Assembly: GCF_012163145.1 (NCBI RefSeq)
Contig: NZ_JAAVTX010000003.1
Span: 372,001 to 436,000 of the forward strand
Direction: 5' to 3'
Origin: Falsiroseomonas frigidaquae
Lineage (GTDB): Bacteria; Pseudomonadota; Alphaproteobacteria; Acetobacterales; Acetobacteraceae
DNA length: 64,000 bases
Made by a program: the position numbers and the translations under genes. Positions within the stretch are counted from its first letter, which is position 1. Each line of letters starts with the position of its first letter. Shown piece by piece: positions 1-64,000 of this stretch. Below the pieces are notes generated by a model. It saw only the letters and a list, made by a program, of their open reading frames with translations, was not told where the DNA came from and searched no databases.

Positions 1-147
1 GCTTCGTGGCGGCGCATCCCGCACGCCGGTGCCGCAGGCGTAGGCCACCCAGCCCGGAACCAGCGGCAGCACGCAGGGCGACAGAAAGGAGACCAGGCCG
101 CCACCGAACGCCAGGAGCAGGCCGAGGGCCGAGAATTCAAGCGCCAT
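1..147 (-). CDS. ccdA: Cytochrome c biogenesis protein CcdA, N-terminal 49 residues (runs off left edge)
   Basis: The ATG at 147 opens a frame that stays open to the window edge. Residues 20-34 read SFLSPCVLPLVPGWV, the first transmembrane segment of the CcdA/DsbD family with its SPCVLPL signature cysteine. CcdA moves reducing equivalents from cytoplasmic thioredoxin across the inner membrane to periplasmic thiol proteins. The start lies inside the last codons of lnt (11-bp overlap), so the two are probably translationally coupled, and it is the last visible gene of the zinc/copper operon starting near 5885. A thiol-reductant supply would suit a neighbouring periplasmic copper chaperone (inference). 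The 3' end is outside the window. Confidence 0.88.
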   Translation of the reverse strand, partial: MALEFSALGLLLAFGGGLVSFLSPCVLPLVPGWVAYACGTGVRDAPPRS

Positions 148-1732
148 GCGGCTCGCCTCCCCTGCGGGTCGCGGCTAAGCCTGCCAGCCCTGTGAACAGG
201 ACCGCCAGCAGCGGCCAGTCTCCGAAGCTTGCGTAGGGCGTTCGGCTCGGCAACGCTCCAGGCAGCGCCACGTCCAGTACGCCCCGCGTGCCAAGTGCCA
301 ACTGCTGCCGCACCCGCCCGTAGGCATCGGTGACGAAGGAAACCCCGCCATTCGCAACGCGCACCATCGGTAATCCGAGTTCCACAGCGCGCATCCTGGC
401 CGCAAGCGCATGCTGGTGCGGCCCCCAGGAGCGACCGAACCAGGCGTCGTTGGTGAGGGTCAGAATCCAACCTGCGTCGCGTGCTGTTCCACCGCCACCA
501 CCAGGAAAGATTGCCTCGTAGCAGATCAGCGTCATGGCGGCAGGCAAGCCGGGAACCGGCAATGGCGCCGGGTCCGTGCCCGGCGAGAAATCTACTGCGC
601 CATCCGTCAGCTTCGGCACCCCCGGTAGCCACGCGCGGAAGGGCACGTATTCGCCGAAGGGGACCAGCCGCATCTTGTCGTAGGCCGACAGGATTCGGGC
701 CGTGCCATCGAGGACCAACACGCTGTTCCGCATCGACGGCTGCCCGGCGACGTCCAGCCCGCGTCGTACCCCGCCAGTCACGAGGGCGCCCCGCGGCGGC
801 ACCACAGCGGCGATTGCCGCGCGGACGGCAGGCTCCTCTGCGATCAGGTAGGGAACTGCCGTCTCGGGCCAAAGCAGATGCGTCGGTTCTGCGCCCAATG
901 CTCCCGGTGTGCGGCTGAGAGAGAGAAGATCGGCGAGGATGCGAGCCCTTTCCGAGGGCGCCCATTTGAGGGACTGCGCCACGTCGGGCTGCACCAGGCG
1001 CAGCCGAACATCCGGCAATTCCGGTGGCGGCGGCACCGCGAGCCTTGCCGCGCCGCCGGCCCACAGCAGCGCCACGCAGCAGGCGGCGAGGCCGAACGGC
1101 AAGACCCGCCGAGCGGAAAGCGCGAAAGCCGGCAGCGCCGCGAGGAGGATGGTCGCCAGACCAAGGCCATGAATTCCAATGAAGGCGGCAAGCTGAAGGG
1201 GCGCGTCGGCGAACCCCCAGACGTGCCCTGCGAGATTCCATGGAAAGCCGGTCAGGACCGTCCCGCGCAGCCATTCACCCGCCGCCCAGCAGATCGTGAA
1301 TGCGATGAGAAGACGCGGACCGCGCCCGGAACCCGCCACGTATCGCGCAGCCGCGAGCGATAAGGCGGGAAACGAGGCCAGACCCGCCGACAACGCCACG
1401 AGCGCCGGAACGGCGAGCGCACCGAAGGTCTCGGCATCCACGGCGAATGCCTCGGTGATCCAGCCAAGCCCGACTATGAAGTTGCCGATGCCGAACAGCC
1501 ATCCAAGAAGGAAGGCGCCTTGGACCGAGCGCGTCCGCTCCAGCAGCAGAAACAACCCGCCGAAGCCGAGAAGGAAGGCCGGCAGAAGGTACAGCGGCGC
1601 GAAAGCGAGCGGCGTCATAGCCCCGAGAGCAAGTGCGGCCGCATTCGACTGCAGCCCAAGCCGGAGCGGCGTCAATGTCGGATTGCCCACCGATGCGGTG
1701 CCTGCTTCCGCAGCCAGCGGGCCGGCCTTCAT
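137..1732 (-). CDS. lnt: Apolipoprotein N-acyltransferase
   Basis: 531 residues, normal for Lnt. The N-terminal 230 residues are a run of hydrophobic segments; the C-terminal half is a nitrilase-fold (CN_hydrolase) domain. The catalytic triad is visible: Glu290 in LLWPETAVP, Lys353 in YDKMRLVPFGEY, Cys404 in LICYEAIFP, followed by TNDAWFG. The enzyme transfers the third acyl chain to the N-terminal cysteine of lipoproteins in the inner membrane. Its ATG overlaps the stop of the 52-residue gene upstream (ATGA) and its 3' end overlaps ccdA. Finding it inside a metal-resistance operon on an ICE is unusual: it must be a second copy, because the host needs its own. See findings. Confidence 0.95.
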   Translation of the reverse strand: MKAGPLAAEAGTASVGNPTLTPLRLGLQSNAAALALGAMTPLAFAPLYLLPAFLLGFGGLFLLLERTRSVQGAFLLGWLFGIGNFIVGLGWITEAFAVDAETFGALAVPALVALSAGLASFPALSLAAARYVAGSGRGPRLLIAFTICWAAGEWLRGTVLTGFPWNLAGHVWGFADAPLQLAAFIGIHGLGLATILLAALPAFALSARRVLPFGLAACCVALLWAGGAARLAVPPPPELPDVRLRLVQPDVAQSLKWAPSERARILADLLSLSRTPGALGAEPTHLLWPETAVPYLIAEEPAVRAAIAAVVPPRGALVTGGVRRGLDVAGQPSMRNSVLVLDGTARILSAYDKMRLVPFGEYVPFRAWLPGVPKLTDGAVDFSPGTDPAPLPVPGLPAAMTLICYEAIFPGGGGGTARDAGWILTLTNDAWFGRSWGPHQHALAARMRAVELGLPMVRVANGGVSFVTDAYGRVRQQLALGTRGVLDVALPGALPSRTPYASFGDWPLLAVLFTGLAGLAATRRGGEPHGA

Positions 1733-1887
1733 CTTTGCTCCGTCGCACGCGCCCTCCGCGCCTCCGCCTGTTCGTCCATTCGCGCTATGGTGATGGCGAA
1801 GAACACGGCTACGAGGGTGAAGAGTACGGCAAGGATGGCGCGCGACCGGCGCTGTTGGGCACGGATGCGGACGGCATCGGGCGACAT
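1729..1887 (-). CDS. Small single-pass membrane protein (52 aa)
   Basis: ATG at 1887, TGA at 1729-1731 overlapping the lnt start codon. The product has a basic N-terminus (RIRAQQRRSR), one hydrophobic helix at about residues 18-35 (ILAVLFTLVAVFFAITIA) and a charged tail rich in Arg and Glu. The layout resembles the small CoxF-type proteins linked to copper delivery to cytochrome oxidase, but I cannot assign a family with confidence. The start is 8 bases past the stop of the PCu(A)C gene and the end is coupled to lnt, so it is a true operon member and not a chance frame. Confidence 0.7.
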   Translation of the reverse strand: MSPDAVRIRAQQRRSRAILAVLFTLVAVFFAITIARMDEQAEARRARATEQR

Positions 1888-1895
1888 GTCATCGT

Positions 1896-2363
1896 TCAAT
1901 GGTCATGACCTCGGAGTTCAACAGGTACGTCGCCGGCCTGCGCAAACCGAAGGAACACCCGGATCATGTTGCCCGACCCAAGAGGCTGACGCAGTCCATT
2001 CAGCGCAAGGTATGGCCCGCCGGGTTCCAGTGTGAGAGTTCCGCCAGGAAGAATGGGAAGCCCCTCGGCTGGGGGACGGAATGCGCCGGCTGAGATCGGA
2101 TCGCGCTCCAGCACGCGTGTTGTCTCGACGTCGGGCGACCAGGCGGAGACCAAAAGATCCGCTGTCGCGCCGACATTGCGGACGATGAAAAATCCCTGAC
2201 TTTCGCGAGCTTCAGGCGGCACGGCTCGCGCCCACGCGCCGCTGACGACGACCGGTCCTCCCTGTCCATCCTGCGCCTCGGCCGAGCGCGACGAGATCGC
2301 CCGCCAAGCCAAGGCAATCGCCATCACCAGCCAGCGGCGTTGGGGTTCATGCAGGTCCTTCAA
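1896..2363 (-). CDS. PCu(A)C-type periplasmic copper chaperone
   Basis: 155 residues if translation begins at the TTG at 2363. That codon overlaps the TGA of the zinc-ribbon gene (TTGA) and has AGGAG nearby upstream; no better start keeps the signal peptide. The N-terminus QRRWLVMAIALAWRAI looks like a signal peptide. The mature part is a PCu(A)C domain: GAWARAVPPEARESQGFFIV, a later LEPGGPYLALNGL segment (the usual His of HxM is replaced near here) and a C-terminal beta strand set. This family binds Cu(I) in the periplasm and hands it to oxidases or exporters. The poor conservation of the HxnM ligands is worth noting. The longer frame to 2555 runs through the upstream gene and is not supported. 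Confidence 0.78.
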   Translation of the reverse strand: MKDLHEPQRRWLVMAIALAWRAISSRSAEAQDGQGGPVVVSGAWARAVPPEARESQGFFIVRNVGATADLLVSAWSPDVETTRVLERDPISAGAFRPPAEGLPILPGGTLTLEPGGPYLALNGLRQPLGSGNMIRVFLRFAQAGDVPVELRGHDH

Positions 2364-2653
2364 TCGAACATCTCCTGCAACCAAGACTTTCGGCGCCCAT
2401 GTAGGGCTTGCTTTCCATGGCCCCCGTGCTCCTCGCGGTGGCCGCCTTCCGGCCGCCATCCACTTGCGTTCGGCCTGGTCCAGGCTGAACTTGGCGCGGC
2501 AGGCGCGGCCTCCGCACGCTCGATGATCTTGTCCAGCTCGCCGCGGTCTAGCCACACGCCTCGGCAGCTCGGGCAGTAGTCGATCTCAATGCCGGCGCGG
2601 TCGCTCATTGTCAGCACGGTGCCACAGCGTGGGCAGTCGAAAGGAACGGTCAT
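2360..2653 (-). CDS. Zinc-ribbon protein (zf-TFIIB type)
   Basis: 97 residues. The first 45 carry two CxxC knuckles, CPRCGTVLTMS and CPSCRGVWLDRGELDKII, the classic small zf-TFIIB zinc ribbon that binds one zinc. The rest is a His-containing linker (GGHREEHGGHGKQALHG), possibly an extra metal ligand region. Members are of unknown function and often found beside metal exporters. It starts 12 bases after the CDF exporter ends and its stop overlaps the start of the PCu(A)C gene, so it belongs to the same transcript. Confidence 0.85.
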   Translation of the reverse strand: MTVPFDCPRCGTVLTMSDRAGIEIDYCPSCRGVWLDRGELDKIIERAEAAPAAPSSAWTRPNASGWRPEGGHREEHGGHGKQALHGRRKSWLQEMFD

Positions 2654-2665
2654 GCGGTGAGATCC

Positions 2666-3589
2666 TCAGTGTTTGCCGGCGACAAGGGCGCCAGGTGGAT
2701 CAACCTGCGTGGTGACGTGGTCGATAGCATAGCGTTCGCGCAGCCGTGACGCGACCAGCGCCGGCAGCGCCAGCGGATCGGCACCGGCCTCCGGGACGAC
2801 ATGGACCGTGGCCACGCTGCTCTCGTCGGTCAGCGTCCAGGCATGGAAGTGTCCGGCCTCGGCAATGCCGGGAAGAGTGGCAAGATCGGCCTCGGCGGCG
2901 CGGGCATCCAGGCCGCGTGGTACGGCCTGTAACAGAACGCGGATCGATTCAGACACCAGCCCCCATGCGGAACGCACCACGAGCACGGCGACCAGGACCG
3001 ACAGGATCGGGTCAAGCAGGGTCCAACCGGTCAGCATGATGCCGATGGCGGCGCCAATCGCGCCTACCGAGCCTAGCAGGTCGCCCAACACATGCAGCAT
3101 CGCACCGCGCAGGTTGCTGTCACCCTGGTCGCCGCGGCGCAGAATCAGGGCGCCGATGATATTGATGGCGAGACCGATGGCCGCGACCACCAGCATGGGT
3201 CCGGCCAGGACTTCCGATGGCTCACGCAGACGCGACACGGCCTCCCAGGCGATCCAGGCGACCAGCAGCAGCAGGGAGGCGCCGTTGGCCAATGCGGCCA
3301 GCACCCGGAGCCGGTGGAAGCCATAGGTCCGTACCGCATCCGGCGCCCTTGCCGCGACACGATAGGCGATCAGCGCCAGCAGCAGGGCCGCCGCGTCGGA
3401 CACCATGTGACCAGCATCAGCGATCAGCGCCAAGGACCCTGAGAGCCAGCCGCCGACGGCCTGCACTGCGGCGTAGCCGGCAGTCATGATGAGGACGGTG
3501 CGGATCCGCCGCTCGCTGCCTGCCGTCACCCGCGCGCCGTGCGCGGGCCCAGCATGGTTGTGCGGCGCATGGTCATGTCCCTCGGACAT
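2666..3589 (-). CDS. CDF-family Zn/Co/Cd efflux transporter
   Basis: 307 residues. A His-rich cytoplasmic N-terminus (GHDHAPHNHAGPAHG) is followed by six transmembrane helices and a C-terminal metallochaperone-like domain. The metal-site motif of helix 2, DAGHMVSDAAALL, has the HxxxD pair of zinc-type CDF proteins, and LISVLVAVLV-like helix 5 follows (DPILSVLVAVL). CDF proteins exchange cytoplasmic Zn2+, Cd2+ or Co2+ for protons. It begins 12 bases after zntA, so the operon encodes a primary and a secondary exporter for the same ions. The start ATG puts the His cluster at the N-terminus, as is usual. Confidence 0.93.
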   Translation of the reverse strand: MSEGHDHAPHNHAGPAHGARVTAGSERRIRTVLIMTAGYAAVQAVGGWLSGSLALIADAGHMVSDAAALLLALIAYRVAARAPDAVRTYGFHRLRVLAALANGASLLLLVAWIAWEAVSRLREPSEVLAGPMLVVAAIGLAINIIGALILRRGDQGDSNLRGAMLHVLGDLLGSVGAIGAAIGIMLTGWTLLDPILSVLVAVLVVRSAWGLVSESIRVLLQAVPRGLDARAAEADLATLPGIAEAGHFHAWTLTDESSVATVHVVPEAGADPLALPALVASRLRERYAIDHVTTQVDPPGALVAGKH

Positions 3590-3601
3590 CAGGTCCCCCT
3601 A

Positions 3602-5857
3602 TCAAGCCTGGGGCCGCCAGCGCAGCAGGCGCAGGGCGTTGAGGGTTACAAGCACCGTGGCCCCAGTGTCAGCCAGGATCGCGGGCCAGAGGCCGGTCAG
3701 GCCGATCAGCGTCGTCACCAGGAACACGCCCTTCAGCCCGACCGCCACTGCCACGTTCTGCTTCACGTTGGCCATGGTCGCCCGCGAGAGGGAGACCAGT
3801 TCCGCCACGCCGGTCACACGATCCTTCAGCACTGCGGCATCCGCCGATTCCAGCGCCACGTCGGTGCCGCCGCCCATCGCCACGCCGACAGAAGCCGCCG
3901 CCAGCGCTGGCGCATCGTTGATGCCGTCGCCGACCATCACGACCGGGCCACCCTCCATCAGGCGGCCGATCTCCCGCAGCTTGTCATCCGGGAGCAGTTC
4001 CGCCTTCACGTCCAGACCGAGCGAGACGGCGATGGCCTCGCCGGTCCGGCGGTTATCGCCAGTCAGCATCACCGACCGCACGCCGAGGGTTGAGAGCGCT
4101 GCGATGCCCTCCTTCGCATCGACGCGTGGCTCATCGCGCAGCGCGATCAATCCGAGCGTGGTGCCGTCTGCCAGCACCACGGCGACCGTCTTGCCCTGGG
4201 ACTCCAGCCGCGCCAGCCTCATCTCAAGGATGCCAAGTTGCGCGCCTGCCTCGCGCGCATGGCGCGGGCTGCCGACGCTAATGCGGCGCCCGCCGATCAT
4301 GGCCGTGACCGCCTTGCCGGGGATGGCAGCGAGATCGGTTGCTGTCGGCAGGGTAAGGCTCCGCGCCGAGGCCTCGGCCAGGACCGCCTTGGCCAGCGGA
4401 TGCGCCGAGCCCTGCTCGACGGAAGCCGCCAGTTCAAGGACCTGCTGCTCCATCTGGCCGGGCGCCGGAAGGATCTCGGTCACGCGCGGGTGACCCTCGG
4501 TGAGCGTGCCGGTCTTGTCGAAGGCCACCGTCCGGGCGGCACCGATGGCTTCCAGGGCAGCACCACCCTTCACCAGCAACCCGCGCCTGGCGCCGGCCGA
4601 GAGACCGGAGGCCATGGCGGCCGGTACCGAGATCACAAGCGCGCAGGGGCAGGCGATCAGCAGGACCGCGAGGCCGCGATAGACGCTGGTGCCCCAATCC
4701 CAGCCGAACAGGAAGGGCGGCAACAGGATTACCAGCGCCGATACAATCATCGCCCCGGGCGTCCACCACTCGGAGAAGCGCTCGATGAATCGCTGGGTCG
4801 GCGCCCGAGACGCGGCCGCTTCCTCCACCATGCGAATGATACGGGCGATGGTGTTATCGGAGGCCGCGCGCGTCACGCGGACGCGCAGCACGCCATCTGC
4901 GTTGATCGATCCCGCGATCACCGCCTCGCCCAGCCCGCGTGCCACCGGGATGCTTTCCCCGGTCACCGGGCTTTCATCCAGGGCTGAGGTGCCTTCCTCG
5001 ATGGTGCCGTCGCAGGGCACCCGGTCGCCTGGCCGGATCAGCACCAAGTCGCCGATCGCCAGCCTGTCAGCGGGCAGTTGCTCGGTGGTGCCATCTGGCC
5101 GCACGCGTAGCGCCACGCGCGGCATAAGGTCGGCCAAAGCGCGGATGCCGGCACGGGCACGGCCGGCGGCAACGTTTTCCAGCAACTCGCCGATCGCGAA
5201 GAGCAGCACGACGACCGCGGCCTCCTCCGCCGCGCCAATCACCACGGCGCCTATGGCCGCGGTGCACATCAGCGTCTCGATGCTGAAGGGGCTGCCGACA
5301 CGGGCCAGCGCGATGGCGCGCCGGCCAAAGGGAAACAGCGCCACGGCGGTGGCGACGAGGAAGAGCGGATAGGTCAGCTGCTCAGGCAGAACCAGCGATA
5401 GCGCATAGGCGCCAAGAACCAGCGCGCCGAGCAGCCAGACCAGCTTTGCCTTGCCGGTCGCCCACCAAGACTTCGTGGCGTCGACAGGATCTTCATGGTC
5501 GGTGTGGCTGTGGCCATGTGCCGCGGGCTTCGCTGAGGCAGACTCGTGGCTATGGCCATCCTCGTGATCATGATCGTGTGGATGGTCAGGGCCACAGGTG
5601 GGCGCCGCACCGCCTGGGCCTGCCGCCGTCGCGGCGCCATCGAGCCGCTTCGTCGAATAGCCGAGTGCCGCAACCTGCGCCTCGACGGCCTCAGGCCGGC
5701 CGGCCGTATCGAGGTCGAGCGTCAATCGCTCGGCCATGAGGTTGACCTCGACACCCGAGACCCCCGGAAGCCGTTCCACGGCTTTGGTGACCTTGGCAAC
5801 GCAGGAGGCGCAATCCATGCCCTCCACCCGCCAGGTCTGTCTTGTTACAGCGCCCAT
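3602..5857 (-). CDS. zntA: Zn2+/Cd2+/Pb2+-translocating P1B-type ATPase
   Basis: 751 residues. Residues 1-70 are one HMA domain with GMDCASC (Cys16, Cys19). Residues 88-122 are a His/Asp-rich linker (DHPHDHDHEDGHSHES and HGHSHTDHED), a likely metal sensor or buffer. The transport core has the CPC motif at 403-405 (ACPCALVIS), the phosphorylated Asp447 in DKTGTLTEG, SAHPLA and GDGINDAPAL. The CPCALV plus ISVPAA context is that of zinc/cadmium/lead pumps rather than copper pumps. It is the first gene of a seven-gene run; the promoter at 5885-5915 has the stretched spacer of MerR-activated genes. Confidence 0.96.
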   Translation of the reverse strand: MGAVTRQTWRVEGMDCASCVAKVTKAVERLPGVSGVEVNLMAERLTLDLDTAGRPEAVEAQVAALGYSTKRLDGAATAAGPGGAAPTCGPDHPHDHDHEDGHSHESASAKPAAHGHSHTDHEDPVDATKSWWATGKAKLVWLLGALVLGAYALSLVLPEQLTYPLFLVATAVALFPFGRRAIALARVGSPFSIETLMCTAAIGAVVIGAAEEAAVVVLLFAIGELLENVAAGRARAGIRALADLMPRVALRVRPDGTTEQLPADRLAIGDLVLIRPGDRVPCDGTIEEGTSALDESPVTGESIPVARGLGEAVIAGSINADGVLRVRVTRAASDNTIARIIRMVEEAAASRAPTQRFIERFSEWWTPGAMIVSALVILLPPFLFGWDWGTSVYRGLAVLLIACPCALVISVPAAMASGLSAGARRGLLVKGGAALEAIGAARTVAFDKTGTLTEGHPRVTEILPAPGQMEQQVLELAASVEQGSAHPLAKAVLAEASARSLTLPTATDLAAIPGKAVTAMIGGRRISVGSPRHAREAGAQLGILEMRLARLESQGKTVAVVLADGTTLGLIALRDEPRVDAKEGIAALSTLGVRSVMLTGDNRRTGEAIAVSLGLDVKAELLPDDKLREIGRLMEGGPVVMVGDGINDAPALAAASVGVAMGGGTDVALESADAAVLKDRVTGVAELVSLSRATMANVKQNVAVAVGLKGVFLVTTLIGLTGLWPAILADTGATVLVTLNALRLLRWRPQA

Positions 5858-5884
5858 GACATCCGTCCGATCGTACAGGCGGTA

Positions 5885-5915
5885 GGTATGGGACCTCTAG
5901 TGGCTAGAGGTTCAA
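5885..5915 (-). promoter_or_regulatory. MerR-type promoter/operator of the zntA operon
   Basis: Reading the minus strand, -35 TTGAAC (5910-5915) and -10 CATACC (5885-5890) are separated by 19 bp instead of 17. The spacer holds the near-perfect dyad ACCTCTAGTGGCTAGAGGT (5893-5911). An over-long spacer filled by a dyad is the hallmark of promoters untwisted by MerR-family activators; this dyad is of the ZntR/CadR/PbrR kind. The MerR gene at 8553 is the obvious candidate regulator. Confidence 0.85.
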
Positions 5916-5947
5916 GCCCCTTCTTATCGGCCAGCTCAAGTCGGGGT

Positions 5948-6400
5948 TCACCCGTTGAAGCGCATGAAAGGCCGGTGTGGGCCGGTGCCGAAGGCGATCA
6001 CGTCGTAGCTGTCAGCCGGTGCGCCGGGCACTTCCATGCCGGGCGAGCCAACCGGCATCTCCGGCACAGCGAGGCCACGAACGCCCGCGGGGCGCTCTGC
6101 CAGCAGCCGGCGGATGGCAGCCGCGGGCACATGGCCTTCGAGCGCGAAGCCTTCGACCTCGCCCGCGTGGCAGGACAGGAGGTCGGCCGGCGTCCCAAGG
6201 CGGCGCCGCACTGGGGCGACCGACTGCACCACCTGGTCCGCCACGGTAAAGCCCTCAGCGCGCAAATGCGCGATCCAGCCCGAACAGCAGCCGCAATTCG
6301 GGTCGCGCCATACGCCGATCTGCGTGGCGCGCTGGGCAAGTACGGGCATCGGCAGCGCAACAAGTGTGGCGGTGGCGAGGAGAGAGCGGCGTGACGTCAT
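5948..6400 (-). CDS. DUF411 metal-binding exported protein (copy 1)
   Basis: 150 residues. The N-terminus MTSRRSLLATATLVALP...VLAQ is a signal peptide with a twin-arginine flavour. The mature protein has the DUF411 signature WRDPNCGCCSGWIAHL, then LLSCHAGEVEGFALEGHVPAAAI and GSPGMEVPG. DUF411 proteins recur in copper and silver resistance loci; the CGCC and SCH cysteines and histidines are presumed metal ligands. It is about half identical to the second copy at 15038. It has its own MerR-type promoter (6448-6479) and ends 90 bases before zntA begins, so it may also read into that operon. Confidence 0.9.
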   Translation of the reverse strand: MTSRRSLLATATLVALPMPVLAQRATQIGVWRDPNCGCCSGWIAHLRAEGFTVADQVVQSVAPVRRRLGTPADLLSCHAGEVEGFALEGHVPAAAIRRLLAERPAGVRGLAVPEMPVGSPGMEVPGAPADSYDVIAFGTGPHRPFMRFNG

Positions 6401-6447
6401 GGGTGTTCCTCATCTCGGCCGGACGGGCGGTGACACTAAGCTGGCGA

Positions 6448-6479
6448 CATAAGCCGGTTTGCCCCGGTGGGAAGGTCAA
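6448..6479 (-). promoter_or_regulatory. MerR/CueR-type promoter of the DUF411 gene
   Basis: Minus strand: -35 TTGACC (6474-6479), 20-bp spacer, -10 CTTATG (6448-6453). The spacer begins with TTCCCACCGGGGCAAACC, an imperfect dyad of the type bound by copper-sensing CueR/HmrR proteins in alphaproteobacteria (TTGACCTTnCC...GGCAAnG). The start codon lies 48 bases downstream. This dyad is unlike the one at zntA, which suggests a copper rather than a zinc sensor. Confidence 0.7.
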
Positions 6480-6683
6480 GCGGAACCGGTGCCATGGCTC
6501 GTTGCCAACGGGAGCGATTAGCGGGCAGCACCAATATAGCCTCACATTGCATCGCTGACGCGGCCCGTTGGGCCTCTGTACCGGCGTTGCGGGCGCCCTT
6601 GGGCAAGTGGAGCCGGCTACAGCATAGATCGCGCCAGCAGACCTGGATGCGGTGCAACCGCCGCCGGACGCGCGGGACCTGCC

Positions 6684-8021
6684 TTAATCCCCAAGCCCTG
6701 CGTCAAACAAAAGCTTCATGTTCAGCCCGACTATCACCGCCGCCGTCGCCCAGCCAAGCGCGATCTGCCAAGCCGGTGCCGTGAAGACACCCATGCGGTT
6801 GCGGTCCTGCGCGAACAGCATCAGCGGGATCACCGCGAAGGGCAGCTGGATCGACAGGATAACCTGGCTGAGGATCAGCAGCTGCGCGGTGCCGGACGCT
6901 CCATACATCCAGGTGACGATCACAGCGGGGATGATGGCGATCAGCCGCGTCACCAGCCGCCGCAACACCGGGGGCAAGCGGAACCGCAGGAAGCCCTCCA
7001 TCACCACCTGCCCCGCCAGGGTGGCGGTGACGGTGGCGTTAAGTCCGCACAGCAGCAGCGCCACGCCGAAGGCGGTGGCCGCGATGCCTGCGCCCAATAG
7101 CGGCGTCAGCAGCTGGTAGGCCTCACCAATTTCCGCCACCTCGGTATTGCCGCTTGCGTGGAACGTGGCGGCTGCGGTGATTAGGATCGCCGAATTGATC
7201 AGCAGCGCCAGGGTCAGCGCCAGAGTGCTGTCGATGGTGGCGAACTTGATTGCCTCCCGCTTGCCCGCTTCATCGAAGTTCCAGGACCGCGACTGCACCA
7301 CGGCGGTATGCAGGTACAGGTTGTGCGGCATCACGGTGGCCCCGAGGATGCCCATGGCGATGTAGAGCTGCGTCTGGTTAGTCACGATCGAGACGGCAGG
7401 GATATAGCCGTTCAGCACCGCCGCCCAGTCCGGGTCGGACAACACGATCTGGATGCCGAAGCAGCCGACGATCAGCATGATGAAGCCGAAGATCAGCGCT
7501 TCCAACCAGCGCACGCCTTTGTTCTGGAGCCACAGGATCAGGAAGGCGTCGAGCGCGGTCAGGAACACGCCGTACAGCAGCGGAATGCCGAACAGCAATT
7601 CCAGCGCGATGGCCGTGCCGATCAGCTCGGCGAGGTCGGTGGCGCAGATCGCAATCTCGGCAAACAGCCACAGTGGATAGGCGACCACCTTTGGAAACCG
7701 CTCACGGCAGAGCTGGGCGAGGTCGCGGCCGGTGGCGACGCCGATCCGGACGCACAGCGCCTGCAGCAGGATCGCCATCAGCGAGGAGGTCAGTGCGACG
7801 GCGAGCAGGGTGTATCCGAAGGCCGATCCGCCGGCGAGCGAGGTCGCCCAGTTGCCCGGGTCCATGTAGCCGACCGCAACCAGGTAGCCTGGACCCATGA
7901 AGGCAAAGAGCTTGCGGAGGAACCCGCCTGCGTTTGGCACCGCAACCGAGCGGTGCACCTCCGGCAGGCTTGGCAGCCCGGCGGGTGCGGGCGAGGCGAC
8001 AACCTCGGATGGCGGGTTCAC
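6684..8021 (-). CDS. mntH: Nramp-family Mn2+ transporter
   Basis: 445 residues, GTG start at 8021 preceded by TTGGAGG at a good distance. The metal-site motifs of the Nramp family are intact: [13 protein letters not shown] in helix 1 and [13 protein letters not shown] in helix 6. Eleven hydrophobic helices can be traced. The protein couples proton entry to Mn2+ (or Fe2+) uptake across the inner membrane. It is divergent from mntR with two inverted repeats over its promoter, the usual arrangement for manganese-repressed uptake. An importer amid exporters makes sense if manganese protects against other metals (inference). Confidence 0.96.
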
Positions 8022-8037
8022 GCACGGCCTCCAAAAC

Positions 8038-8082
8038 TTAGTGTCTGCTAAATTATAGTGATCGGACTATGGCTGATGTCAA
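8038..8082 (-). promoter_or_regulatory. mntH promoter with two MntR-like inverted repeats
   Basis: Minus strand -35 TTGACA (8077-8082), 19-bp spacer, perfect -10 TATAAT (8052-8057). Two dyads overlie it: ATAGT-N6-ACTAT at 8055-8070, across the spacer and into the -10, and TTAG-N6-CTAA at 8038-8051, just downstream of the -10. Either, if occupied, would block polymerase. The same 75-bp gap serves mntR on the other strand, so the repeats could also autoregulate mntR. Confidence 0.75.
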
Positions 8083-8094
8083 GCGGAGGCGCTA

Positions 8095-8556
8095 ATGTCA
8101 GGCATGCCTCGCGCCTCGCCACGTTCCCTCCCGCCCCCGGAAGATCACGCAGCGCGCTTCACGCAGCAGCGCGAAGCCGATCGCTCGGCCATTGCCGAAG
8201 ACTACGTCGAGCTGATCGCCGACCTCCTTCAGGAGGAAGGCGAGGCGCGTGCCGTGGATATTGCCCGACGCATGGGTGTTGCCCAGGCGACCGTCGCCGC
8301 GACGGTCGCGCGGCTGCAGCGCGACGGCCTGGTGGAAACCAAACCGTACCGCGGGCTGTTCCTGACGCCTGCCGGCCAGGCGGTGGCATCCGCTGCCCGG
8401 GCGCGACACGAATTGGTCGTCCGCTTCCTGCTGGCGGTGGGGCTCGACCCCGAGACTGCGGAGGCTGATGCCGAGGGGCTTGAGCATCATGCCAGCGAGA
8501 AAGCCCTGGCCGCCTTCGCACGCTTTCTCGCCAAGCATGAGGCCGACCCAAAGTGA
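8095..8556 (+). CDS. mntR: Manganese-responsive DtxR-family repressor MntR
   Basis: 153 residues, ATG at 8095 with GGAGG six bases upstream. After a variable N-terminus, residues 35-95 form a winged helix (IAEDYVELIADLLQEEGEARAVDIARRMG, then AQATVAATVARLQRDGLV). The C-terminal half is the dimerisation/metal domain of the DtxR family (ARARHELVVRFLLAVGLDPETAEADAEGLEHH), with the Glu/His residues that bind Mn2+. MntR bound to Mn2+ represses mntH. Its stop overlaps the GTG of the MerR gene (GTGA), so manganese and heavy-metal regulators are co-translated. Confidence 0.93.
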   Translation: MSGMPRASPRSLPPPEDHAARFTQQREADRSAIAEDYVELIADLLQEEGEARAVDIARRMGVAQATVAATVARLQRDGLVETKPYRGLFLTPAGQAVASAARARHELVVRFLLAVGLDPETAEADAEGLEHHASEKALAAFARFLAKHEADPK

Positions 8557-9026
8557 GCGCGACATTCTCGATCGGCGATCTCGCGCGCGCCACGGGCGTC
8601 AAGCCAACCACGATCCGGTGGTACGAGCAGGAGGGGTGGCTGCCGCCGCCAAGTAGGACCGAGGGCGGCCATCGCGCCTATGGCGCCGCGCATCTGCGCC
8701 GCCTCGGGTTCATTCGCCACGCCCGAGAACTGGGCTTCGAGAGCGAGGCGATCCGCGCATTGCTCGACCTTGCGGACAGGCCAGACGCAGACTGCGGTCA
8801 GGCGCATACGCTTGCGACCGCGCAGATTGGCGAGATCGACGCGCGGCTACGGCGGCTCACGGCTCTGCGCGCGGAACTTCAGCGCATGGCGACGAGTTGC
8901 GAGGGCGGCGTGGTTGGAGAGTGTCGGATCATTGAGACCCTTGCAGACTTCGCCCACGGGCACTGTGAGGATCCAACACACGGGACGCGTCGACTCCGAA
9001 GACGAGACGCGTCTCACATATTGTGA
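8553..9026 (+). CDS. MerR-family heavy-metal regulator (CadR/ZntR/PbrR-like)
   Basis: 157 residues with GTG start overlapping the mntR stop. Residues 5-70 are the MerR winged helix (SIGDLARATGVKPTTIRWYEQEGWLPPP, then GHRAYGAAHLRRL). A long dimerisation helix follows. The cysteines in DADCGQAH, TSCEGG and GECRII occupy the places of the three ligand cysteines of CadR/ZntR/PbrR sensors. MerR proteins sit on a promoter with an over-long spacer and switch it on when metal binds; the dyad at 5893-5911 upstream of zntA is the best target in view. Which of Zn, Cd or Pb it senses cannot be told from sequence. Confidence 0.9.
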   Translation: MSATFSIGDLARATGVKPTTIRWYEQEGWLPPPSRTEGGHRAYGAAHLRRLGFIRHARELGFESEAIRALLDLADRPDADCGQAHTLATAQIGEIDARLRRLTALRAELQRMATSCEGGVVGECRIIETLADFAHGHCEDPTHGTRRLRRRDASHIL

Positions 9027-9251
9027 CAACCCCCGCCGCGGACAGCCGCCTCCGCTGGCCCGTAGGGCATCCCTGCTGCGGTCGTCCGCCCGATGCAAGA
9101 CGCTCACGCGTCGCGGTGCGAACGCAGCGTCGCAATGCGACGTATTGAATATGCTTTGTCGGCAAGCCGATAAACCGCTGCAACGGAGGCATTCCATAAG
9201 TGGCCTGTGCCGCACCGCAAGGTGCTCGGCCCACGCAAGGAGAGAGCCACC

Positions 9252-9659
9252 ATGTCCCCGACTTCACCCACTGGATTAGCCCTCGCACTCGTCGCCGGCC
9301 TGGCCGTGGCGCCAACCTTGGCGCACGCCAACGGTCAGCCGGTGGTCTCCCTGGAGCCGATGTACCTGGGTCGCCTGCCTGTGCTGATCTACTCCAACCG
9401 CGCTTCAATGGTGACCTCGCTACCGGTGCGGCGCGTGACCGGCAGCGGAGAGAACGTTGAGATCGAATACGACACCTCCGCCACACCGAGTCCTGTCGTC
9501 AGCTGCGTCAATCCACGCATTGTCGGAACTGGGGAGAACGCCAGCAGCGAGTGCGACGAGGCCGCGACCGCCGCCGCGCCTCACACGATGCCCGACATGG
9601 GTGGGGGCCACAATTCGGCACTCTGGAACCTCCAGCGGCTGTCCAATTCGGTCCGCTGA
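9252..9659 (+). CDS. Exported protein with GSGEN motifs (copy 1, ICE)
   Basis: 135 residues; the ATG at 9252 follows AAGGAGAGAG and opens a clear signal peptide (GLALALVAGLAVAPTLAHA). No known domain is recognised. The mature part repeats a short motif: RRVTGSGENVEIEYD at about residue 60 and RIVGTGENASSECDE at about residue 90, the second with Cys and acidic residues. A Met/His tail (HTMPDMGGGHN) follows. The chromosomal protein at 56026 shares the signal-peptide layout and the same TGSGEN(V/I)EI(E/D)Y motif, so the two form a family. Its place directly before a cupredoxin and copA suggests a periplasmic copper role (inference). Confidence 0.75.
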   Translation: MSPTSPTGLALALVAGLAVAPTLAHANGQPVVSLEPMYLGRLPVLIYSNRASMVTSLPVRRVTGSGENVEIEYDTSATPSPVVSCVNPRIVGTGENASSECDEAATAAAPHTMPDMGGGHNSALWNLQRLSNSVR

Positions 9660-9670
9660 CCATCCTCCGG

Positions 9671-9708
9671 ACGTCCCGGTCAGCAATATTTTGTCATGAT
9701 CGGGACGT
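9671..9708. terminator. Perfect 8-bp hairpin between exported-protein gene and cupredoxin gene
   Basis: ACGTCCCG (9671-9678) and CGGGACGT (9701-9708) are exact inverted repeats with a 22-base loop that is AT-rich (GCAATATTTTGTCATG). It begins 11 bases after the stop codon of the upstream gene. No T-run follows, so it may be a weak terminator, an mRNA-stabilising hairpin or a protein-binding dyad ahead of the copper operon. Confidence 0.5.
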
Positions 9709-9790
9709 GCCCCGTACATGTTGGCAAGGCATCCTCCATGCCGAGGGGTTGTTCCGTCCGCCCCCCGCCCAACCATTCCAGGAGAGACCT

Positions 9791-10342
9791 GTGATCAAGA
9801 TGTCCCGTTTGGCTGCCCTGACGTTGCTGGCGGCCGCCGCCGCGACGCCTGCGATTCTCGTTCCAGCCCCTGCGCTCGCCTCGCCAGAAGGTCATGGCAA
9901 CAACGCCCAGTTGCTCGGCCAGCCAGCCGCGCGCGGCACCGGCCGCGTGGTGCGGATCGAGATGACGGAAAACGCTTACAGCGTGCCACGCATCCAGGTT
10001 CGCGCCGGCGAGACGATCCGCTTCGTGGCGGTGAATCGCGGCCAGTTCCTGCATGAGTTCAGCTTTGCGCCGGCTGCCGTCGCGGCCGCGCACCGGCCCG
10101 AGATGGCACGCATGTTCGAGCACGGCATGATCACGCCGGAGCGCGTCGTCAGCCTGACGATGACGATGCCGGACGGCACACGCATGGACCACACGGCGCC
10201 CAACACGGTGCTCGTGGAGCCGGGCAAGACCGGCGAGATCTCCTGGCGCTTCACGCGCGCCGGCACCATTGAGATCGCCTGCAACATCCCCGGCCACTAT
10301 GAGAGCGGCATGGCGGCCGAACTCGTCGTGACGCCGCGCTGA
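9791..10342 (+). CDS. Periplasmic cupredoxin-domain copper protein
   Basis: 183 residues from GTG at 9791, which has GGAGAG five bases ahead; the ATG at 9800 is the alternative. A signal peptide ends near ALAS. The mature chain is one cupredoxin (plastocyanin/azurin-like) domain with all type-1 copper ligands visible: His in QFLHEFSF, then Cys, His and Met in ACNIPGHYESGM. Such CopI/CusF-like cupredoxins buffer or deliver periplasmic copper. It lies 16 bases ahead of the multicopper oxidase gene and is probably co-transcribed with it. Confidence 0.9.
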   Translation: MIKMSRLAALTLLAAAAATPAILVPAPALASPEGHGNNAQLLGQPAARGTGRVVRIEMTENAYSVPRIQVRAGETIRFVAVNRGQFLHEFSFAPAAVAAAHRPEMARMFEHGMITPERVVSLTMTMPDGTRMDHTAPNTVLVEPGKTGEISWRFTRAGTIEIACNIPGHYESGMAAELVVTPR

Positions 10343-10358
10343 ACGACGGAGAACGCAC

Positions 10359-12170
10359 ATGACCAGCCCGCTTTCCCGTCGTGACTCCCTGAAGCTGGCC
10401 GCCGCCGCCGGGATGGCGGGCGTGGTGACCGCCTTCCCAGGCCGCCAGAGCTTCGCCAATGCGCATCGCGTTCAGGATCTGGCGGTGGAGGCTACGCGCA
10501 TCACCGTTGATGGCACGCAGACCAATGCGCTGACCATCGGCGGCACTGTGCCCGGCCCGGTACTTCGGTGGCGCGAGGGCGAGGAGGTGGTGATCCGGGT
10601 CACCAACCGCCTGAGCGAGCCGACCTCCATCCACTGGCACGGGCTGCTGCTCGCCGGCGTCATGGACGGCGCGCCCGGCTTCAACGGCTATGAGGCGATC
10701 CAGCCCGGTCAGACCTACACCTACCGCTTCCAGCTCCGGCAGGCCGGCACCTACTGGTACCATAGCCACTCCGCGGCGCAGGAGCAGGCGGGCATGTACG
10801 GCGCGATCGTCATTGAGCCGGCGAGACCGGAGCCGGTGCGCGTGACGCGCGACTATGTCGTGTTGCTCTCGGATCATAGCCCGGAAGCGCCGGACGCTAT
10901 CTTCCGTAATCTCCGGAACCGCGAAGGCTACTACAACCGTGGCCAGCGCACGTTTCTGGATTTCATGCGTGACGTTCGACGTGATGGCTGGAGTGCCACA
11001 ATGGCCGATCGAAAGGCCTGGGGCGAAATGCGGATGGACCCGACGGACCTAGCCGACGTCACCGGCTACAGCTTCCTGGTCAACGGGCGCGGCCCGCAAG
11101 ACAACAAGACTTTCCTTTTCACCCCGGGCGAGCGGGTGCGGCTACGCTTCATCAACGGATCAGCCATGTCCATGTATGACGTAGCGATTCCCGACCTGCG
11201 GATGACGGTGATCTCGGCGGACGGGTTGCCTGTCATCCCGGTGCCGGTCGACGAGTTCCGCATCGGCGTCGGCGAGACCTACGACGTGGTGGTCAACCCG
11301 ACGGAGGCGCGAGCCTTCACCATCATGTCGGAGCCGCTCGACCGCAGCGGTTATGCGCGCGCCACGCTGGCACCGCGCGAAGGGATGGAGGCGGCTATTC
11401 CGCCACGTCGGCCGAGGACCGTGCTGACCATGGCAGATATGGGCATGGCCCATGGCGGGATGGCGATGGGCGGCTCAGCGATGGCTGGCATGGATCATAG
11501 CGGTATGGCGATGGGTGGCTCGGCGATGGCGGGCATGAACCATGGTGGCATGCCGATGAGTGGAAGTGGCACCGGCCCGGCCGCGGCCAACCCTCATGCG
11601 GGGCATGTGATGCCCGGCGCGCCGGCGCAAGCCGCAGCCGACCCCCATGCGGGACATGCAATGCCTAGTGCCACTGCCATGGCCGATCCGAACAACCCTT
11701 TGGGTTGGGAACAGGCCGGCACACCCGAAGGCAAGCGTGCACTGCGCTACGCCGACCTCCGTAGCACGCGAGCTCGCCCGAACGCGCCGCAGCCTTCACG
11801 GGACATCATCCTGCGACTCACCGGCCAGATGGGGCGCTATTCCTGGTCACTGAACGACCGCCGCTTCGGCATGGAGGAGGGAATCCGGGTCCGCGAGGGT
11901 GACCGCATTCGCATCCGATTCATGAATGAGACGATGATGGCGCATCCCATGCACCTGCACGGGATGTTCATGGAGATGGAGAACGGCGCAGGCGACCGGC
12001 TGCCCTACAAGCATGTTGTGCTCGTCCGCCCGGGTGCCGAAGCCTCCGTTCTGCTCACCGCCGACGAGGTAGGCGACTGGCCGTTCCACTGCCACCTCCT
12101 GTACCACATGGAAGCCGGCATGATGACGCGCTTCATCGTCGAGCCGGCTCGCGTGGCGAGCGCCGGTTGA
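10359..12170 (+). CDS. copA: Multicopper oxidase, copper-resistance protein CopA
   Basis: 603 residues. The N-terminus SRRDSLKLAAAAGMAG is a twin-arginine signal, expected for an oxidase folded with copper before export. Copper-site motifs are complete: IHWHGLLL, WYHSHSAAQEQAGMYG, MAHPMHLHGMFME and FHCHLLYHMEAGMMTRF. Between domains 2 and 3, residues 365-435 are a Met/His-rich region of MGG, MAGMDHSGM and HAGH repeats, which bind extra Cu(I). The enzyme oxidises Cu(I) in the periplasm. Its stop overlaps the copB start (TGATG). This is the Pcu/Cop oxidase, distinct from the ATPase also called CopA. Confidence 0.96.
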   Translation: MTSPLSRRDSLKLAAAAGMAGVVTAFPGRQSFANAHRVQDLAVEATRITVDGTQTNALTIGGTVPGPVLRWREGEEVVIRVTNRLSEPTSIHWHGLLLAGVMDGAPGFNGYEAIQPGQTYTYRFQLRQAGTYWYHSHSAAQEQAGMYGAIVIEPARPEPVRVTRDYVVLLSDHSPEAPDAIFRNLRNREGYYNRGQRTFLDFMRDVRRDGWSATMADRKAWGEMRMDPTDLADVTGYSFLVNGRGPQDNKTFLFTPGERVRLRFINGSAMSMYDVAIPDLRMTVISADGLPVIPVPVDEFRIGVGETYDVVVNPTEARAFTIMSEPLDRSGYARATLAPREGMEAAIPPRRPRTVLTMADMGMAHGGMAMGGSAMAGMDHSGMAMGGSAMAGMNHGGMPMSGSGTGPAAANPHAGHVMPGAPAQAAADPHAGHAMPSATAMADPNNPLGWEQAGTPEGKRALRYADLRSTRARPNAPQPSRDIILRLTGQMGRYSWSLNDRRFGMEEGIRVREGDRIRIRFMNETMMAHPMHLHGMFMEMENGAGDRLPYKHVVLVRPGAEASVLLTADEVGDWPFHCHLLYHMEAGMMTRFIVEPARVASAG

Positions 12171-12895
12171 TGCGAAATGTTGTCCTTGCTGCCGTCGCGG
12201 GTGCCTTTCTGGCGCCCGCTATGCCCGCCCTGGCCCACAGCCATAACGCCATTAACTCAGTGGTCCGCCTCAATAATCTCGACTACGGCGGGTCTTCGCA
12301 GGGCGATCGATTCTCATGGGATCTCGATGCCCGGGTTGGAACTTACGATCATCGGCTCCTGTTCCGTACGGAAGGCGAGCAAATCCGTGGTCAGACAGAC
12401 AAGGCCGAGATCCAACTCTTCTACAACCGACCCATCTCGGAATTCTGGGACGTCAACGTCGGGTGGCGCCGCGACTTCTTCCGGACCAATAGGAACTACG
12501 GCGCTTTCGGCTTTTCGGGCATCGCGCCCTACTTCTTTGAGGTCGAGGCAACCGCCTATGTCAGCGAAGAAGGCGTGCTGAGCGGGCGCCTGGAGTCTTC
12601 AACCGACTTGCTGATCGCCCGAAGCATCTTCAACGACAACGGACCAGGTCTCTATCTGAAGCCCGCAATCGAGATCAACGCAAGTGCGGGCAATGACCGC
12701 GAGTTGGAGATAAGGCGGGGACTGACGGACATGGATCTGTCGCTACAGCTGCGCTACGAATTTACCCCTCAGATCGCGCCCTACGTCCAGGTCGGCTGGG
12801 AGCGTCAGTTGGGCGAGACCGCCAATCTGGCACGCGCGAATGGAGAGCGAATTTCCAACAGCTATGCTGTCATTGGCATTCGATCGATGTTCTGA
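12170..12895 (+). CDS. copB: Copper-resistance outer-membrane protein CopB
   Basis: 241 residues, ATG at 12170 sharing its A with the copA stop; a TTG one codon earlier is less likely. Signal peptide RNVVLAAVAGAFLAPAMPALAHS. The mature part is the CopB beta-barrel: FSWDLDARVGTYDHRLLFRTEGE, alternating strands, and a terminal Phe (GIRSMF) typical of outer-membrane proteins. The Met-rich N-terminal repeat seen in Pseudomonas CopB is missing here, so this is a minimal form. It works with CopA in periplasmic copper handling. Confidence 0.92.
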   Translation: MRNVVLAAVAGAFLAPAMPALAHSHNAINSVVRLNNLDYGGSSQGDRFSWDLDARVGTYDHRLLFRTEGEQIRGQTDKAEIQLFYNRPISEFWDVNVGWRRDFFRTNRNYGAFGFSGIAPYFFEVEATAYVSEEGVLSGRLESSTDLLIARSIFNDNGPGLYLKPAIEINASAGNDRELEIRRGLTDMDLSLQLRYEFTPQIAPYVQVGWERQLGETANLARANGERISNSYAVIGIRSMF

Positions 12896-12930
12896 TGTTA
12901 CAGGGCCCGCGTACACGGAGGTAGTCAGCT

Positions 12931-13674
12931 ATGCGGGCCGATCAATTGTCACCAGAAGCGCATCTCCTCGTTGTCGAGGATGACGGGGAGATGCGAAACC
13001 TGATCACGAAATTCCTGCGCCAGAACGGCTTCCGCGTCACTGGCGCGCGCGACGGGCGGGAGATGTGGGACGTGCTAGGCAGCGCCCCGGTGGACCTTAT
13101 TCTTCTCGATGTCATGCTTCCCGGGCAATCCGGCCTCGATCTGTGCCGCGCCCTGCGCGCGAAGTCAGGCGTGCCGATCATCATGGTGACGGCGCGCGGT
13201 GAAGAGGCAGATAGGGTGCTCGGGCTCGAATTGGGTGCAGACGACTATATCCCAAAGCCGTTCGGCCGCGCAGAACTTTTGGCGCGTGTGCGGGCTTTGC
13301 TGCGTCGGTCCAGCGGCGCAGCTGGCGAGCCGGTGGCAGGCACGACGGGAGGCACGATTACCTTCGGCGGTTGGTCGCTTGATGCCCGGCGGCGGGAGCT
13401 GGCGTCCCCGGACGGCGTGGCGGTCGACCTCTCGGGCGGCGAATACGATTTGCTGCTGGCCTTCTGCGAGCACGCACAGCGGGTTCTGAGTCGGGACCAG
13501 CTGCTCGACCTGGCGCGGAACCGCCATGCATTCAACGGCACCGACCGGTCGGTGGATGTGATGGTGAGTCGCTTGCGGCGGAAGCTTGAACCGACCGACG
13601 AAAGCCCGACAGTGATCAAAACGATCCGCGGCGCCGGCTATATGTTGGTGCCTGCCGTGAAGCGCGGCGTGTGA
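12931..13674 (+). CDS. OmpR-family response regulator of the copper two-component system
   Basis: 247 residues. The receiver domain carries the acidic pair EDD (17-19), phospho-acceptor Asp60 in LILLDVMLPG, and the switch Lys in DDYIPKPFG. The C-terminal winged helix of the OmpR/PhoB type ends in RLRRKLEP...TVIKTIRGAGYMLVP. Its stop overlaps the kinase start (GTGA). The gene sits 35 bases after copB and before a kinase and DUF411 gene, as copR does; copper is the likely signal, inferred from context only. Confidence 0.93.
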   Translation: MRADQLSPEAHLLVVEDDGEMRNLITKFLRQNGFRVTGARDGREMWDVLGSAPVDLILLDVMLPGQSGLDLCRALRAKSGVPIIMVTARGEEADRVLGLELGADDYIPKPFGRAELLARVRALLRRSSGAAGEPVAGTTGGTITFGGWSLDARRRELASPDGVAVDLSGGEYDLLLAFCEHAQRVLSRDQLLDLARNRHAFNGTDRSVDVMVSRLRRKLEPTDESPTVIKTIRGAGYMLVPAVKRGV

Positions 13675-15041
13675 GGTGGCTCGGCTGGCTGGTTCCCGGG
13701 ACGCTTGGCGGGCGCGTCGTCCTTGTCCTGCTGGTCGGCCTGCTCACCTTCCATGTCGGCAGCCTTTGGGTGCACCAGGCGGGAACTGCGGCGCTGCTCG
13801 GCACGACGTGGGAAGCAGTGCTCGCGGAGCGTCTGGTTTCCGTCAAGCGCGCGGTGGTCGCGCTGCCGCTTGCGGAGCGCGACGGCACAGCTCATGCCCT
13901 ATCAACCGCTAGCCTGGACCTGCATTGGACCGCAGACCCGGCCGTAAACTTGGTGGAGGAGGCAAGCTCACGCATTGAGGCGCTCCGGGCAAGGCTCGGC
14001 GAACTCGTGCCAGTATCCGACCTTGCCGGCCTTCGGCTGGGCTATGCCGAGCAGGGCGCGAATCAGGCCGACCCGGCGCGCCACCTGCTTCTAGGCGCAC
14101 TGCCAATGGCGGATGGAACTTGGCTCAACTTCTCGGCGACGCTGCTCCGTTCGGGTGCACCCGAACACGCGACAGTATTGTCCACCACGGCCATGGGTGT
14201 GGGTATCCTCATCCTCGCGCTGTTCGTGGTTCGGCTGATAAGCCGACCGCTGCGCGCGCTGTCGGAGGCGGCGGACCGGATCGGCGGGGTGGGGTCGCAG
14301 GCGCCGATCCCGGAGGAGGGGCCACGTGAGGTCCGCCAGGCGGCGCAGGCCTTCAACCGAATGCAGGGGCGCATCGACCGTCTCATCGCCGACCGCACGC
14401 AGGCGCTGGCCGCCGTCAGCCACGACCTGCGCACACCAATCGCGCGACTGCGGCTGCGCGCCGGCTTCGTCGAGGATGGCGAGGCGGCGCGTGCGATTGA
14501 TTCCGATCTCGACGAAATGGAGGCAATGATTGACTCAACACTCGCCTATCTGCGTGGCGAAACCGAAAGCGAGCCGCGCAAGGCGGCCGATTTGGTGGCG
14601 ATGATCGAGACCCTGTGCGACGCGGCCGCCGATGCGGGCGCGGCCGTGACCTATACCGGCCCATCGCAGGCGAGGCTGGTCTGCAGCCCGGTGACGCTGA
14701 AGCGAGCGTTCTCGAACCTGATCGACAATGCCGTGAAATATGGAGGCGGCGCTCGTGTCGGGCTGATCGATGAGGGATCCCGGATCCTAATCCGAGTTGA
14801 AGATGACGGGCCCGGCATTCCAGAGGCGGACATGCAGGCAGTGTTCGAGCCGTTCCGGCGCCTCGAGACATCGCGCAATCGCGGCACCGGCGGCAGCGGG
14901 CTCGGTTTGACTATCGCTCGTCAGGCTGTCGAGCGGCACGGCGGTACGCTGCGGCTTTCAAATCTGCCCGCTACTGGGTTGTTGGCAGTAGTTACGCTAC
15001 CGATATCAACAAACACATCGACAAAGGAGAGTGCGTCGTGA
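13671..15041 (+). CDS. Sensor histidine kinase (copper two-component system)
   Basis: 456 residues, GTG start overlapping the regulator stop. Two transmembrane helices (about 17-35 and 170-189) bracket a periplasmic sensor loop of some 135 residues. A HAMP domain follows (RPLRALSEAADRIG), then the H-box AAVSHDLRTPIARLRLR with His251, the N-box NLIDNAVKYGGG, the G1 box EDDGPGIPE and the G2 box GGSGLGLTIARQAV. This is the EnvZ/QseC class. The sensor loop has few Met or His residues, unlike CusS, so the ligand cannot be read from it. Confidence 0.93.
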   Translation: MRWLGWLVPGTLGGRVVLVLLVGLLTFHVGSLWVHQAGTAALLGTTWEAVLAERLVSVKRAVVALPLAERDGTAHALSTASLDLHWTADPAVNLVEEASSRIEALRARLGELVPVSDLAGLRLGYAEQGANQADPARHLLLGALPMADGTWLNFSATLLRSGAPEHATVLSTTAMGVGILILALFVVRLISRPLRALSEAADRIGGVGSQAPIPEEGPREVRQAAQAFNRMQGRIDRLIADRTQALAAVSHDLRTPIARLRLRAGFVEDGEAARAIDSDLDEMEAMIDSTLAYLRGETESEPRKAADLVAMIETLCDAAADAGAAVTYTGPSQARLVCSPVTLKRAFSNLIDNAVKYGGGARVGLIDEGSRILIRVEDDGPGIPEADMQAVFEPFRRLETSRNRGTGGSGLGLTIARQAVERHGGTLRLSNLPATGLLAVVTLPISTNTSTKESAS

Positions 15042-15511
15042 CGCTAGGAAGACGTGGACTGTTTTCGGCGGGATTAACCTTGCTGGCTGCACCGGCCGCT
15101 GCGGTCGCGGGGGGGCTACCGCGCGTTCAGGTGTGGCGAGATGCGAACTGCGGCTGCTGTGGCGCGTGGGTGGAGCACATGCGCACGGCAGGCTTCGCCG
15201 TTGAAGACAATGTTGTGGGATCGGTAGCCGCTGCGCGCAGGGCGCTCGGCACACCGGCTGACCTGCTCTCCTGCCATGCGGCGCTAGTCGACCGCTATGT
15301 ACTGGAAGGCCATGTGCCAGCGGTTGCCGTGAAGCGCCTGCTGGCAACGCGTCCCCCAGGTGTCCGCGGGCTCTCGGTGCCGGCCATGCCGCTGGGATCG
15401 CCGGGCATGGAGATGCCTGGCGCAGCGCCGGATACCTACGACGTAATCGCTTTCGACGGCACTGGCGGCCGAATGAGCTTCATGCGTTTCCGGGGCGGCG
15501 AGCCGGCCTGA
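15038..15511 (+). CDS. DUF411 metal-binding exported protein (copy 2)
   Basis: 157 residues, GTG start overlapping the kinase stop (GTGA), so it is translated with the two-component system. Signal peptide RRGLFSAGLTLLAAPAAAVAG with twin arginine. The core repeats the DUF411 landmarks of the copy at 5948: WRDANCGCCGAWVEHMR, LLSCHAALVDRYVLEGHVPAVAVKRLL and GSPGMEMPG. Coupling to a sensor kinase suggests this protein could feed back on sensing by binding periplasmic copper (inference). The 283 bases from its stop to the IS3 end at 15795 hold nothing I can identify. Confidence 0.9.
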   Translation: MTLGRRGLFSAGLTLLAAPAAAVAGGLPRVQVWRDANCGCCGAWVEHMRTAGFAVEDNVVGSVAAARRALGTPADLLSCHAALVDRYVLEGHVPAVAVKRLLATRPPGVRGLSVPAMPLGSPGMEMPGAAPDTYDVIAFDGTGGRMSFMRFRGGEPA

Positions 15512-15833
15512 CCGCTTTGCGCGGCCACCCGGCAATCTCGTCCGGTGTTCCCGCTATATCCGCCGAAGCCGTAGAAGGAACCGACGACGCCGGTTCTCGC
15601 TGTGAAGCCAGGCGATTGGAAAGATGTGAAGCCGTTCGCCGAGGTTCGAAGTGGCGAGACGTAGCGGGCGGAGAAGATCGCAAGGCGGGTTGCGAAGCCC
15701 GCCGAATCTCGCTCGAGGCTGCTGGCGCCCGTGTGGATCGCGAATGTGAGACACGTGTTCGCGAGATTCACTCGCTTGGCCACGCCACACTGCTTGAACC
15801 GCGCCGGGTTTGCCGGAGGCTGTTTGGTGTGAG

Positions 15834-16739
15834 TCAGGCCGCCAGGGGTGTGGCTTCCTGGGCGGCATAGTAGCGCGCCTCCGCTTCGGCGGGCGGGATG
15901 TTGCCGATCGGCTCGAGGAGGCGGCGGTTGTTGAACCAGTCCACCCATTCGAGAGTGGCGAACTCGACGACCTCGAGGCTACGCCACGGCCCGCGGCGCC
16001 GGATGACCTCGGTCTTGAACAGGCCGATGACGCTCTCGGCCAGCGCGTTGTCGTAGCTGTCGCCGACGCTGCCGACCGACGGCTCGATCCCGGCCTCGGC
16101 CAGGCGCTCGGTGTAGCGGATCGACACGTATTGCACGCCGCGGTCGCTGTGATGGACCAGCCCCGTGCCCTGGACAGGCCGCCGGTCGTGCAGCGCCTGC
16201 TCAAGAGCATCGAGGACAAACCCCGCATGGGCCGTCCGCGACACCCGCCAGCCGACGATCCTTCGGGCGAAGGTGTCGATGACGAAGGCGACGTAGACAA
16301 AGCCCTGCCAGGTCGCGACGTAGGTGAAGTCGGACACCCAGAGCAGGTTCGGACGCGGCGCGAGGAACTGCCGGTTCACCCGGTCGGCCGGGCACGGGGC
16401 GCCCCTGTCCGGCACTGTCGTCCTTGTCTCCTTCCCGCGCACCACGCCGCGCAAGCCCAACTGCCGCATCAGACGTGCCACGGTGCAGCGGGCGACCGGC
16501 GTCCCCTCGCGACCGAGTTGGCGCCAGACCTTCCGCACGCCGTAGACGCCGAAGTTCTCGGCGTGGACGCGCCGCACCTCCGCCCGCAGCATCCCGTCTC
16601 GCTGCGACCTGGTCGAGCCTTGGGTGGGATCGGCGCGCTGCGCAACGCGGGCGTGGTAGGTGGACGGGGCGATCGGCAGGACACGGCAGATCGGCTCGAC
16701 CCCATACTCACCCCGATGATCGTCGATGAACGCGATCAT
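15834..16739 (-). CDS. IS3-family transposase OrfB (DDE integrase domain)
   Basis: 301 residues. An HTH_21 segment ([27 protein letters not shown]) precedes the retroviral-type integrase core. The catalytic residues are visible: Asp in [11 protein letters not shown], Asp in [12 protein letters not shown] and Glu in [16 protein letters not shown]. The ATG overlaps the orfA stop by four bases (ATGA), one frame back. In IS3 elements the active transposase is an OrfAB fusion made by -1 frameshifting; OrfB alone is also made here by coupling. Confidence 0.95.
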
Positions 16740-17068
16740 GGCTTCGACCGGCGGTCGAGCTCCGCCAGGGCAAAATACGCCGACGCCTTGCGCAGGATCT
16801 CATTGGCCTGGCGCAGCTCGCGGACCTCCCGCTCCAGCGCCTTGATCCGATCCCGCTCCTCGCTCGTGGGGCCCGCTCGCTTGCCGCGATCGCGCTCTGC
16901 CTGCCGCACCCAGCGCCGCAGCGTCTCCGCCGTGCAGCCGATCTTCGCCGCGATCGAACCGATCGCCGCCCACTGCGAGCCGTGCTCCCCGGCGCCGTCC
17001 AGCACAAGCCGCACCGCCCGCTCCCGAACCTCAGGCGAGTAGTTCGCCGCCGTCTTCCTTGCCGTCAT
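16736..17068 (-). CDS. IS3-family transposase OrfA (HTH)
   Basis: 110 residues: an HTH of the transposase_8 type ([37 protein letters not shown]) followed by a leucine-zipper-like coiled coil ([31 protein letters not shown]). The protein binds the terminal repeats and, by frameshifting, supplies the N-terminus of the OrfAB transposase. Its first codon lies 24 bases inside the right inverted repeat. Confidence 0.93.
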
Positions 17069-17450
17069 CGCTCCATCCTCTCAACGGTTGGAGCCTCCGG
17101 CAAACCCGGCGCGGTTCAGCTTGCCGCGACGCTTACGCTGCCGCTGTTCGTACTCGAGATGGTGGGCCACCTTGTGCGTGCGCTGCATCTTTGGATAGCC
17201 GGCGCGATCGGATGGAGGTGTTCTGGTAACTGCATTTCGCCCTGGCCGCGGTGATGCTCTTCGGGCTTGGCCTGTGCTTCCATTTGAAGGGCTGACCGAC
17301 CTGCTGCGCGGTGCGCCTAGCATGGACTCTCGCTGGTAGCGATCGGCACCGGCACCGCTTGGGCCTACTCGGTCGTGGCAGCTTTCGCGCCGGGGCTGCT
17401 ACCTGCGTAAGCGTGCGCTGACGGCTGCGGCCGTTGCGGCTTGACGCGGC

Positions 17451-19079
17451 TCAGGTGGCGTCGGGCCGGAGGTTCCAGGGTGCGAGTTCGCCGATGCGGT
17501 TGATCGGGTGGTCGGCGATGCGGTCGAGGAGCACGCGCAGGTAGGCCTGCGGATCCCAGCCGTTGAGCTCGGCGGTGCCGACCAGGGTGTAGATGATCGC
17601 AGCCCGTCTGCCGCCCTCAAGCGACCCGGCAAACAGGTAGTTTTTCCGGCCCAGGGCGAGCGGGCGCATCCGGCGCTCGGCGGCGTTGTTGTGCAGGCAG
17701 GCGCGGCCGTCGCGCAGCACCGTCGTCAGCGCGTCCCACTGCGCCAACGTGTAGCGGATGGCCTTGGCCAGGTCCGACTTGCCGGAGATCCGCCGTAGCG
17801 TCGCCTCCAGCCAGGCATGCAGGTCCGCCATCACCGGCGCCGAGCGGGTCTGGCGGGCGGCGAGGCGGGCCTCCGGCGGCTGCCCATGGATGTCAGCCTC
17901 GATGGCGAACAGCGGCCCCATTCGCTCGATCGCCTCGCGCGCGATCGGGCTGCCGTTGGCCAGCATCTCATCGTGGAAGTAGCGCCGCGCATGCGTCCAG
18001 CACGCCGCCTCGACCACGCGGCCGCTCTCGTAGAGCGCGTTGAACCCGGAGTACGCGTCGGCTTGCAGGATGCCCTGGAAGTCGCGCAGGCGCTGCTGCG
18101 GATGCTCGCCCTTACGGTCCGGCGTGAACTCATAGAACACCACGGGCGGGTCGCGCCCGCCGAACGGCCGATCGTCGCGGAGATAGGCCCAAACCCTTGC
18201 CGTCTGCGTCTTGCCGCGGCCCGGTGCCAGCATCGGCATCGGCGTGTCGTCGGCATGGATGCGCGGGCCGGACAGCGCATGGCGACAGATGAACGCCGCC
18301 ATCGGCTCGACCAGTGCGGCCGACCTGCCAACCCACCCCGCCAGCAGCCCCCTGGGCAGATCCAGCCCGTCCCGGGCGTAGATCTCTGCCTGGCGGTAGA
18401 GGGGCAGATGGTCGCAGTATTTCGAGACCAGCACATGGGCCAGCAGCCCCGGGCCGGGCCTGCCACGCTCGATCGGCAGCGAGGGCATCGGCGCCTGCGT
18501 CATCGCCTCGCAGCTCCGGCAGGAGAACGCAGGCCGGACATGGCGCACCACCTCGAACCGGCCGGGGCGGTATTCCAGAATTTCTGTCACGTCCTCGCCC
18601 ACCTTGCGCAGCACCCCGCCGCAGGATCGGCAGGCGCAGCCGCCAGTGAGCAGGTGCTCGACATCCCGCCGCGGCAGGTTCTCCGGCAGCGGGCGGCGGC
18701 CGCGGCGTCGGACCTTCTCCTCCGGCGCCGGACCGTTGGCGATTTCATCCTCGGTGTCACCGTCGCCACCCGCGGCGGCGATGTCGGCGAGCACCCGGTC
18801 GAGCCGCAGTTCCAACTGCGCGACCTCACCGGCCAGGCGCTCCGACGATCGCCCGAACCGCTCATGCCGCAGTCGTGCAATCTGCACCCGCAGCCGCTCC
18901 GCCTCGAGTGTCTTGGCCTGCAGGCCAAGTTCCGCGATGCGACGGGCCGCGCGCTCCTCGGCCAGCTCACCGTGCAGCGCCGCGATCATCGCCGCCAGGG
19001 CGGCGGGATCCTCAGGCGGCGCGCTGTTCGGGTGCGGCGTCACGCAGAAATCGTCCCAAACACAGCCGCGTCGGGGCAA
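17451..19079 (-). CDS. tnpC: IS66-family transposase TnpC
   Basis: 542 residues. An N-terminal coiled coil (LHGELAEERAARRIAELGLQ) leads to the IS66 zinc-finger region (CACRSCGGVLRKVGEDVTEIL, FSCRSCEAMTQAPMP), then the DDE domain with IHADDTPMPML and DAYSGFNALYESGRVVEAACWTHARR. The C-terminus NAAERRMRPLALGRKNYLFAGS is the conserved IS66 terminal block. Full length and uninterrupted. It follows tnpB after 27 bases. Confidence 0.95.
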   Translation of the reverse strand: MPRRGCVWDDFCVTPHPNSAPPEDPAALAAMIAALHGELAEERAARRIAELGLQAKTLEAERLRVQIARLRHERFGRSSERLAGEVAQLELRLDRVLADIAAAGGDGDTEDEIANGPAPEEKVRRRGRRPLPENLPRRDVEHLLTGGCACRSCGGVLRKVGEDVTEILEYRPGRFEVVRHVRPAFSCRSCEAMTQAPMPSLPIERGRPGPGLLAHVLVSKYCDHLPLYRQAEIYARDGLDLPRGLLAGWVGRSAALVEPMAAFICRHALSGPRIHADDTPMPMLAPGRGKTQTARVWAYLRDDRPFGGRDPPVVFYEFTPDRKGEHPQQRLRDFQGILQADAYSGFNALYESGRVVEAACWTHARRYFHDEMLANGSPIAREAIERMGPLFAIEADIHGQPPEARLAARQTRSAPVMADLHAWLEATLRRISGKSDLAKAIRYTLAQWDALTTVLRDGRACLHNNAAERRMRPLALGRKNYLFAGSLEGGRRAAIIYTLVGTAELNGWDPQAYLRVLLDRIADHPINRIGELAPWNLRPDAT

Positions 19080-19106
19080 GGTGAAACTGCGCGGAACGCC
19101 GCATTT

Positions 19107-19457
19107 CTATACCGCGATCTCGGGCTTCCAGCTGGGCGTCGGCGTGCGCCAGTCCAGCCCCTCCAGCAGCATCGCCATCTGCGCCGTCGTCAACGTCACC
19201 GCACCCTGGCGCGCGATCGTCGGCCAGATGAACCGGCCCTTCTCGAGCCGCTTTGCCAGCAGCACCAGGCCCTGGCCGTCCCACCAAAGCGCCTTGAGGA
19301 GATCGCCGCGCCTGCCGCGGAACAGGAACAGGTGACCGGAGAATGGATCGGCTTTCAGCACCGTCTGCACTTGCGCGGCCAAGCCGTCGAAGCCCTTGCG
19401 CATGTCCGTCGCACCGAGCGCGAGGTGCACGCGCATCCCGGCATGCAGCGATAGCAT
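19107..19457 (-). CDS. tnpB: IS66 accessory protein TnpB (Orf2)
   Basis: 116 residues matching the IS66 Orf2 family: MRVHLALGATDMRKGFDGLAAQV, DPFSGHLFLFRGRRGDLLKALWWDGQGLVLLAKRLEKGRFIWP. Needed with TnpA and TnpC for IS66 transposition. Its start codon touches the tnpA stop at 19457. Confidence 0.95.
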   Translation of the reverse strand: MLSLHAGMRVHLALGATDMRKGFDGLAAQVQTVLKADPFSGHLFLFRGRRGDLLKALWWDGQGLVLLAKRLEKGRFIWPTIARQGAVTLTTAQMAMLLEGLDWRTPTPSWKPEIAV

Positions 19458-19867
19458 CAGGCGTCGAGCGCCGCCGCCAGACGCCCCAGCACCTCAGGCC
19501 GGATCGTCTCGGAGATGCGCAGCACCCGGCCGTTTGTCAGCACCACCTCGACCATCGCTGCGGCCTTGACTGGTCGCACGACAGGCCTGCGCGACGACAA
19601 TGGCGGGCACGGTGCCTGCCTGGAGGCCGCAGCCTCGACCACGCGCACCGGGACCAACGTCGAGGCTGCATCAGCGCGCACCACCCCAGGCATCGTTCCC
19701 TCTCGCACCTGGCGCCGCCAATCAAACAGCAAGCTGCGGCTCATCCCGTGCCGGTCCGCCACAGCCGCGACCGATGCCCCAGGCCGCGACAGCTCTTCAA
19801 CCAACGCAAGCTTCTGCTCGACCGGCCACCGCCGACGACGCGCCACCACGCTGATCACCTCGCTCAC
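19457..19867 (-). CDS. tnpA: IS66 accessory protein TnpA (HTH)
   Basis: 136 residues if begun at GTG 19867, which gives the usual short lead before the HTH (ARRRRWPVEQKLALVEELSRPGASVAAVADRHGMSRSLLFDWRRQ). The longer frame to 19969 runs almost to the IS end and has no support. The C-terminus MVEVVLTNGRVLRISETI is typical of IS66 TnpA. The exact start is uncertain because no ribosome site stands out. Confidence 0.85.
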   Translation of the reverse strand: MSEVISVVARRRRWPVEQKLALVEELSRPGASVAAVADRHGMSRSLLFDWRRQVREGTMPGVVRADAASTLVPVRVVEAAASRQAPCPPLSSRRPVVRPVKAAAMVEVVLTNGRVLRISETIRPEVLGRLAAALDA

Positions 19868-20614
19868 ACGACCGTCCGGCAACGACCTTACCCCTAGGCG
19901 TAAGGGCGCCAACGGACATCCGCGTCGCCCAGCATCACAGGAGATCAGCCGATCAGCGATACCCGCCACAAGGCAGTCAGCAGAGGACGCTTACCTACCT
20001 GCGCAGGCACTGGCGGTTTTTACGAGGCGGAGGCTGTCATCGCCACCCTGATCCTGCTTGACCGCCGGCTCGAGGCGCGGAGCAGGCACTGACATCGCCA
20101 TCAAGAGCGCCGACGGGGTGCTTATACGCGGCGACCTACTCGGCGTGCCGAACGCCATTGCTCTTGGCCATGCTACGATCCGGAACATCCGCCAGAACCC
20201 GTTCTCGGCTTCCGCCTACAATGGCGCGCTGATCCCGGTGGCCGCGGGCGCACTGCATCCTGCCTTCTGCATACTGCGCTCGCCGATCCTCGCAGCAGCC
20301 GCGAAGGGACGCTCCAGCGTCTTGGTTCTCATTAAGGCATTGCGCTCAAGAAGCGTCCGGACGCCCGGGGAGCTACAGCGGAAGATCCCTACTCTTCCTC
20401 ACACAACCCACCAGCGACGGAGCCGCGCAGCATGTCGTAGGGATGATCGCCGAGAAAGGTGTCCACGGCTCTGCTACAATGAGACAAAGTATTGCTGGTG
20501 GAGGACTTTTACAACCATTGGGGAGATTCGCGCATTATGAAGGGCTCGCGCCAATCGACGGTGCTCAAAGGTCCTTCGGTCGGCGTCAACAAGGGCGAGC
20601 AAGAGGAGAATGCC

Positions 20615-20935
20615 GTGATAGGACTGACCAGGGGTATCGGCGTGAGCTTGGCTGTGCTGCTCGCCGTGGGCGCAGCTGCGTGTGCACCGCAGCAGAATTC
20701 TCCCGCAGCGGCCTCAGCGCGGAGCGCGAGTGGCTCACAGGCACCGCCGGGCCAGGGAATGTCCGGCATGCAGGGACACAGTATGGGGGGCATGGATCAT
20801 CAGGCGATGATGACGCACTGCGCCCAGATGCGGCAGTCGGTGCAGCAGGGTGCGCAGTTGTCCTCTGACATGCAGCAGATGATGACACAATGCGACCAGA
20901 TGGACCGGTCCATGGGATCGCAGCGGACGCGCTGA
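20615..20935 (+). CDS. Met/His-rich exported protein, possible lipoprotein
   Basis: 106 residues from GTG at 20615, which has AGGAG seven bases upstream and opens directly into a signal peptide (GLTRGIGVSLAVLLAVGAAACAPQQ). The AAAC before CAPQ is a weak lipobox, so it may be lipidated. The mature part is rich in copper-type ligands: GMSGMQGHSMGGMDHQAMMTHCAQM and MQQMMTQCDQMDRSM. No family recognised. It starts the second copper block. If it is a lipoprotein, the accessory Lnt on this ICE could act on it (inference). Confidence 0.7.
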   Translation: MIGLTRGIGVSLAVLLAVGAAACAPQQNSPAAASARSASGSQAPPGQGMSGMQGHSMGGMDHQAMMTHCAQMRQSVQQGAQLSSDMQQMMTQCDQMDRSMGSQRTR

Positions 20936-21080
20936 CAGCCTTTGTCCTCTTGGCCGAAAGACCTGGGCGTTAGGGGGCGATTTAAATCTTACTGGCGAAC
21001 CTGGCGACAGCGGCCGATGCGCGGAAGGTTGCGCGAAATCGGCCGTCCAGGAAATCGCTTGTCGCACACTGTTGCGCCTC

Positions 21081-21111
21081 TTGACCTTACCCTTGTGGCA
21101 ATCACCACATG
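21081..21111 (+). promoter_or_regulatory. MerR/CueR-type promoter upstream of the HMA chaperone gene
   Basis: -35 TTGACC (21081-21086), 19-bp spacer, -10-like CACATG (21106-21111). The spacer begins TTACCCTTGTGGCAA, close to the CueR-type TTGACCTTnCC...GGCAA dyad seen at 6474. The dyad TGTGG-N6-CCACA also spans 21094-21109. The start codon of the HMA gene is 31 bases downstream with GAGGAGG between. The weak -10 lowers confidence. Confidence 0.55.
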
Positions 21112-21142
21112 TGAGGAGGCGAGATTTCATTAGGGGGGCGTT

Positions 21143-21346
21143 ATGCATCGCTTTCGGATCACAAACATGAACTGCGGCGGCTGCGCGAAGGGCGTAACGG
21201 CGTCGCTCCGGCAGGTCGACCCGCAGGCGGAAATCGATATCAAGCTGGACACGCGCGAAGCCTCCGTGAAGTCGACCATGGATACAGCGCGTCTCGAGCA
21301 GGCGCTGCGCGATGGTGGTTGGCAGGCCGAGCGCATCACCGCCTGA
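21143..21346 (+). CDS. HMA-domain copper chaperone (CopZ-like)
   Basis: 67 residues, one heavy-metal-associated domain in ferredoxin-like fold order: MHRFRITNMNCGGCAKGVTASL with the CxxC metal site at Cys11 and Cys14, then an acidic beta-alpha-beta half (AEIDIKLDTREASVKS). Such proteins carry Cu(I) in the cytosol to P1B ATPases. The intact copper pump at 23351 lacks an HMA domain of its own, so this chaperone may supply it (inference). Confidence 0.9.
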   Translation: MHRFRITNMNCGGCAKGVTASLRQVDPQAEIDIKLDTREASVKSTMDTARLEQALRDGGWQAERITA

Positions 21347-21358
21347 TCCCACGGCGAC

Positions 21359-21439
21359 ATGCTTCGTCCTGGCGCTGTGAAGCCGGAGATATACGCCGAC
21401 TTGATGATGCAGATCGTTCAAGGGAAGGAAGCCATCTGA
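21359..21439 (+). CDS. Possible 26-residue coupled ORF
   Basis: ATG at 21359, TGA at 21437-21439 overlapping the ATG of the DUF305 gene (TGATG). The peptide is MLRPGAVKPEIYADLMMQIV plus QGKEAI. Coupling and a run of plausible codons suggest it is either a short leader that sets DUF305 translation or the tail of a lost gene. No homology is recognised; this is a weak call. Confidence 0.3.
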   Translation: MLRPGAVKPEIYADLMMQIVQGKEAI

Positions 21440-21902
21440 TGCCTCGCAAATCCTTCGTGCTGTCTCTCGCAGCCGGCATATTTTTTAGCGCTGGCCTCGG
21501 TTACGCCGTGTCGCAGGGCATTTCTCCAGGGCATCTCATGCCGGACGGCACGATGATGCACGGCCAAATGCCGAATGCGCCTGGTCACACGCCCGGGATG
21601 CAGCACGCACCCACCGCGCAGCAGCTGGGCGCATCGGGCAGGCAGTCCCCTCGACCGTCGCCTTTCTAGCTGCGAACGAGAAGATGCACCGCGACATGGC
21701 CATCACTTTCACGGGCGATGCGGACCTCGATTTCGCGGCCTCCATGATCCCCCATCATGGGGGTGCGATCGCAATGGCGCGCATTCAGTTTGCGCACGGT
21801 CGGGATTTGGCGATGCGCCGACTGGCCGAAGCCGTGATCCGCGAGCAGGAGCGGGAGATCACCGAATTGCGTGCCTTTTTGGCGCATACGCCTCCCCGGT
21901 GA
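21439..21902 (+). pseudogene. DUF305 (CopM-like) exported protein, split by a frameshift
   Basis: The frame from ATG 21439 gives a signal peptide and Met/His-rich stretch (LMPDGTMMHGQMPNAPGHTPGMQHAP) and stops at 21669. The next frame continues with QAVPSTVAFLAANEKMHRDM, GDADLDFAASMIPHHGGAIAMARIQF and REQEREITELRAFL, the DUF305 domain with its PHH metal motif. Adding one base in GGGCAGGCAG near 21640 joins them into one normal DUF305 protein of about 154 residues. Either the gene is dead, or one base was lost in the assembly. DUF305 proteins bind copper in the periplasm. Confidence 0.85.
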
Positions 21903-21998
21903 CGCTCTGAGCCGACGCCGGGCGGCACCCTGCGCGCACTCAACCGGCTCCCGTTCGTCTCACAACACGGTTGCCCAACAACCGAAGAGGACAAGACC

Positions 21999-22613
21999 AT
22001 GAGGAAGCTCAGCAGTTTCACAACGGCAGCCATTCTGGCGCTCGGAGTGGCCGGAACGGCGCTCGCGCAAGCGCCAGCACCTGCTGGCGGAGCAACCGAT
22101 CCCCATCATCCCGGAGCGCCCACCGGCGCCCCGCAGCCAGCGACGCCGCCAGCCCAACACGGCGCGCCAGGTCCCGGCATGGCAGGCCCGGGTGCCGGAA
22201 TGATGGGTGGCGACATGGGCCGCATGATGCAGCAGATGATGCAGAGCCGGATGGCAGCTGCATCGATGCAGCCCTTCCGCCGGATTGAGGGACATCTGGC
22301 CTTTTTCCGCGCTGAGCTGCGGATCACGGACGGCCAGATCTCTCAATGGAACGCGTTCGCGGATGCGGTTCGCGCCCAGAGCGACAGGCTTCGGCAGGCA
22401 ATGCAGCAGGCGATGGGCAGCAGCACCGGCCCTGGCACCGCGCCAGAACAGATGGAGCGCCGTATCGCCCTGCTCTCCGCCCATCTGGAAGCGATTCGCG
22501 CGGTCAGCGCGGCGGCGACACCGCTCTATGCAGCGCTGTCCGAGGAGCAGCGCCGCACCGCCGACGAGCTAATGGCCGAGCACCTGCGCGGCATGCGGAT
22601 GGGGATGCGGTGA
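21999..22613 (+). CDS. Spy/CpxP-like periplasmic protein (LTxxQ family)
   Basis: 204 residues. Signal peptide KLSSFTTAAILALGVAGTALAQ, then a Pro/Ala/His linker and a Met-rich patch (GMMGGDMGRMMQQMMQSRM). The helical core has the Spy-type segments HLAFFRAELRITDGQISQWNAFADAVR and a terminal LYAALSEEQRRTADELM, where LSEEQ is the LTxxQ motif. Spy/CpxP proteins are stress-induced periplasmic chaperones; Met-rich forms occur in metal-resistance loci. The stop is one base ahead of the next ATG. Confidence 0.85.
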   Translation: MRKLSSFTTAAILALGVAGTALAQAPAPAGGATDPHHPGAPTGAPQPATPPAQHGAPGPGMAGPGAGMMGGDMGRMMQQMMQSRMAAASMQPFRRIEGHLAFFRAELRITDGQISQWNAFADAVRAQSDRLRQAMQQAMGSSTGPGTAPEQMERRIALLSAHLEAIRAVSAAATPLYAALSEEQRRTADELMAEHLRGMRMGMR

Positions 22614-22614
22614 C

Positions 22615-22869
22615 ATGGACCGCATGGTTGGCGTCCATGCGCAGGGCGCGCCATCCTGGTGGCGCACCCGCACCGGAATCGCCGTGATCGGCTTCGCGCT
22701 AGTCGCGGCCTTCTACGTCCTGCGAGAGCATTGGGGCCACGCGTTCGGCGCGCTACCGTATTCTATCCTCCTCGCCTGTCCGCTGTTGCACCTGTTCATG
22801 CACCACGGGCATGGCCACGGCGGAGGCGGGCAAAATGCTGGTTCAGATCGTGGCACCGGCGCCAAATGA
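22615..22869 (+). CDS. DUF2933 small membrane protein
   Basis: 84 residues: two hydrophobic segments (GIAVIGFALVAAFYVL and LPYSILLACPLLHLF) separated by REHWGHAFGA, then a His/Gly tail HLFMHHGHGHGGGG. This is the DUF2933 pattern, small inner-membrane proteins of unknown function regularly found in copper and mercury resistance islands. Its stop overlaps the ATG of the next gene (ATGA), showing coupling. Confidence 0.85.
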   Translation: MDRMVGVHAQGAPSWWRTRTGIAVIGFALVAAFYVLREHWGHAFGALPYSILLACPLLHLFMHHGHGHGGGGQNAGSDRGTGAK

Positions 22870-23336
22870 TGCAACTTGCGCCGCAAGGGTGGGCTGCCTT
22901 GGCCACCCCCGCGGCACGCTACCTCGCGGTCATGGTAGCCTTGAATCTGATCTGGGAAGTGGCGCAGCTCCCCCTCTACACGTTGTGGGCGGAGGGAACG
23001 CCGGGCGAGATTGCCTTCGCCGTCGGTCATTGCACCGGCGGGGACGCGATGATCGCCGCTGCCGCGCTGGCGATCGCGATACTGCTGACGAGAGCCTGGC
23101 AATGGCCGAGCCGGGGGTGGGGACGCGTCACCGTTACCACGACCCTGGCGGGCCTTGGATACACGGTGTTCAGCGAGTGGCTGAACGTCGATCTGCGCCA
23201 GTCGTGGGCCTACACGGCCGCCATGCCGCGCCTTCCGCCGTGGGGAACCGGGCTCACCCCTTTCCTTCAATGGCTGCTGTTGCCGCCACTGGCGATGCTG
23301 ACAGTGCGGCCGCCCGCGCGACCTTTCGCGCGCTGA
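22866..23336 (+). CDS. Unrecognised multi-pass membrane protein
   Basis: 156 residues, ATG at 22866 overlapping the DUF2933 stop. About four hydrophobic helices can be traced (YLAVMVALNLIWEVAQLPLYTLW, AMIAAAALAIAILL, VTVTTTLAGLGYTVFSEWLN, PFLQWLLLPPLAML). No family is recognised, though the layout (WEVAQLPLYT, GHCTGGDAM) looks conserved. It ends 14 bases before the copper ATPase gene and is probably in the same operon. Function unknown. Confidence 0.7.
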   Translation: MMQLAPQGWAALATPAARYLAVMVALNLIWEVAQLPLYTLWAEGTPGEIAFAVGHCTGGDAMIAAAALAIAILLTRAWQWPSRGWGRVTVTTTLAGLGYTVFSEWLNVDLRQSWAYTAAMPRLPPWGTGLTPFLQWLLLPPLAMLTVRPPARPFAR

Positions 23337-23350
23337 GGAGTTAGACGGAC

Positions 23351-25720
<2,370 letters not shown>

Positions 25721-25757
25721 AGATGCCTGATCGCTGCTGAGGAGGGCACGGAAGAGT

Positions 25758-25886
25758 ATGATGAATGAAACGATGATGAGTGGCGGGATGTTCTGGGGAA
25801 TGGGTGTGGTTGGGCTGCTGTTCCTTGCCCTTCTTGTCCTGGCGATCCTCGCGCTTGCCAAATACGTGTTCGGACGACGCAACTGA
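25758..25886 (+). CDS. Small membrane protein (42 aa)
   Basis: ATG at 25758, stop at 25884-25886, the last base shared with the ATG of the cytochrome c gene. The peptide has a Met-rich start (MMNETMMSGGMFWGMG) and one transmembrane helix (VVGLLFLALLVLAILALAKYVF), then GRRN. Short Met-rich single-helix proteins of this look follow copper pumps in related genomes; function unknown. It could bind Cu(I) at the periplasmic face (inference). Confidence 0.6.
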   Translation: MMNETMMSGGMFWGMGVVGLLFLALLVLAILALAKYVFGRRN

Positions 25887-26352
25887 TGCGGGTTCATTCC
25901 CACCTGCTCGCCGCGGCAGTAGGTGTAGTCGTGGCGGCGGCGCTCGCGGGGGGGGGGGGTGGAACCTGTGGAGACCAAGCAGTGATAGCTTGGAGGGAGA
26001 CGAGGCAAGTATCCATCTCGGGCGGCGCGTTTATGCGGAGAACTGCGCCTCCTGCCACGGTGTGAAACTCGAGGGCCAGCCGAACTGGCGGACGCGCCGG
26101 CCGAACGGCCGCTTGCCCGCGCCGCCGCATGACGCCACAGGCCACACTTGGCACCACCCGACTGCCCAGTTGATCGAGTTGACCCGCAAGGGGGTCACCG
26201 GCCTTGTGCCGGGCTACGAGAGTGACATGCCCGCCTTCGAGGGCGTGCTCACCGACGCAGAGATCGCGGCTGTCATTGCCTATATTGCCAGCACTTGGCC
26301 GCAAGAGCTCCGGCGCCGGGCGGAGGACGTTCCCAAAGGGGCCAGCCGATAA
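25886..26352 (+). pseudogene. Class I cytochrome c, frame broken at a 12-G tract
   Basis: ATG 25886 opens the signal peptide MRVHSHLLAAAVGVVVAAALAG, then runs into twelve Gs (25948-25959). Past the tract the ATG frame soon stops, while another frame reads GRRVYAENCASCHGVKLEGQP, with the CxxCH haem site, and YESDMPAFEGVLTDAEIAAVIAYIASTWP, with the axial Met. One more or two fewer Gs would restore one reading frame of about 155 residues. So the gene is off in this sequence, phase-variable, or miscounted by the sequencer. Cytochromes of this type accept electrons in the periplasm. Confidence 0.85.
25948..25959. repeat. Poly-G tract (12 G) inside a signal-peptide coding region
   Basis: Twelve consecutive Gs lie between the signal peptide and haem domain of the cytochrome c gene. 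Tracts this long are prone to slipped-strand mutation and to sequencing error. A second tract of nine Gs (26354-26362) follows immediately after the cytochrome stop codon and would not affect coding. Confidence 0.95.
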
Positions 26353-26460
26353 TGGGGGGGGGGAAACGTCCAGCATGCCTACTGTTCAATCGAATCCTGA
26401 CTTTTGGTGTCGCTACCGGCGCGTGTCGCCGTTCGTTTGATGCCATAGAATGGCACACGG

Positions 26461-27795
26461 ATGCCCTCCATGTTCAGCCCGCTTGCCAACCTGACCTATC
26501 GCCGCCTGTTCGCGGCGCAGGTTTTGTCGCTGCTCGGCACGGGCCTCTCCACGGTCGCGCTGGGGCTGCTCGCCTATCACCTCGCCGGCGCCGATGCCGG
26601 GACCGTGCTGGGCACGGCGCTGGCAATCAAGATGATCGCCTATGTGGGCATCGCGCCCGTCGCCGGAGCCTTCGTGCATCTGGTGCCTCGGCGCAGCCTG
26701 CTGGTGGCACTCGACCTGCTGCGCGCCGCGGTTGTACTGGCGCTGCCCTTCGTGACCGAGATCTGGCAGGTCTATGTGCTGATCTTTGTGCTGCAAACTG
26801 GCTCCGCCGCCTTCACGCCGACCTTCCAGGCGACCATCCCCGACATTCTCCCGGATGAGGCCGGCTACACCAAGGCGCTGTCTCTCTCGCGCCTCGCCTA
26901 CGACCTGGAGGCGCTCGTTAGCCCCGCGATCGCCGCTGCGCTGCTCGGGTTGATCGGATTCCATTGGCTGTTCGCCGGCAATGCGCTGGGCTTCCTCGCC
27001 TCGGCCGTTCTCGTGCTGAACGTGGCGCTGCCCTCGCCCAAGCCACTGGCGACGGAGGAGGGCGCCTGGGGCCGCATCACGCGCGGTGCGCGCATCTACC
27101 TTGCCACGCCCAGACTGCGCGGGCTGCTCGCGCTGAACGTCACAGTGGCCATGGCCGGCGCGATGGTGATCGTGAACACCGTGGTGCTCGTGCGCGCGGG
27201 CTTCGGCCTGGGCGCAGCCGAGCTGGGCTGGACGCTGGCGGCCTATGGCGCCGGCTCCATGCTTGCCGCACTCGCGGTGCCGCGGCTGCTCGACGGCGTG
27301 ATGACCGACCGCACCGCCATGTTGGCCGGTGCCGGACTGCTTGTTGCGGGCTTGCTGATCGGGCTGCTGGTGCCGAGTTGGTCGATGCTGCTGCCGCTTT
27401 GGATGCTGCTGGGCCTTGGCAACGGGCTCGTGCTGACGCCGAGCGGACGGTTGCTACGACGCTCAGCTCATGCCGGCGATCGCCCTGCATTGTTTGCGGC
27501 GCAGTTCGCACTCAGCCACGCCTGCTGGCTTGTCGCCTATCCGGTGGCAGGGCGGTTCGGCGCTGCAGCGGGCATGGATGCCACCTTCCTGGTGCTCGCT
27601 GCGCTCGGCGCCGTGGGGTTGGTAGCGGCCATGCTGCTGTGGCCGAGGAATGATGCCGAGGAGGTCGAGCACATTCACGATCAGCTTCCACCCGGGCATG
27701 CACATCTGGATGATGCGCGACCGGATCCGACGGGCGCGCTTCGCCACCGCCATGCCTTCGTGATCGACGACCTTCACCAGAGCTGGCCACGGTAG
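26461..27795 (+). CDS. MFS exporter with His-rich C-terminal tail
   Basis: 444 residues, twelve predicted helices. Residues 10-400 match the drug/metal exporter branch of the major facilitator superfamily (TYRRLFAAQVLSLLGTGLSTVALGLL, FTPTFQATIPDILPDEAGYTKALSLSRLAYDLEALVSPA). The tail is unusual: VEHIHDQLPPGHAHLDDARP and LRHRHAFVIDDLHQSW, seven histidines in about 40 residues. His-tailed MFS proteins such as NreB export nickel, so a metal substrate is likely but unproven. It closes the cargo; convergent ICE backbone genes begin about 100 bases on. Confidence 0.85.
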   Translation: MPSMFSPLANLTYRRLFAAQVLSLLGTGLSTVALGLLAYHLAGADAGTVLGTALAIKMIAYVGIAPVAGAFVHLVPRRSLLVALDLLRAAVVLALPFVTEIWQVYVLIFVLQTGSAAFTPTFQATIPDILPDEAGYTKALSLSRLAYDLEALVSPAIAAALLGLIGFHWLFAGNALGFLASAVLVLNVALPSPKPLATEEGAWGRITRGARIYLATPRLRGLLALNVTVAMAGAMVIVNTVVLVRAGFGLGAAELGWTLAAYGAGSMLAALAVPRLLDGVMTDRTAMLAGAGLLVAGLLIGLLVPSWSMLLPLWMLLGLGNGLVLTPSGRLLRRSAHAGDRPALFAAQFALSHACWLVAYPVAGRFGAAAGMDATFLVLAALGAVGLVAAMLLWPRNDAEEVEHIHDQLPPGHAHLDDARPDPTGALRHRHAFVIDDLHQSWPR

Positions 27796-27898
27796 AATCA
27801 GGCGCGATGCGCTGATGGGTCAGAGGCGTTCGGGCGGGATGGTGAGGATGGTCACGGCATCCTTCGCTTCGTCACCTCCACCGAAAGCGTCGCCGCCG

Positions 27899-28315
27899 CT
27901 AGTCGGATTGACTTGGTTCACGCTCAGAAGCGACCTCATCTGCAAGACCCCGGCTTTGAACCAGTCGGCGTCCTAGCGCCTCTATAAATGCCTGGTAACG
28001 TTCTCGTCCCTTGGCCTGAGTGGCGGCCGGAGCAGTGTCCGGTAATGCGGGCGTACTGGTCAGCCAGAACCGTACGAACAGGGCTAACGCCTCATTGCCG
28101 ATGGTGGTGTGGCGTTCCAGCCGCTCGCTGACACGCGACAGGCGATCGAGCCGACGTGCGAGGGCTGCCTCCAGCCGCTCAGGACCGTCCGGCGACAGGT
28201 AGCTCTCGAGTGCGGCCTCGACCACGACGGCTTGGCTCATGCGCTTGCGCGTCGCGTAATCGGCGAGGCGGCGCATCAGACCCGGGGGCAGCCGGAAAGT
28301 TGCCTTGGTCCTCAT
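27899..28315 (-). CDS. Ribbon-helix-helix (CopG-like) protein next to traG
   Basis: 138 residues. The N-terminal 45 residues (RTKATFRLPPGLMRRLADYATRKRMSQAVVVEAALESYL) fit a ribbon-helix-helix DNA-binding fold; the remainder is a helical region of unknown role. It begins six bases after traG ends. The same small gene follows traG in many alphaproteobacterial ICEs and presumably controls transfer genes. Confidence 0.8.
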   Translation of the reverse strand: MRTKATFRLPPGLMRRLADYATRKRMSQAVVVEAALESYLSPDGPERLEAALARRLDRLSRVSERLERHTTIGNEALALFVRFWLTSTPALPDTAPAATQAKGRERYQAFIEALGRRLVQSRGLADEVASEREPSQSD

Positions 28316-28321
28316 GGCGGG

Positions 28322-30298
28322 TCAGAGGGCAATGCCGTCATCGGGGTCGAGCGCCGCCTGGCGTACCAAGCGACGTGCGCGCGCCGCGAGGGCCCGCGTA
28401 CGGGCGACATCGTCGTCCTGCTCGTCCTCCGAGAAGACGAACTCTTTATCGGACGGCGGCCCTGGCTCAGGCGCGATCTGCTCATGCTCCGGCAGGGTAG
28501 GCTCCCGTCGGATGCCGCCCTCCGTATTGTCGATCGCGGCGGAGGCGGATTTTGCTGCCTCAAACGCGGGGGGCTTAAGCGCGCTCCAGTCATCCGGGCG
28601 GGGCACTGACGGCTCAACCGATACGGGGTCCGGCGGCGCCACCACGCGTGCGCGAAGCTGCCTGTCCTCGTAGTAGCGCGCCTTCAGCGCGCGGATTGGC
28701 GGGCAGCCCGAGACCAGGACGATCTCATCCGTCGGTGGTAACTGCATCACCTCGCCCGGCGTCAGCAGCGGCCGCGCGGTCTCCTGGCGGCTGACCATGA
28801 GGTGGCCGAGCCAGGGCGAAAGGCGATGCCCCGCATAGTTCCGGCTATCCCGAATCTCAGTCGCAGTGCCGAGCGCATCGGAGACGCGCTTCGCCGTGCG
28901 CTCGTCATTCGTCGCGAAGGCAACGCGGACATGGCAGTTGTCGAGGATCGCGTTGTTGGGTCCGTAGGCCCGCTCGATCTGGTTCAGGGACTGCGCGATG
29001 AGGAAGGACCGGATGCCGTATCCAGCCATGAAGGCGAGCTGGCTTTCGAAGAAGTCGAGCCGCCCGAGTGCGGGGAACTCATCCAGCATCAGCAGCAGCC
29101 GATGACGTCGCCGATCGTTTTCCAGCGCCTCGGTCAGGCGCCGGCCGATCTGATTCAGCACGAGTCGTACCAGCGGCTTGGTCCGCACGATGTCGGAGGG
29201 CGGGACGACGAGGTAGAGCGTGACCGGCTCGCGCGCCTCGACCAGGTCGGCGATCCGCCAGTCGCAGCGGCGGATCACCTGCGCGACGACCGGATCACGA
29301 TATAGACCGAGAAAGCTCATCGCGGTCGATAGAACACCGGATCGTTCATTTTCCGACTTGTTGAGCAGCTCTCGCGCGGCGGAGGCGACGACAGGGTGTG
29401 GCCGGTTGCCGAGATGGGGCGTCGTCATCATCGCCGCCAGTGTGCGCTCGATCGGGCGGCGTGGATCGGAGAGGAAGCCCGCGACGCCGGCGAGCGTCTT
29501 GTCCTGCTCGGCGTAGAGAACGTGCAGGATGGCGCCGACCAGCAGGGAGTGGCTGGTCTTCTCCCAGTGGTTCCGTCGCTCCAGCGCGCCTTCGGGGTCG
29601 ACCAGGATGTCGGCGATGTTCTGCACGTCGCGCACCTCGCTGTCGCCGCGGCGCACCTCGAGCAGCGGGTTGTAGGCGGCGCTCGCCGGGTTGGTGGGGT
29701 CGAAGAGCCGCACCCGGCCGAAGCGCGCCCGCCAGCCGGCGGTGAGCTGCCAGTTCTCGCCCTTGATGTCGTGGACGATGGCCGAGCCGGGCCAGGTCAG
29801 CAGTGTCGGCACCACGAGCCCCACGCCCTTGCCGGAGCGGGTCGGCGCGAAGCACAGCACATGCTCGGGGCCGTCATGCCGGAGGTAGCGCGGCGCGAAC
29901 CAGCCGAGGACGACGCCATCGGGGGCAAGCAGCCCGGCGTCTCGCACTTCGCGCTCCGTCGCCCAGCGGGCCGAGCCGTAGGTGGTCACGTCCCGGGCCT
30001 CGCGGGCGCGCCAGACGGACATGCCGATGGCGATGCCGATCGCCGCGAAGCCACCGGCGACGGCGATGATGGCGCCCTCGTAGAACACGCTCGGCGCGTA
30101 GGCGTCATACCAGTACCACCAGAGGAAGAAGGCGGGCGGGGGGTAGACCGGCACGCTCCCCCAGACGTCCATCGGTTGCCCGAGCTGCGCTTGGTAGCCA
30201 AGGCGCCAGGCGACCCACTGCGTCGCACCCCAGACCGCGGCGAGGACGATCAGGAAGACGACCAGGACCTGACCCCAGAGGATCTTGGTGGCGGTCAT
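28322..30298 (-). CDS. traG: Conjugative coupling protein TraG/VirD4
   Basis: 658 residues from the ATG at 30298; the open frame extends further upstream but the start chosen gives the usual membrane N-terminus (TKILWGQVLVVFLIVLAAVWGA). A second helix lies near residue 75. Walker A is FAPTRSGKGVGLVVP, Walker B is LLLMLDEFPALG. The protein is the hexameric ATPase that brings the relaxase-DNA complex to the type IV secretion channel. No trb/virB channel genes accompany it in this window, which is odd: they are normally next to traG. Confidence 0.95.
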   Translation of the reverse strand: MTATKILWGQVLVVFLIVLAAVWGATQWVAWRLGYQAQLGQPMDVWGSVPVYPPPAFFLWWYWYDAYAPSVFYEGAIIAVAGGFAAIGIAIGMSVWRAREARDVTTYGSARWATEREVRDAGLLAPDGVVLGWFAPRYLRHDGPEHVLCFAPTRSGKGVGLVVPTLLTWPGSAIVHDIKGENWQLTAGWRARFGRVRLFDPTNPASAAYNPLLEVRRGDSEVRDVQNIADILVDPEGALERRNHWEKTSHSLLVGAILHVLYAEQDKTLAGVAGFLSDPRRPIERTLAAMMTTPHLGNRPHPVVASAARELLNKSENERSGVLSTAMSFLGLYRDPVVAQVIRRCDWRIADLVEAREPVTLYLVVPPSDIVRTKPLVRLVLNQIGRRLTEALENDRRRHRLLLMLDEFPALGRLDFFESQLAFMAGYGIRSFLIAQSLNQIERAYGPNNAILDNCHVRVAFATNDERTAKRVSDALGTATEIRDSRNYAGHRLSPWLGHLMVSRQETARPLLTPGEVMQLPPTDEIVLVSGCPPIRALKARYYEDRQLRARVVAPPDPVSVEPSVPRPDDWSALKPPAFEAAKSASAAIDNTEGGIRREPTLPEHEQIAPEPGPPSDKEFVFSEDEQDDDVARTRALAARARRLVRQAALDPDDGIAL

Positions 30299-30452
30299 CG
30301 ACGGGTGGGGAGCGCGGCGGACATGCCATGAGAGGTGCGCGATTGACGCGGTGACCTTCAAGCGGCCAGCGGCCGGCATCGTGCCCGCGGCGAGCGCATC
30401 GCGCGAAACGGCGGGGACGCCTACCTAGCCGATGCGGTGGCGCGGCATCCGC

Positions 30453-32210
30453 TCAGAGGCTGAGGCCTCGCTTGCGCGTGGGTGTGAGCTCGAGACCGCC
30501 GCCAGGCGCAATGCTCCCTGCCACGGCCAGCCCTCGCTGTCGCTCCATTGATGGCTTCCACGGTACAAGCTGGAAGCCCAGCCCGTCTTCGATTATCGCA
30601 AAGCGCCCCGAGGCCAGGTCGAGGCGTCGGGTGAACACCCCGGAGACAGGGTCACCCTCCCGCGCCGGCCGCCATGACTTGCCCGTCTCGGCCGCTACCC
30701 GCGCGGCAGCCGCCTCCACCTCGCGCTGGCGCAACGTGTTGAGCAGGTCGCGCGCGAAGACCACGCGCTGACCCTGCCGTCGTGCGAGACCGGCCGCGAC
30801 GAGATGCTCGGTCCGGCGCGCGAGCGCGCCCTCGATTTCCGCACCGAAGCCCTGCCCCGCCAGTGGTAGCGCCCCGCGGTCCAGCAGGCGCCGGTCCAGC
30901 CAGGTCGTGCCATTGGCGGTGACCTGCGCCTCGACCGAAAGATCCGACCGCACGACCAGAGCGCTGCGTTCCCTCCCGCCGACGTCCTGGTAGCGACGGA
31001 GTTCGACGACCGCACCTGGGTGCCCGTCGCCGGTTGCATCGATATCCGCGAAGCGGACATGATGCACGCGGCCATCGACGCCGTCGATGATCGCGTAGCC
31101 GCTGCCCTTGAGCTCGTCGGCGATGCCGCGCTCGAGGAGGCGGCCGATGATGGGCTCGGGACGGTCGCCATGGATGGCGAAGTCACCGGCCGCGCGCTCG
31201 GCACCGAGGCCCTGCATGGCGCGGTGCATGGTCCTGATGATGTCGCCGCGGGTGCCGAGGTCGCGAAGCGTCTCCTCCATGCCGGGCTTGAGCGTCCAGA
31301 CCGCGGGACCATGCCGGTCGGCGAGACCGAACCGCTCCAGGGTCTGCGCCCGGCCGATCATCAGCCGGCGGAGTTCCGGATCGGCAGCGTCCGCGCCGCC
31401 GGGGCGCAGGTCCAGGATGCCGCCACCCTCATCGGCGGCGGCGCGGAGGGCACGATCGAGACCGGTCCAGCGCTCGGCACCGACCTCAGCCTCCAATGCG
31501 CTGCGGATCTCCTTCTCGGTCCGCGGCCCAAGTTCCAGCTCGACCAGCGCTTCGGCGCGGCCGCGGAAGCCGCGCGAGATGTAGTCGCGCGAGATCACCA
31601 GGTCGCCGCCATCCTGGGCCCGGCCGCGCACCAGGACATGGACGTGGGGGTTGTCGGTGTTCCAGTGATCGACCGCGACCCAGTCGAGGCGGCTGCCAAG
31701 ATCCTGCTCGGCCTGGCGCATCAGGTCGCGCGTCCAGGCCTTCAGGTCTGCGAGCGCGGGCGCGTCCTCCGGGCTGACGATGAAGCGGAAGTGGTGCCGG
31801 TCATCGGCGCAGCGCTCCGCGAAATCCCGGCCGTCGGCATTGTCGGTGCCCGCGCCGAAGAGCTGGGCCTTGGCGCCGACGCGCGTCACCCCATCGCGCT
31901 GAAGGTAGCAGATGTGGGTGGCGAGGGAGGCGGAGCGGAAGCGCGTGCCCTGATGGCGCACGACGCGCGCCTTGATCACGACGCGGCGCGACGGCGAGCG
32001 AAGCGCTGCCTGTGCCGCAGCGGCGCGGCCCCGCCCGAAACGCGAGCGGTTGCTAGCCCGCGACCCGCCGCCAAAGCCGGGGCCGGTATGGCCGGCCTTG
32101 CGGACAGCTCGCATGACCTGACCGACGAAGCTCTGCGACCGGCGGGTTGGCGCACGTGTGTCGCCGATGCGGCCGGGGCGGACGTTCAGATCGTCGTCGC
32201 GGGTCGTCAT
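30453..32210 (-). CDS. Relaxase with DUF3363 domain (VirD2-like)
   Basis: 585 residues. A basic leader (RRSQSFVGQVMRAVRKAGH) is followed by the relaxase fold: VKAR-type strand, HICYLQRDGV and the metal-binding NPHVHVLVRG histidine motif near residue 180. DUF3363 occupies the C-terminal half. It would nick oriT and lead the transferred strand. The 154 bases to traG and the 312 bases upstream are free of genes; the latter contains a strong hairpin and could be oriT. Confidence 0.9.
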   Translation of the reverse strand: MTTRDDDLNVRPGRIGDTRAPTRRSQSFVGQVMRAVRKAGHTGPGFGGGSRASNRSRFGRGRAAAAQAALRSPSRRVVIKARVVRHQGTRFRSASLATHICYLQRDGVTRVGAKAQLFGAGTDNADGRDFAERCADDRHHFRFIVSPEDAPALADLKAWTRDLMRQAEQDLGSRLDWVAVDHWNTDNPHVHVLVRGRAQDGGDLVISRDYISRGFRGRAEALVELELGPRTEKEIRSALEAEVGAERWTGLDRALRAAADEGGGILDLRPGGADAADPELRRLMIGRAQTLERFGLADRHGPAVWTLKPGMEETLRDLGTRGDIIRTMHRAMQGLGAERAAGDFAIHGDRPEPIIGRLLERGIADELKGSGYAIIDGVDGRVHHVRFADIDATGDGHPGAVVELRRYQDVGGRERSALVVRSDLSVEAQVTANGTTWLDRRLLDRGALPLAGQGFGAEIEGALARRTEHLVAAGLARRQGQRVVFARDLLNTLRQREVEAAAARVAAETGKSWRPAREGDPVSGVFTRRLDLASGRFAIIEDGLGFQLVPWKPSMERQRGLAVAGSIAPGGGLELTPTRKRGLSL

Positions 32211-32522
32211 GGCCGCCGAGCCGCCGGCGCGCAGCGGCGGCTGGCGCTGAGGCCGTTGATTTGCTTTGGATTTTGGCAGGAAGAGCCAGCCGCCACTTCG
32301 GCGCGAGGCGGGGATTTCTGTGTTGGATTAGTGACATACGTCCGACCGCCAGCCCTGCTTTTATCTGGCAATCGGCGGTCGGGGTTCCTGAGATGCCCGG
32401 CTCTCCACTTCCGTTGTCCCTCCCGGCGGTATCCGATGACACTACAGCAGCACATCAGCGCGCGCGGGGGGGCGACGCATGCTGAGCGGAAAGGGGCTGC
32501 GCGATCCCGCGCTGCGTGGCGG
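32211..32522. other. Gene-free 312-bp region upstream of the relaxase (oriT candidate)
   Basis: No coding frame is supported here. The standout feature is a nested dyad: CCGACCGCC (32342-32350) with GGCGGTCGG (32374-32382), an exact 9-bp inverted repeat, enclosing GCCAG/CTGGC (32348-32352 and 32365-32369) around an AT-rich loop (CCTGCTTTTAT). Inverted repeats beside relaxase genes often mark oriT; a nic site cannot be named from sequence. A run of seven Gs is present near 32466. Confidence 0.45.
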
Positions 32523-33356
32523 TCACTGATCATGCCCACCGCTGCCACGACGAATGGCGAAAATGTGGTCGCGATCGGTTCCCGGGCCGTCAAACTCGGG
32601 CGCCTCGGCTGTTCGGGATCTGCGAGCCATCGGCTGCGCCGCTTGCCCACCGGCGGTGATCGATGTGTCCGCGACAGGCACGAAGATCGACCGGGCCAGT
32701 GCTGCTGTCTCCGCCGGTGCGTCACCGCCGAGCAGCACAAAGATGCCGTCGGGACCGTGCGCCGTTCTCGCCGCAAGCTGGCCAGGCGCCGCATTGCCAG
32801 CGCCGCCGGTCATCATCGGCGCGAGGGCCGCGACATACGCTCGCGTCTCCGCCGGCAGCGGCTGTCCGGCCACCAGATGGGCCTCCACTCGTCCCGGACC
32901 GGCGTTGTAGGCCGCCAGCATGAGCGGCGCCGATCCAAAGCGGTCCAGCATCTCCCGAAGGTAGGCGGTGCCCGCCAGGATGTTGTCCTGCGGTGCGAAG
33001 GGATCGGCGCCGAGGCCGTGCCGCGTGCGCAGGCTTGCCCAGGTCGCCGGCATCACCTGCATCAGCCCCATGGCGCCACGGTGCGACACAGCGAGCCGAT
33101 CGCCGGCGCTTTCGGCGCGCATGACCGCCCTGATCCAAGCCTCTGGGATGCCGAAGCGCTCCGATGCAGCCGCAATCTCGGCGCCGTGAAGCGTCTGCGC
33201 CGCCGACCCGGTCGGCAGCAGACCAAGTAGCAGCAGCAAGGCCGCGATGAAGTGGAGCGACCGGGACGGGAGGGAAGACGCGTGGCGTCCAGCGCGCGCT
33301 GTCGGAGCGCCGTGCGTCGTCGATGGGCGTGCGTGGAAAGGGGGCGTTTTGCTCAC
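32523..33356 (-). CDS. Lytic transglycosylase of the conjugation module
   Basis: 277 residues, GTG start overlapping the traF stop (GTGA). A long N-terminus leads to a signal peptide (SLHFIAALLLLLGLLPTGSAA). The SLT domain has the catalytic Glu in MRAESAGDRLAVSHRGAMGLMQVMPATW and the later LAAYNAGPGRVE. It opens peptidoglycan for the mating channel. The C-terminal 90 residues after the SLT fold are low-complexity and specific to this family. Confidence 0.92.
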   Translation of the reverse strand: MSKTPPFHARPSTTHGAPTARAGRHASSLPSRSLHFIAALLLLLGLLPTGSAAQTLHGAEIAAASERFGIPEAWIRAVMRAESAGDRLAVSHRGAMGLMQVMPATWASLRTRHGLGADPFAPQDNILAGTAYLREMLDRFGSAPLMLAAYNAGPGRVEAHLVAGQPLPAETRAYVAALAPMMTGGAGNAAPGQLAARTAHGPDGIFVLLGGDAPAETAALARSIFVPVADTSITAGGQAAQPMARRSRTAEAPEFDGPGTDRDHIFAIRRGSGGHDQ

Positions 33357-33883
33357 AGTCCGCGCTCCGTGATCCAGATCGGGCGAAGCCTGGCGACGAT
33401 GCTGTTGCGCGGGATGGGTCCGAAGTAGCGGCCGTCAAGGCTGTCGGGCTCCGCCGCATTGAGCAGGAACACCTGATCGGATTCGAGCCCGTGGCATCCG
33501 TGCCAGGCCGGCAGCGGGCGGCCCAGGCGGTCGGCGACGCGACGATGCGCCACCCTCTGGTCGTCTACCTTGATGGCGTCACCCATCGCGCACACCACCT
33601 GCGGCGGCAGAGCGACGACGTGCTTTAGAAGCGGCACCCCGCGCGCGACGTAGCCGCGCTCGTCGAGGAACCTCGCCAGCGGCTCGGGCGGGCTAACAAG
33701 CACCAGGTCGCCCAGTGCGACATCGTCGGCCGGTGCCGCGATGTAGAGGCCGAGCGGCACGCTCGCTGATGCGTTCCAGATGATGCGCGGCTGCCAACCC
33801 GCGATTGCCGGGACAGCGATCAGCCCCAGCCCGGCCAGTATGGCCGCGAGGGGCACCGCGCGGCGTCTGCGCAGCGCCATCAT
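33353..33883 (-). CDS. traF: S26-family signal peptidase TraF
   Basis: 176 residues from the ATG at 33883, which overlaps the DUF2840 stop (ATGA). One N-terminal helix (PLAAILAGLGLIAVPAIA) anchors it. The S26 active site is seen: Ser in NASASVPLGLYI and Lys in VPLLKHVVALPP. In IncP-type systems TraF cyclises the pilin TrbC; no trbC is visible here. A longer open frame upstream (to 34195) is just the shadow of DUF2840. Confidence 0.92.
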   Translation of the reverse strand: MMALRRRRAVPLAAILAGLGLIAVPAIAGWQPRIIWNASASVPLGLYIAAPADDVALGDLVLVSPPEPLARFLDERGYVARGVPLLKHVVALPPQVVCAMGDAIKVDDQRVAHRRVADRLGRPLPAWHGCHGLESDQVFLLNAAEPDSLDGRYFGPIPRNSIVARLRPIWITERGL

Positions 33884-34344
33884 GCGTCGATCCTCCGGCG
33901 CAGCAGCCAGGCGCGGTGGCGCTCGCGCGTGTAGGCGCGCGGCTGCTCGCCGGCTGCCAAGCGGTTCATCACGTGCCGCCAATGGTCGGGGCAGGCCTCC
34001 TCCGGCGCGACGCCCGTCTGCTCGACCGCATCGATCGCGCGCAGCACCTCGTTGACCTTCGGCCAGCCGGAGATGCGCAGCAGGATTTCTGCCCCCGGCG
34101 TCACGAAGCCGATCGTGCTGTAGGCCTCGCCAGGCCCAACCGCGCGCAGGATGTCGATGCGGCTGACGACGGTGCCATAGCCGTTCGACGCCCACCGCAC
34201 GAACGCGAAGACCTCACCCGGCGCAAAGGCGACGACGCGGCGGCGGCGGTCGAGGATCGTCTCTTCGGCGATCCGCCCGAAGCGGATCCAGCGCTCGACG
34301 CGGCCCTCGAGCCAGAGCAGCTCGACGCCGGTCAGCGCGGTCAT
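33880..34344 (-). CDS. DUF2840 protein of the conjugation module
   Basis: 154 residues. Matches DUF2840: GVELLWLEGRVERWIRFG, RRVVAFAPGEVFAFVRWASNGYGTVVSRIDILRAV and a C-terminal WRHVMNRLAAGEQPRAYTRERHRAWLLRRRI. The ATG overlaps the repA stop (ATGA) and its stop overlaps traF. Unknown function, but a constant member between repA and traF in alphaproteobacterial ICEs. Confidence 0.9.
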   Translation of the reverse strand: MTALTGVELLWLEGRVERWIRFGRIAEETILDRRRRVVAFAPGEVFAFVRWASNGYGTVVSRIDILRAVGPGEAYSTIGFVTPGAEILLRISGWPKVNEVLRAIDAVEQTGVAPEEACPDHWRHVMNRLAAGEQPRAYTRERHRAWLLRRRIDA

Positions 34345-35414
34345 GGCGCGCCCTCCCGTTCCCCGTCTCGGTCGGCTTTCCCGCCGGGCGGGCGCCCCAC
34401 TACCAGTTTAGAGTTAGACTCTCTATTAGACTCATTAAGCGGCCGAATTTCGTTGTCGTGGCAATGGTTTGCGGGGCATTCCTGCGCCTGATCTGCCGAT
34501 AGTCCTGCGCCTGATGTGCCGATACCTTCTGCGCCTGATCTGCCGTGCTGATCCACAGGCGCACGTATGTTATCCACAGTTTGCCCACAGAGTTGTCCAG
34601 GCGAGATGTGGAGAACTTCGGCCCCTGCGGCCGTCCGTTGAACAGCCAGCCGGTAGCGCGGGAGTGGCTGCCGGGCTGCGATGCGGCGCAGATCCAGCGC
34701 GAAGTCGGTAAAGCGCGCCAGGCTGCCGGATTTGGCGTGCAGGTGCCGAAACTCGAACGCCCAGCCGCGCGGCTGATGGCCGGCATGCTTGCGTGCGATG
34801 CGATACAGCCAGCGCTCGATGCCACCGGTCAGACGGAAATAGGCCGGGTCGATCGTCAGCACGAGTTGTTGGTCGAGGACGCCGCGGTGGAACCAGTCGG
34901 GCAGGATGAACTCCATCCCCTCGCAGCGGCCGGAGGCCGTGACGCGCTCCTCCCATTCGTTGATCCAGGAGAATTGCTGGCGCCGCCACTGCGCGCCGTT
35001 GCGGATCGTGGTGCGGACGGCCGTGGATTGCAGGCGCGCCAGGGCGGCCTTGAGGAGGAGGTACTGGTGCTGGCCGGCGCCTCGGCCGATGGCCGTCAGC
35101 AGGTGATATGGCGTGAAGCGGAGGAACCGTGAGGTTGTCACCCCGCGTTCCGCTGCTGCGACGATCTGCGAACCGGCCCAGATCAGCACATCGGCGTCCC
35201 AGATAGTCGCCATGCCGTGCTCGGGGACGGCGTGGACCTGCACCTCGATGCAGCCGGCGCGGTACAGGATCGGTGCGGTTCGACGGCCTTTTGCCAGCGA
35301 GAAGAACGGTCGCTCCATGAGATCGCGCTGGTCGCGGCGCGGCGGACCGTCCTCCGGCAGCGCGTCAAAGGGGCTGAGCCGGAGCCGTTCGCTGCCGGCA
35401 TTTTTGGGGTGCAT
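34341..35414 (-). CDS. repA: Replication initiator protein A
   Basis: 357 residues. The first 260 match plasmid/ICE RepA initiators of the RPA family: RDLMERPFFSLAKGRRTAPILYR, MATIWDADVLIWAGSQIV, RFLRFTPYHLLTAIGRG and the winged-helix region INEWEERV, EFILPDWFHRGVL. The last 100 residues are low-complexity because they are written over the iterons and DnaA boxes at 34481-34589. RepA would bind those repeats, so the gene carries its own origin. It suggests the excised ICE can replicate. The upstream HTH gene ends 12 bases before it. Confidence 0.88.
   Translation of the reverse strand: MHPKNAGSERLRLSPFDALPEDGPPRRDQRDLMERPFFSLAKGRRTAPILYRAGCIEVQVHAVPEHGMATIWDADVLIWAGSQIVAAAERGVTTSRFLRFTPYHLLTAIGRGAGQHQYLLLKAALARLQSTAVRTTIRNGAQWRRQQFSWINEWEERVTASGRCEGMEFILPDWFHRGVLDQQLVLTIDPAYFRLTGGIERWLYRIARKHAGHQPRGWAFEFRHLHAKSGSLARFTDFALDLRRIAARQPLPRYRLAVQRTAAGAEVLHISPGQLCGQTVDNIRAPVDQHGRSGAEGIGTSGAGLSADQAQECPANHCHDNEIRPLNESNRESNSKLVVGRPPGGKADRDGEREGAP
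34481..34589. other. Replication origin: three iterons plus DnaA boxes inside repA
   Basis: Three direct repeats of CTGCGCCTGATCTGCCG begin at 34482, 34505 and 34529 (periods 23 and 24; the second has one change). Next come TGATCCACA (34549), the exact consensus DnaA box TTATCCACA (34570-34578) and TTGCCCACA (34581). On the other side, 34397-34455 is AT-rich for this DNA and could melt. Iterons, DnaA boxes and an AT-rich stretch next to a rep gene make an oriV. Confidence 0.85.
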
Positions 35415-35426
35415 TTGGCGACGCCC

Positions 35427-35711
35427 TCAACGCCGGGCCGCGCCGGCATAGGCCGGCGAGACTGCCGCATGGCGCTTGGCGGGCAGCACGGTCGCGCCCG
35501 TGTCGTCGCTGGTCGAGGCCTTGGTGCCGCGGTTCACCCAGGCCTGGAGGTCTGTGACGGCATACACGACGCGGCCACCGAGCTTCGAGTAGCGCGGGCC
35601 GGTGCCATAGGTGCGGTGCTTTTCCAGGGTGCGGCCGGACAGGCCAAGGAAGCGGGCGGCCTCGGGGGTGCGGAGATAGCGCGGCGGCAGGCCGGCATTC
35701 GGGTCGGGCAT
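35427..35711 (-). CDS. AlpA/excisionase-like HTH protein
   Basis: 94 residues from ATG 35711. A MerR-like helix-turn-helix of the HTH_17 family: LPPRYLRTPEAARFLGLSGRTLEKHRTYGTGPRYSKLGGRVVYAVTDLQAWV. This fold is used by AlpA activators and recombination directionality factors. Its place just before repA suggests control of replication or excision. The tail after residue 65 is low-complexity. Confidence 0.88.
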   Translation of the reverse strand: MPDPNAGLPPRYLRTPEAARFLGLSGRTLEKHRTYGTGPRYSKLGGRVVYAVTDLQAWVNRGTKASTSDDTGATVLPAKRHAAVSPAYAGAARR

Positions 35712-35835
35712 CGTGAGCCTCCGGTGACGTTGTGGGATGCAGCGCATGGGGCGCGGCGGTCAGGTCGGAGGCTGGCGAAGGGGAGCAGCGTCGGGGGAGT
35801 ACGAAGGGACGGGCCGGCTGGGCGTACCCACACCG

Positions 35836-36598
35836 TCAGCGCGCGAGCTTCACGCGCGGGCCCTGGCGAAGCAAACCGCGATAGCCGCCGTCGCGCAGCC
35901 GGATGGCGTCCGCGACCAATCGCATGGTGCGACCGCGGAGGTCATGGGACTTCCAGGCCGCGCCCACGGGTACGCGCGCTGGTCCGAACAAGCCCGCCGC
36001 CAGCTGCCTGTAGCTGGCACCGGTGTCGCGTCCGTCGAGGGCGCGAAGAGCCTGCACGAGCCGATGCCGGCGCTGCCTGGTCATGTCGTCCGCGGGCAGA
36101 TTTCGGTCATGCAGCGCGTGCCAGAGGCGCAACACCGATCCGAGACGCTGCGGAAGGTGTTCGTCGAGCGGGATCAACGCCCCAAGCGGCGCTCCGTCGG
36201 GCGTGCCGGCGACCACCCAAGTAGGCATGGCAAGCTTGCCGACGGCGCCATGCAGCCCGTCACTCGCCGGGCGTGGCGAGCTCACCCACGGCAGGGCAGC
36301 CGGTGAGGGTGGCGAGAACGACAACTGCAAGGCCGAGAGCGCCACGGTGGAGGAGCAGATTAGTGGTGCCCAGACCACCCCTGCCGCTCGCGCATTCAGC
36401 GCCGGATCGGCCGGGAAATCGCAACCCCCAGTGCTCGGCGACTGCTTCGGCCGCATCGTCGGGCGGCGCGTCGTCGAGCTGTTCCCAATCGCGCTCGTAG
36501 CGCGGGTTGCGCCGAAGGAACTCCCAGGCGAGATCGCTTGCCGAGGCGTTCTCCAGCTCTGCATAGGCGGCCGCCGACCGCCAGTCTCGCGCCGGCAT
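35836..36598 (-). pseudogene. DUF6499-DUF2285 protein, split by a one-base insertion
   Basis: ATG 36598 begins PARDWRSAAAYAELENASASDLAWEFLRRNPRYERDWEQL, the N-terminal domain of this ICE family, through EHWGLRFP. The expected continuation ADPALNARAAGVVWAP is in another frame, which then runs through a DUF2285 domain (LIPLDEHLPQRLGSVLRLWHALHDR, TRQRRHRLVQALRALDGRDTGASYRQLAAGLFG) to 35836. Removing one C from the CCC at about 36413 restores a protein of about 253 residues. These proteins are thought to regulate ICE genes; here it is broken or misassembled. Confidence 0.85.
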
Positions 36599-36720
36599 GG
36601 CAAGGCTCCGACAGGGGACGGAATTTAAGCTCCGCACACAGTATGCCGACAGATGCAACCATTCCGTGCCCTGTGGAGTCGCACGGCGAGCAACACGTGT
36701 TGCCCCTTGCGCAACGTCGC

Positions 36721-36987
36721 TCAGCTGCTCGAGCCCTGTCGCAGCAGATCGCGATAGCCCGATTCCGTCATCCAGCGGGCTCGAGCGAGGTGGCTATCGT
36801 GGATACGCCGCGCGCGATCTGGATCGCTGCCAGCGTCAAGGCCAAGCACGATCCGCGCGACTTCCCGCCAATCCGCGCCCTCAGATGCCGCATCGAGTAG
36901 CCGTAGGTAGGCGACTTTGTGCGCAAGGTCATAGGCCGTAACGCGCGGCTCATCTGGCGGGGTGTCCAGGATCGTCGTGGCGGTCAT
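36721..36987 (-). CDS. Short DUF2285 protein
   Basis: 88 residues: TILDTPPDEPRVTAYDLAHKVAYLRLLDAASEGADWREVARIVLGLDAGSDPDRARRIHDSHLARARWMTESGYRDLLRQG. It is a stand-alone version of the DUF2285 domain found at the end of the gene to its left; both share the closing GYR(G/D)LLRQG. Divergent from the XRE regulator, with a 152-bp gap holding a long dyad. Confidence 0.82.
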   Translation of the reverse strand: MTATTILDTPPDEPRVTAYDLAHKVAYLRLLDAASEGADWREVARIVLGLDAGSDPDRARRIHDSHLARARWMTESGYRDLLRQGSSS

Positions 36988-37057
36988 AGGGGCCCCTCAG
37001 CCCGGTATCGTTCGCGTGAGCACAGGGTCACCGATCTGTGCGGCAAACGCCAGACGT

Positions 37058-37124
37058 GGCGTTACATGGTGGAGGCCGCGAAGCATTTACACACTATAGA
37101 AGATAAACTCAAAGTATGTAACGC
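37058..37124. promoter_or_regulatory. Inverted-repeat operator between DUF2285 and XRE genes
   Basis: GCGTTACAT (37059-37067) and ATGTAACGC (37116-37124) are exact 9-bp inverted copies 48 bases apart. The DNA between is AT-rich and holds promoter-like hexamers (TTTACA at 37086, GATAAA near 37102). The right copy ends 15 bases before the XRE start codon. Two widely spaced operator arms suit a repressor that bridges a divergent promoter region, and the XRE protein is the natural candidate. Confidence 0.65.
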
Positions 37125-37139
37125 GCCAAGCGTGCCGGC

Positions 37140-37457
37140 ATGGACATGCGCCGGCTGGTCGGGAGGAATGTGCGTCGGATCAGGCTGGAAAAGGGCCTGA
37201 CGCAGGAGGCATTCGCCGAGCGGTCAGGGTTCAGCCAGCAGTATCTCAGCGACCTTGAGCGTGGCCGGCGCAATCCAACGGTGGTGACGCTGTTTGAGCT
37301 CGCCACTGCGCTGGGTGTCAGTCACGTCGCGCTGGTCGAGCCGGATGGCGAGGATGCGCGAGTGACCCCGCTACGGCGTGGGGGCCAGCGCAAGGAGAGT
37401 GCAGACAAAGCACTCGCGCGAAATGCAGGCGGAGCATCCAAGGCGACGATGTCGTGA
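37140..37457 (+). CDS. XRE-family transcriptional regulator
   Basis: 105 residues, the only plus-strand gene in this part of the backbone. HTH_3 domain: LVGRNVRRIRLEKGLTQEAFAERSGFSQQYLSDLERGRRNPTVVTLFELATALGVS. A short variable tail follows. Likely the master repressor of ICE transfer genes, given its divergent position and the dyad upstream. The start could also be the ATG two codons later; neither has a good ribosome site. Confidence 0.9.
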   Translation: MDMRRLVGRNVRRIRLEKGLTQEAFAERSGFSQQYLSDLERGRRNPTVVTLFELATALGVSHVALVEPDGEDARVTPLRRGGQRKESADKALARNAGGASKATMS

Positions 37458-37597
37458 TCCAGGTTGGTGCTGCATTACAGCTGGCAGGCCGATCAGTGGT
37501 GTGAGCTCGCCGGTCGGGTCTGGGAGCCAGCCTAATCCCAGAAGGGGCCGCGGCGTCACTGGCGCCCCGCCCATCCGGGCGGGGCGCTGATGGCCGT

Positions 37598-37915
37598 TCA
37601 CTCCCTGCTGCGGTTGCCGCTGGGGCGGGACCAGATCAGCTCGAACTCGCCGCCCTCCATCTCGAAGAGGTTCGCCAGGATCGGCGCTGGCAGGGAGGGG
37701 TCGTCAAGCTTGACCGAGAGGTAGTCGCGGCCCTCGTTCGAGGTCTTCTTCCACGCCGCCCCGATCTCGGCGCGGCCGGCGAAGATGCGGAAGTCGGGGG
37801 CCTTGTCGCTGCTCTTCTCGGCCGGACGGACCTGGACCTTGGCGTCGAGAGTCAGCGTCGAGACCGTGCCGTTGAAGCCGTCGCCGGTGCGGGTGAAGGT
37901 GCCGATGGTCGCCAT
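37598..37915 (-). CDS. DUF736 protein
   Basis: 105 residues from ATG 37915: [21 protein letters not shown], then [50 protein letters not shown]736 is a small, beta-rich family found on ICEs and plasmids of alphaproteobacteria; function unknown. Its 5' leader is shared with the DUF2493 gene 2 kb to the right (see the two leader entries). A much longer frame upstream is not supported. Confidence 0.9.
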
Positions 37916-37937
37916 GACTGTCTCCTGTCTGTCGATC

Positions 37938-38085
37938 GGGCCGCGCCCATCGCGGCCTCGATGGCGATCGTCCGGCCGGGGGCGGGCGCCGACGCACCCC
38001 GGAGGGGCCGCAGCGCAGCGGAGGACGGGGCTGGGAGACTTTCTTGCCTCGCGAGGAATGCGCGGCACGCGCAGGGGAAGAAAGT
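37938..38085 (-). promoter_or_regulatory. Shared structured leader, copy 1 (upstream of DUF736)
   Basis: About 150 bp aligned to 39975-40136: identical blocks include GGGCCGCGCCCATCGCGGCCT, CCGGCCGGGGGCGGG, GCCGCAGCGCAGCGGAGGAC and TCGCGAGGAA. At the far end ACTTTCTT (38038-38045) pairs with AAGAAAGT (38078-38085), and inside is the smaller stem TGCGCG/CGCGCA. No gene lies between 37916 and 38379 apart from this leader. Confidence 0.7.
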
Positions 38086-38379
38086 CGCACCGGCGCCGTT
38101 GCGGCCGAGGCGCCCGAGGCGTCAGCCATCCCTCGGCCAGATCAGGCCATCCGAGGCAGCGTGGCAGCGCGACACCGGACGGACCATGGAGACAGCAGGC
38201 GACTGTCGCCGCGCCCGCACAAGCGCGATGAACTAGGCATCGCGGTCACGGCGCCCAAGGCGTGTTCAAGGGAAGATCCGGCCGGAACGGGGAAGGCGAA
38301 ACGCCAGTCCTGTTGCGCATCATCCTGGCTATACGGGTCGCGGCGCGGATGTTCCCGACGGGGGTCGCCCTGCTTCGTT

Positions 38380-38919
38380 TCAGCTGCGCGATCCCGATGA
38401 CGGTGCGGGCAGGCGTGCCGCGGAAGAGGATGGCAGGCGAGGCTGATCCGGTCCCGCCGCTTTGGCGAACTCAGCGTCAGGGCGGCCAATGGTGACCTGC
38501 CTCGGCTGGGTGCCGAAGCCCGCGAACGCAGCCAACTGCGCTGCCGCTGAGACACCCACCACGAGGCCGCCGATCGCCGCGAAGACGTGGCGCCAGGCTT
38601 CCGACGGCACAAGCAGCGCCGAGATCCCGAGCACCGCGTGGTAGCCCACGACGGCGGCCGGTGCGGCGAACAGCAGCGCGATGACGGCCCGCAGGGCGAG
38701 CGAGCGCACGGACGCGAAGAGCAGTTGCGCAGCGAACAGCGCGACCACACCCGCGATGATGCCGACCAGTATGGCGCCGATGACCCCCGCGCCTGTCTCG
38801 AACGCCCACATGCCGACCGTCAGCCCAACGAAGAACGGCACGGCGTAGATAGCGAGTGTGAACAGCAGCACGAGCATCGTGCCGAGGCCGAACAGGCTGA
38901 CGATGACACCGAGCGTCAT
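38380..38919 (-). CDS. ICE membrane protein, unrecognised
   Basis: 179 residues with about five hydrophobic segments (VSLFGLGTMLVLLFTLAIYAVPFFVGLTVGMWAF, IGAILVGIIAGVVALFAAQLLF, AVIALLFAAPAAVVGYHAVLG, VFAAIGGLVVGVSAAAQLAAFAGFG) and a soluble 35-residue tail. Homologues sit between DUF736 and DUF2493 in related ICEs as far as I can recall; no role is known. It may serve conjugation or surface exclusion (speculation). Confidence 0.75.
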   Translation of the reverse strand: MTLGVIVSLFGLGTMLVLLFTLAIYAVPFFVGLTVGMWAFETGAGVIGAILVGIIAGVVALFAAQLLFASVRSLALRAVIALLFAAPAAVVGYHAVLGISALLVPSEAWRHVFAAIGGLVVGVSAAAQLAAFAGFGTQPRQVTIGRPDAEFAKAAGPDQPRLPSSSAARLPAPSSGSRS

Positions 38920-39021
38920 TCGACCCTCCCCGGTCGAGGCGCGATGATGCGCCCCGATTATAGCGGATCGCGGTCGCCCAGCGGTTCGCCTTTGCGCGAG
39001 CGCATCATGGTGCGGGCGGCG

Positions 39022-39954
39022 CTACCCGCCGCCCCCGCGGAAGTCGAAGAGCGGGATGCCGAGTCGCTTCGCCTTATCGGCCAGGTTGTCGGTGACGCCC
39101 GAGCCGGAGAAGACGATGACGCCGATCGGCAGCGTCTCGAGCAGCGCGTCGTTGCGCTTGAAGGGCGCGGCCTTGGCGTGGCGGTGCCAGTCCGGCTTGA
39201 AGACGATCTGCGGCACCTTGCGCTGGTCGGCCCAGCAGGCGGCGATGCGCTCGGCGCCCTTCGGCGTGCCGCCATGCAGCAGCACCATATCGGGGTGCTT
39301 CGCATGCACCCGGTCGAGCGCGGCCCAGATGCGCTGGTGGTCGTTGCACTCGACGCCGCCGGCGAATGCGATGCGCACGCCCGGCGGCAGCAGCGGCTCG
39401 GCCTCGGCGCGGCGCCTGGCGGCGAGGAAGTCGCGGCTGTCGATCATCGCCGCGGTCATCGTGCGGCGGCTGACCATCGAACCGGCGCGCGGGCGCCAGG
39501 CGGAACCGGTGTGGTGCTCGAAGTGCTCGGCCGCGGCATCACGGAGGAACTCGAAGGCGTTGCGGCGCTCGATGAGCGTGAGGCCCTGGGCGAGGAGGCT
39601 TTCCAGCTCGACGGAGCGGACCTCGGAACCGTCCTGCTCGCGCTGGGAGCGCTGCTGGGCAACCTCGTTGGTGTCGAGCTCGCGGCCGATGCGGTCGATG
39701 CCGCGATGGAAGAGGTTGACCAGCGACCAGAGCAGGTCGGGCAGGTCGGGCTCGAGGCGCGTCTCGCCGAGGCTGGCGACCAGTACGTCGAAGATGTCGG
39801 CGACGGCGCCGGAGAGGCGGTCGGGATCGGGCAGTGGCCGAGGGTCGGGCTCGTCGGCGAAGGGGCGGTAGCCGTGGAGCTGGAGCTCGTCGAGCAGGTG
39901 CGCGGTGGCGGAGGCGGCGTGGGTGGGTTCGGTGTCGTCGAAGCGGTCGGTCAT
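39022..39954 (-). CDS. DUF2493 (SLOG-type nucleotide-binding) protein
   Basis: 310 residues from ATG 39954. The N-terminal 190 residues are helical and family-specific. The C-terminal part is the DUF2493 Rossmann fold: VRIAFAGGVECNDHQRIWAALDRVHAKHPDMVLLHGGTPKGAERIAACWA, then GVIVFSGSGVTDNLADKAKRLGIPLFDF. SLOG-family folds bind nucleotides or nucleotide-derived signals; on ICEs the role is unknown. Its leader is shared with DUF736. A frame extending to 40035 lacks a better start. Confidence 0.88.
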   Translation of the reverse strand: MTDRFDDTEPTHAASATAHLLDELQLHGYRPFADEPDPRPLPDPDRLSGAVADIFDVLVASLGETRLEPDLPDLLWSLVNLFHRGIDRIGRELDTNEVAQQRSQREQDGSEVRSVELESLLAQGLTLIERRNAFEFLRDAAAEHFEHHTGSAWRPRAGSMVSRRTMTAAMIDSRDFLAARRRAEAEPLLPPGVRIAFAGGVECNDHQRIWAALDRVHAKHPDMVLLHGGTPKGAERIAACWADQRKVPQIVFKPDWHRHAKAAPFKRNDALLETLPIGVIVFSGSGVTDNLADKAKRLGIPLFDFRGGGG

Positions 39955-39974
39955 GGCCGGGTCCTCGCTGTCAC

Positions 39975-40136
39975 GGGCCGCGCCCATCGCGGCCTTCGTG
40001 GCGATCACCCGGCCGGGGGCGGGACGGACCGGCACCCGCAGGCGAAGCCGGAGGGCCGCAGCGCAGCGGAGGACGCCGGCGCGCGGCTTTCTTGCGTCGC
40101 GAGGAAGCGGCCCGTCAGGGCCGCGGGGAAGAAAGT
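39975..40136 (-). promoter_or_regulatory. Shared structured leader, copy 2 (upstream of DUF2493)
   Basis: Second copy of the leader at 37938-38085. The outer stem CTTTCTT (40087-40093) with AAGAAAG (40129-40135) is kept. The inner stem is present but different in sequence: CGGCCC-GTCA-GGGCCG here, TGCGCG-GCA-CGCGCA in copy 1. Keeping the pairing while changing the bases is what selection on RNA or DNA structure would leave. Confidence 0.7.
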
Positions 40137-40568
40137 TGCGCGACGGCGTTGCGGGGAGGGCCCGGCTCCGGCCCGATCGCCAGCGAGAAGGCCGTGGGCG
40201 CGGCGATGCGCGAGAGACTGCCGACTGACACCTGGCCAGCCCAGTACGTCCACTGCTTCCACGTTCACCCCATGTCGGTACTCAACGACAAGTTTTGGCC
40301 GTATCCGCACGGTCTGCTTTTGGAAAGCGGTGGCCAGTAAGCGGGCCGTTCATGCGGCGCATCATCGAGCAAAATTTGCCTCGTCAGCTCGCGACCTCAT
40401 CCGAGCCGTTCGATGGCCCACTGTGAAGTTTTAGCTGCCATGTAGGCGGTGGCCGCATGAGACCGGATCGGTATGAGCCGGCAAAGCTTATCGGGTGCGC
40501 AGAAACACCGCACTGTGTGGACTCAGAGACGCAATATGCATCGGCGATCGGCGGTGGCAGAAGCGTCT
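40137..40568. other. Gene-free 430-bp stretch between DUF2493 leader and the ATPase gene
   Basis: No coding frame with a start, ribosome site or recognisable product. The base composition is more mixed than in the flanking backbone (AT-rich patches such as CAAAATTTGCCTCG and GAAGTTTTAGC), like the DNA on the far side of the ATPase gene. This fits an inserted cassette whose borders have decayed. Confidence 0.5.
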
Positions 40569-43325
40569 CTACTGTCGTTGCGATAGTGACTTGTAGTAAA
40601 TCCTGGCCGCGCCCGGAGTGGGCTCGAAGGTAAAGCAATCGCAATAGTCATCGATCGCCTGCATCACGCCGAGCAGGGCTGGGCCGGAGAATGCCGCTGC
40701 CTGGCCGGTGCCCCAATGGCTTAGGAAGTTTCCAACGATCGTCACCATGTTGGTGTTCAGGCCGGCTTGCTGGGCCGCGTCGAGTTGGAGGCTGTTGGCG
40801 GCCTTGTGCAGTTTGACGGCCGCCTCAATGGCCTTAAGGAATTCGCCCGCCAATTGCTTGTCGTCGTTGAAGGCGATGTCCACCGGCACCGGGATGCGGA
40901 GCTTGCTGATGAGATCGCTTAATCGATATTCCAAATACTGCCGCACGCCTTCCTTTGCGGAGTCGACCTGGCCGGCTTGAAGCATCGAAATGGTGCGGTC
41001 GCGCACCTTGTTGACCGCTCCGGCCTGCGGCAAGACGGCAACCTGCGGCGATCCCTCGAGGCGCTGGTGCCACCACGCTCCCGAACCGCTGTGCTTGTTG
41101 AACAGCTTTTCGAGCATCGTGTCGTGGCTCAACAGGATCACCTGCGGTCCTGTCGCGTTTCCGGGCCTCGCGAAGGTGGTTCTGATGAGTTCAACTAGAA
41201 AGTGCTGGTGCCCGGCGTCGAAGCTGGACGTCACATCATCGAGAACTACGAATTTCGGCAGTCCGCCGTAGAGAGACGCGGCCGCCAGATAGAGCGAGAT
41301 CGCGAAGGCGTTGCGGAAGCTCTCGGAGAGAAGCGCCTGGGGCGAGACGTTCGTTAGCCCGTAGAATTGGGTAAGGCCGATGCGCAGTTCTTCGCTATCT
41401 GCCTTTTTCGAGACGGCCGGCTCGACGCCGTGAAACGACATCTTCTTGAAATACTCCTTGAAGACGGGCTCGACGGCAGCGAGGCGCGCCTTGCTCATAC
41501 CTGCCTCGGCCGTCGCGAAGGTCTTGGATGCATCAACGAGAAAGTCACGAACCCGATCAACACAGGCGTCTCTTACCGCTTCTTCCGCAATCGCATTCCG
41601 GGATTGCTCGAGCTTATTCCAGCTATCCTGCAAGCGCCGCGCGGTCTCCACTTTCTTGGTCACCTCGACCGACGACGGCGGCAATTCTTTCTCGAGCTGG
41701 GCCTGCTCGGCTGCCAACTGCGCATCGATCTCGCCAGCCCTGGTGCGCAGCGCCGCAAGATGTTCCACCAACGCCTCGGCTTCCGCCTTGGAGATCGAGC
41801 CAGCGGCGGCTCGGGTATTCCGGGCGGCGAGTAGGCGTTTTTCGGCGGTGGACTCCATCGTGGATTCGAGTTGAAGAAGCTCAGTCCACCCGGACGCACT
41901 CCATTCCGTCGCCAGCGCCGTAGCCGCCTTATCCAAGGCCTCGAACTCGGAGAGCTTGGAGGCAATGTGGTCCCGCAGGCTGTGAGTTCCCGTCCCATCG
42001 CAAAGCGGGCAAAGATGCGGATCCTCCCACTGTTCGGTTTCCACGACCTTCGAGCCTGCCTGATAAAGCTGGAGCATCAGATCGCCGGCGGTCCTTGCCA
42101 CCGCGTCCTCCCGCTCAGCGGCAAGCGCGGTGAGTTGCGCGGCCCGCTCCGCAGTTGGAGCCTCATGATTAACTTTAGCGAGATCGCTACGCTCTCGGAT
42201 GCAGGTGCCAAGGCGCTCGCGTTTCGGCCCGCCCTCGGCATCCTTGATCGCCTCGATGCAGGCGTCGATGTCGATGGCTGCGAACGCCTTTCCTTCACAG
42301 ACAGGTTTCAGCGGCGCGATCTGGGCCAGCGCGTCCTGGCACTTCTCTTTCGCCGCCGTTGCATTCAACTCCCCAATGGCCGCGCCAACTAGAATCTCGT
42401 AGTCGTTGGCAATTGCTGCTGCCAGATCACGGGCGGTCCGCTCTTCGCGCGTCTTGTTTTGCGCATGGGCAGCAACACTGAAGTGATTGTTGAACGCGCG
42501 CGTGTTCACCAGACCCGCGAGAGCTTGGCGAAGATCGCTGTATGCCGATAGCCCCAGCAACCCGGAAAAGGTACGTCCGCGAACGAGTGGCCCCGCAGCG
42601 ATGAACTTCTGAAAAGTCGGTCCATCGAGGAATACGAACTCGCGATTGAGCGCGGTCAGAATCGCGCTGGTATCCCAAGGCGCGGTGGCTGCGACCGAGC
42701 GATGGCCTAGCGCGTTCCGGCCGATGGTGATCGCGCATTTTTCCCCGCCGGGTTCGGCGACGAGCCGGAGCTTTATAGTGGACTGACCGGTCGAGTGAAA
42801 TCGATTCTGGTAGTAGTCTTTGTCCCGCTCGGCGGCGGGGAGTTCATCCAGCCAGGGTAGCTTTCCGGTGATCGCGTAACGCACGGCGTCGTAAACGGAT
42901 GTCTTGCCGACGCCGTTCACCGCCGAGATACTGCTGACCTTGTCGGGCTGCAGCCTGAGCTCGAGGGGGTGCCCCTCATTGTTCACGCCTCTGAAGCCTT
43001 CGATCGAAACGCCTTCAAGTAACCAGCCGGTCACTGGCGGCAGGGGCGCGGCCAATGGTTGGGCGGTAGCCGCGTTAGCGGGCGCTGCCGCGACCTCTAC
43101 CTCGCTTGTGTTTTTGTCCTCGGTGGGCGGCGCGGCGCAAATCTCGAACAACCGATCCCAGACTTCATCCGCCTTGTACGTTCCCTCGAGAAGCGCCGTG
43201 AATTGCTTTCGCATTTCCGCTCCCAGCGCGGCGTCCATCTCGTCGATATAGTTTCCGAACGCGGATAGATTGTCGTCGAGACTTGCATTCTCGTCGAATG
43301 CAAAGGCAGCTGCCCGTACAGGCAT
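40569..43325 (-). CDS. Orphan SMC/Rad50-like ATPase with zinc hook (possible defence protein)
   Basis: 918 residues from ATG 43325 (GGGGGG lies nine bases ahead; upstream starts at 43352 and 43481 are open but weaker). Residues 1-100 are a separate helical domain. The ATPase head starts at EGVSIEGFRGV; Walker A is AVNGVGKTS (Lys141). A long coiled coil is broken by the zinc hook HLCPLCDGTG (Cys439, Cys442). The ABC signature region is ALLSESFRNAF (~665), Walker B is FVVLDDVTSSFD (~697), and the H-switch is ILLSHD (His734). About 180 residues follow with no family I recognise. No nuclease motif or partner gene is visible. Confidence 0.85.
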   Translation of the reverse strand: MPVRAAAFAFDENASLDDNLSAFGNYIDEMDAALGAEMRKQFTALLEGTYKADEVWDRLFEICAAPPTEDKNTSEVEVAAAPANAATAQPLAAPLPPVTGWLLEGVSIEGFRGVNNEGHPLELRLQPDKVSSISAVNGVGKTSVYDAVRYAITGKLPWLDELPAAERDKDYYQNRFHSTGQSTIKLRLVAEPGGEKCAITIGRNALGHRSVAATAPWDTSAILTALNREFVFLDGPTFQKFIAAGPLVRGRTFSGLLGLSAYSDLRQALAGLVNTRAFNNHFSVAAHAQNKTREERTARDLAAAIANDYEILVGAAIGELNATAAKEKCQDALAQIAPLKPVCEGKAFAAIDIDACIEAIKDAEGGPKRERLGTCIRERSDLAKVNHEAPTAERAAQLTALAAEREDAVARTAGDLMLQLYQAGSKVVETEQWEDPHLCPLCDGTGTHSLRDHIASKLSEFEALDKAATALATEWSASGWTELLQLESTMESTAEKRLLAARNTRAAAGSISKAEAEALVEHLAALRTRAGEIDAQLAAEQAQLEKELPPSSVEVTKKVETARRLQDSWNKLEQSRNAIAEEAVRDACVDRVRDFLVDASKTFATAEAGMSKARLAAVEPVFKEYFKKMSFHGVEPAVSKKADSEELRIGLTQFYGLTNVSPQALLSESFRNAFAISLYLAAASLYGGLPKFVVLDDVTSSFDAGHQHFLVELIRTTFARPGNATGPQVILLSHDTMLEKLFNKHSGSGAWWHQRLEGSPQVAVLPQAGAVNKVRDRTISMLQAGQVDSAKEGVRQYLEYRLSDLISKLRIPVPVDIAFNDDKQLAGEFLKAIEAAVKLHKAANSLQLDAAQQAGLNTNMVTIVGNFLSHWGTGQAAAFSGPALLGVMQAIDDYCDCFTFEPTPGAARIYYKSLSQRQ

Positions 43326-43705
43326 AATATACAGCCCCCCATTTTTGCCCATTTCAATTATGACGTGATTACTTCGTGGGCACAAGTGTCGGAGGTTTGA
43401 TCGGGGTGAGTGGCGCGGTGGCGATAAAGCCGCCGCCAGCAGCGCCCAAGGTGCCAGAACCCGTGAATGCCACGCTGCCACTGAGAATCATGCTTGGAGG
43501 GCAATTCATGACCCTCCAAATGATCGCGCGCGGTGGATTTTGTCGAAGCCGCTCTGAACCCGAATAGTGATGCCACACCGTCAAGGTCGCCAAGTACTAG
43601 CCGAAACGTCCGCTTCTTGGCGATGGCAGGGTCTAGCTGAAGGTCCGCGATGGGCGCGAAGCGGACGAGGGTCATGCCCGCGTTGAGATGACCGTTTGGC
43701 TAAGG
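43326..43705. other. Gene-poor 380-bp stretch upstream of the ATPase gene
   Basis: Holds the probable promoter of the ATPase gene (AT-rich ACGTCATAATTGAAATG near 43343-43366). Two short minus frames (43358-43675 and 43369-43593) overlap each other and lack ribosome sites; one begins TLVRFAPIADLQL, a phrase that recurs in spurious alphaproteobacterial ORFs. I treat the stretch as non-coding. Confidence 0.5.
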
Positions 43706-44734
43706 TTAGCCATTGCCGGTAGGCAGCAGGGCTGCATCCACAGGTGCCATCTGCACGCGCACCCACGCGGCCAGCTCGGCAGCTCCGATCTGGCGTAGAT
43801 CTTCGTTGAAGTCTTCCGAACGCGGGCTCAGGGCGACAGACTCAATGCCCGCTCGCCCGGCGCACTCGGTTAGCATTGCGGCAGCTCGGTTGCCCGCGTG
43901 GTCGCTGTCTTGGGCAACGTAGAGTCGACGCACACCAGGCGGCAGGACAAGAGCGACGAGATGACTCGCCGATAGCGCCGCGATCATCGGCAGCGTGGGC
44001 AAAACACAGCGCAGTGCGAGCATCGTCTCGATGCCCTCGCCTACCGCGACGACCTCCTGTGCGGCGCCGAACCGCACGCCATTCCCAAGCAGTCGGCCCA
44101 TCGCCCGCCGCGGGGTCGCGACCGGCGCCTTGCCGCTGCCGTCACGCGCGAGCCAGGTGCGGTGTACTCCGGTGATCGTGCCGCCGAGGTCCGTCACCGC
44201 GGCGAGCAGCGCGGGCCACGTCTCGACTGGCGCGTTCTCGTTGGCGCGGTAGTAGCAGCGGGGGTGGAAGCGCAGTGCCGGCAGGTCGTCCAGGCACGTG
44301 ATGCCGCGCGCGCGCAGATAGGTCTCGGCGAGCGTCCCCTTGATCGGCTGCCCGGCGTTGAACAGCCGGCACGCCGCATCCGGGGAGCCGGCCGCGACCG
44401 GCGCGCGCGGCTCGGGCCTTTGCGGCGCGGGCAGGCTCAGGAATCGCCGAGCCTCCTCCAGCACGTCGCGCAGGCAGTCGAGGCCACCCGCCCGGGCAAT
44501 CAGGTCCAGCAGGTCGCCATGATCGCCCGTCGCGGCGTCGGTCCACTTCCCGGCGGCGCCGCTGCCCGTCTCCGGCCCGTGCAGCCGCACGAACAGGCTG
44601 CGCCCCGGCGTGTTCGCGACATCGCCCACGGTCCACCAGCGGCCCTCGCGCTGGCCGTTGGAGAGGTAGTGGCGGCAGACCGCCTCGGCGTTGCGGGCCA
44701 GGCGGCGCGCGAGCGCGGCGGCATCTTCGCGCAT
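43706..44734 (-). CDS. Toprim-domain primase-like protein (DUF7146)
   Basis: 342 residues. The start is set at ATG 44734 because GGAGG lies six bases before it; the ATG four codons earlier has no site. The N-terminus holds the DUF7146 region (RRLARNAEAVCRHYLSNGQREGRWWTVGDV). The Toprim core has EVVAVGEGIETMLAL, with the catalytic Glu, and RRLYVAQDSDHAGNRAA, with the DxD metal site. Such proteins make primers for plasmid and ICE replication. It follows the ParB-like gene, with a GC hairpin in the gap. Confidence 0.9.
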   Translation of the reverse strand: MREDAAALARRLARNAEAVCRHYLSNGQREGRWWTVGDVANTPGRSLFVRLHGPETGSGAAGKWTDAATGDHGDLLDLIARAGGLDCLRDVLEEARRFLSLPAPQRPEPRAPVAAGSPDAACRLFNAGQPIKGTLAETYLRARGITCLDDLPALRFHPRCYYRANENAPVETWPALLAAVTDLGGTITGVHRTWLARDGSGKAPVATPRRAMGRLLGNGVRFGAAQEVVAVGEGIETMLALRCVLPTLPMIAALSASHLVALVLPPGVRRLYVAQDSDHAGNRAAAMLTECAGRAGIESVALSPRSEDFNEDLRQIGAAELAAWVRVQMAPVDAALLPTGNG

Positions 44735-44752
44735 CGGTTCCTCCATGAAGAT

Positions 44753-44778
44753 GCGGGCCCGCCTTGCGACGGGCCCGC
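44753..44778 (-). promoter_or_regulatory. GC hairpin between parB-like gene and Toprim gene
   Basis: GCGGGCCC (44753-44760) and GGGCCCGC (44771-44778) form an exact 8-bp stem with a 10-base loop. On the transcript it lies 18 bases before the Toprim start and 18 after the ParB stop. It has no T-run, so an effect on translation or mRNA processing is as likely as termination. Confidence 0.6.
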
Positions 44779-44796
44779 GAGGTGCAGGGAGGCCGG

Positions 44797-46917
44797 TTAC
44801 TCGGCGGCGATGGCGGCGATGGGGATCGCCGCCGTCTCATTGTCCTCGGCCGGCGGCGCCGAGACGATGGCCGTATCGCCGCCGTCCGCCGCCGATTCCG
44901 CTTCGCCCTCCGACGCCGCCTCTGTCTCCGGCTCCACCGCTGCGAAGACCTGGCCCGGCGTGCGCAGCGGCTCGGGCACCCAGCCGGTGCCGGCGAGCAG
45001 CTCCTCGGCCGCCGTCGCCATTTCCGCCTTCTTCAGGCCGGCAATGCGCTCCGCCGCCCGCGAGCCGCGCGCCTCCCGCACGGCGGCGAGGATGCGGCCC
45101 TTGGTGACGCGGCCGAGATAGGCCTCCGCCGTCGGCCGCCAGCCGACCGCGGCCATGTCGAGGCTGACCGCCCCGGCGATGCGGTCCGCGTGCGCGATCG
45201 CCTTGGGCCGGCGGTTGTAGCCCTCGTGCACCGCGTTGACCGTGAGGCCGACGCAGTGCGCGAACAGCGCCTCGCGGCTGTCGGCGTCGAAGCCGGCGAG
45301 GGTCGGCCAGAGCTCGCCAGGCTCCGCAGGCATCTGCGCCTGCCAGCGCGCGTGGCGGGCCTCGATGGCGCGCGCCGAGGTGGTGTCGGCGAGGCCCAGC
45401 GCCTGGGCGGAGAACAGCGCGCTCTTCGGCTCGATCTCCAGGCAGGAGTCGAGGCCGTAGCGATAGAACAGCCGCAGGCAGAGCGCGTGCAGTGCGGCGA
45501 GGAAGGCCGTCTGCGGATCGGCGGCTAGCGCGTCGCGCAGCGCGAGGGTGCGGTGCGCGGTGAGCTCGGTCAGCAGCCGGTCGGGCAGCGGGCGGATGCC
45601 CTCTTCCTCCTCCGGCGGCTCGACGGGCGGGGCGGCCGTGCCGGTGTCGGGCTCGGAAGTGGTCTCGCCCTCCGTCTCCGGATCGCCCGATCGCTGGTCG
45701 GTCCCGACCTGCTCCTGCTCCGGCTCAGCCGCGACCGGCGGCTCGTCCTCCGGCCGGACGTAGCCGCTCTCGACGCGCAGCGCGCCCGACCCATCGATGC
45801 TGACGAAGACGCCGGCGCACGCCATCTCCTCAGGATCGTAGGCGACGGGCCGATCCTCGAAGGCGGCGAGCGCCTCCTCAATCTCGGCCAGGCGCCGGTC
45901 GGTCTCCTCCGGCACCTCGTCGGCCTCGGCGCAGTCCTGCTCCAGCCGGTCGAACTCGGCCTGGAGCGCCTCGCGCCGCGCCGTCTCCTCCTCGGTCAGC
46001 GGCTGTGCTTCGCCGGCCAGGCGACGGAGGCCGTAGCTGTGGCCGTAGGGGAAGTCGGGCGCGGCCTCGACCCATCGCCAGCCCTCGGCGCGGATCGCCT
46101 CGGCCTCGCGCTCCAGCCGCTCCCGCGCGAGGCGGTCGAGCAGCCCGGCATCCTGCCACCAGCCGCCGTCGTCGGGCTGGAACAGGTCGCGCAGGATCAG
46201 CCCGCCCGCGGCCTCATAGGCCTCGGCGCCGACGAAGCGGGCGCGCTTGTCGGAGGCGCGGACGGCACCCTCGGTCAGCAGGCGGCGTATCTGGTAGGGC
46301 TCCTTGGTGTAGGAGCGCTGCAGCGCCTCCCAGACCTGCTCCTGGCGCTCATGGTCGGGGCTAACGGTGAAGGCCATCAGCTGTTCGAGCGTCATGCCGT
46401 CTTCGGCGTAGAGGTCGAGGAGGCGGGGCGAGACGGCGGCGAGGCGCAGCCGCTGCCGGACGACGCTCACCGAGACGAAGAAGGCCGCGGCGATCTCCTC
46501 CTCCGAGCGGCCGCGCTCGCGCAGGGCCTGGAAGGCTCGGAACTGGTCGAGCGGGTGCAGCGGGGCGCGCTGCACGTTCTCCGCCAGGCTGTCCTCCTCA
46601 GCGATGCCCTCGGTGCGGATGATGCAGGGGATCGGCGCGGTGCGGGCGAGGCGCTTCTGCTTCACCAGCAGTTCCAGCGCGCGGTAGCGGCGGCCGCCCG
46701 AGGGCACCTCGAAGGTGCCGGTCTCGCGGCCATCGTCGTCCAGCACGGGGCGGACGGTGAGGCTCTGGAGGAGGGTGCGCCGGGCGATGTCCTCGGCCAA
46801 CTCCTCAACGGCGATGCCGGCCTTGATGCGCCGGACATTCGCCTGGCTGAGCACAAGGCGGTTGAAGGGGATGTCGCGCGAGGCGGACAGCGCGACCTTC
46901 GGGGCGGACTTCGACAT
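44797..46917 (-). CDS. ParB/RepB/Spo0J-family partition-like protein
   Basis: 706 residues, longer than chromosomal ParB. Residues 15-110 are the ParB N-domain (FNRLVLSQANVRRIKAGIAVEELAEDIARRTLLQSLTVRPV, GGRRYRALELLVKQ), with ENVQRAPLHPLDQFRAFQALRERGRSEEEIAAAFFVSVSVVRQRLRLA as the HTH. A long acidic linker (residues 380-460) and an ICE-specific C-domain follow. No parA is nearby, so it may act as a regulator or nuclease-like factor as do other ICE ParB proteins. It shares its 85-bp leader with ardC. Confidence 0.92.
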   Translation of the reverse strand: MSKSAPKVALSASRDIPFNRLVLSQANVRRIKAGIAVEELAEDIARRTLLQSLTVRPVLDDDGRETGTFEVPSGGRRYRALELLVKQKRLARTAPIPCIIRTEGIAEEDSLAENVQRAPLHPLDQFRAFQALRERGRSEEEIAAAFFVSVSVVRQRLRLAAVSPRLLDLYAEDGMTLEQLMAFTVSPDHERQEQVWEALQRSYTKEPYQIRRLLTEGAVRASDKRARFVGAEAYEAAGGLILRDLFQPDDGGWWQDAGLLDRLARERLEREAEAIRAEGWRWVEAAPDFPYGHSYGLRRLAGEAQPLTEEETARREALQAEFDRLEQDCAEADEVPEETDRRLAEIEEALAAFEDRPVAYDPEEMACAGVFVSIDGSGALRVESGYVRPEDEPPVAAEPEQEQVGTDQRSGDPETEGETTSEPDTGTAAPPVEPPEEEEGIRPLPDRLLTELTAHRTLALRDALAADPQTAFLAALHALCLRLFYRYGLDSCLEIEPKSALFSAQALGLADTTSARAIEARHARWQAQMPAEPGELWPTLAGFDADSREALFAHCVGLTVNAVHEGYNRRPKAIAHADRIAGAVSLDMAAVGWRPTAEAYLGRVTKGRILAAVREARGSRAAERIAGLKKAEMATAAEELLAGTGWVPEPLRTPGQVFAAVEPETEAASEGEAESAADGGDTAIVSAPPAEDNETAAIPIAAIAAE

Positions 46918-46923
46918 GGGGGG

Positions 46924-46974
46924 TCTCCATGACGGGCCGGCCGGGAGCCTCTCTCCCTACCCCTGAACCCGTCA
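46924..46974 (-). promoter_or_regulatory. Shared leader of the second type, copy 1 (parB-like gene)
   Basis: TGACGGG (46930-46936) and CCCGTCA (46968-46974) bracket a 45-bp block that includes GGCCGGCCG and GAGCCTCTCT. The block sits 13 bases from the start codon, exactly as in the ardC copy at 48386-48436. The similarity continues gap-free for about 85 bases, to a shared CTCTCACTCTG. Confidence 0.75.
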
Positions 46975-46994
46975 CGATGACCGCCTCGGCCCTC

Positions 46995-47414
46995 TCACTC
47001 TGTTCGCGCCGCTGGTGCGGGACAGGGTGCGAGGTTCCACACCTCCGCGCCGTCCGCACGATAGGCATCCGCGACATCCGCGAGTGGCGCGTAGGAGAAC
47101 GCATCCCAGGGCGGCGGACTGGCGGGCTCGCCGACCGCGACCATCGGGCCGCGCACCGCGAGATCGCAGACGACCTCGAAGGGGAGAGCGCAGCTGTCGA
47201 TCACCGGCAGGCCAGCCGCGATGCAGGCCGTCTTGATGGTCTCGCAGTCGTGCCCACTGAGATATCCACCGCGGGCGAAGTAGAGGGTAAAGCCGCCGCG
47301 GCCGATGGCGAGGTGACCACCCTCGGTCGTCAGAGCTTCGCGGATGTAGTGGCCATAGCGCTCCTCTGCCTCTGACGCGATGAGCGGAACCATGGCGCTG
47401 TGCTGCTGGGTCAT
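46995..47414 (-). CDS. Conserved ICE hypothetical protein
   Basis: 139 residues with no recognised domain: VPLIASEAEERYGHYIREAL, HLAIGRGGFTLYFARGGYLSGHDCETIKTACIAAGLPVIDSCALPFEVVCDLAVRGPMVAV. The even hydrophobic pattern and operon position between ardC and the parB-like gene support a real gene. Its 3' end lies in the parB-like leader. No function can be offered. Confidence 0.7.
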   Translation of the reverse strand: MTQQHSAMVPLIASEAEERYGHYIREALTTEGGHLAIGRGGFTLYFARGGYLSGHDCETIKTACIAAGLPVIDSCALPFEVVCDLAVRGPMVAVGEPASPPPWDAFSYAPLADVADAYRADGAEVWNLAPCPAPAARTE

Positions 47415-47458
47415 GACACGGCCTCCGCCACATGTGTTTCATCGGTGACCGCGTCGGT

Positions 47459-48379
47459 CTAGGGCGCGAAGGCGAGCAGGAAGTCGGCCGCCTTTGACGC
47501 TGCGCTCGCCGCCCGAACGATCGCGCGATTGTCCTCGCGCAGCACCTCCAGCCAGGAGCCGATGTAGTCGGCGTGGCGCACCGTCGGCACGATGCCCAGG
47601 TCGGCGCAGGTGAAGGCCGCGGTCATCTCGGCGACCAGCTCCTCCTGCGCGTACTTCTTCGAACCGAAGCTGTTGGCGATCTCGCGGCCAAGGCGCGACG
47701 CGTGCCCCGTCCAATGGCCGAGCTCATGCAGTGCAGTCCGGTGCCAGTCGATCGGCTGGAAATAGGCCTGCGGCGGCGGAACGCGGATGATGTCGCCGAG
47801 CACGTCGTAGTAGGCGCGCTCCCCGCCGATGCGGACGTTGGCGCCGGAGGTCGCGATCAGCGACTGGACGCGCGGCTCGATAAGCGAGGTATCCGCGGGC
47901 GGCGCCGTCGCGGCGAGTTCGGGCGGCAGTCCGTCGCACTGCTCGACGTTGAATACGGTAAAGCGCTTGAGGAAGTGGATCGCGCGGGCGTCCTTGCCCG
48001 TCTCCTGCGCGCGCTGGCGTTCCTCGCCGGGAATGAAGCGGTCGGCATAGACGACGGTGGTACCGCGCTCGCCCTTTCGCACGCTGCCACCGAGCGCAAG
48101 GGCCTGGCGGAAGGTGAGCCAGCTCTGGCCGGCGTAGCCGCGCTCGACGACGGCTCCCCAGAGGATCAGGACGTTGATCCCGGAGTAGCGCCGGCCGGTC
48201 GCGGCGTTCTTCGGCAGGGCAAGCGGCGCGGCCACACCCGAGGCTCCCCAGGGCTGCACCCAGGGCAGCCGCCCGGCATCGAGTTCAGCGATGATCCTGT
48301 CGGTGATCTCGTCGTAGAGGTTCGCGCGGTCACCCGAGGCTCGGCCGCTCGGGGCCGGCCGCGTCGCGGAGCGGGTCAT
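47459..48379 (-). CDS. ardC: Antirestriction protein ArdC (zincin-like)
   Basis: 306 residues. N-terminal ssDNA-binding domain (NLYDEITDRIIAELDAGRLPWVQPWG, TGRRYSGINVLILWG) and C-terminal metallopeptidase-like domain with the HExxH zinc site in TALHELGHWTGHASRLGR and EELVAEMTAAFTCADLG. ArdC protects incoming single-stranded ICE DNA from host restriction. Shares its leader with the parB-like gene, which suggests the two are expressed at the same moment of transfer. Confidence 0.93.
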   Translation of the reverse strand: MTRSATRPAPSGRASGDRANLYDEITDRIIAELDAGRLPWVQPWGASGVAAPLALPKNAATGRRYSGINVLILWGAVVERGYAGQSWLTFRQALALGGSVRKGERGTTVVYADRFIPGEERQRAQETGKDARAIHFLKRFTVFNVEQCDGLPPELAATAPPADTSLIEPRVQSLIATSGANVRIGGERAYYDVLGDIIRVPPPQAYFQPIDWHRTALHELGHWTGHASRLGREIANSFGSKKYAQEELVAEMTAAFTCADLGIVPTVRHADYIGSWLEVLREDNRAIVRAASAASKAADFLLAFAP

Positions 48380-48385
48380 GGCGGT

Positions 48386-48436
48386 TCTCCATGACGGGCC
48401 GGCCGCGAGCCTCTCTCTCGGCCCGGAAACCCGTCA
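48386..48436 (-). promoter_or_regulatory. Shared leader of the second type, copy 2 (ardC)
   Basis: TGACGGG (48392-48398) and CCCGTCA (48430-48436), the same 45-bp span and the same 13-base distance to the start codon as in the parB-like copy. GGCCGGCCG and GAGCCTCTCT are shared, and the ribosome site GGAGA lies within the conserved TCATGGAGA. Further upstream AACTCTCACTCTG is shared too. Confidence 0.75.
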
Positions 48437-48540
48437 CGGCGCCAGCCGCCAAACTCTCACTCTGCGTTCGAAGCGCTACCGCCGGATTTCGCCCATCCCG
48501 GCACCCGGATCCTGGGTACTACTCACGGCGGATCGTCCGA

Positions 48541-48933
48541 TCACCCGGCGCGGGCGGCCGCACGCGGCTTGGTCTGCCGCTTGACTGCGACCTTCCTGGG
48601 CCCGGCGGAAACGCTCGGGGCGACGTCGCCCAAGTGCTCGATCCGTACAGGCGCGCGTGAAGGCAGGCGGACGACGAGCTCCAGCTTTCCGCCGATCGCC
48701 TCGACATAGCTTCGGAGCGTCGAGAGATACATGTCCGCCTGCTTCTCGATCTTCGAAATCGAGGGCTGCTTAACCCGCAAGGCAGATGCGATTTCCACCT
48801 GCGCCTTGCCAGCCATACGGCGCAGCTCGCTCAGGCTCTCAACCTCATCAATGAGCTCCTGGGCGCGCGCCTCAACACGTGCCCGCCGCGCCTCGGGAAG
48901 CGCGGCAACGACATCATTCAGTGTTCGTCCCAT
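48541..48933 (-). CDS. HigA-like antitoxin (XRE)
   Basis: 130 residues from ATG 48933, overlapping the toxin stop (TGATG). HTH region: LSELRRMAGKAQVEIASALRVKQPSISKIEKQADMYLSTLRSYVEAIGGKLELVVRLP, the signature of XRE antitoxins that pair with HigB/Gp49 toxins. A basic tail follows. It neutralises the toxin and should repress the operon. The toxin-first order is that of the higBA class. Confidence 0.92.
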   Translation of the reverse strand: MGRTLNDVVAALPEARRARVEARAQELIDEVESLSELRRMAGKAQVEIASALRVKQPSISKIEKQADMYLSTLRSYVEAIGGKLELVVRLPSRAPVRIEHLGDVAPSVSAGPRKVAVKRQTKPRAAARAG

Positions 48934-49304
48934 CACGTTTTTCCCTTCTTCGCGGCCTTGAGCCGATCGAGATGCACCCTGAAGCGCCTTTCGGCTTTCG
49001 CGATGAGCGATCTGTAGAAGCGCTTCTCACTGCCACCCGATTTGTCGCCGGCGACGAGCAGGATGGCCTTGCGCTCGGGATCGAACGCGAAGGCGACACG
49101 CCAGACGCCGCCCTCCGCCTCGAACCGCAGTTCCTTCATGTTGGCGAACGCCGAATCCTTGAGCGTATCCGCATGCGGGCGGCTCAAATTCGGACCGAAC
49201 GCGGAGAGGAGCTTGGCGGAAGCCAACAGTTCATCCTGCACGGCTTCCGGTAGCTCTCCGAACTCCGCATCGAACTCATCAACAAATAAGACCTGCCAAG
49301 TCAT
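48933..49304 (-). CDS. HigB/Gp49-type toxin (RelE superfamily)
   Basis: 123 residues: WQVLFVDEFDAEFGELPEAVQDELLASAKLLSAFGPNLSRPHADTLKDSAFANMKELRFEAEGGVWRVAFAFDPERKAILLVAGDKSG, a phage Gp49-like HigB fold. These toxins cleave mRNA at ribosomes. The pair sits next to the integrase, where it would select against loss of the ICE. Confidence 0.92.
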   Translation of the reverse strand: MTWQVLFVDEFDAEFGELPEAVQDELLASAKLLSAFGPNLSRPHADTLKDSAFANMKELRFEAEGGVWRVAFAFDPERKAILLVAGDKSGGSEKRFYRSLIAKAERRFRVHLDRLKAAKKGKT

Positions 49305-49326
49305 TTATAGCTCCCAGGCTATATCG

Positions 49327-50709
49327 TCAAGGCTTCAGGCCGTGAGGCCCCGGGGTCTGATCGGCGGCGCTGGCTTCGGCCAGGTGGCTCACGGCCGGCA
49401 GCAAAGGGTTCCCGAGGTGCCGTGAGAGCGCCATCTCCCTGGACGCGCGATCCAGCGCGTAGCCCCGACGCCGGAACTGCGCACCCTCCAGCAGCGCCTG
49501 GATGTATCCGGCGACCGTATCGGCGGCCATGATCAGCGACGTGTCGACCGCGTGAATGTACCGGCTGGTCACCGATCCCTGAGCGTGTCCCAGCAAAGCT
49601 GCGACAGTCGACTCAGTGAAGCCGAGATCGTTTGCGATGCTGGCGAAGCTGTGGCGCAAGACATGGGGGGTGACGTCAGCGAGCGGTGTCTTCGCGAACA
49701 TCCTATCCCAGTGCTTCGGGAAGCCGATCAACGGCTTGCCATCGAGGAAGCCGCGGAACACCGGGCCGACTGGCTCACGCGGCCTATCCGACTCCAGCAT
49801 ATCGACGGCGGGAAGTCCGATCGGGCGCACGGACGCGCCCTCCTTCGTATCGTGGAGCCGAAGACAGCTGTTACCGGTGTCCACCTCGGACCAGGTCAGA
49901 TTCAGGATCTCGCCGCGCCGGCACCCGCTCAGGGCGAGCAGCCGGGTGATCTTGGCCGAGGTTCGGAGCTGATCGTCAGCGTGCGCCTTCGCCAGCAACC
50001 TCCCGAGCAGCCGATACTCGTCCTCCGAGAGACGTCGCGTCCTCTTCTGGTCGGCGGCTTTACGAATGCCATGCGCCGGGTTGGTACTGATGATGCCGGC
50101 CTCCCGCGCATAGGTCAGCAGCGCGCCCAGGAAGCCAACCGTGCGGCGGCCCGTCCCCATGCCGCCGCGGACGATGGCGCGCCCGCGCCTCCGCGTCTTT
50201 ACGTCGGCCTTTGTCTTTCCAGATGCGATGTCGCGCATGAATTGCGTCACGTCGGCGTTGGTGAGGTCCTTCACGCGCCGCGTGCCGAGCAGCGGGACGA
50301 TATGGCGCTTGATCCGACCTTCGTCCGTGTAGATCGTCGAGGCCTTCTTGGGCCGTTGCTTTTTGCCAAGGATCAGGCCGGCCTTGGCATCGGCCAGATA
50401 GCGCTCGCAGAGCTCTTTGACCGTGATCGCGCGGTGGTCGAGCTCGCGCTGCTCCGCCGGATTGTCGCCTTGCGCAATCCGGCCCAGGAGCACGCGAGCT
50501 TCCCGCCTCGCCGTCTCGGGCGTCCACACGCCATGAGTGCCGATCGTGAAGCGGCGGGTGCGCCCCTTGGCGCGATACTGCACCAGGTAACTGCGCCGGC
50601 CCGAGGTGAACACCCGCATGCCGAACCCGGGCAGTTCGTCATCCCAGATGAAGTAGTCCCCGGCCTGCGGCGTTGCCTGGTCGACGGTGCGCTTGCTGAG
50701 CTTTCCCAC
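49327..50709 (-). CDS. int: Tyrosine-recombinase integrase of the ICE
   Basis: 460 residues from GTG 50709, which has GGAG eight bases upstream; the frame continues upstream without a better start. An N-terminal DUF4102-like arm-binding domain (DQATPQAGDYFIWDDELPGFGMRVFTSGRRSYLVQYR) and a SAM-like core-binding domain precede the catalytic domain. Catalytic residues: Arg in LSGCRRGEILNL, His-xx-Arg in PHVLRHSFASIAND, His in LLGHAQGSVTSRYIHAVD with Tyr nucleophile in that block. It lies 190 bases from the tRNA fragment it must have used as attachment site. Confidence 0.95.
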   Translation of the reverse strand: MGKLSKRTVDQATPQAGDYFIWDDELPGFGMRVFTSGRRSYLVQYRAKGRTRRFTIGTHGVWTPETARREARVLLGRIAQGDNPAEQRELDHRAITVKELCERYLADAKAGLILGKKQRPKKASTIYTDEGRIKRHIVPLLGTRRVKDLTNADVTQFMRDIASGKTKADVKTRRRGRAIVRGGMGTGRRTVGFLGALLTYAREAGIISTNPAHGIRKAADQKRTRRLSEDEYRLLGRLLAKAHADDQLRTSAKITRLLALSGCRRGEILNLTWSEVDTGNSCLRLHDTKEGASVRPIGLPAVDMLESDRPREPVGPVFRGFLDGKPLIGFPKHWDRMFAKTPLADVTPHVLRHSFASIANDLGFTESTVAALLGHAQGSVTSRYIHAVDTSLIMAADTVAGYIQALLEGAQFRRRGYALDRASREMALSRHLGNPLLPAVSHLAEASAADQTPGPHGLKP

Positions 50710-50902
50710 GTCCTGTGCTCCTGGTCCGAGTTGGGACCCGTGGCTCCACTTACGGAAGCACCACGGAAGCACCCGGGCCGAAACTTCGACGTGCAGACGG
50801 ATACACGATGCGGTCGGCGGTGCCAGAAAATCTCAATCTACGTAGTGGTTTAGGGGGTTCTAGCGTAAAGAGAGAAAGACTGGCGAAGACCGCCCCAACA
50901 CG

Positions 50903-50947
50903 CTCCGAAGGCAGAGGTCGAAGGTTCGAATCCTTTCGGGTCCGCCA
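50903..50947 (+). tRNA. 3' half of tRNA-Arg(CCG): ICE attachment site (right end)
   Basis: The bases CTCCGAAGGCAG, a five-base variable region, the T-arm GAAGG-TTCGAAT-CCTTT, then CGGGTCC, discriminator G and CCA are the tRNA-Arg(CCG) sequence from the anticodon loop to the end. No 5' half (it should contain GGACCCG) lies before it; the upstream DNA is ICE. So this is the displaced 3' half left by integration in the anticodon-loop region, not a working tRNA gene. The complete gene should be at the far left end of the ICE. Confidence 0.85.
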
Positions 50948-51156
50948 ATTTCCAAACTGATCAAGGGTCTGGCGGAACATCGTTCCGGCCGAGCCCGGCT
51001 GCGCCTGCTCACGGAAGCGGCGTCGGCCCAGGCATCCGCCCGACCTTGGCCTCCCGGCCTGCTCGCCCTCGCGGCACACCTTTTGCCAAACCAGCGCGGA
51101 TCCGCGCTCCGGGTGCTTTGCGGATCCAGCCGAAGCCGCTTCTGCCCCGCGCACCC

Positions 51157-53196
51157 TCAGGATGCCAGACCCGTCCAGCGCGCCGCGAAGGCCCACATGT
51201 CGGCGACTTCCTCGATCACCTTGGCGATCGGCTTGCCGGCGCCATGGCCGGCGCGGGAATCGATGCGCAGAAGCCGGGGGCGGTCGCCGAGATCGGCTGC
51301 CTGCAGCGCCGCGACATATTTGAAGCTGTGCGCGGGCACGACGCGGTCATCCGTGTCGGCCGTCGTCGCCAGGATTGCGGGATAGCCCTCGCCGTCGCGG
51401 ATGTTGTGATAGGGCGAGTAGCCCAGAAGATTGCGGAAATCCGCTTCATCGGCCGGATCGCCGAACTCGCTCACCCACAGCTGCCCGCCGGTGAACCGGT
51501 CGAAGCGAAGCATGTCCATCACCCCGACGCCGGGCAGGGCGGCGGCGAACAGCCCAGGCCGCTGATTGATCACGGCCCCGACCAGAAGCCCGCCATTCGA
51601 CTCGCCCTGGATGGCGAGACCTTCGGGCGCGGCGATTCCTTCAGCCGTGAGATGGGCGGCCGCGGCAATGACGTCGTCGAAGCTGTTCTGCTTGTTGAGG
51701 AGACGGCCGGCATCATGCCACGCCTTGCCATACTCCCCACCGCCCCGGACGTTCGCGACGGCAACCACGCCGCCCCGCTCGGCCCATGCCAGGAAGGCCG
51801 GCGAATAGACGGGGACGATGCTGATGCCATAGCCGCCATAGGCATGCAGCAGCGTCGCGGCCGGCCCGGTGATGTCGCTGCGGCGGATGATGAGCATCGG
51901 CACCCGCGTGCCGTCCTTCGAGGCATAGAATCGCTGCTCGACGACGATCCGCGCATCAATCGCGACATTCGGCTCCGCCCAGCCCGTGCTGGCATTGGCG
52001 GCCACGTCGTAGCGATGAATCGTGACCGGTCGGTTGTAGCTGGTGAAGGCGAAGAAGGCCTCGTTGTCGGAAAGGCGGCCGCTGAATCCGCCGGCGCTGC
52101 CAATGCCGGGCAACGGCACCACGCCATCAGGCGTACCGTCGAGCCGGAAGCGCTTCACCTGCGTCTTCGCATCGGCCAGGTACAAGACGATGAGCCGGTC
52201 GCCAAGCAACGCCACGTCGTTCAGGACGTCTTCCTGCTCGGGGACGAGATCCGTGAAGCCGGGCACGACCGCATCGAGATCCAGCGTGACGATCCTGCCA
52301 CGCTCGGCGTCAAGCTGGGTCGTCAGGAAGACCCGCGTGCCGACGCTGCCAACAACGCTCCAGTAGTGGTCGAAGTTGGAAACCAGCGTACGCGACGGCC
52401 AGTCCGGCTTCGTGAGATCCACGATCGTCGGCATGCTGCCGCCCGATCCGGGGGTTGAGTAGATCGCGGCATGGCGGCCATCCTCGGTCACCGTCGCGAT
52501 GTGCACCAGGTGCGGCTGCCCCGGCGTGGCGTGAACGATCCGGTCCTGTGCCTGTGGCGTGCCGAGCGCATGAAAATACACGGCATGACCACCCACGGGC
52601 GCCGCTGACGGCGCATTATCCGCCGGTGCGGGAAAGCGGGAGTAGAAGAAGCCGGCGCCATCCTTCGCCCAAGCGATGGTCGTGAAGCGCGCCCATTCGA
52701 TCCAGTCCTCCAGAAGCTCGCCGCTGGCGACATCGAGGACACGGATCGTCCGCCAATCCGTTCCTCCGTCCTGCACGCCGAAGGCAAGGAGCGTGCCGTC
52801 CTCGGAGGGCGACCATTCCGCAAGCGCGGTCGCGCCATCCGCCGACCATCGGTTCGGATCGACCAGCACGCGATCCGGCCCATCCGGCCCCTCGCGCATG
52901 ACGAGGGCCGGTTGATTGTCCAGCCCGGCATTGCGCGTGAAGAAGTAGCGCCCGCCCCGCTTCCGCGGGACCGTGAGGCGTTCATGATCGAACATGGCCG
53001 CCAGTCGCGCGCGGAATGCATCGCGCCCCGGCAGCGTCGCGAGATGGGCGCGGGTGGCGCGGTCCTGCGCCGCGATCCATGCGGCCACCTCGCGGTCGCG
53101 GCGCGCGTCGTTCTCGAGCCAGCGGTACGGATCGACGATCCGGTGGCCGAACCGCTCCTCCACGACATCGGTCCGGCGCGTTTCCGGGTAGGTCAT
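51157..53196 (-). CDS. Prolyl oligopeptidase family serine peptidase (S9A)
   Basis: 679 residues from ATG 53196 (TYPETRRTDVVEERFGHRIVDPYRWLEND is the normal family start; the longer frame to 53283 is unlikely). The N-terminal half is a seven-bladed propeller, the C-terminal half an alpha/beta hydrolase. Catalytic Ser is in IQGESNGGLLVGA (Glu where most have Gly), Asp in DTDDRVVPAHSFKY and His in DSRAGHGAGKP. Cleaves after proline in peptides. First gene of the chromosome beyond the ICE; 209 gene-free bases separate it from the att site. Confidence 0.95.
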   Translation of the reverse strand: MTYPETRRTDVVEERFGHRIVDPYRWLENDARRDREVAAWIAAQDRATRAHLATLPGRDAFRARLAAMFDHERLTVPRKRGGRYFFTRNAGLDNQPALVMREGPDGPDRVLVDPNRWSADGATALAEWSPSEDGTLLAFGVQDGGTDWRTIRVLDVASGELLEDWIEWARFTTIAWAKDGAGFFYSRFPAPADNAPSAAPVGGHAVYFHALGTPQAQDRIVHATPGQPHLVHIATVTEDGRHAAIYSTPGSGGSMPTIVDLTKPDWPSRTLVSNFDHYWSVVGSVGTRVFLTTQLDAERGRIVTLDLDAVVPGFTDLVPEQEDVLNDVALLGDRLIVLYLADAKTQVKRFRLDGTPDGVVPLPGIGSAGGFSGRLSDNEAFFAFTSYNRPVTIHRYDVAANASTGWAEPNVAIDARIVVEQRFYASKDGTRVPMLIIRRSDITGPAATLLHAYGGYGISIVPVYSPAFLAWAERGGVVAVANVRGGGEYGKAWHDAGRLLNKQNSFDDVIAAAAHLTAEGIAAPEGLAIQGESNGGLLVGAVINQRPGLFAAALPGVGVMDMLRFDRFTGGQLWVSEFGDPADEADFRNLLGYSPYHNIRDGEGYPAILATTADTDDRVVPAHSFKYVAALQAADLGDRPRLLRIDSRAGHGAGKPIAKVIEEVADMWAFAARWTGLAS

Positions 53197-53335
53197 CTTC
53201 GGCACGATCGGCTCCGTTGCTGTCTTGGCTTGGGCCGGCTGGGAAAACCGGCGTTGCGTCGATTGCTCGGCACCGCGTCGCACGGCGCCCGGGATCGGCG
53301 CGATGGACGGATGGCCAATGGGCGATGCTGGCCGG

Positions 53336-53734
53336 CTATGCCCGCCCGGGAATCCGCGCGATCACCTTGATCTCGAAGTCGAACCCGGCGAGCCAGGTGA
53401 CCCCGATCGCCGTCCAGGCCGGGTGGGGCGGTTCGGGGAAGTGCTGGTTCTTGACCTTCATGACCGCCTCGAACTGGCGCTCCGGGTCCGTGTGGAAGCT
53501 GGTCACGTCGAGGATGTCCTCGAAACCGCAGCCGGCGGCCCTGAGCGTCGCCGCGAGGTTGTCGAAGGCCCGCTGGACCTGGCGCTCGAAGTCCGGCTCG
53601 GGGCTGCCATCCTCGCGGCTGCCGACCTGGCCGGAAACGAATAGAAGATCGCCGGAGCGGATCGCGGCGGAATAGCCATGCGCCTCATACAGGGCGTGGC
53701 GGCCGGCCGGGAATATGGCTTCGCGCTTGGTCAT
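53336..53734 (-). CDS. RidA/YjgF-family protein
   Basis: 132 residues from ATG 53734. RidA landmarks: ALYEAHGYSAAIRSGDLLFVSGQVGSREDGS, QRAFDNLAATLRAAGCGFEDILDVTSFHTDPE and the closing PPHPAWTAIGVTWLAGFDFEIKVIARIPG. The position of the active-site Arg (IRSGDLL and WTAIGV area) is atypical, so imine-hydrolase activity is uncertain. A monofunctional cytosolic enzyme on its own transcript or with the DJ-1 gene. Confidence 0.9.
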   Translation of the reverse strand: MTKREAIFPAGRHALYEAHGYSAAIRSGDLLFVSGQVGSREDGSPEPDFERQVQRAFDNLAATLRAAGCGFEDILDVTSFHTDPERQFEAVMKVKNQHFPEPPHPAWTAIGVTWLAGFDFEIKVIARIPGRA

Positions 53735-53838
53735 GAGATTGCTCCTGGTTGTTGGTGCCTGGCGCATCCGCGCCGATCGGGATGCGCGCTGTCACGCAGG
53801 GCAGGTCGGTCGGTCCGTCTGCAGTTGGTTCATCGGGC

Positions 53839-54531
53839 CTATCGCGCGAGCGGGCGCCTGACTGCCTCAAGCAGACGCTGCGCGGCGCTGGCGGACGAGG
53901 CCGGATTCTGACCGGTGATCAACAGGCCGTCCTGCACCACATGGGGCCCCCAGTCCGGACCGCTCGAATAGATGCCGCCTTTCGCCTTCAGTTCGTCCTC
54001 GACGAGGAAGGGCACCACCTTGGCAAGGCCGACGCCGGCTTCCTCGGTGTTGGTGAAACCGGTCACCTTCCTGCCCTCGACCAGCGGGCGGCCCTCCGCG
54101 GTCTTCACGTGCCGCAGCACGCCCGGCGCGTGGCAGACCAGAGCGACCGGCTTGTCCGCCGCGACGAAGGCTTCGATCAGATCGGCCGAATCCCGGCTCT
54201 CCGCCAGATCCCACATCGGACCATGGCCGCCCGGGTAGAAGACCGTGTCGAAATCGCGGGACGTGACATCGGCAAGCCGCACGGTGTTCGCCAGCGCCGC
54301 ATTCGCCTCGTTATCCGCCTCGAAGCGGCGCGTCGCATCGATCTGGAAATCGGCTTCGGCGCTCTTGGGATCGAGGGGCGGCCGGCCGCCCTTCGGGGAG
54401 GCGAGCGTGATCTCGCAACCGGCGTCCTTGAACACGTAATAGGGTGCAGCGAGTTCCTCGAGCCAGAAGCCGGTCTTGCGGCCGGTGTCGCCGAGCTGGT
54501 CGTGCGAGGTCAGAACCATCAGGATCTTCAT
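53839..54531 (-). CDS. DJ-1/PfpI-family protein (Hsp31/glyoxalase III-like)
   Basis: 230 residues from ATG 54531: KILMVLTSHDQLGDTGRKTGFWLEELAAPYYVFKDAGCEITLASPKGG, a catalytic Cys in PVALVCHAPGVLR, and a Glu/Asp-rich core (FYPGGHGPMWDLAESRDSADLI). This subgroup degrades methylglyoxal or repairs glycated proteins. The longer frame to 55149 has no support. Divergent from the LysR gene. Confidence 0.93.
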   Translation of the reverse strand: MKILMVLTSHDQLGDTGRKTGFWLEELAAPYYVFKDAGCEITLASPKGGRPPLDPKSAEADFQIDATRRFEADNEANAALANTVRLADVTSRDFDTVFYPGGHGPMWDLAESRDSADLIEAFVAADKPVALVCHAPGVLRHVKTAEGRPLVEGRKVTGFTNTEEAGVGLAKVVPFLVEDELKAKGGIYSSGPDWGPHVVQDGLLITGQNPASSASAAQRLLEAVRRPLAR

Positions 54532-54620
54532 GTCGGGTGCTCCGTTGGATGTTCGTCGGCGGGGCGGCAGTCCGCTCGAGCCGTCCCTCCCCTGTCCTTC
54601 GCTGTCGTCACACCCCCAAA

Positions 54621-54655
54621 AGGTGCCGGGCCAGCAGGTGCCGGGCCAGCAGGTG
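54621..54655. repeat. Short tandem repeat, 15-bp unit, 2.3 copies
   Basis: The unit AGGTGCCGGGCCAGC occurs at 54621-54635 and 54636-54650, followed by AGGTG. It lies in the 459-bp gap between the DJ-1 and LysR genes. The rest of the gap, apart from the remnant at 54686, shows nothing recognisable. Confidence 0.9.
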
Positions 54656-54685
54656 AGTGTTGCGGCTAAGCATTTCGAGGCACAA

Positions 54686-54815
54686 CTACATGACATGCTC
54701 GATCCGGACCGGCAGATCGCGCAGGCGCTATCCGATGGCATGAAGGACGGCTTTGGAGATGACCGCCGCAACGCCGACCACGCCGACCTGGTCCACATCC
54801 ATCGAATATGATGGG
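54686..54815 (-). pseudogene. C-terminal remnant of a xanthine/aldehyde dehydrogenase large subunit
   Basis: One minus frame reads DVDQVGVVGVAAVISKAVLHAIG, an in-frame stop, then RLRDLPVRIEHVM and a stop. This is the typical C-terminus of molybdenum hydroxylases (G-E-I-G-x-VG-AAAI-NAVYHATG-xRxRDLPIR). Only about 40 residues survive and the frame is interrupted, so the gene was lost. A chance match is possible, but the two halves match in order and at the right spacing. Confidence 0.45.
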
Positions 54816-54990
54816 GGATGACAGCTTCGGAAGTTCGGCACCATTGCGTGGACGATGAGCCACCTTTGAGACCGGCATGAGCGAACCTGGCCAGGATGAC
54901 GGGTGGTGCGTCCCGGCCAGGCACGCGCCGGGGCGATGCCCGCCCCCCGGGGCACCCTATGTCGAAGCATTCGACGATGGATCGTGAGAA

Positions 54991-55882
54991 ATGGACCTGT
55001 TCAACGCCATGCGGATCTTTGTCCGCATCGTGGAGCGGCGCAGCTTCACCAAGGCCGCCGAGGACCTCGCCATGCCACGCTCCACCGTGACTGGCGCGGT
55101 GAAGGCGCTCGACGGCGCGGCTGCGCGTACAGCTCCTCCAGCGGACCACGCGGACGGTCGTGCCGACCCCGGATGGGGGGGCCTACTACGCCGAGTGCAC
55201 GCGCCTGCTGGCCGAGCTGGAGGACGCCGAGAGCGCCTTCTCCGGCTCCCGCCCGCGCGGCCGGCTGCATGTCGATGCGCACGGCACGCTGGCCCGTCGC
55301 TTCATCGTGCCGCGGCTCCCGGCCTTTCTCGAGGCCTATCCGGAGATCGAGCTCTTCATGAGCGACGGCGACCGCTACGTCGACCTGCTGCGGGAGGGTG
55401 TGGATTGCGTGGTCCGGGCCGGTACACTCACCGACAGCGACATGATCTCGCGCCGCGTGACCGAGCTGGAGGAGATCACCTGCGCCTCCTCGGCGTATCT
55501 CGCGCGGCACGGCGTTCCGCGCGGCCTGGATGACTTCGAGGGCCATCGCATGGTGGGCTTCCGTTCCTCGGCCAGCGGCTCCGTCCTGCCGCTGGAATTC
55601 ACCGTCGGCCAGGCGGTGCGGGAGGTGAAGCTGCCCTGCGCGCTGACGGTGGGCGGGGCCGAAACCTACGCGGCGGCGGCGATCGCCGGCTTCGGCCTGA
55701 TCCAGGCACCGCGCTACCGCTTCGAAAGCGAGCTTGCATCCGGCCAGCTGCAGATCGTGCTGCCCCAGCATCCGCCGGTGCCGCTGCCGATCTCGGTGCT
55801 GTATCCTCGGGCGAGGCACCTCGCGCCCAGGGTGCGGGTTTTCATCGATTGGCTGGCGGAGGTCTTCCGGGACGTGAGGTAG
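54991..55882 (+). pseudogene. LysR-family regulator, split by a one-base insertion
   Basis: ATG 54991 begins MDLFNAMRIFVRIVERRSFTKAAEDLAMPRSTVTGAVKALD, the LysR winged helix, then leaves frame. The expected continuation ARLRVQLLQRTTRTVVPTPDGGAYYAECTRLL is one frame over and runs through the substrate-binding domain to 55882. Deleting the C at 55113 (GACGGCGCGG) gives a normal LTTR of about 296 residues with KALEARLRVQLL. True inactivation and assembly error are both possible. Confidence 0.85.
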
Positions 55883-56025
55883 CGGGCCGGCCGAGGAGTC
55901 TGGGCGGGCATTGTTCGCCCTGATGAACGGTGATGTTGGAGAGCGACCGATTATCCGGGGCCAGGGGCAGCACATCTCCTGGCCAGCCGCCGGGCATCTC
56001 CGGTGGTGGATCAAGGAGAATCGTG

Positions 56026-56436
56026 ATGCCCCGCTTCCATTTCACCGCGGCCGCCGTCGCCGCACTTGCCCTGTGCTTCGGCGCTCCCGCTCTGGCCGAT
56101 GACCTCTACCCCCGCACCACCGGCTCCGGCGAGAATATCGAGATCGACTACGGCCCTGCCGGCCAGGGCAACCTCGTCGGCGGCGGCCGCGTGGCCGTCT
56201 CCGGCAGCGGCGAGAACGTGCAGCTCCGGCACCTCGACACCGCATTCGCGCAGGCGCCACGGCAGGGCCAGGTTCCGTTCACCATCGGATCCGGCGAGGG
56301 GTCCGCCACGGTCTGGGTGCCGGCCGGCATCGAACGCAGCCGCCTTGCGCTGATCGGCTCGGACGGCTCGGTGCCCGGAGCGACGGACAGGCCCTTCCTC
56401 GCGGCCACGCCCAGCCGCGTGCCTGGCCGCGGCTGA
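56026..56436 (+). CDS. Exported protein with GSGEN motifs (copy 2, chromosome)
   Basis: 136 residues, ATG 56026 with AAGGAGA before it. Signal peptide FHFTAAAVAALALCFGAPALADD. The mature protein has three variants of one motif: RTTGSGENIEIDYG (about 30), VAVSGSGENVQLRHL (about 57) and FTIGSGEGSATVWV (about 88). It has no known domain. The first motif matches the ICE protein at 9252 residue for residue at most positions. Its stop and the next frame overlap (TGATG), so it may be co-expressed with the Atu4866-family gene. Confidence 0.78.
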   Translation: MPRFHFTAAAVAALALCFGAPALADDLYPRTTGSGENIEIDYGPAGQGNLVGGGRVAVSGSGENVQLRHLDTAFAQAPRQGQVPFTIGSGEGSATVWVPAGIERSRLALIGSDGSVPGATDRPFLAATPSRVPGRG

Positions 56437-56543
56437 TGCGGACGCGCCACATCCTGAACGGCGGGAAAGCCTCGGTCGAGGCCGGCCCGTCTGCCTCGCA
56501 TGACGCGCCGATCGCGCCGCCACGCGGCCGGCCGTCGGGAACG

Positions 56544-56876
56544 ATGCGCCGTGCATTCGCAATCCTGCTGACCGGCACGCTGCTGGGGCAATCCGCTGAA
56601 GCCGGGGAACCTGCCATGCAGACCAATCATCCCTATGCCGGAATGTGGGTGACGGAGGACGGCCGCGTGCGCCACGAACTCCTGCCAGGCGGCCGTTATG
56701 TCGAGGCCCGCGGCAGGCGCGAGCGCGCCTACGAAGGCCGCTACGAAGTGACGCGCACGCATATCGAATACTGGGACGACACCGGCTTCACCGCCGATGG
56801 CGACTTCGTCGACCTGAACACACTGCATCACGGCGGCATGGTCCTCCGCCGCCGCCAGGGCGCCGGGGAGAATTGA
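56544..56876 (+). CDS. Atu4866-domain exported protein
   Basis: 110 residues from ATG 56544, which opens straight into a signal peptide (RRAFAILLTGTLLGQSAEAG); an upstream ATG at 56436 overlapping the previous stop would add 36 odd residues. The domain is NHPYAGMWVTEDGRVRHELLPGGRYVEARGRRERAYEGRYEVTRTHIEYWDDTGFTADGDFVDLNTLHHGGMVLRRR, the Atu4866 family (a small beta-barrel of unknown role, named after an Agrobacterium protein). About 210 gene-free bases follow. Confidence 0.85.
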   Translation: MRRAFAILLTGTLLGQSAEAGEPAMQTNHPYAGMWVTEDGRVRHELLPGGRYVEARGRRERAYEGRYEVTRTHIEYWDDTGFTADGDFVDLNTLHHGGMVLRRRQGAGEN

Positions 56877-57085
56877 TCGGCCATACGCGCAAGCGGGCCC
56901 ACCATGCGGCACTCGCGAAGCGCGTCGTGAGAGGAGTGGGCCGGCCCCTGACAGGTCGTCACTGCTCATGTCCCTTCACGGCTTCGCGGTGCGCATGTCC
57001 CGGCCCCGCACCGCTTCCACAAGCGTCTTCGGCGCGGCAGGTCGGCCGCGCCGAGGTCGCGTTCAGCCCGGCCAGGCGGCGCCTG

Positions 57086-58837
57086 TCATCCGGCCGCGTC
57101 GGCCGCCACCGGCTGGGCCGGAACTGCATCACCCAGCAGCGTCGCGCAGGCTTCGTGCTGGGACAGGAACACCTGCCCCTTGAAGTGGTCGAAGAAATCC
57201 GACCGCTGCAACGCGTCCATCACCGGGCCCTTCACTTCGGAGAGGTGGAAGCCGATGCCGGCGGAGCGCAGCCGGTCCGCGATCGCCTCCAGGCTTTCCA
57301 GGGCGCTGGCGTCGATCAGGTTCACCGCCGAGCACATCAGCACGACATGCCGCAGGCCCGGACGCGCCGCGACTTCCGCGATGACGCGATCCTCCAGGAA
57401 GCGCGCATTGGCGAAATACAGGCTCTCATCCACCCGGATCGACAGCAGCGCCGGGTTGGTGATCACGCGGTGCCGGTCGACATTGCGGAAATGCTCGGTG
57501 CCCGGCACCTGGCCGACTATCGCGATGTGCGGCGTGCTGGTGCGCCACAGGAACAGCAGCAGCGACAGCGCCATCCCCGCGATGATCCCGGCCTCCACGC
57601 CGACGAACAGCACCAGCAGGATGGTGGTCGCCATCGCCGCGAAATCCGCCTTCGAATAGACGAAGGTCCGGCGGATCGCGGCGAAATCGACCAGCGACAG
57701 CACGGCGACGATGATGGTGGCCGCCAGCACCGCCTGAGGCAGGAAGCGGAACAGCGGCGTCAGGAACAGCGTCGCGGCCAGGATGCCGGCCGCGGTCGCC
57801 GCACCCGCCAGCGGCGTCGCGGCACCCGCGTCGAAATTGACCACGGATCGCGCGAAGCCGCCCGTCACCGGGTAGCCGCCGGAGACCGCGGCCGCCAGGT
57901 TGGCGGTGCCCAGCCCCACCAGCTCCTGATTCGGCACGATGCGCTGCCGCCGCTTTGCCGCCAGGGTCTGCGCGACGGAGACGGATTCGACGAAGCCCAC
58001 CAGGCTGATCAGCACCGCCGCCGGAAGAAGCTGCAGCCACAGCGCCGGGTCGAAGCTGGGCAGTGCGAAGGGCGGCAGGCCAGCGGGAATTTCGCCGACG
58101 ATCCGCACCCCGGCCTCATCGAGACCGAGCACCACCACCGCCAGGATCGACAGGATGATGGCCGCCAGCGGCCCCGCCTTGGCCAGCAGGTCCGCCAGCC
58201 GCCGGCCCAGCCCGGCGCGCAGCAGCAACGGCTTCAGCGACTGCCGCGACCAGAACAGGAAGCCGGTCGCGGCGACGCCGATCAGCAGCGTCGCAGCATT
58301 CGTCCCGCCCAGCCCCTGCGCCAGCCCCGCCACGATATGCGGCAGCGTGTCACCCTCCGCCCGGATGCCGAGGATATGCTTGAGCTGGCTCGCCGCGATC
58401 AGGATGCCCGACGCGGTGATGAAGCCGGAGATCACCGGATGGCTCAGGAAGTTCGCCAGGAAGCCCAGCCGCAGCACGGCCATCGCCAGCAGCACCAGGC
58501 CCGACAGGAAGGCCAACGTGATCGCCGCCGTGACATACTCGGCCGAGCCCGCCAAAGCGATCGGCGCCACCGCCGCCGCCGTCATCAGCGACACCACGGC
58601 GACCGGCCCGACCGCCAGCGTACGGCTGGTGCCGAACAGCGCATAGGCGACCAGCGGAAGGATGGAGGCATACAGCCCCACCACCGGCGGCAGGCCGGCC
58701 AGCATGGCGTAGGCCAGGCTCTGCGGCACCAGCATGATGGTGACGATGATGGCGGCGAACAGGTCGTTCACCGCCTCCGCCCGCGTGTAGCGCGGTGCCC
58801 ATTCGAGGATCGGCAGGAAGCGTGCGAGGTGGCGCAT
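57086..58837 (-). CDS. SulP-family anion transporter with STAS domain
   Basis: 583 residues. The SulP core (LPILEWAPRYTRAEAVNDLFAAIIVTIMLVPQSLAYAMLAGLPPVVGLYASILPL) has twelve or more helices; residues 445-560 are a STAS domain (VDESLYFANARFLEDRVIAE, HVVLMCSAVNLIDASALESLEAI). Exchanges or takes up inorganic anions such as sulfate. Last gene of the sulfide operon, four bases after the SQR fusion, where it could export the sulfate or sulfite produced (inference). Confidence 0.94.
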   Translation of the reverse strand: MRHLARFLPILEWAPRYTRAEAVNDLFAAIIVTIMLVPQSLAYAMLAGLPPVVGLYASILPLVAYALFGTSRTLAVGPVAVVSLMTAAAVAPIALAGSAEYVTAAITLAFLSGLVLLAMAVLRLGFLANFLSHPVISGFITASGILIAASQLKHILGIRAEGDTLPHIVAGLAQGLGGTNAATLLIGVAATGFLFWSRQSLKPLLLRAGLGRRLADLLAKAGPLAAIILSILAVVVLGLDEAGVRIVGEIPAGLPPFALPSFDPALWLQLLPAAVLISLVGFVESVSVAQTLAAKRRQRIVPNQELVGLGTANLAAAVSGGYPVTGGFARSVVNFDAGAATPLAGAATAAGILAATLFLTPLFRFLPQAVLAATIIVAVLSLVDFAAIRRTFVYSKADFAAMATTILLVLFVGVEAGIIAGMALSLLLFLWRTSTPHIAIVGQVPGTEHFRNVDRHRVITNPALLSIRVDESLYFANARFLEDRVIAEVAARPGLRHVVLMCSAVNLIDASALESLEAIADRLRSAGIGFHLSEVKGPVMDALQRSDFFDHFKGQVFLSQHEACATLLGDAVPAQPVAADAAG

Positions 58838-58841
58838 GGTA

Positions 58842-60506
58842 TCAGCCGGCCATCTGCGGCTTGGCCATCCATTCCCGCCCGCGCAGCATCGCCTTCCAGT
58901 AGATCGGCGGCAGCATGCGTTCCTTCAGCAGCCAGGCGAGATGGCTCGGCTCGGTATCCTTGATGAGCCAGGACGGGAAGCTCGGCAGGCGCTTGCCGCC
59001 ATAGCCGAATTCCGCGAGCACGATCTTCCCCCGCTCCACCGTCAGGGGGCAGGAACCGTAGCCGTCATAGACGGCATCCGCCCCCTGGATCAGGCCGAGA
59101 TCCTTCAGCAGATTATGCGCGACCACCGGCGCCTGCTTGCGGGCGGCCGCGGCGGTCTTCGCGTTCGGTGCGCTGCAGGCATCGCCCAGGCCGTAGATGC
59201 CGGGGAGCGTCCTGTGGCGCAGCGTCGCCTGGTCCACGTCGATCCAGCCCGCCGCATCGGCCAGCGGCGAGACACGGATGATGTCGGGCGCCATCTGCGG
59301 TGGCACGACATGCAGCATGTCGAACTCGGTCTCCACCATGCTGGTCCCGCCCTCCGCGTCGGCGCGGCGGAACCAGGCACGCCGCGCCGGGCCATCCACC
59401 TTCACCAGCGTATGCTGGAAATGCAGTTGCGCATGATACCGCTCGATGTAGCGCATCAGCGCCGGCACATACTCCTTCACGCCGAACAGCACCGCGCCGG
59501 AATTGTAGAAATCGACCGCGATGTCATTCAGCCGGCGCGACCGCAGCCAGTGGTCGGCCGAGAGATACAGCGCCTTCTGCGGCGCACCGGCACATTTGAT
59601 CGGCATCGGCGGCTGGGTGAAGACGGCGCGGCCGGCCTTCAAGCCCCGCACGCATTCCCAGGTATAGGGCGCCAGGTCGTAGCGGTAGTTGGAGGTGACG
59701 CCGTTGCGGCCCAGCGTCTCCGTCAGCCCCTCGATGCCGGCCCAGTTCAGCTTGATGCCCGGCGCCACGGCCAGCGCGCGATACTTCACCACGCGGCACC
59801 CATCCAGGATGAGCGCGTTCTTCTCCGGCTCAAAGGCGGCGACGGCGGCCTTGATCCAGCGCACGCCCGGGGGAATGAGCGAGGCCATGGTCCTGGCCGT
59901 CGTCGCCGGGTCGAAGATGCCGCCGCCGACCATGGTCCAGCCGGGCTGGTAGTAGTGGATATCGGCCGGGTCGATCAGCGCGATATCGAGGTCCGGCTTG
60001 CGCGCCTTGAGGCTGGAGGCCAGCGCGATGCCGGCCGCGCCGCCGCCGATGATCACCACCTCATGCGTCGCATCCGCCGCATCGGTCGGCGTACGACCGC
60101 CATTGGCAATACGCCGCGCCACCGCCGCCATGTCATAGCCGGCGCCCTTGGTGGCAGAGAGGATGTCCGGCAGCGGGCGTCCCTCGGCGGCCTGTGACAG
60201 CGACCACAGCGTGGCGGACCGCGTGCCGCTGCGGCAATAGGCGAGGACGGGCTTCGGCAGCGCCGCGAAGGCCCGGCCGAAATCCTGCGCGTCGCTGTCC
60301 TTCACCATGCCGGAAACGACCGGCTGGTAGGCCACCTGCAGCCCGGCGGCGCGCGCTGCCGCCTCGATCTCGGCGAAGGCCGGCTGGTCCGCGCCCTCGC
60401 CATCGGGCCGGTTGCAGATCACCGAGCGGAAGCCGGCGTCGGCGATGTCGGCGACGGCGATCTGCGGCGAGACGGACAGCGCGTCGTTGATGGCCCTGAT
60501 GGTCAT
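58842..60506 (-). CDS. DUF442 phosphatase-like / sulfide:quinone oxidoreductase fusion
   Basis: 554 residues. Residues 1-115 are the DUF442 (TIGR01244) domain with the active-site loop LAYCRSGTRS (Cys91). After a short linker, EVVIIGGGAAGIALA (about 149) begins an FAD-binding SQR-type flavoprotein: YYQPGWTMVGGG, GITSNYRYD-like SNYRYDLAPYTWE, MPIKCAGAPQKALYLSADHW and PGIYGLGDACSAPNAKTAAAARKQ. The SQR oxidises sulfide and passes electrons to quinone, leaving persulfide. Natural fusions of these two occur beside the persulfide dioxygenase, as here. Confidence 0.92.
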   Translation of the reverse strand: MTIRAINDALSVSPQIAVADIADAGFRSVICNRPDGEGADQPAFAEIEAAARAAGLQVAYQPVVSGMVKDSDAQDFGRAFAALPKPVLAYCRSGTRSATLWSLSQAAEGRPLPDILSATKGAGYDMAAVARRIANGGRTPTDAADATHEVVIIGGGAAGIALASSLKARKPDLDIALIDPADIHYYQPGWTMVGGGIFDPATTARTMASLIPPGVRWIKAAVAAFEPEKNALILDGCRVVKYRALAVAPGIKLNWAGIEGLTETLGRNGVTSNYRYDLAPYTWECVRGLKAGRAVFTQPPMPIKCAGAPQKALYLSADHWLRSRRLNDIAVDFYNSGAVLFGVKEYVPALMRYIERYHAQLHFQHTLVKVDGPARRAWFRRADAEGGTSMVETEFDMLHVVPPQMAPDIIRVSPLADAAGWIDVDQATLRHRTLPGIYGLGDACSAPNAKTAAAARKQAPVVAHNLLKDLGLIQGADAVYDGYGSCPLTVERGKIVLAEFGYGGKRLPSFPSWLIKDTEPSHLAWLLKERMLPPIYWKAMLRGREWMAKPQMAG

Positions 60507-60553
60507 TCGTTTCCTCCCTGCCGGCCCTTGCGTCGGGCCTGTCTTCGATGAGG

Positions 60554-61204
60554 TCAGGCGACCTTGCGAGTGCTGAAGTACCAGTCGGTCGTGGCGAAGC
60601 CCTCGCCGGCACGCGCGCGCGCCGCCTCGGCGGTCTTCGGCGGCGGCACGATGGCGTCCTCGCCGGGCGCCCAGTTCTCCGGCGTCGCGATCTTCTGCGT
60701 GTCACTGGCCTGCAGCGCCTTCACCAGGCGCAGGATCTCGGCGACCGAGCGGCCATTGCTCATCGGGTAGTAGAGCATGGCGCGCAGGATGCCCTGCGGA
60801 TCGATCACGAAGGTGGCGCGGACGGCGGAGGTATCGCTCGCACCCGGCTGCACCATGCCATAGGCATGCGCCACCTTCATCGACAGATCCTCGATGATCG
60901 GGAAGGGGATGACGACGCCGAACTTCTCCTCGATGTTACGGATCCAGGCGATATGCGCGAAGATGCTGTCGATCGACAGGCCGAGCAGCTCGCAGCCGAT
61001 CGCCTTGAACTGGTCGTGGTGCCGCGCGAAGCCGATGAATTCGGTGGTGCAGACCGGCGTGAAATCGGCCGGGTGGGAGAACAGCACCAGCCAGCTTCCC
61101 TTGTAGTCGGCCAGGCTGCGCGGCCCATCCGTGGTATTGGCGGCGAAGTCGGGCGCCGGACGGTTCAGCCCGGGCAAGGCGAGGGTGGCGGTCTGTTCGG
61201 TCAT
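60554..61204 (-). CDS. 1-Cys peroxiredoxin (Prx6-type)
   Basis: 216 residues. AhpC/TSA fold with peroxidatic Cys52 in HPADFTPVCTTEFIGFARHHDQF; no resolving Cys in the usual place, and the C-domain DTQKIATPENWAPGEDAIVPPP is that of Prx6. Reduces peroxides. It lies inside the sulfide operon, where it could deal with peroxide made during sulfide oxidation, or with persulfides directly (inference). Confidence 0.93.
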   Translation of the reverse strand: MTEQTATLALPGLNRPAPDFAANTTDGPRSLADYKGSWLVLFSHPADFTPVCTTEFIGFARHHDQFKAIGCELLGLSIDSIFAHIAWIRNIEEKFGVVIPFPIIEDLSMKVAHAYGMVQPGASDTSAVRATFVIDPQGILRAMLYYPMSNGRSVAEILRLVKALQASDTQKIATPENWAPGEDAIVPPPKTAEAARARAGEGFATTDWYFSTRKVA

Positions 61205-61228
61205 GTCCGTGTCCTTGGCGACGAGGGA

Positions 61229-62122
61229 TCAGAGGGCGTTGACGGGCACCTTGAGGAAGACCCGCCCATTCGGCTCGGCCGGCGGCAGGGCGCCGGCGCG
61301 CATGTTGACCTGCAGCGAGGGCAGGATCAGGCGCGGCATGCCAAGGGTACGGTCGCGCGCTTCGCGCATCGCGACGAACTCCTCCTCCGTCATGCCGTCG
61401 CGCACATGGATGTTGTGGGCGCGTTCCTCGGCCACCGTGCTCTCCCAGCGGATCTCGCGACCGTTGGGGCCGTAGTCGTGGCACATGAACAGCCGCGTCT
61501 CCGGCGGCAGTTGCAGGATGCGGCGCATGGAGCGGAACAGCGTGCGCGCATCGCCGCCTGGGAAGTCGGCGCGGGCGGAGCCACCATCGGGCATGAACAG
61601 CGTGTCGCCGACGAAGGCGGCATCGCCCATCACATGCGTGGTGCAGGCCGGCGTATGACCGGGCGTGTGCAGCACGAAGGCCTGCAGGCCGCCGATGGCG
61701 TAGCTGTCGCCATCCTTGAACAGACGGTCGAACTGGCTGCCGTCGCGGCGGAACTCGGTGCCCTCGTTGAAGACCTTGCCGAAGACCTCCTGCACCACGG
61801 TGATCTTCTCGCCGATGCCGATGCGGCCGCCGAGCTTGTCCTGGATGTAGGGCGCGGCCGAGAGATGATCGGCATGTACATGCGTCTCGATCAGCCATTC
61901 CAGCTTCAGCCCATGCGCGCGGATATGGGCGATGATGGCGTCGGCGCTGTCATGGCTGATGCGGCCGGCGGCGTAGTCGATGTCCATCACGGAATCGACC
62001 ACGGCGCAGGCATTCGAGGCCGGGTCCTTGACCACGTAGCTGATGGTGTTGGTCGGCGCATCGAAGAAGGCCGTCACCTCGGGCTTCACGGACAGGTCCA
62101 CGCGATGCGGGATGGCGTTCAT
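61229..62122 (-). CDS. Persulfide dioxygenase-like MBL-fold protein (Blh/ETHE1 type)
   Basis: 297 residues. Metallo-beta-lactamase fold with THVHADHLSAAPYIQDKLGGRIGIG (HxHxDH, near residue 80), LHTPGHTPACTTHVMGDAAFVGDTLFMPDGGSARADFPGGDA and LPPETRLFMCHDYGPNGREIRWESTVAEERAHN. This ETHE1/Blh group oxidises glutathione persulfide to sulfite with a single iron. Partner of the SQR downstream. Confidence 0.94.
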   Translation of the reverse strand: MNAIPHRVDLSVKPEVTAFFDAPTNTISYVVKDPASNACAVVDSVMDIDYAAGRISHDSADAIIAHIRAHGLKLEWLIETHVHADHLSAAPYIQDKLGGRIGIGEKITVVQEVFGKVFNEGTEFRRDGSQFDRLFKDGDSYAIGGLQAFVLHTPGHTPACTTHVMGDAAFVGDTLFMPDGGSARADFPGGDARTLFRSMRRILQLPPETRLFMCHDYGPNGREIRWESTVAEERAHNIHVRDGMTEEEFVAMREARDRTLGMPRLILPSLQVNMRAGALPPAEPNGRVFLKVPVNAL

Positions 62123-62153
62123 GGGGCGTCTCCTGTTGTTGCGTTGCGTCGGG

Positions 62154-62609
62154 TCAGGAACGATGCGGGACGGGGCTGGGGGCAGGCTCCCGCGCGGCGA
62201 GCCAGCGGGCGCCCGCCATGCCGGCGAACATGGCGGCCAGGAACAGCCAGGCCGGCGGCCCGCCGGTGGTCAGCGCGGTCAGCGCCGGGCCAGGGCAGAA
62301 GCCGGCCAGGCCCCAGCCAATGCCGAAGATCGCCGGGCCCACGAGGATGCGCGTGTCGATCGCGGTCGATGTGGGCAGGTGGAAACGGCTGTCGAAGATC
62401 GGGCGGTCCCGGCGCAGCACCAGGCGGTAGCCGATGAAGGTCACCACGACGGCGCCACCCAGGACGAAGGCCAGGCTGGCATCCCAGCCGCCGGTCGGGA
62501 TGGCGGCGAGGTCGAGGAAGTTCAGCACCTTCGCCGGGTTCGACATGCCGGCGATGACAAGGCCGAGGCCCAGCACGAGGCCGATGACGAATTGCGCGAG
62601 AATGACCAT
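62154..62609 (-). CDS. YeeE/YedE-type membrane protein (DUF6691)
   Basis: 151 residues: four helices, with MVILAQFVIGLVLGLGLVIAGMSNPAKVLNFLDL and IFGIGWGLAGFCPGPALTALTTG. The SNPAKV and GFCPGPA motifs mark half of a YeeE/YedE-like channel for sulfur compounds such as thiosulfate. It begins eight bases after the companion half-gene, and the two together make one full-size channel. Confidence 0.92.
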   Translation of the reverse strand: MVILAQFVIGLVLGLGLVIAGMSNPAKVLNFLDLAAIPTGGWDASLAFVLGGAVVVTFIGYRLVLRRDRPIFDSRFHLPTSTAIDTRILVGPAIFGIGWGLAGFCPGPALTALTTGGPPAWLFLAAMFAGMAGARWLAAREPAPSPVPHRS

Positions 62610-62617
62610 GGCTGGCC

Positions 62618-63046
62618 TCAGATCAGGTGGCGTGTGAGGAAGACGGTGGCGATCGCGGTCGCCATGAAGACCGAGGTCGCGACCAGCGACCGCGGCGAGA
62701 GCCGCGCCAGGCCGCAGACGCCGTGGCCGGAGGTGCAGCCATTGCCCCAGACCGCGCCAAAGCCCACCAGGAGGCCGCCGATCAGCAGCAGCGGCGCGGA
62801 AGCCTCGATCTGCGGCACCGGCAGGCTACCGGTGGCAAGCCCAACCAGCAGCGGCGCCAGGACGATGCCGAGCACGAAGGCGAAGCGGCCGGCCAGGCCG
62901 TTGTCGGCATAGGGTGGCAGCAGGCGGGCGGCGAAGCCGCTGATGCCGGCGATGCGGCCATTCGCCGCCATCAGCGCCACGGCGGCGGCGCCGATCAGTG
63001 CGCCGCCGAGCAGCGACGCGACCGGGGTGAAGTCGGTCGCGATCAT
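62618..63046 (-). CDS. YeeE/YedE-type membrane protein, companion half
   Basis: 142 residues from ATG 63046: SLLGGALIGAAAVALMAANGRIAGISGF, then LLIGGLLVGFGAVWGNGCTSGHGVCGLARLSPRSL. The GNGCTSGHGVCG motif with conserved Cys is the sulfur-relay signature of YeeE. The frame extends upstream through the DUF2892 gene but the ATG is well placed one base after its stop. Confidence 0.92.
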   Translation of the reverse strand: MIATDFTPVASLLGGALIGAAAVALMAANGRIAGISGFAARLLPPYADNGLAGRFAFVLGIVLAPLLVGLATGSLPVPQIEASAPLLLIGGLLVGFGAVWGNGCTSGHGVCGLARLSPRSLVATSVFMATAIATVFLTRHLI

Positions 63047-63047
63047 G

Positions 63048-63266
63048 TCAGGCCTTGCCCGCGGCGCAGGTGCGGATGCCGAACAGCATGTAGGCCGGGC
63101 AGATGCGGAAGATGGCGGTGCCAAGCATCACCACGCCCCATGCCACCAATGCGAAACGCCAGACGCCGAGCGGCGCGAAGGTCTCGACGAAAAGGAAGGG
63201 GGCGGCGACCAGCACGACGCCGAGCAGGAAGCGAAGGGCGCGATCGACGGAACCGACATTGGCCAT
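63048..63266 (-). CDS. DUF2892 small membrane protein
   Basis: 72 residues: NVGSVDRALRFLLGVVLVAAPFLFVETFAPLGVWRFALVAWGVVMLGTAIFRICPAYMLFGIRTC, the DUF2892 (YgaP-like transmembrane) family with two helices and the CPAYMLFGI(R/N)TC motif. First gene of the sulfide operon, directly after the promoter at 63299-63328. Confidence 0.93.
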   Translation of the reverse strand: MANVGSVDRALRFLLGVVLVAAPFLFVETFAPLGVWRFALVAWGVVMLGTAIFRICPAYMLFGIRTCAAGKA

Positions 63267-63298
63267 GATGTGTGTCCTCCAGCGTGTTCGTGCTGGAC

Positions 63299-63328
63299 TT
63301 TGTATCTGCGCATCTTCTAAGGTGTCAA
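63299..63328 (-). promoter_or_regulatory. Promoter of the sulfide-detoxification operon
   Basis: Minus strand: -35 TTGACA (63323-63328), 18-bp spacer, -10 TACAAA (63299-63304). The regulator start codon lies two bases beyond the -35 on the other strand, and CATCTT-N10-AAGATG (63311-63332) spans the -35 and that start codon. A repressor bound there would block both directions. This fits control by the BigR-like protein. Confidence 0.7.
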
Positions 63329-63329
63329 G

Positions 63330-63713
63330 ATGAAAAGCGAGATGCCGGATACCGCATTTGACGTGATGGCAGGGAGGGCGGAAGGCGCAGCGCGGCTGCT
63401 CGCGACGCTGTCCAACGCTAAGCGGCTGCTGGCGCTGTGCCACCTGCTGCATGCCGAGCAATCCGTCGGGCAGCTGGCGGCGCTGGTCGGCCTGACACCC
63501 ACCGCATTGTCGCATCACTTGGCGCGGATGCGCGACCTCGGCCTGGTCGCGACGCGGCGGGAGGGGCAGACCATCCTGTACAGCCTGGCGAGCGCCGAGG
63601 TGGCGGCGATCCTGGAGACGCTCTACCGCCTCTACTGCGCGCCGGCCACCTGCGGCACGGAACCCGCCGGCTCCGCCAGGTCCAGCCGCGCCAGCAGCGC
63701 GGCGCGGTTGTAG
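63330..63713 (+). CDS. BigR-like ArsR-family sulfide/persulfide sensor
   Basis: 127 residues. Winged helix ARLLATLSNAKRLLALCHLLHAEQSVGQLAALVGLTPTALSHHLARMRDLGLVATRREGQTILYSLAS. Cys37 (ALCHLL) and Cys103 (RLYCAP) match the redox pair of BigR/SqrR, which form a disulfide or tetrasulfide on persulfide and let go of DNA. The genes it faces confirm the role. The last 80 bases overlap the 3' end of the convergent NsrR-like gene, an unusual tail-to-tail overlap. Confidence 0.9.
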   Translation: MKSEMPDTAFDVMAGRAEGAARLLATLSNAKRLLALCHLLHAEQSVGQLAALVGLTPTALSHHLARMRDLGLVATRREGQTILYSLASAEVAAILETLYRLYCAPATCGTEPAGSARSSRASSAARL

Positions 63714-64000
63714 GCGATGTCCGCGATGGTCAGGTCATCCAGTACCGACAGGAAGGCGCGCAGTGCCCGCTGCAGGCCACGCGACAGATGACAGGCGCCG
63801 AGCAGCGGGCAGGTGTTGGTCTCGGGGTTGAAGCACTCGACCAGTTCGAGCGGCGCCTCGGTCCAGCGCACCACCTCGCCCACCGTGATCTGTTCCGCCG
63901 GCCGGGCCAGGCGCATGCCGCCATTGCGGCCGCGAATGCTCTCCACATAGCCGCGCCGCGCCAATTCCGCCGCCACCTTCACCAGATGCGCCTTCGAGAT
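63632..64000 (-). CDS. Rrf2-family regulator, NsrR-like (5' end beyond the window)
   Basis: At least 122 residues, frame open to the edge, where the first visible residues are ISKAHLVKVAAELARRGYVESIRGRNGGMRLARP (HTH wing). VECFNPETNTCPLLGACHLSRGLQRALRAFLSVLD holds the three cysteines that bind the Fe-S cluster of NsrR. NsrR senses nitric oxide. Being next to a sulfide operon may matter because nitric oxide and sulfide react, but no target is shown. Confidence 0.9.
   Translation of the reverse strand: MSKAHLVKVAAELARRGYVESIRGRNGGMRLARPAEQITVGEVVRWTEAPLELVECFNPETNTCPLLGACHLSRGLQRALRAFLSVLDDLTIADIAYNRAALLARLDLAEPAGSVPQVAGAQ

Follow-up and report, generated by a model that had tools for sequence, protein, structure and literature searches.

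The window analysed here, a stretch of 64,000 nucleotides from Falsiroseomonas frigidaquae, carries a gene for a 918-residue zinc-hook ATPase which the original prediction took for an orphan and a candidate single-gene defence protein. The locus raises the question of whether such an ATPase stands alone, how it came to lie in a mobile element, and which kind of function its relatives and its surroundings point to.

The reading frame (Table 1) runs through its 918 residues with no internal stop, and the start codon at 43325 is backed by six close homologues, whose alignments open at the same methionine. The motifs lie where they had been placed, i.e., AVNGVGKT at residue 135, CPLC at 439, LLSES at 665, FVVLDDVTSSFD (Walker B) at 692, and SHD at 733. 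A pattern search over 26 ATPase homologues, which belong to two subfamilies (I, that of the window protein, and II), recovered the Walker A, the CxxC hook, and the SHD or THD in all 26, and the DD of Walker B in 22, the remaining four, all of subfamily II, showing LDD in the alignment. Given that the motifs are kept across the 26 homologues, their occurrence by chance is excluded, and the description of an intact zinc-hook ATPase stands.

Table 1. Coordinates of the ATPase gene, its domains, and the surrounding features in the window
Feature	Coordinates	Strand	Basis
918-residue ABC ATPase (Rad50/SMC-like) with zinc hook; partner domain fused at its N-terminus	40569..43325	-	Translation, Pfam, PADLOC, alignment
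First ~66 residues, corresponding to the small acidic protein encoded upstream in unfused relatives	43128..43325	-	Reciprocal profiles, tree, composition
Linker rich in Ala/Pro, about residues 67-98	43032..43127	-	Sequence; variable in alignment
Residues 99-745: halves of the ABC ATPase head, coiled coil, CPLC zinc hook	41091..43031	-	Pfam, PADLOC, alignment; coiled coil putative
C-terminal domain, residues 747-918; R795/Y797/E799/N866/H870 invariant in subfamily I	40572..41087	-	Alignment, motif patterns
Shared block, probable moving unit	40318..43651	.	88% identical to Paracoccus locus
YAcAr (DUF2493-type) backbone gene bordering the ATPase slot	39022..40035	-	Pfam; plasmid comparison
DUF7146+Toprim backbone gene bordering the ATPase slot	43706..44746	-	Pfam; plasmid comparison
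Tyrosine integrase of the ICE-like element	49327..50772	-	Pfam

The profile libraries place this protein loosely. Pfam AAA_23 matches it at 28.9 bits (cut-off 27), AAA_13 (30.1 bits against a cut-off of 36) and SMC_N fall below their cut-offs, and the NCBIfam scan returned no model at cut-off, with Rad50/SbcC far below. The top PADLOC model is LmuB (PDLC03859; E 1.1e-17, best stretch at residues 251-743), for which the library has no curated threshold. LmuB is the best model for six subfamily I ATPases (E 1.1e-17 to 4.3e-23) and for one of two subfamily II ATPases (4.7e-26), the other having mad3 as its best model. Among the solved structures, phmmer found nothing close to the 918-residue protein (best E 0.17), and the profile of the ATPase family found Rad50 heads weakly (best 8e-5).

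The gene is hosted by what its gene content indicates to be an ICE-like element. Pfam families were matched by nine of the ten scanned neighbours, the tenth having no match, and they comprise a T4SS coupling protein, a DUF3363 relaxase, an RPA replication initiator, DUF736, YAcAr (DUF2493-type), DUF7146+Toprim, ParB_N (below cut-off), ArdC, and a tyrosine integrase. Beside the integrase and ArdC, two short minus-strand genes that overlap (48541-49304 of the window) look toxin-antitoxin-like by translation, and the region to the left of the conjugation genes (2666-28315) holds genes that appear, also by translation, to be of heavy-metal transport or regulation, together with insertion-sequence genes.

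The slot between the DUF2493-type and Toprim genes had been described as a variable position with flanks of lower GC content, and both points are borne out. The gap on the Toprim side has 57.4% GC, that on the DUF2493 side 64.9%, and the ATPase gene itself 60.8%, against 69.3% and 69.5% in the element on either side. None of the 551 plasmid records that match the DUF2493-Toprim stretch reaches 80% coverage of it, and in the best 15 of these 551 the matched pieces, measured from first to last, extend over 2.2-3.4 kb, whereas the stretch is 5.7 kb long in the window. Given the shorter span of the flank-matching plasmids, the ATPase looks like an accessory gene inserted into the backbone of the element.

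The DNA shared with other copies extends beyond the gene itself. A Paracoccus locus shares the block given in Table 1, nothing that matches the backbone of the element lying within 10 kb of it, and a Rhizobium locus is 94% identical over 40405-43475; as this DNA beyond the ATPase gene is common to both copies, the block is the probable moving unit. Cassettes in different families are 88-95% identical at the DNA level, the closest relative in the tree is a Rhizobium copy (95% identity over the ATPase core), and the cassette has presumably moved between orders. A decayed cassette, with an internal deletion and a truncated start, is found in Rhizobium daejeonense (L008, 9997-11609). As to whether the homologues sit in the same ICE slot, Roseomonas oleicola (L006) has the same element with the ATPase gene included. 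The other copies lie elsewhere, near TraG (L003, L005), near ParB (L004), on a Sphingopyxis plasmid next to DUF2493 (L015), or in DNA with no match to the window's element backbone within 10 kb (L001, L002, L007, L008).

The ATPase family is rare in the samples searched. At E 1e-60, overlapping samples of 385 genomes from the class, 398 from the family, and 398 from the phylum contain it in one, six, and one genome, respectively, with the window's own genome included in each figure. Six close peptide patterns recovered eight loci from the GTDB-wide collection, in a search which may omit the window's own record, and 19 plasmid records carry the ATPase, 18 of them with at least 80% protein coverage (H3, H8, H9, H11, and H19 lie outside the loci read). 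A phage gene is ruled out by the absence of ATPase-family matches in 50,697 phage records, searched with two queries, and of relatives among the 34 pattern matches given by one scan of viral contigs with two patterns. A housekeeping repair protein is ruled out by the rarity together with the mobile context, in line with the original prediction, and the homologues did not turn out to be chromosomal repair proteins. In 24 loci, no partner of the SbcD/Mre11 type was found repeatedly within 6 kb of the ATPase; a separate SbcCD pair lies near the ATPase in L011.

A gene that travels on such elements may also serve them, for example as a Rad50-like factor which protects or repairs the DNA of the element during conjugation. 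Such a role in maintenance or transfer would suit the presence of the ATPase on plasmids and ICE-like elements, several times near conjugation genes, as well as its phage-family match, which is SbcC-like. However, related elements do without the ATPase, as seen in the 551 plasmid records, none of which reaches 80% of the query, and the ATPase is also found in loci where nothing within 10 kb matches this backbone, within BREX-5, and near restriction-modification genes. On this evidence the maintenance role is held to be unlikely.

The number of components is decided by the N-terminal domain. In 13 plasmid records (H6-H18), the match to the window protein opens only at residue 98 or 101, and a small ORF of about 64-83 residues lies directly upstream of the ATPase in all 13 unfused loci read (L013-L019, L028, L029, L030, L032, L033, and L034, among which L013 and L032 have the small protein in common, and L028 and L029 are near-identical). 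A four-base overlap between this ORF and the ATPase start is present in 8 of 10 unfused loci. Reciprocal profiles, computed for sets of 10 sequences, connect the two forms: the profile of the fused N-domains finds nine of ten upstream small ORFs at E <=0.005, missing the Rhodococcus small protein of L017 (E 0.78), the profile of the small ORFs finds all ten fused N-domains at E <=3e-9, and the profile-profile probability is 97.9%. The composition is also shared, with 13 acidic and 5 basic residues in the N-terminal 66 residues of the window protein, and with an acidic character in each of the 15 small proteins counted (ten of subfamily I, five of subfamily II).

In the tree, the ten fused ATPases form a single clade (support 100/100) that is nested among the unfused forms: the small partner was joined onto the ATPase only once. 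The extra N-terminal domain is thus present, as had been noted, and its standing as the oddity of a lone gene falls away, since it is the small partner in fused form. The labels of "orphan" and "single-gene" have to be given up as well, given that the unfused relatives have two genes. That the two occur in nature as one polypeptide suggests direct contact between the small protein and the ATPase when they act. Six queries with N-domains and small proteins gave no Pfam match over cut-off and no PADLOC model, and PHROG returned no match for one small protein and one C-terminal domain.

The neighbouring genes were clustered within 6 kb in 24 loci (BLAST E 1e-6), and the largest clusters reach four loci, these being the ParB backbone and the small partner, with all others at three or fewer. 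The lack of a nuclease partner that had been noted in the window extends to these 24 loci, in which no effector gene recurs. A hidden effector operon is ruled out by this result, and the module seems complete with its two parts. A variant of Lamassu, made up of LmuB and a shrunken LmuC with the effector encoded elsewhere, would explain why LmuB is the best PADLOC match for seven of the eight ATPases scanned and why a small gene lies directly upstream of the ATPase, as LmuC might. This variant is rendered quite improbable by the lack of any recurrent effector-like gene adjacent to the ATPase, by the six small-protein and N-domain queries that found no PADLOC match, and by a Walker B with D instead of the usual Q of LmuB.

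The surroundings of the ATPase on plasmids are enriched in defence genes, as the original prediction had expected. Restriction-modification or named anti-phage or abortive-infection genes are present in 5 of 11 focal windows (L012, L013, L014, L016, L018), with no strict defence gene in the other six (L011, L015, L017, L019, L031, L033), and in none of the 11 control windows taken half a plasmid away (Fisher, one-sided p 0.018, two-sided 0.035). The inclusion of AbiEii-type genes brings the counts to 6/11 and 1/11 (one-sided p 0.032, two-sided 0.063). These counts follow our own reading of the product names, and exclude toxin-antitoxin and Fic genes, which are found in both the focal and the control sets. 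The focal window of L018, which begins at the first base of its record, has 12.7 kb. The 11 pairs leave out L010 and L034, which are without gene tables, and L032, which is of the same lineage as L013, with the small protein common by accession, and which also carries restriction endonuclease and abortive-infection genes. Given that defence genes gather in the cargo regions of plasmids in general, this bias is not proof.

Among ten neighbours picked by hand in unannotated loci, L003 has an Mrr+nSTAND3 protein, L007 a C5 methylase accompanied by Vsr, and L030 a type III enzyme and a methylase; no match was obtained for two of them. Three loci have, next to the ATPase or not far from it, a protein of some 761 residues (L003 12865-15150, L004 12901-15186, L014 11345-13633), whose L003 copy is an Mrr-type nuclease with nSTAND3 according to Pfam, and which may be a separate defence gene. 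The flanks of L003 and L004 are 97% alike, and both are among the three loci with the Mrr/nSTAND3 gene.

The other terminal domain follows the H-loop of the ATPase, and its profile matched three times in 147 genomes, always inside this family. No Pfam match over cut-off was obtained with seven queries of this domain, no PADLOC match with one query, and no match below E 0.75 among the solved structures. In a pair comparison by hhalign, the C-terminal domains of subfamilies I and II reach 93.8%, and their homology is supported. An N-x3-H motif is present in all 26 ATPases of both subfamilies, and this motif (for example, TIVGNFLSHW) resembles the RWIGNFGSH of a DUF4145 protein, a group which we take to be HEPN-like. 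The sequence R-x2-G-N-x2-[SAV]-H, present in five DUF4145 proteins, looks like the motif of the C-terminal domain plus an arginine.

Three profile comparisons against 368 proteins gave hhalign probabilities of 0.2-7.2% for six DUF4145 proteins (from six of eight loci, L056 and L057 being left out with the right ORF ambiguous). One of these, from L052, ranks 8, 3, and 2 of 368, and is aligned over 108 and 110 columns where it ranks 8 and 2. The other DUF4145 proteins rank 2-201, most of them among the background, and the three best DUF4145 matches of the subfamily II profile align over only 12-28 columns; first rank in the comparison went to a background protein from L031, which is itself a fragment of the ATPase family. 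A degenerate HEPN-like C-terminal domain may be treated as a lead on these grounds.

Such a lead would fit a module that works as RloC or PrrC do, in which the ATPase senses damaged DNA and activates a C-terminal HEPN RNase, halting translation. The order of the parts is alike, with a Rad50-like ATPase followed by a C-terminal domain, and the N-x3-H of the 26 ATPases, its DUF4145-like form, and the ranks of 8 and 2 for the L052 protein agree with this possibility. On the other hand, no arginine stands 5-8 residues ahead of the histidine in any of the 26 ATPases, and the absence of this HEPN arginine makes an RNase of the RloC type doubtful. As the hhalign values are also low, no Pfam HEPN family is matched, and AAA_13 falls below its cut-off, a mode of action of this kind is rated improbable. 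The earlier suggestion that one of the two terminal domains might be the effector is weakened likewise, the N-domain being small, acidic, and without a family match, and the motif of the C-domain lacking the HEPN arginine throughout; the searches brought out no catalytic effector domain.

Subfamily II was found through two plasmid proteins (L049, L050) with 20-22% identity to the window protein. Its layout, in five of the five loci read, is a gene for an acidic protein of 53-69 residues followed by that of a zinc-hook ATPase of 817-822 residues, a count which leaves out the locus of genome G082, where the ATPase gene is interrupted, with two pieces 1.1 kb apart. The small proteins of the two subfamilies reach a probability of only 0.7% by hhalign. 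Subfamily II occurs in 1 of 289 genomes of the class and matches 35 plasmid records, of which 17 span 80% or more of the query and include alphaproteobacteria and haloarchaea, the matches in Hymenobacter, Fibrella, and Streptomyces being partial. In Halorhabdus tiamatea (one archaeal record), the pair is placed within a BREX-5 operon, with pglX and pglZ on either side. This pair occupies 5805-8469 of L063, and its small protein has 68 residues. In L049, the ATPase is followed directly downstream by a 1240-residue TPR protein (8572-12294) whose PIN domain is that of the TPR-GreAB-C-PIN system. The accessible part of a BREX survey (PMC12839542) names no such module, which may have been mentioned earlier in the 2020 classification of ABC ATPases (Krishnan et al.) or in the RloC zinc-hook paper.

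Given its travel among plasmids and its frequent nearness to defence genes, the ATPase probably serves in immunity or in the contest of one element with another, and the mobility, the rarity, the neighbours, the BREX-embedded cousin, and the kinship with LmuB together favour a role in conflicts among hosts, phages, and mobile elements. The chances are about even that the window gene represents, in fused form, a mobile conflict module of two components, the most likely task of which would be to guard the element or its host from incoming phage or plasmid DNA. In such a module, the ATPase heads would come together as dimers at DNA ends or at abnormal replication structures, with the zinc hook bridging, and the small acidic domain would dock on the ATPase, gating the access of DNA or the closure of the heads. 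The C-terminal domain may provide an output or a recruiting surface, and the effect might be the trapping of DNA or the triggering of a host response, rather than direct cleavage of RNA, given that neither a travelling nuclease gene nor the HEPN arginine is present, which makes trapping or recruitment likelier than cleavage.

A bolder proposal, to which we give little weight, is that of a nuclease-free SMC-type immune module, undescribed before, which would trap DNA in bacteria and haloarchaea, either on its own or as a supplement to BREX, and which would be condensed to one gene here. With the partner recognised, an apparent orphan ATPase becomes a defined and testable module of two parts, and, if active, it would represent a compact immune device of the Rad50 kind with no evident nuclease, and thereby be relevant to the restriction of foreign DNA by SMC-like proteins.

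The closest comparison is with Lamassu, to which the small middle component LmuC belongs, and in which the Walker B of LmuB generally, although not absolutely, has Gln for Glu, according to the accessible part of PMC10586767. The module has in common with LmuB/LmuC a Rad50-like zinc-hook ATPase, a small accessory protein, and a link to defence. It differs in having no recurrent LmuA-type effector (6 kb, 24 loci), in the C-terminal domain of about 180 residues that the ATPase adds after the H-loop, in the Asp, not Q, of its Walker B in 26/26 homologues, and in a small partner that six PADLOC queries did not recognise as LmuC. The RloC/PrrC architecture, described in the accessible part of PMC3710099, also combines an ABC ATPase (with a zinc hook in RloC) and a C-terminal domain on one polypeptide; the module departs from it in its motif without the HEPN arginine (R-x4-6-H), in the AAA_13 score, and in the presence of the small partner. 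The proposed working of the module is broadly like that of Lamassu or RloC; as LmuA does not recur, Walker B has no Q, and the HEPN arginine is absent, it is filed under neither of them.

Rad50/SbcC has the ABC heads and the CxxC hook in common with the module, which is nevertheless accessory, rare, without a recurrent adjacent nuclease, and far below the NCBIfam cut-off. The ATPases of MADS (mad3), DndD, and PbeC are distantly similar in the sequence of the head, whereas no such operon was noticed in the annotated loci read. Finally, Smc5/6 and Wadjet, as presented in the accessible part of PMC10586767, are SMC-type proteins that restrict extrachromosomal DNA, which is the kind of activity that the module may have; within 6 kb in 24 loci, neither a kleisin-type partner nor a Toprim nuclease turns up repeatedly next to its ATPase.
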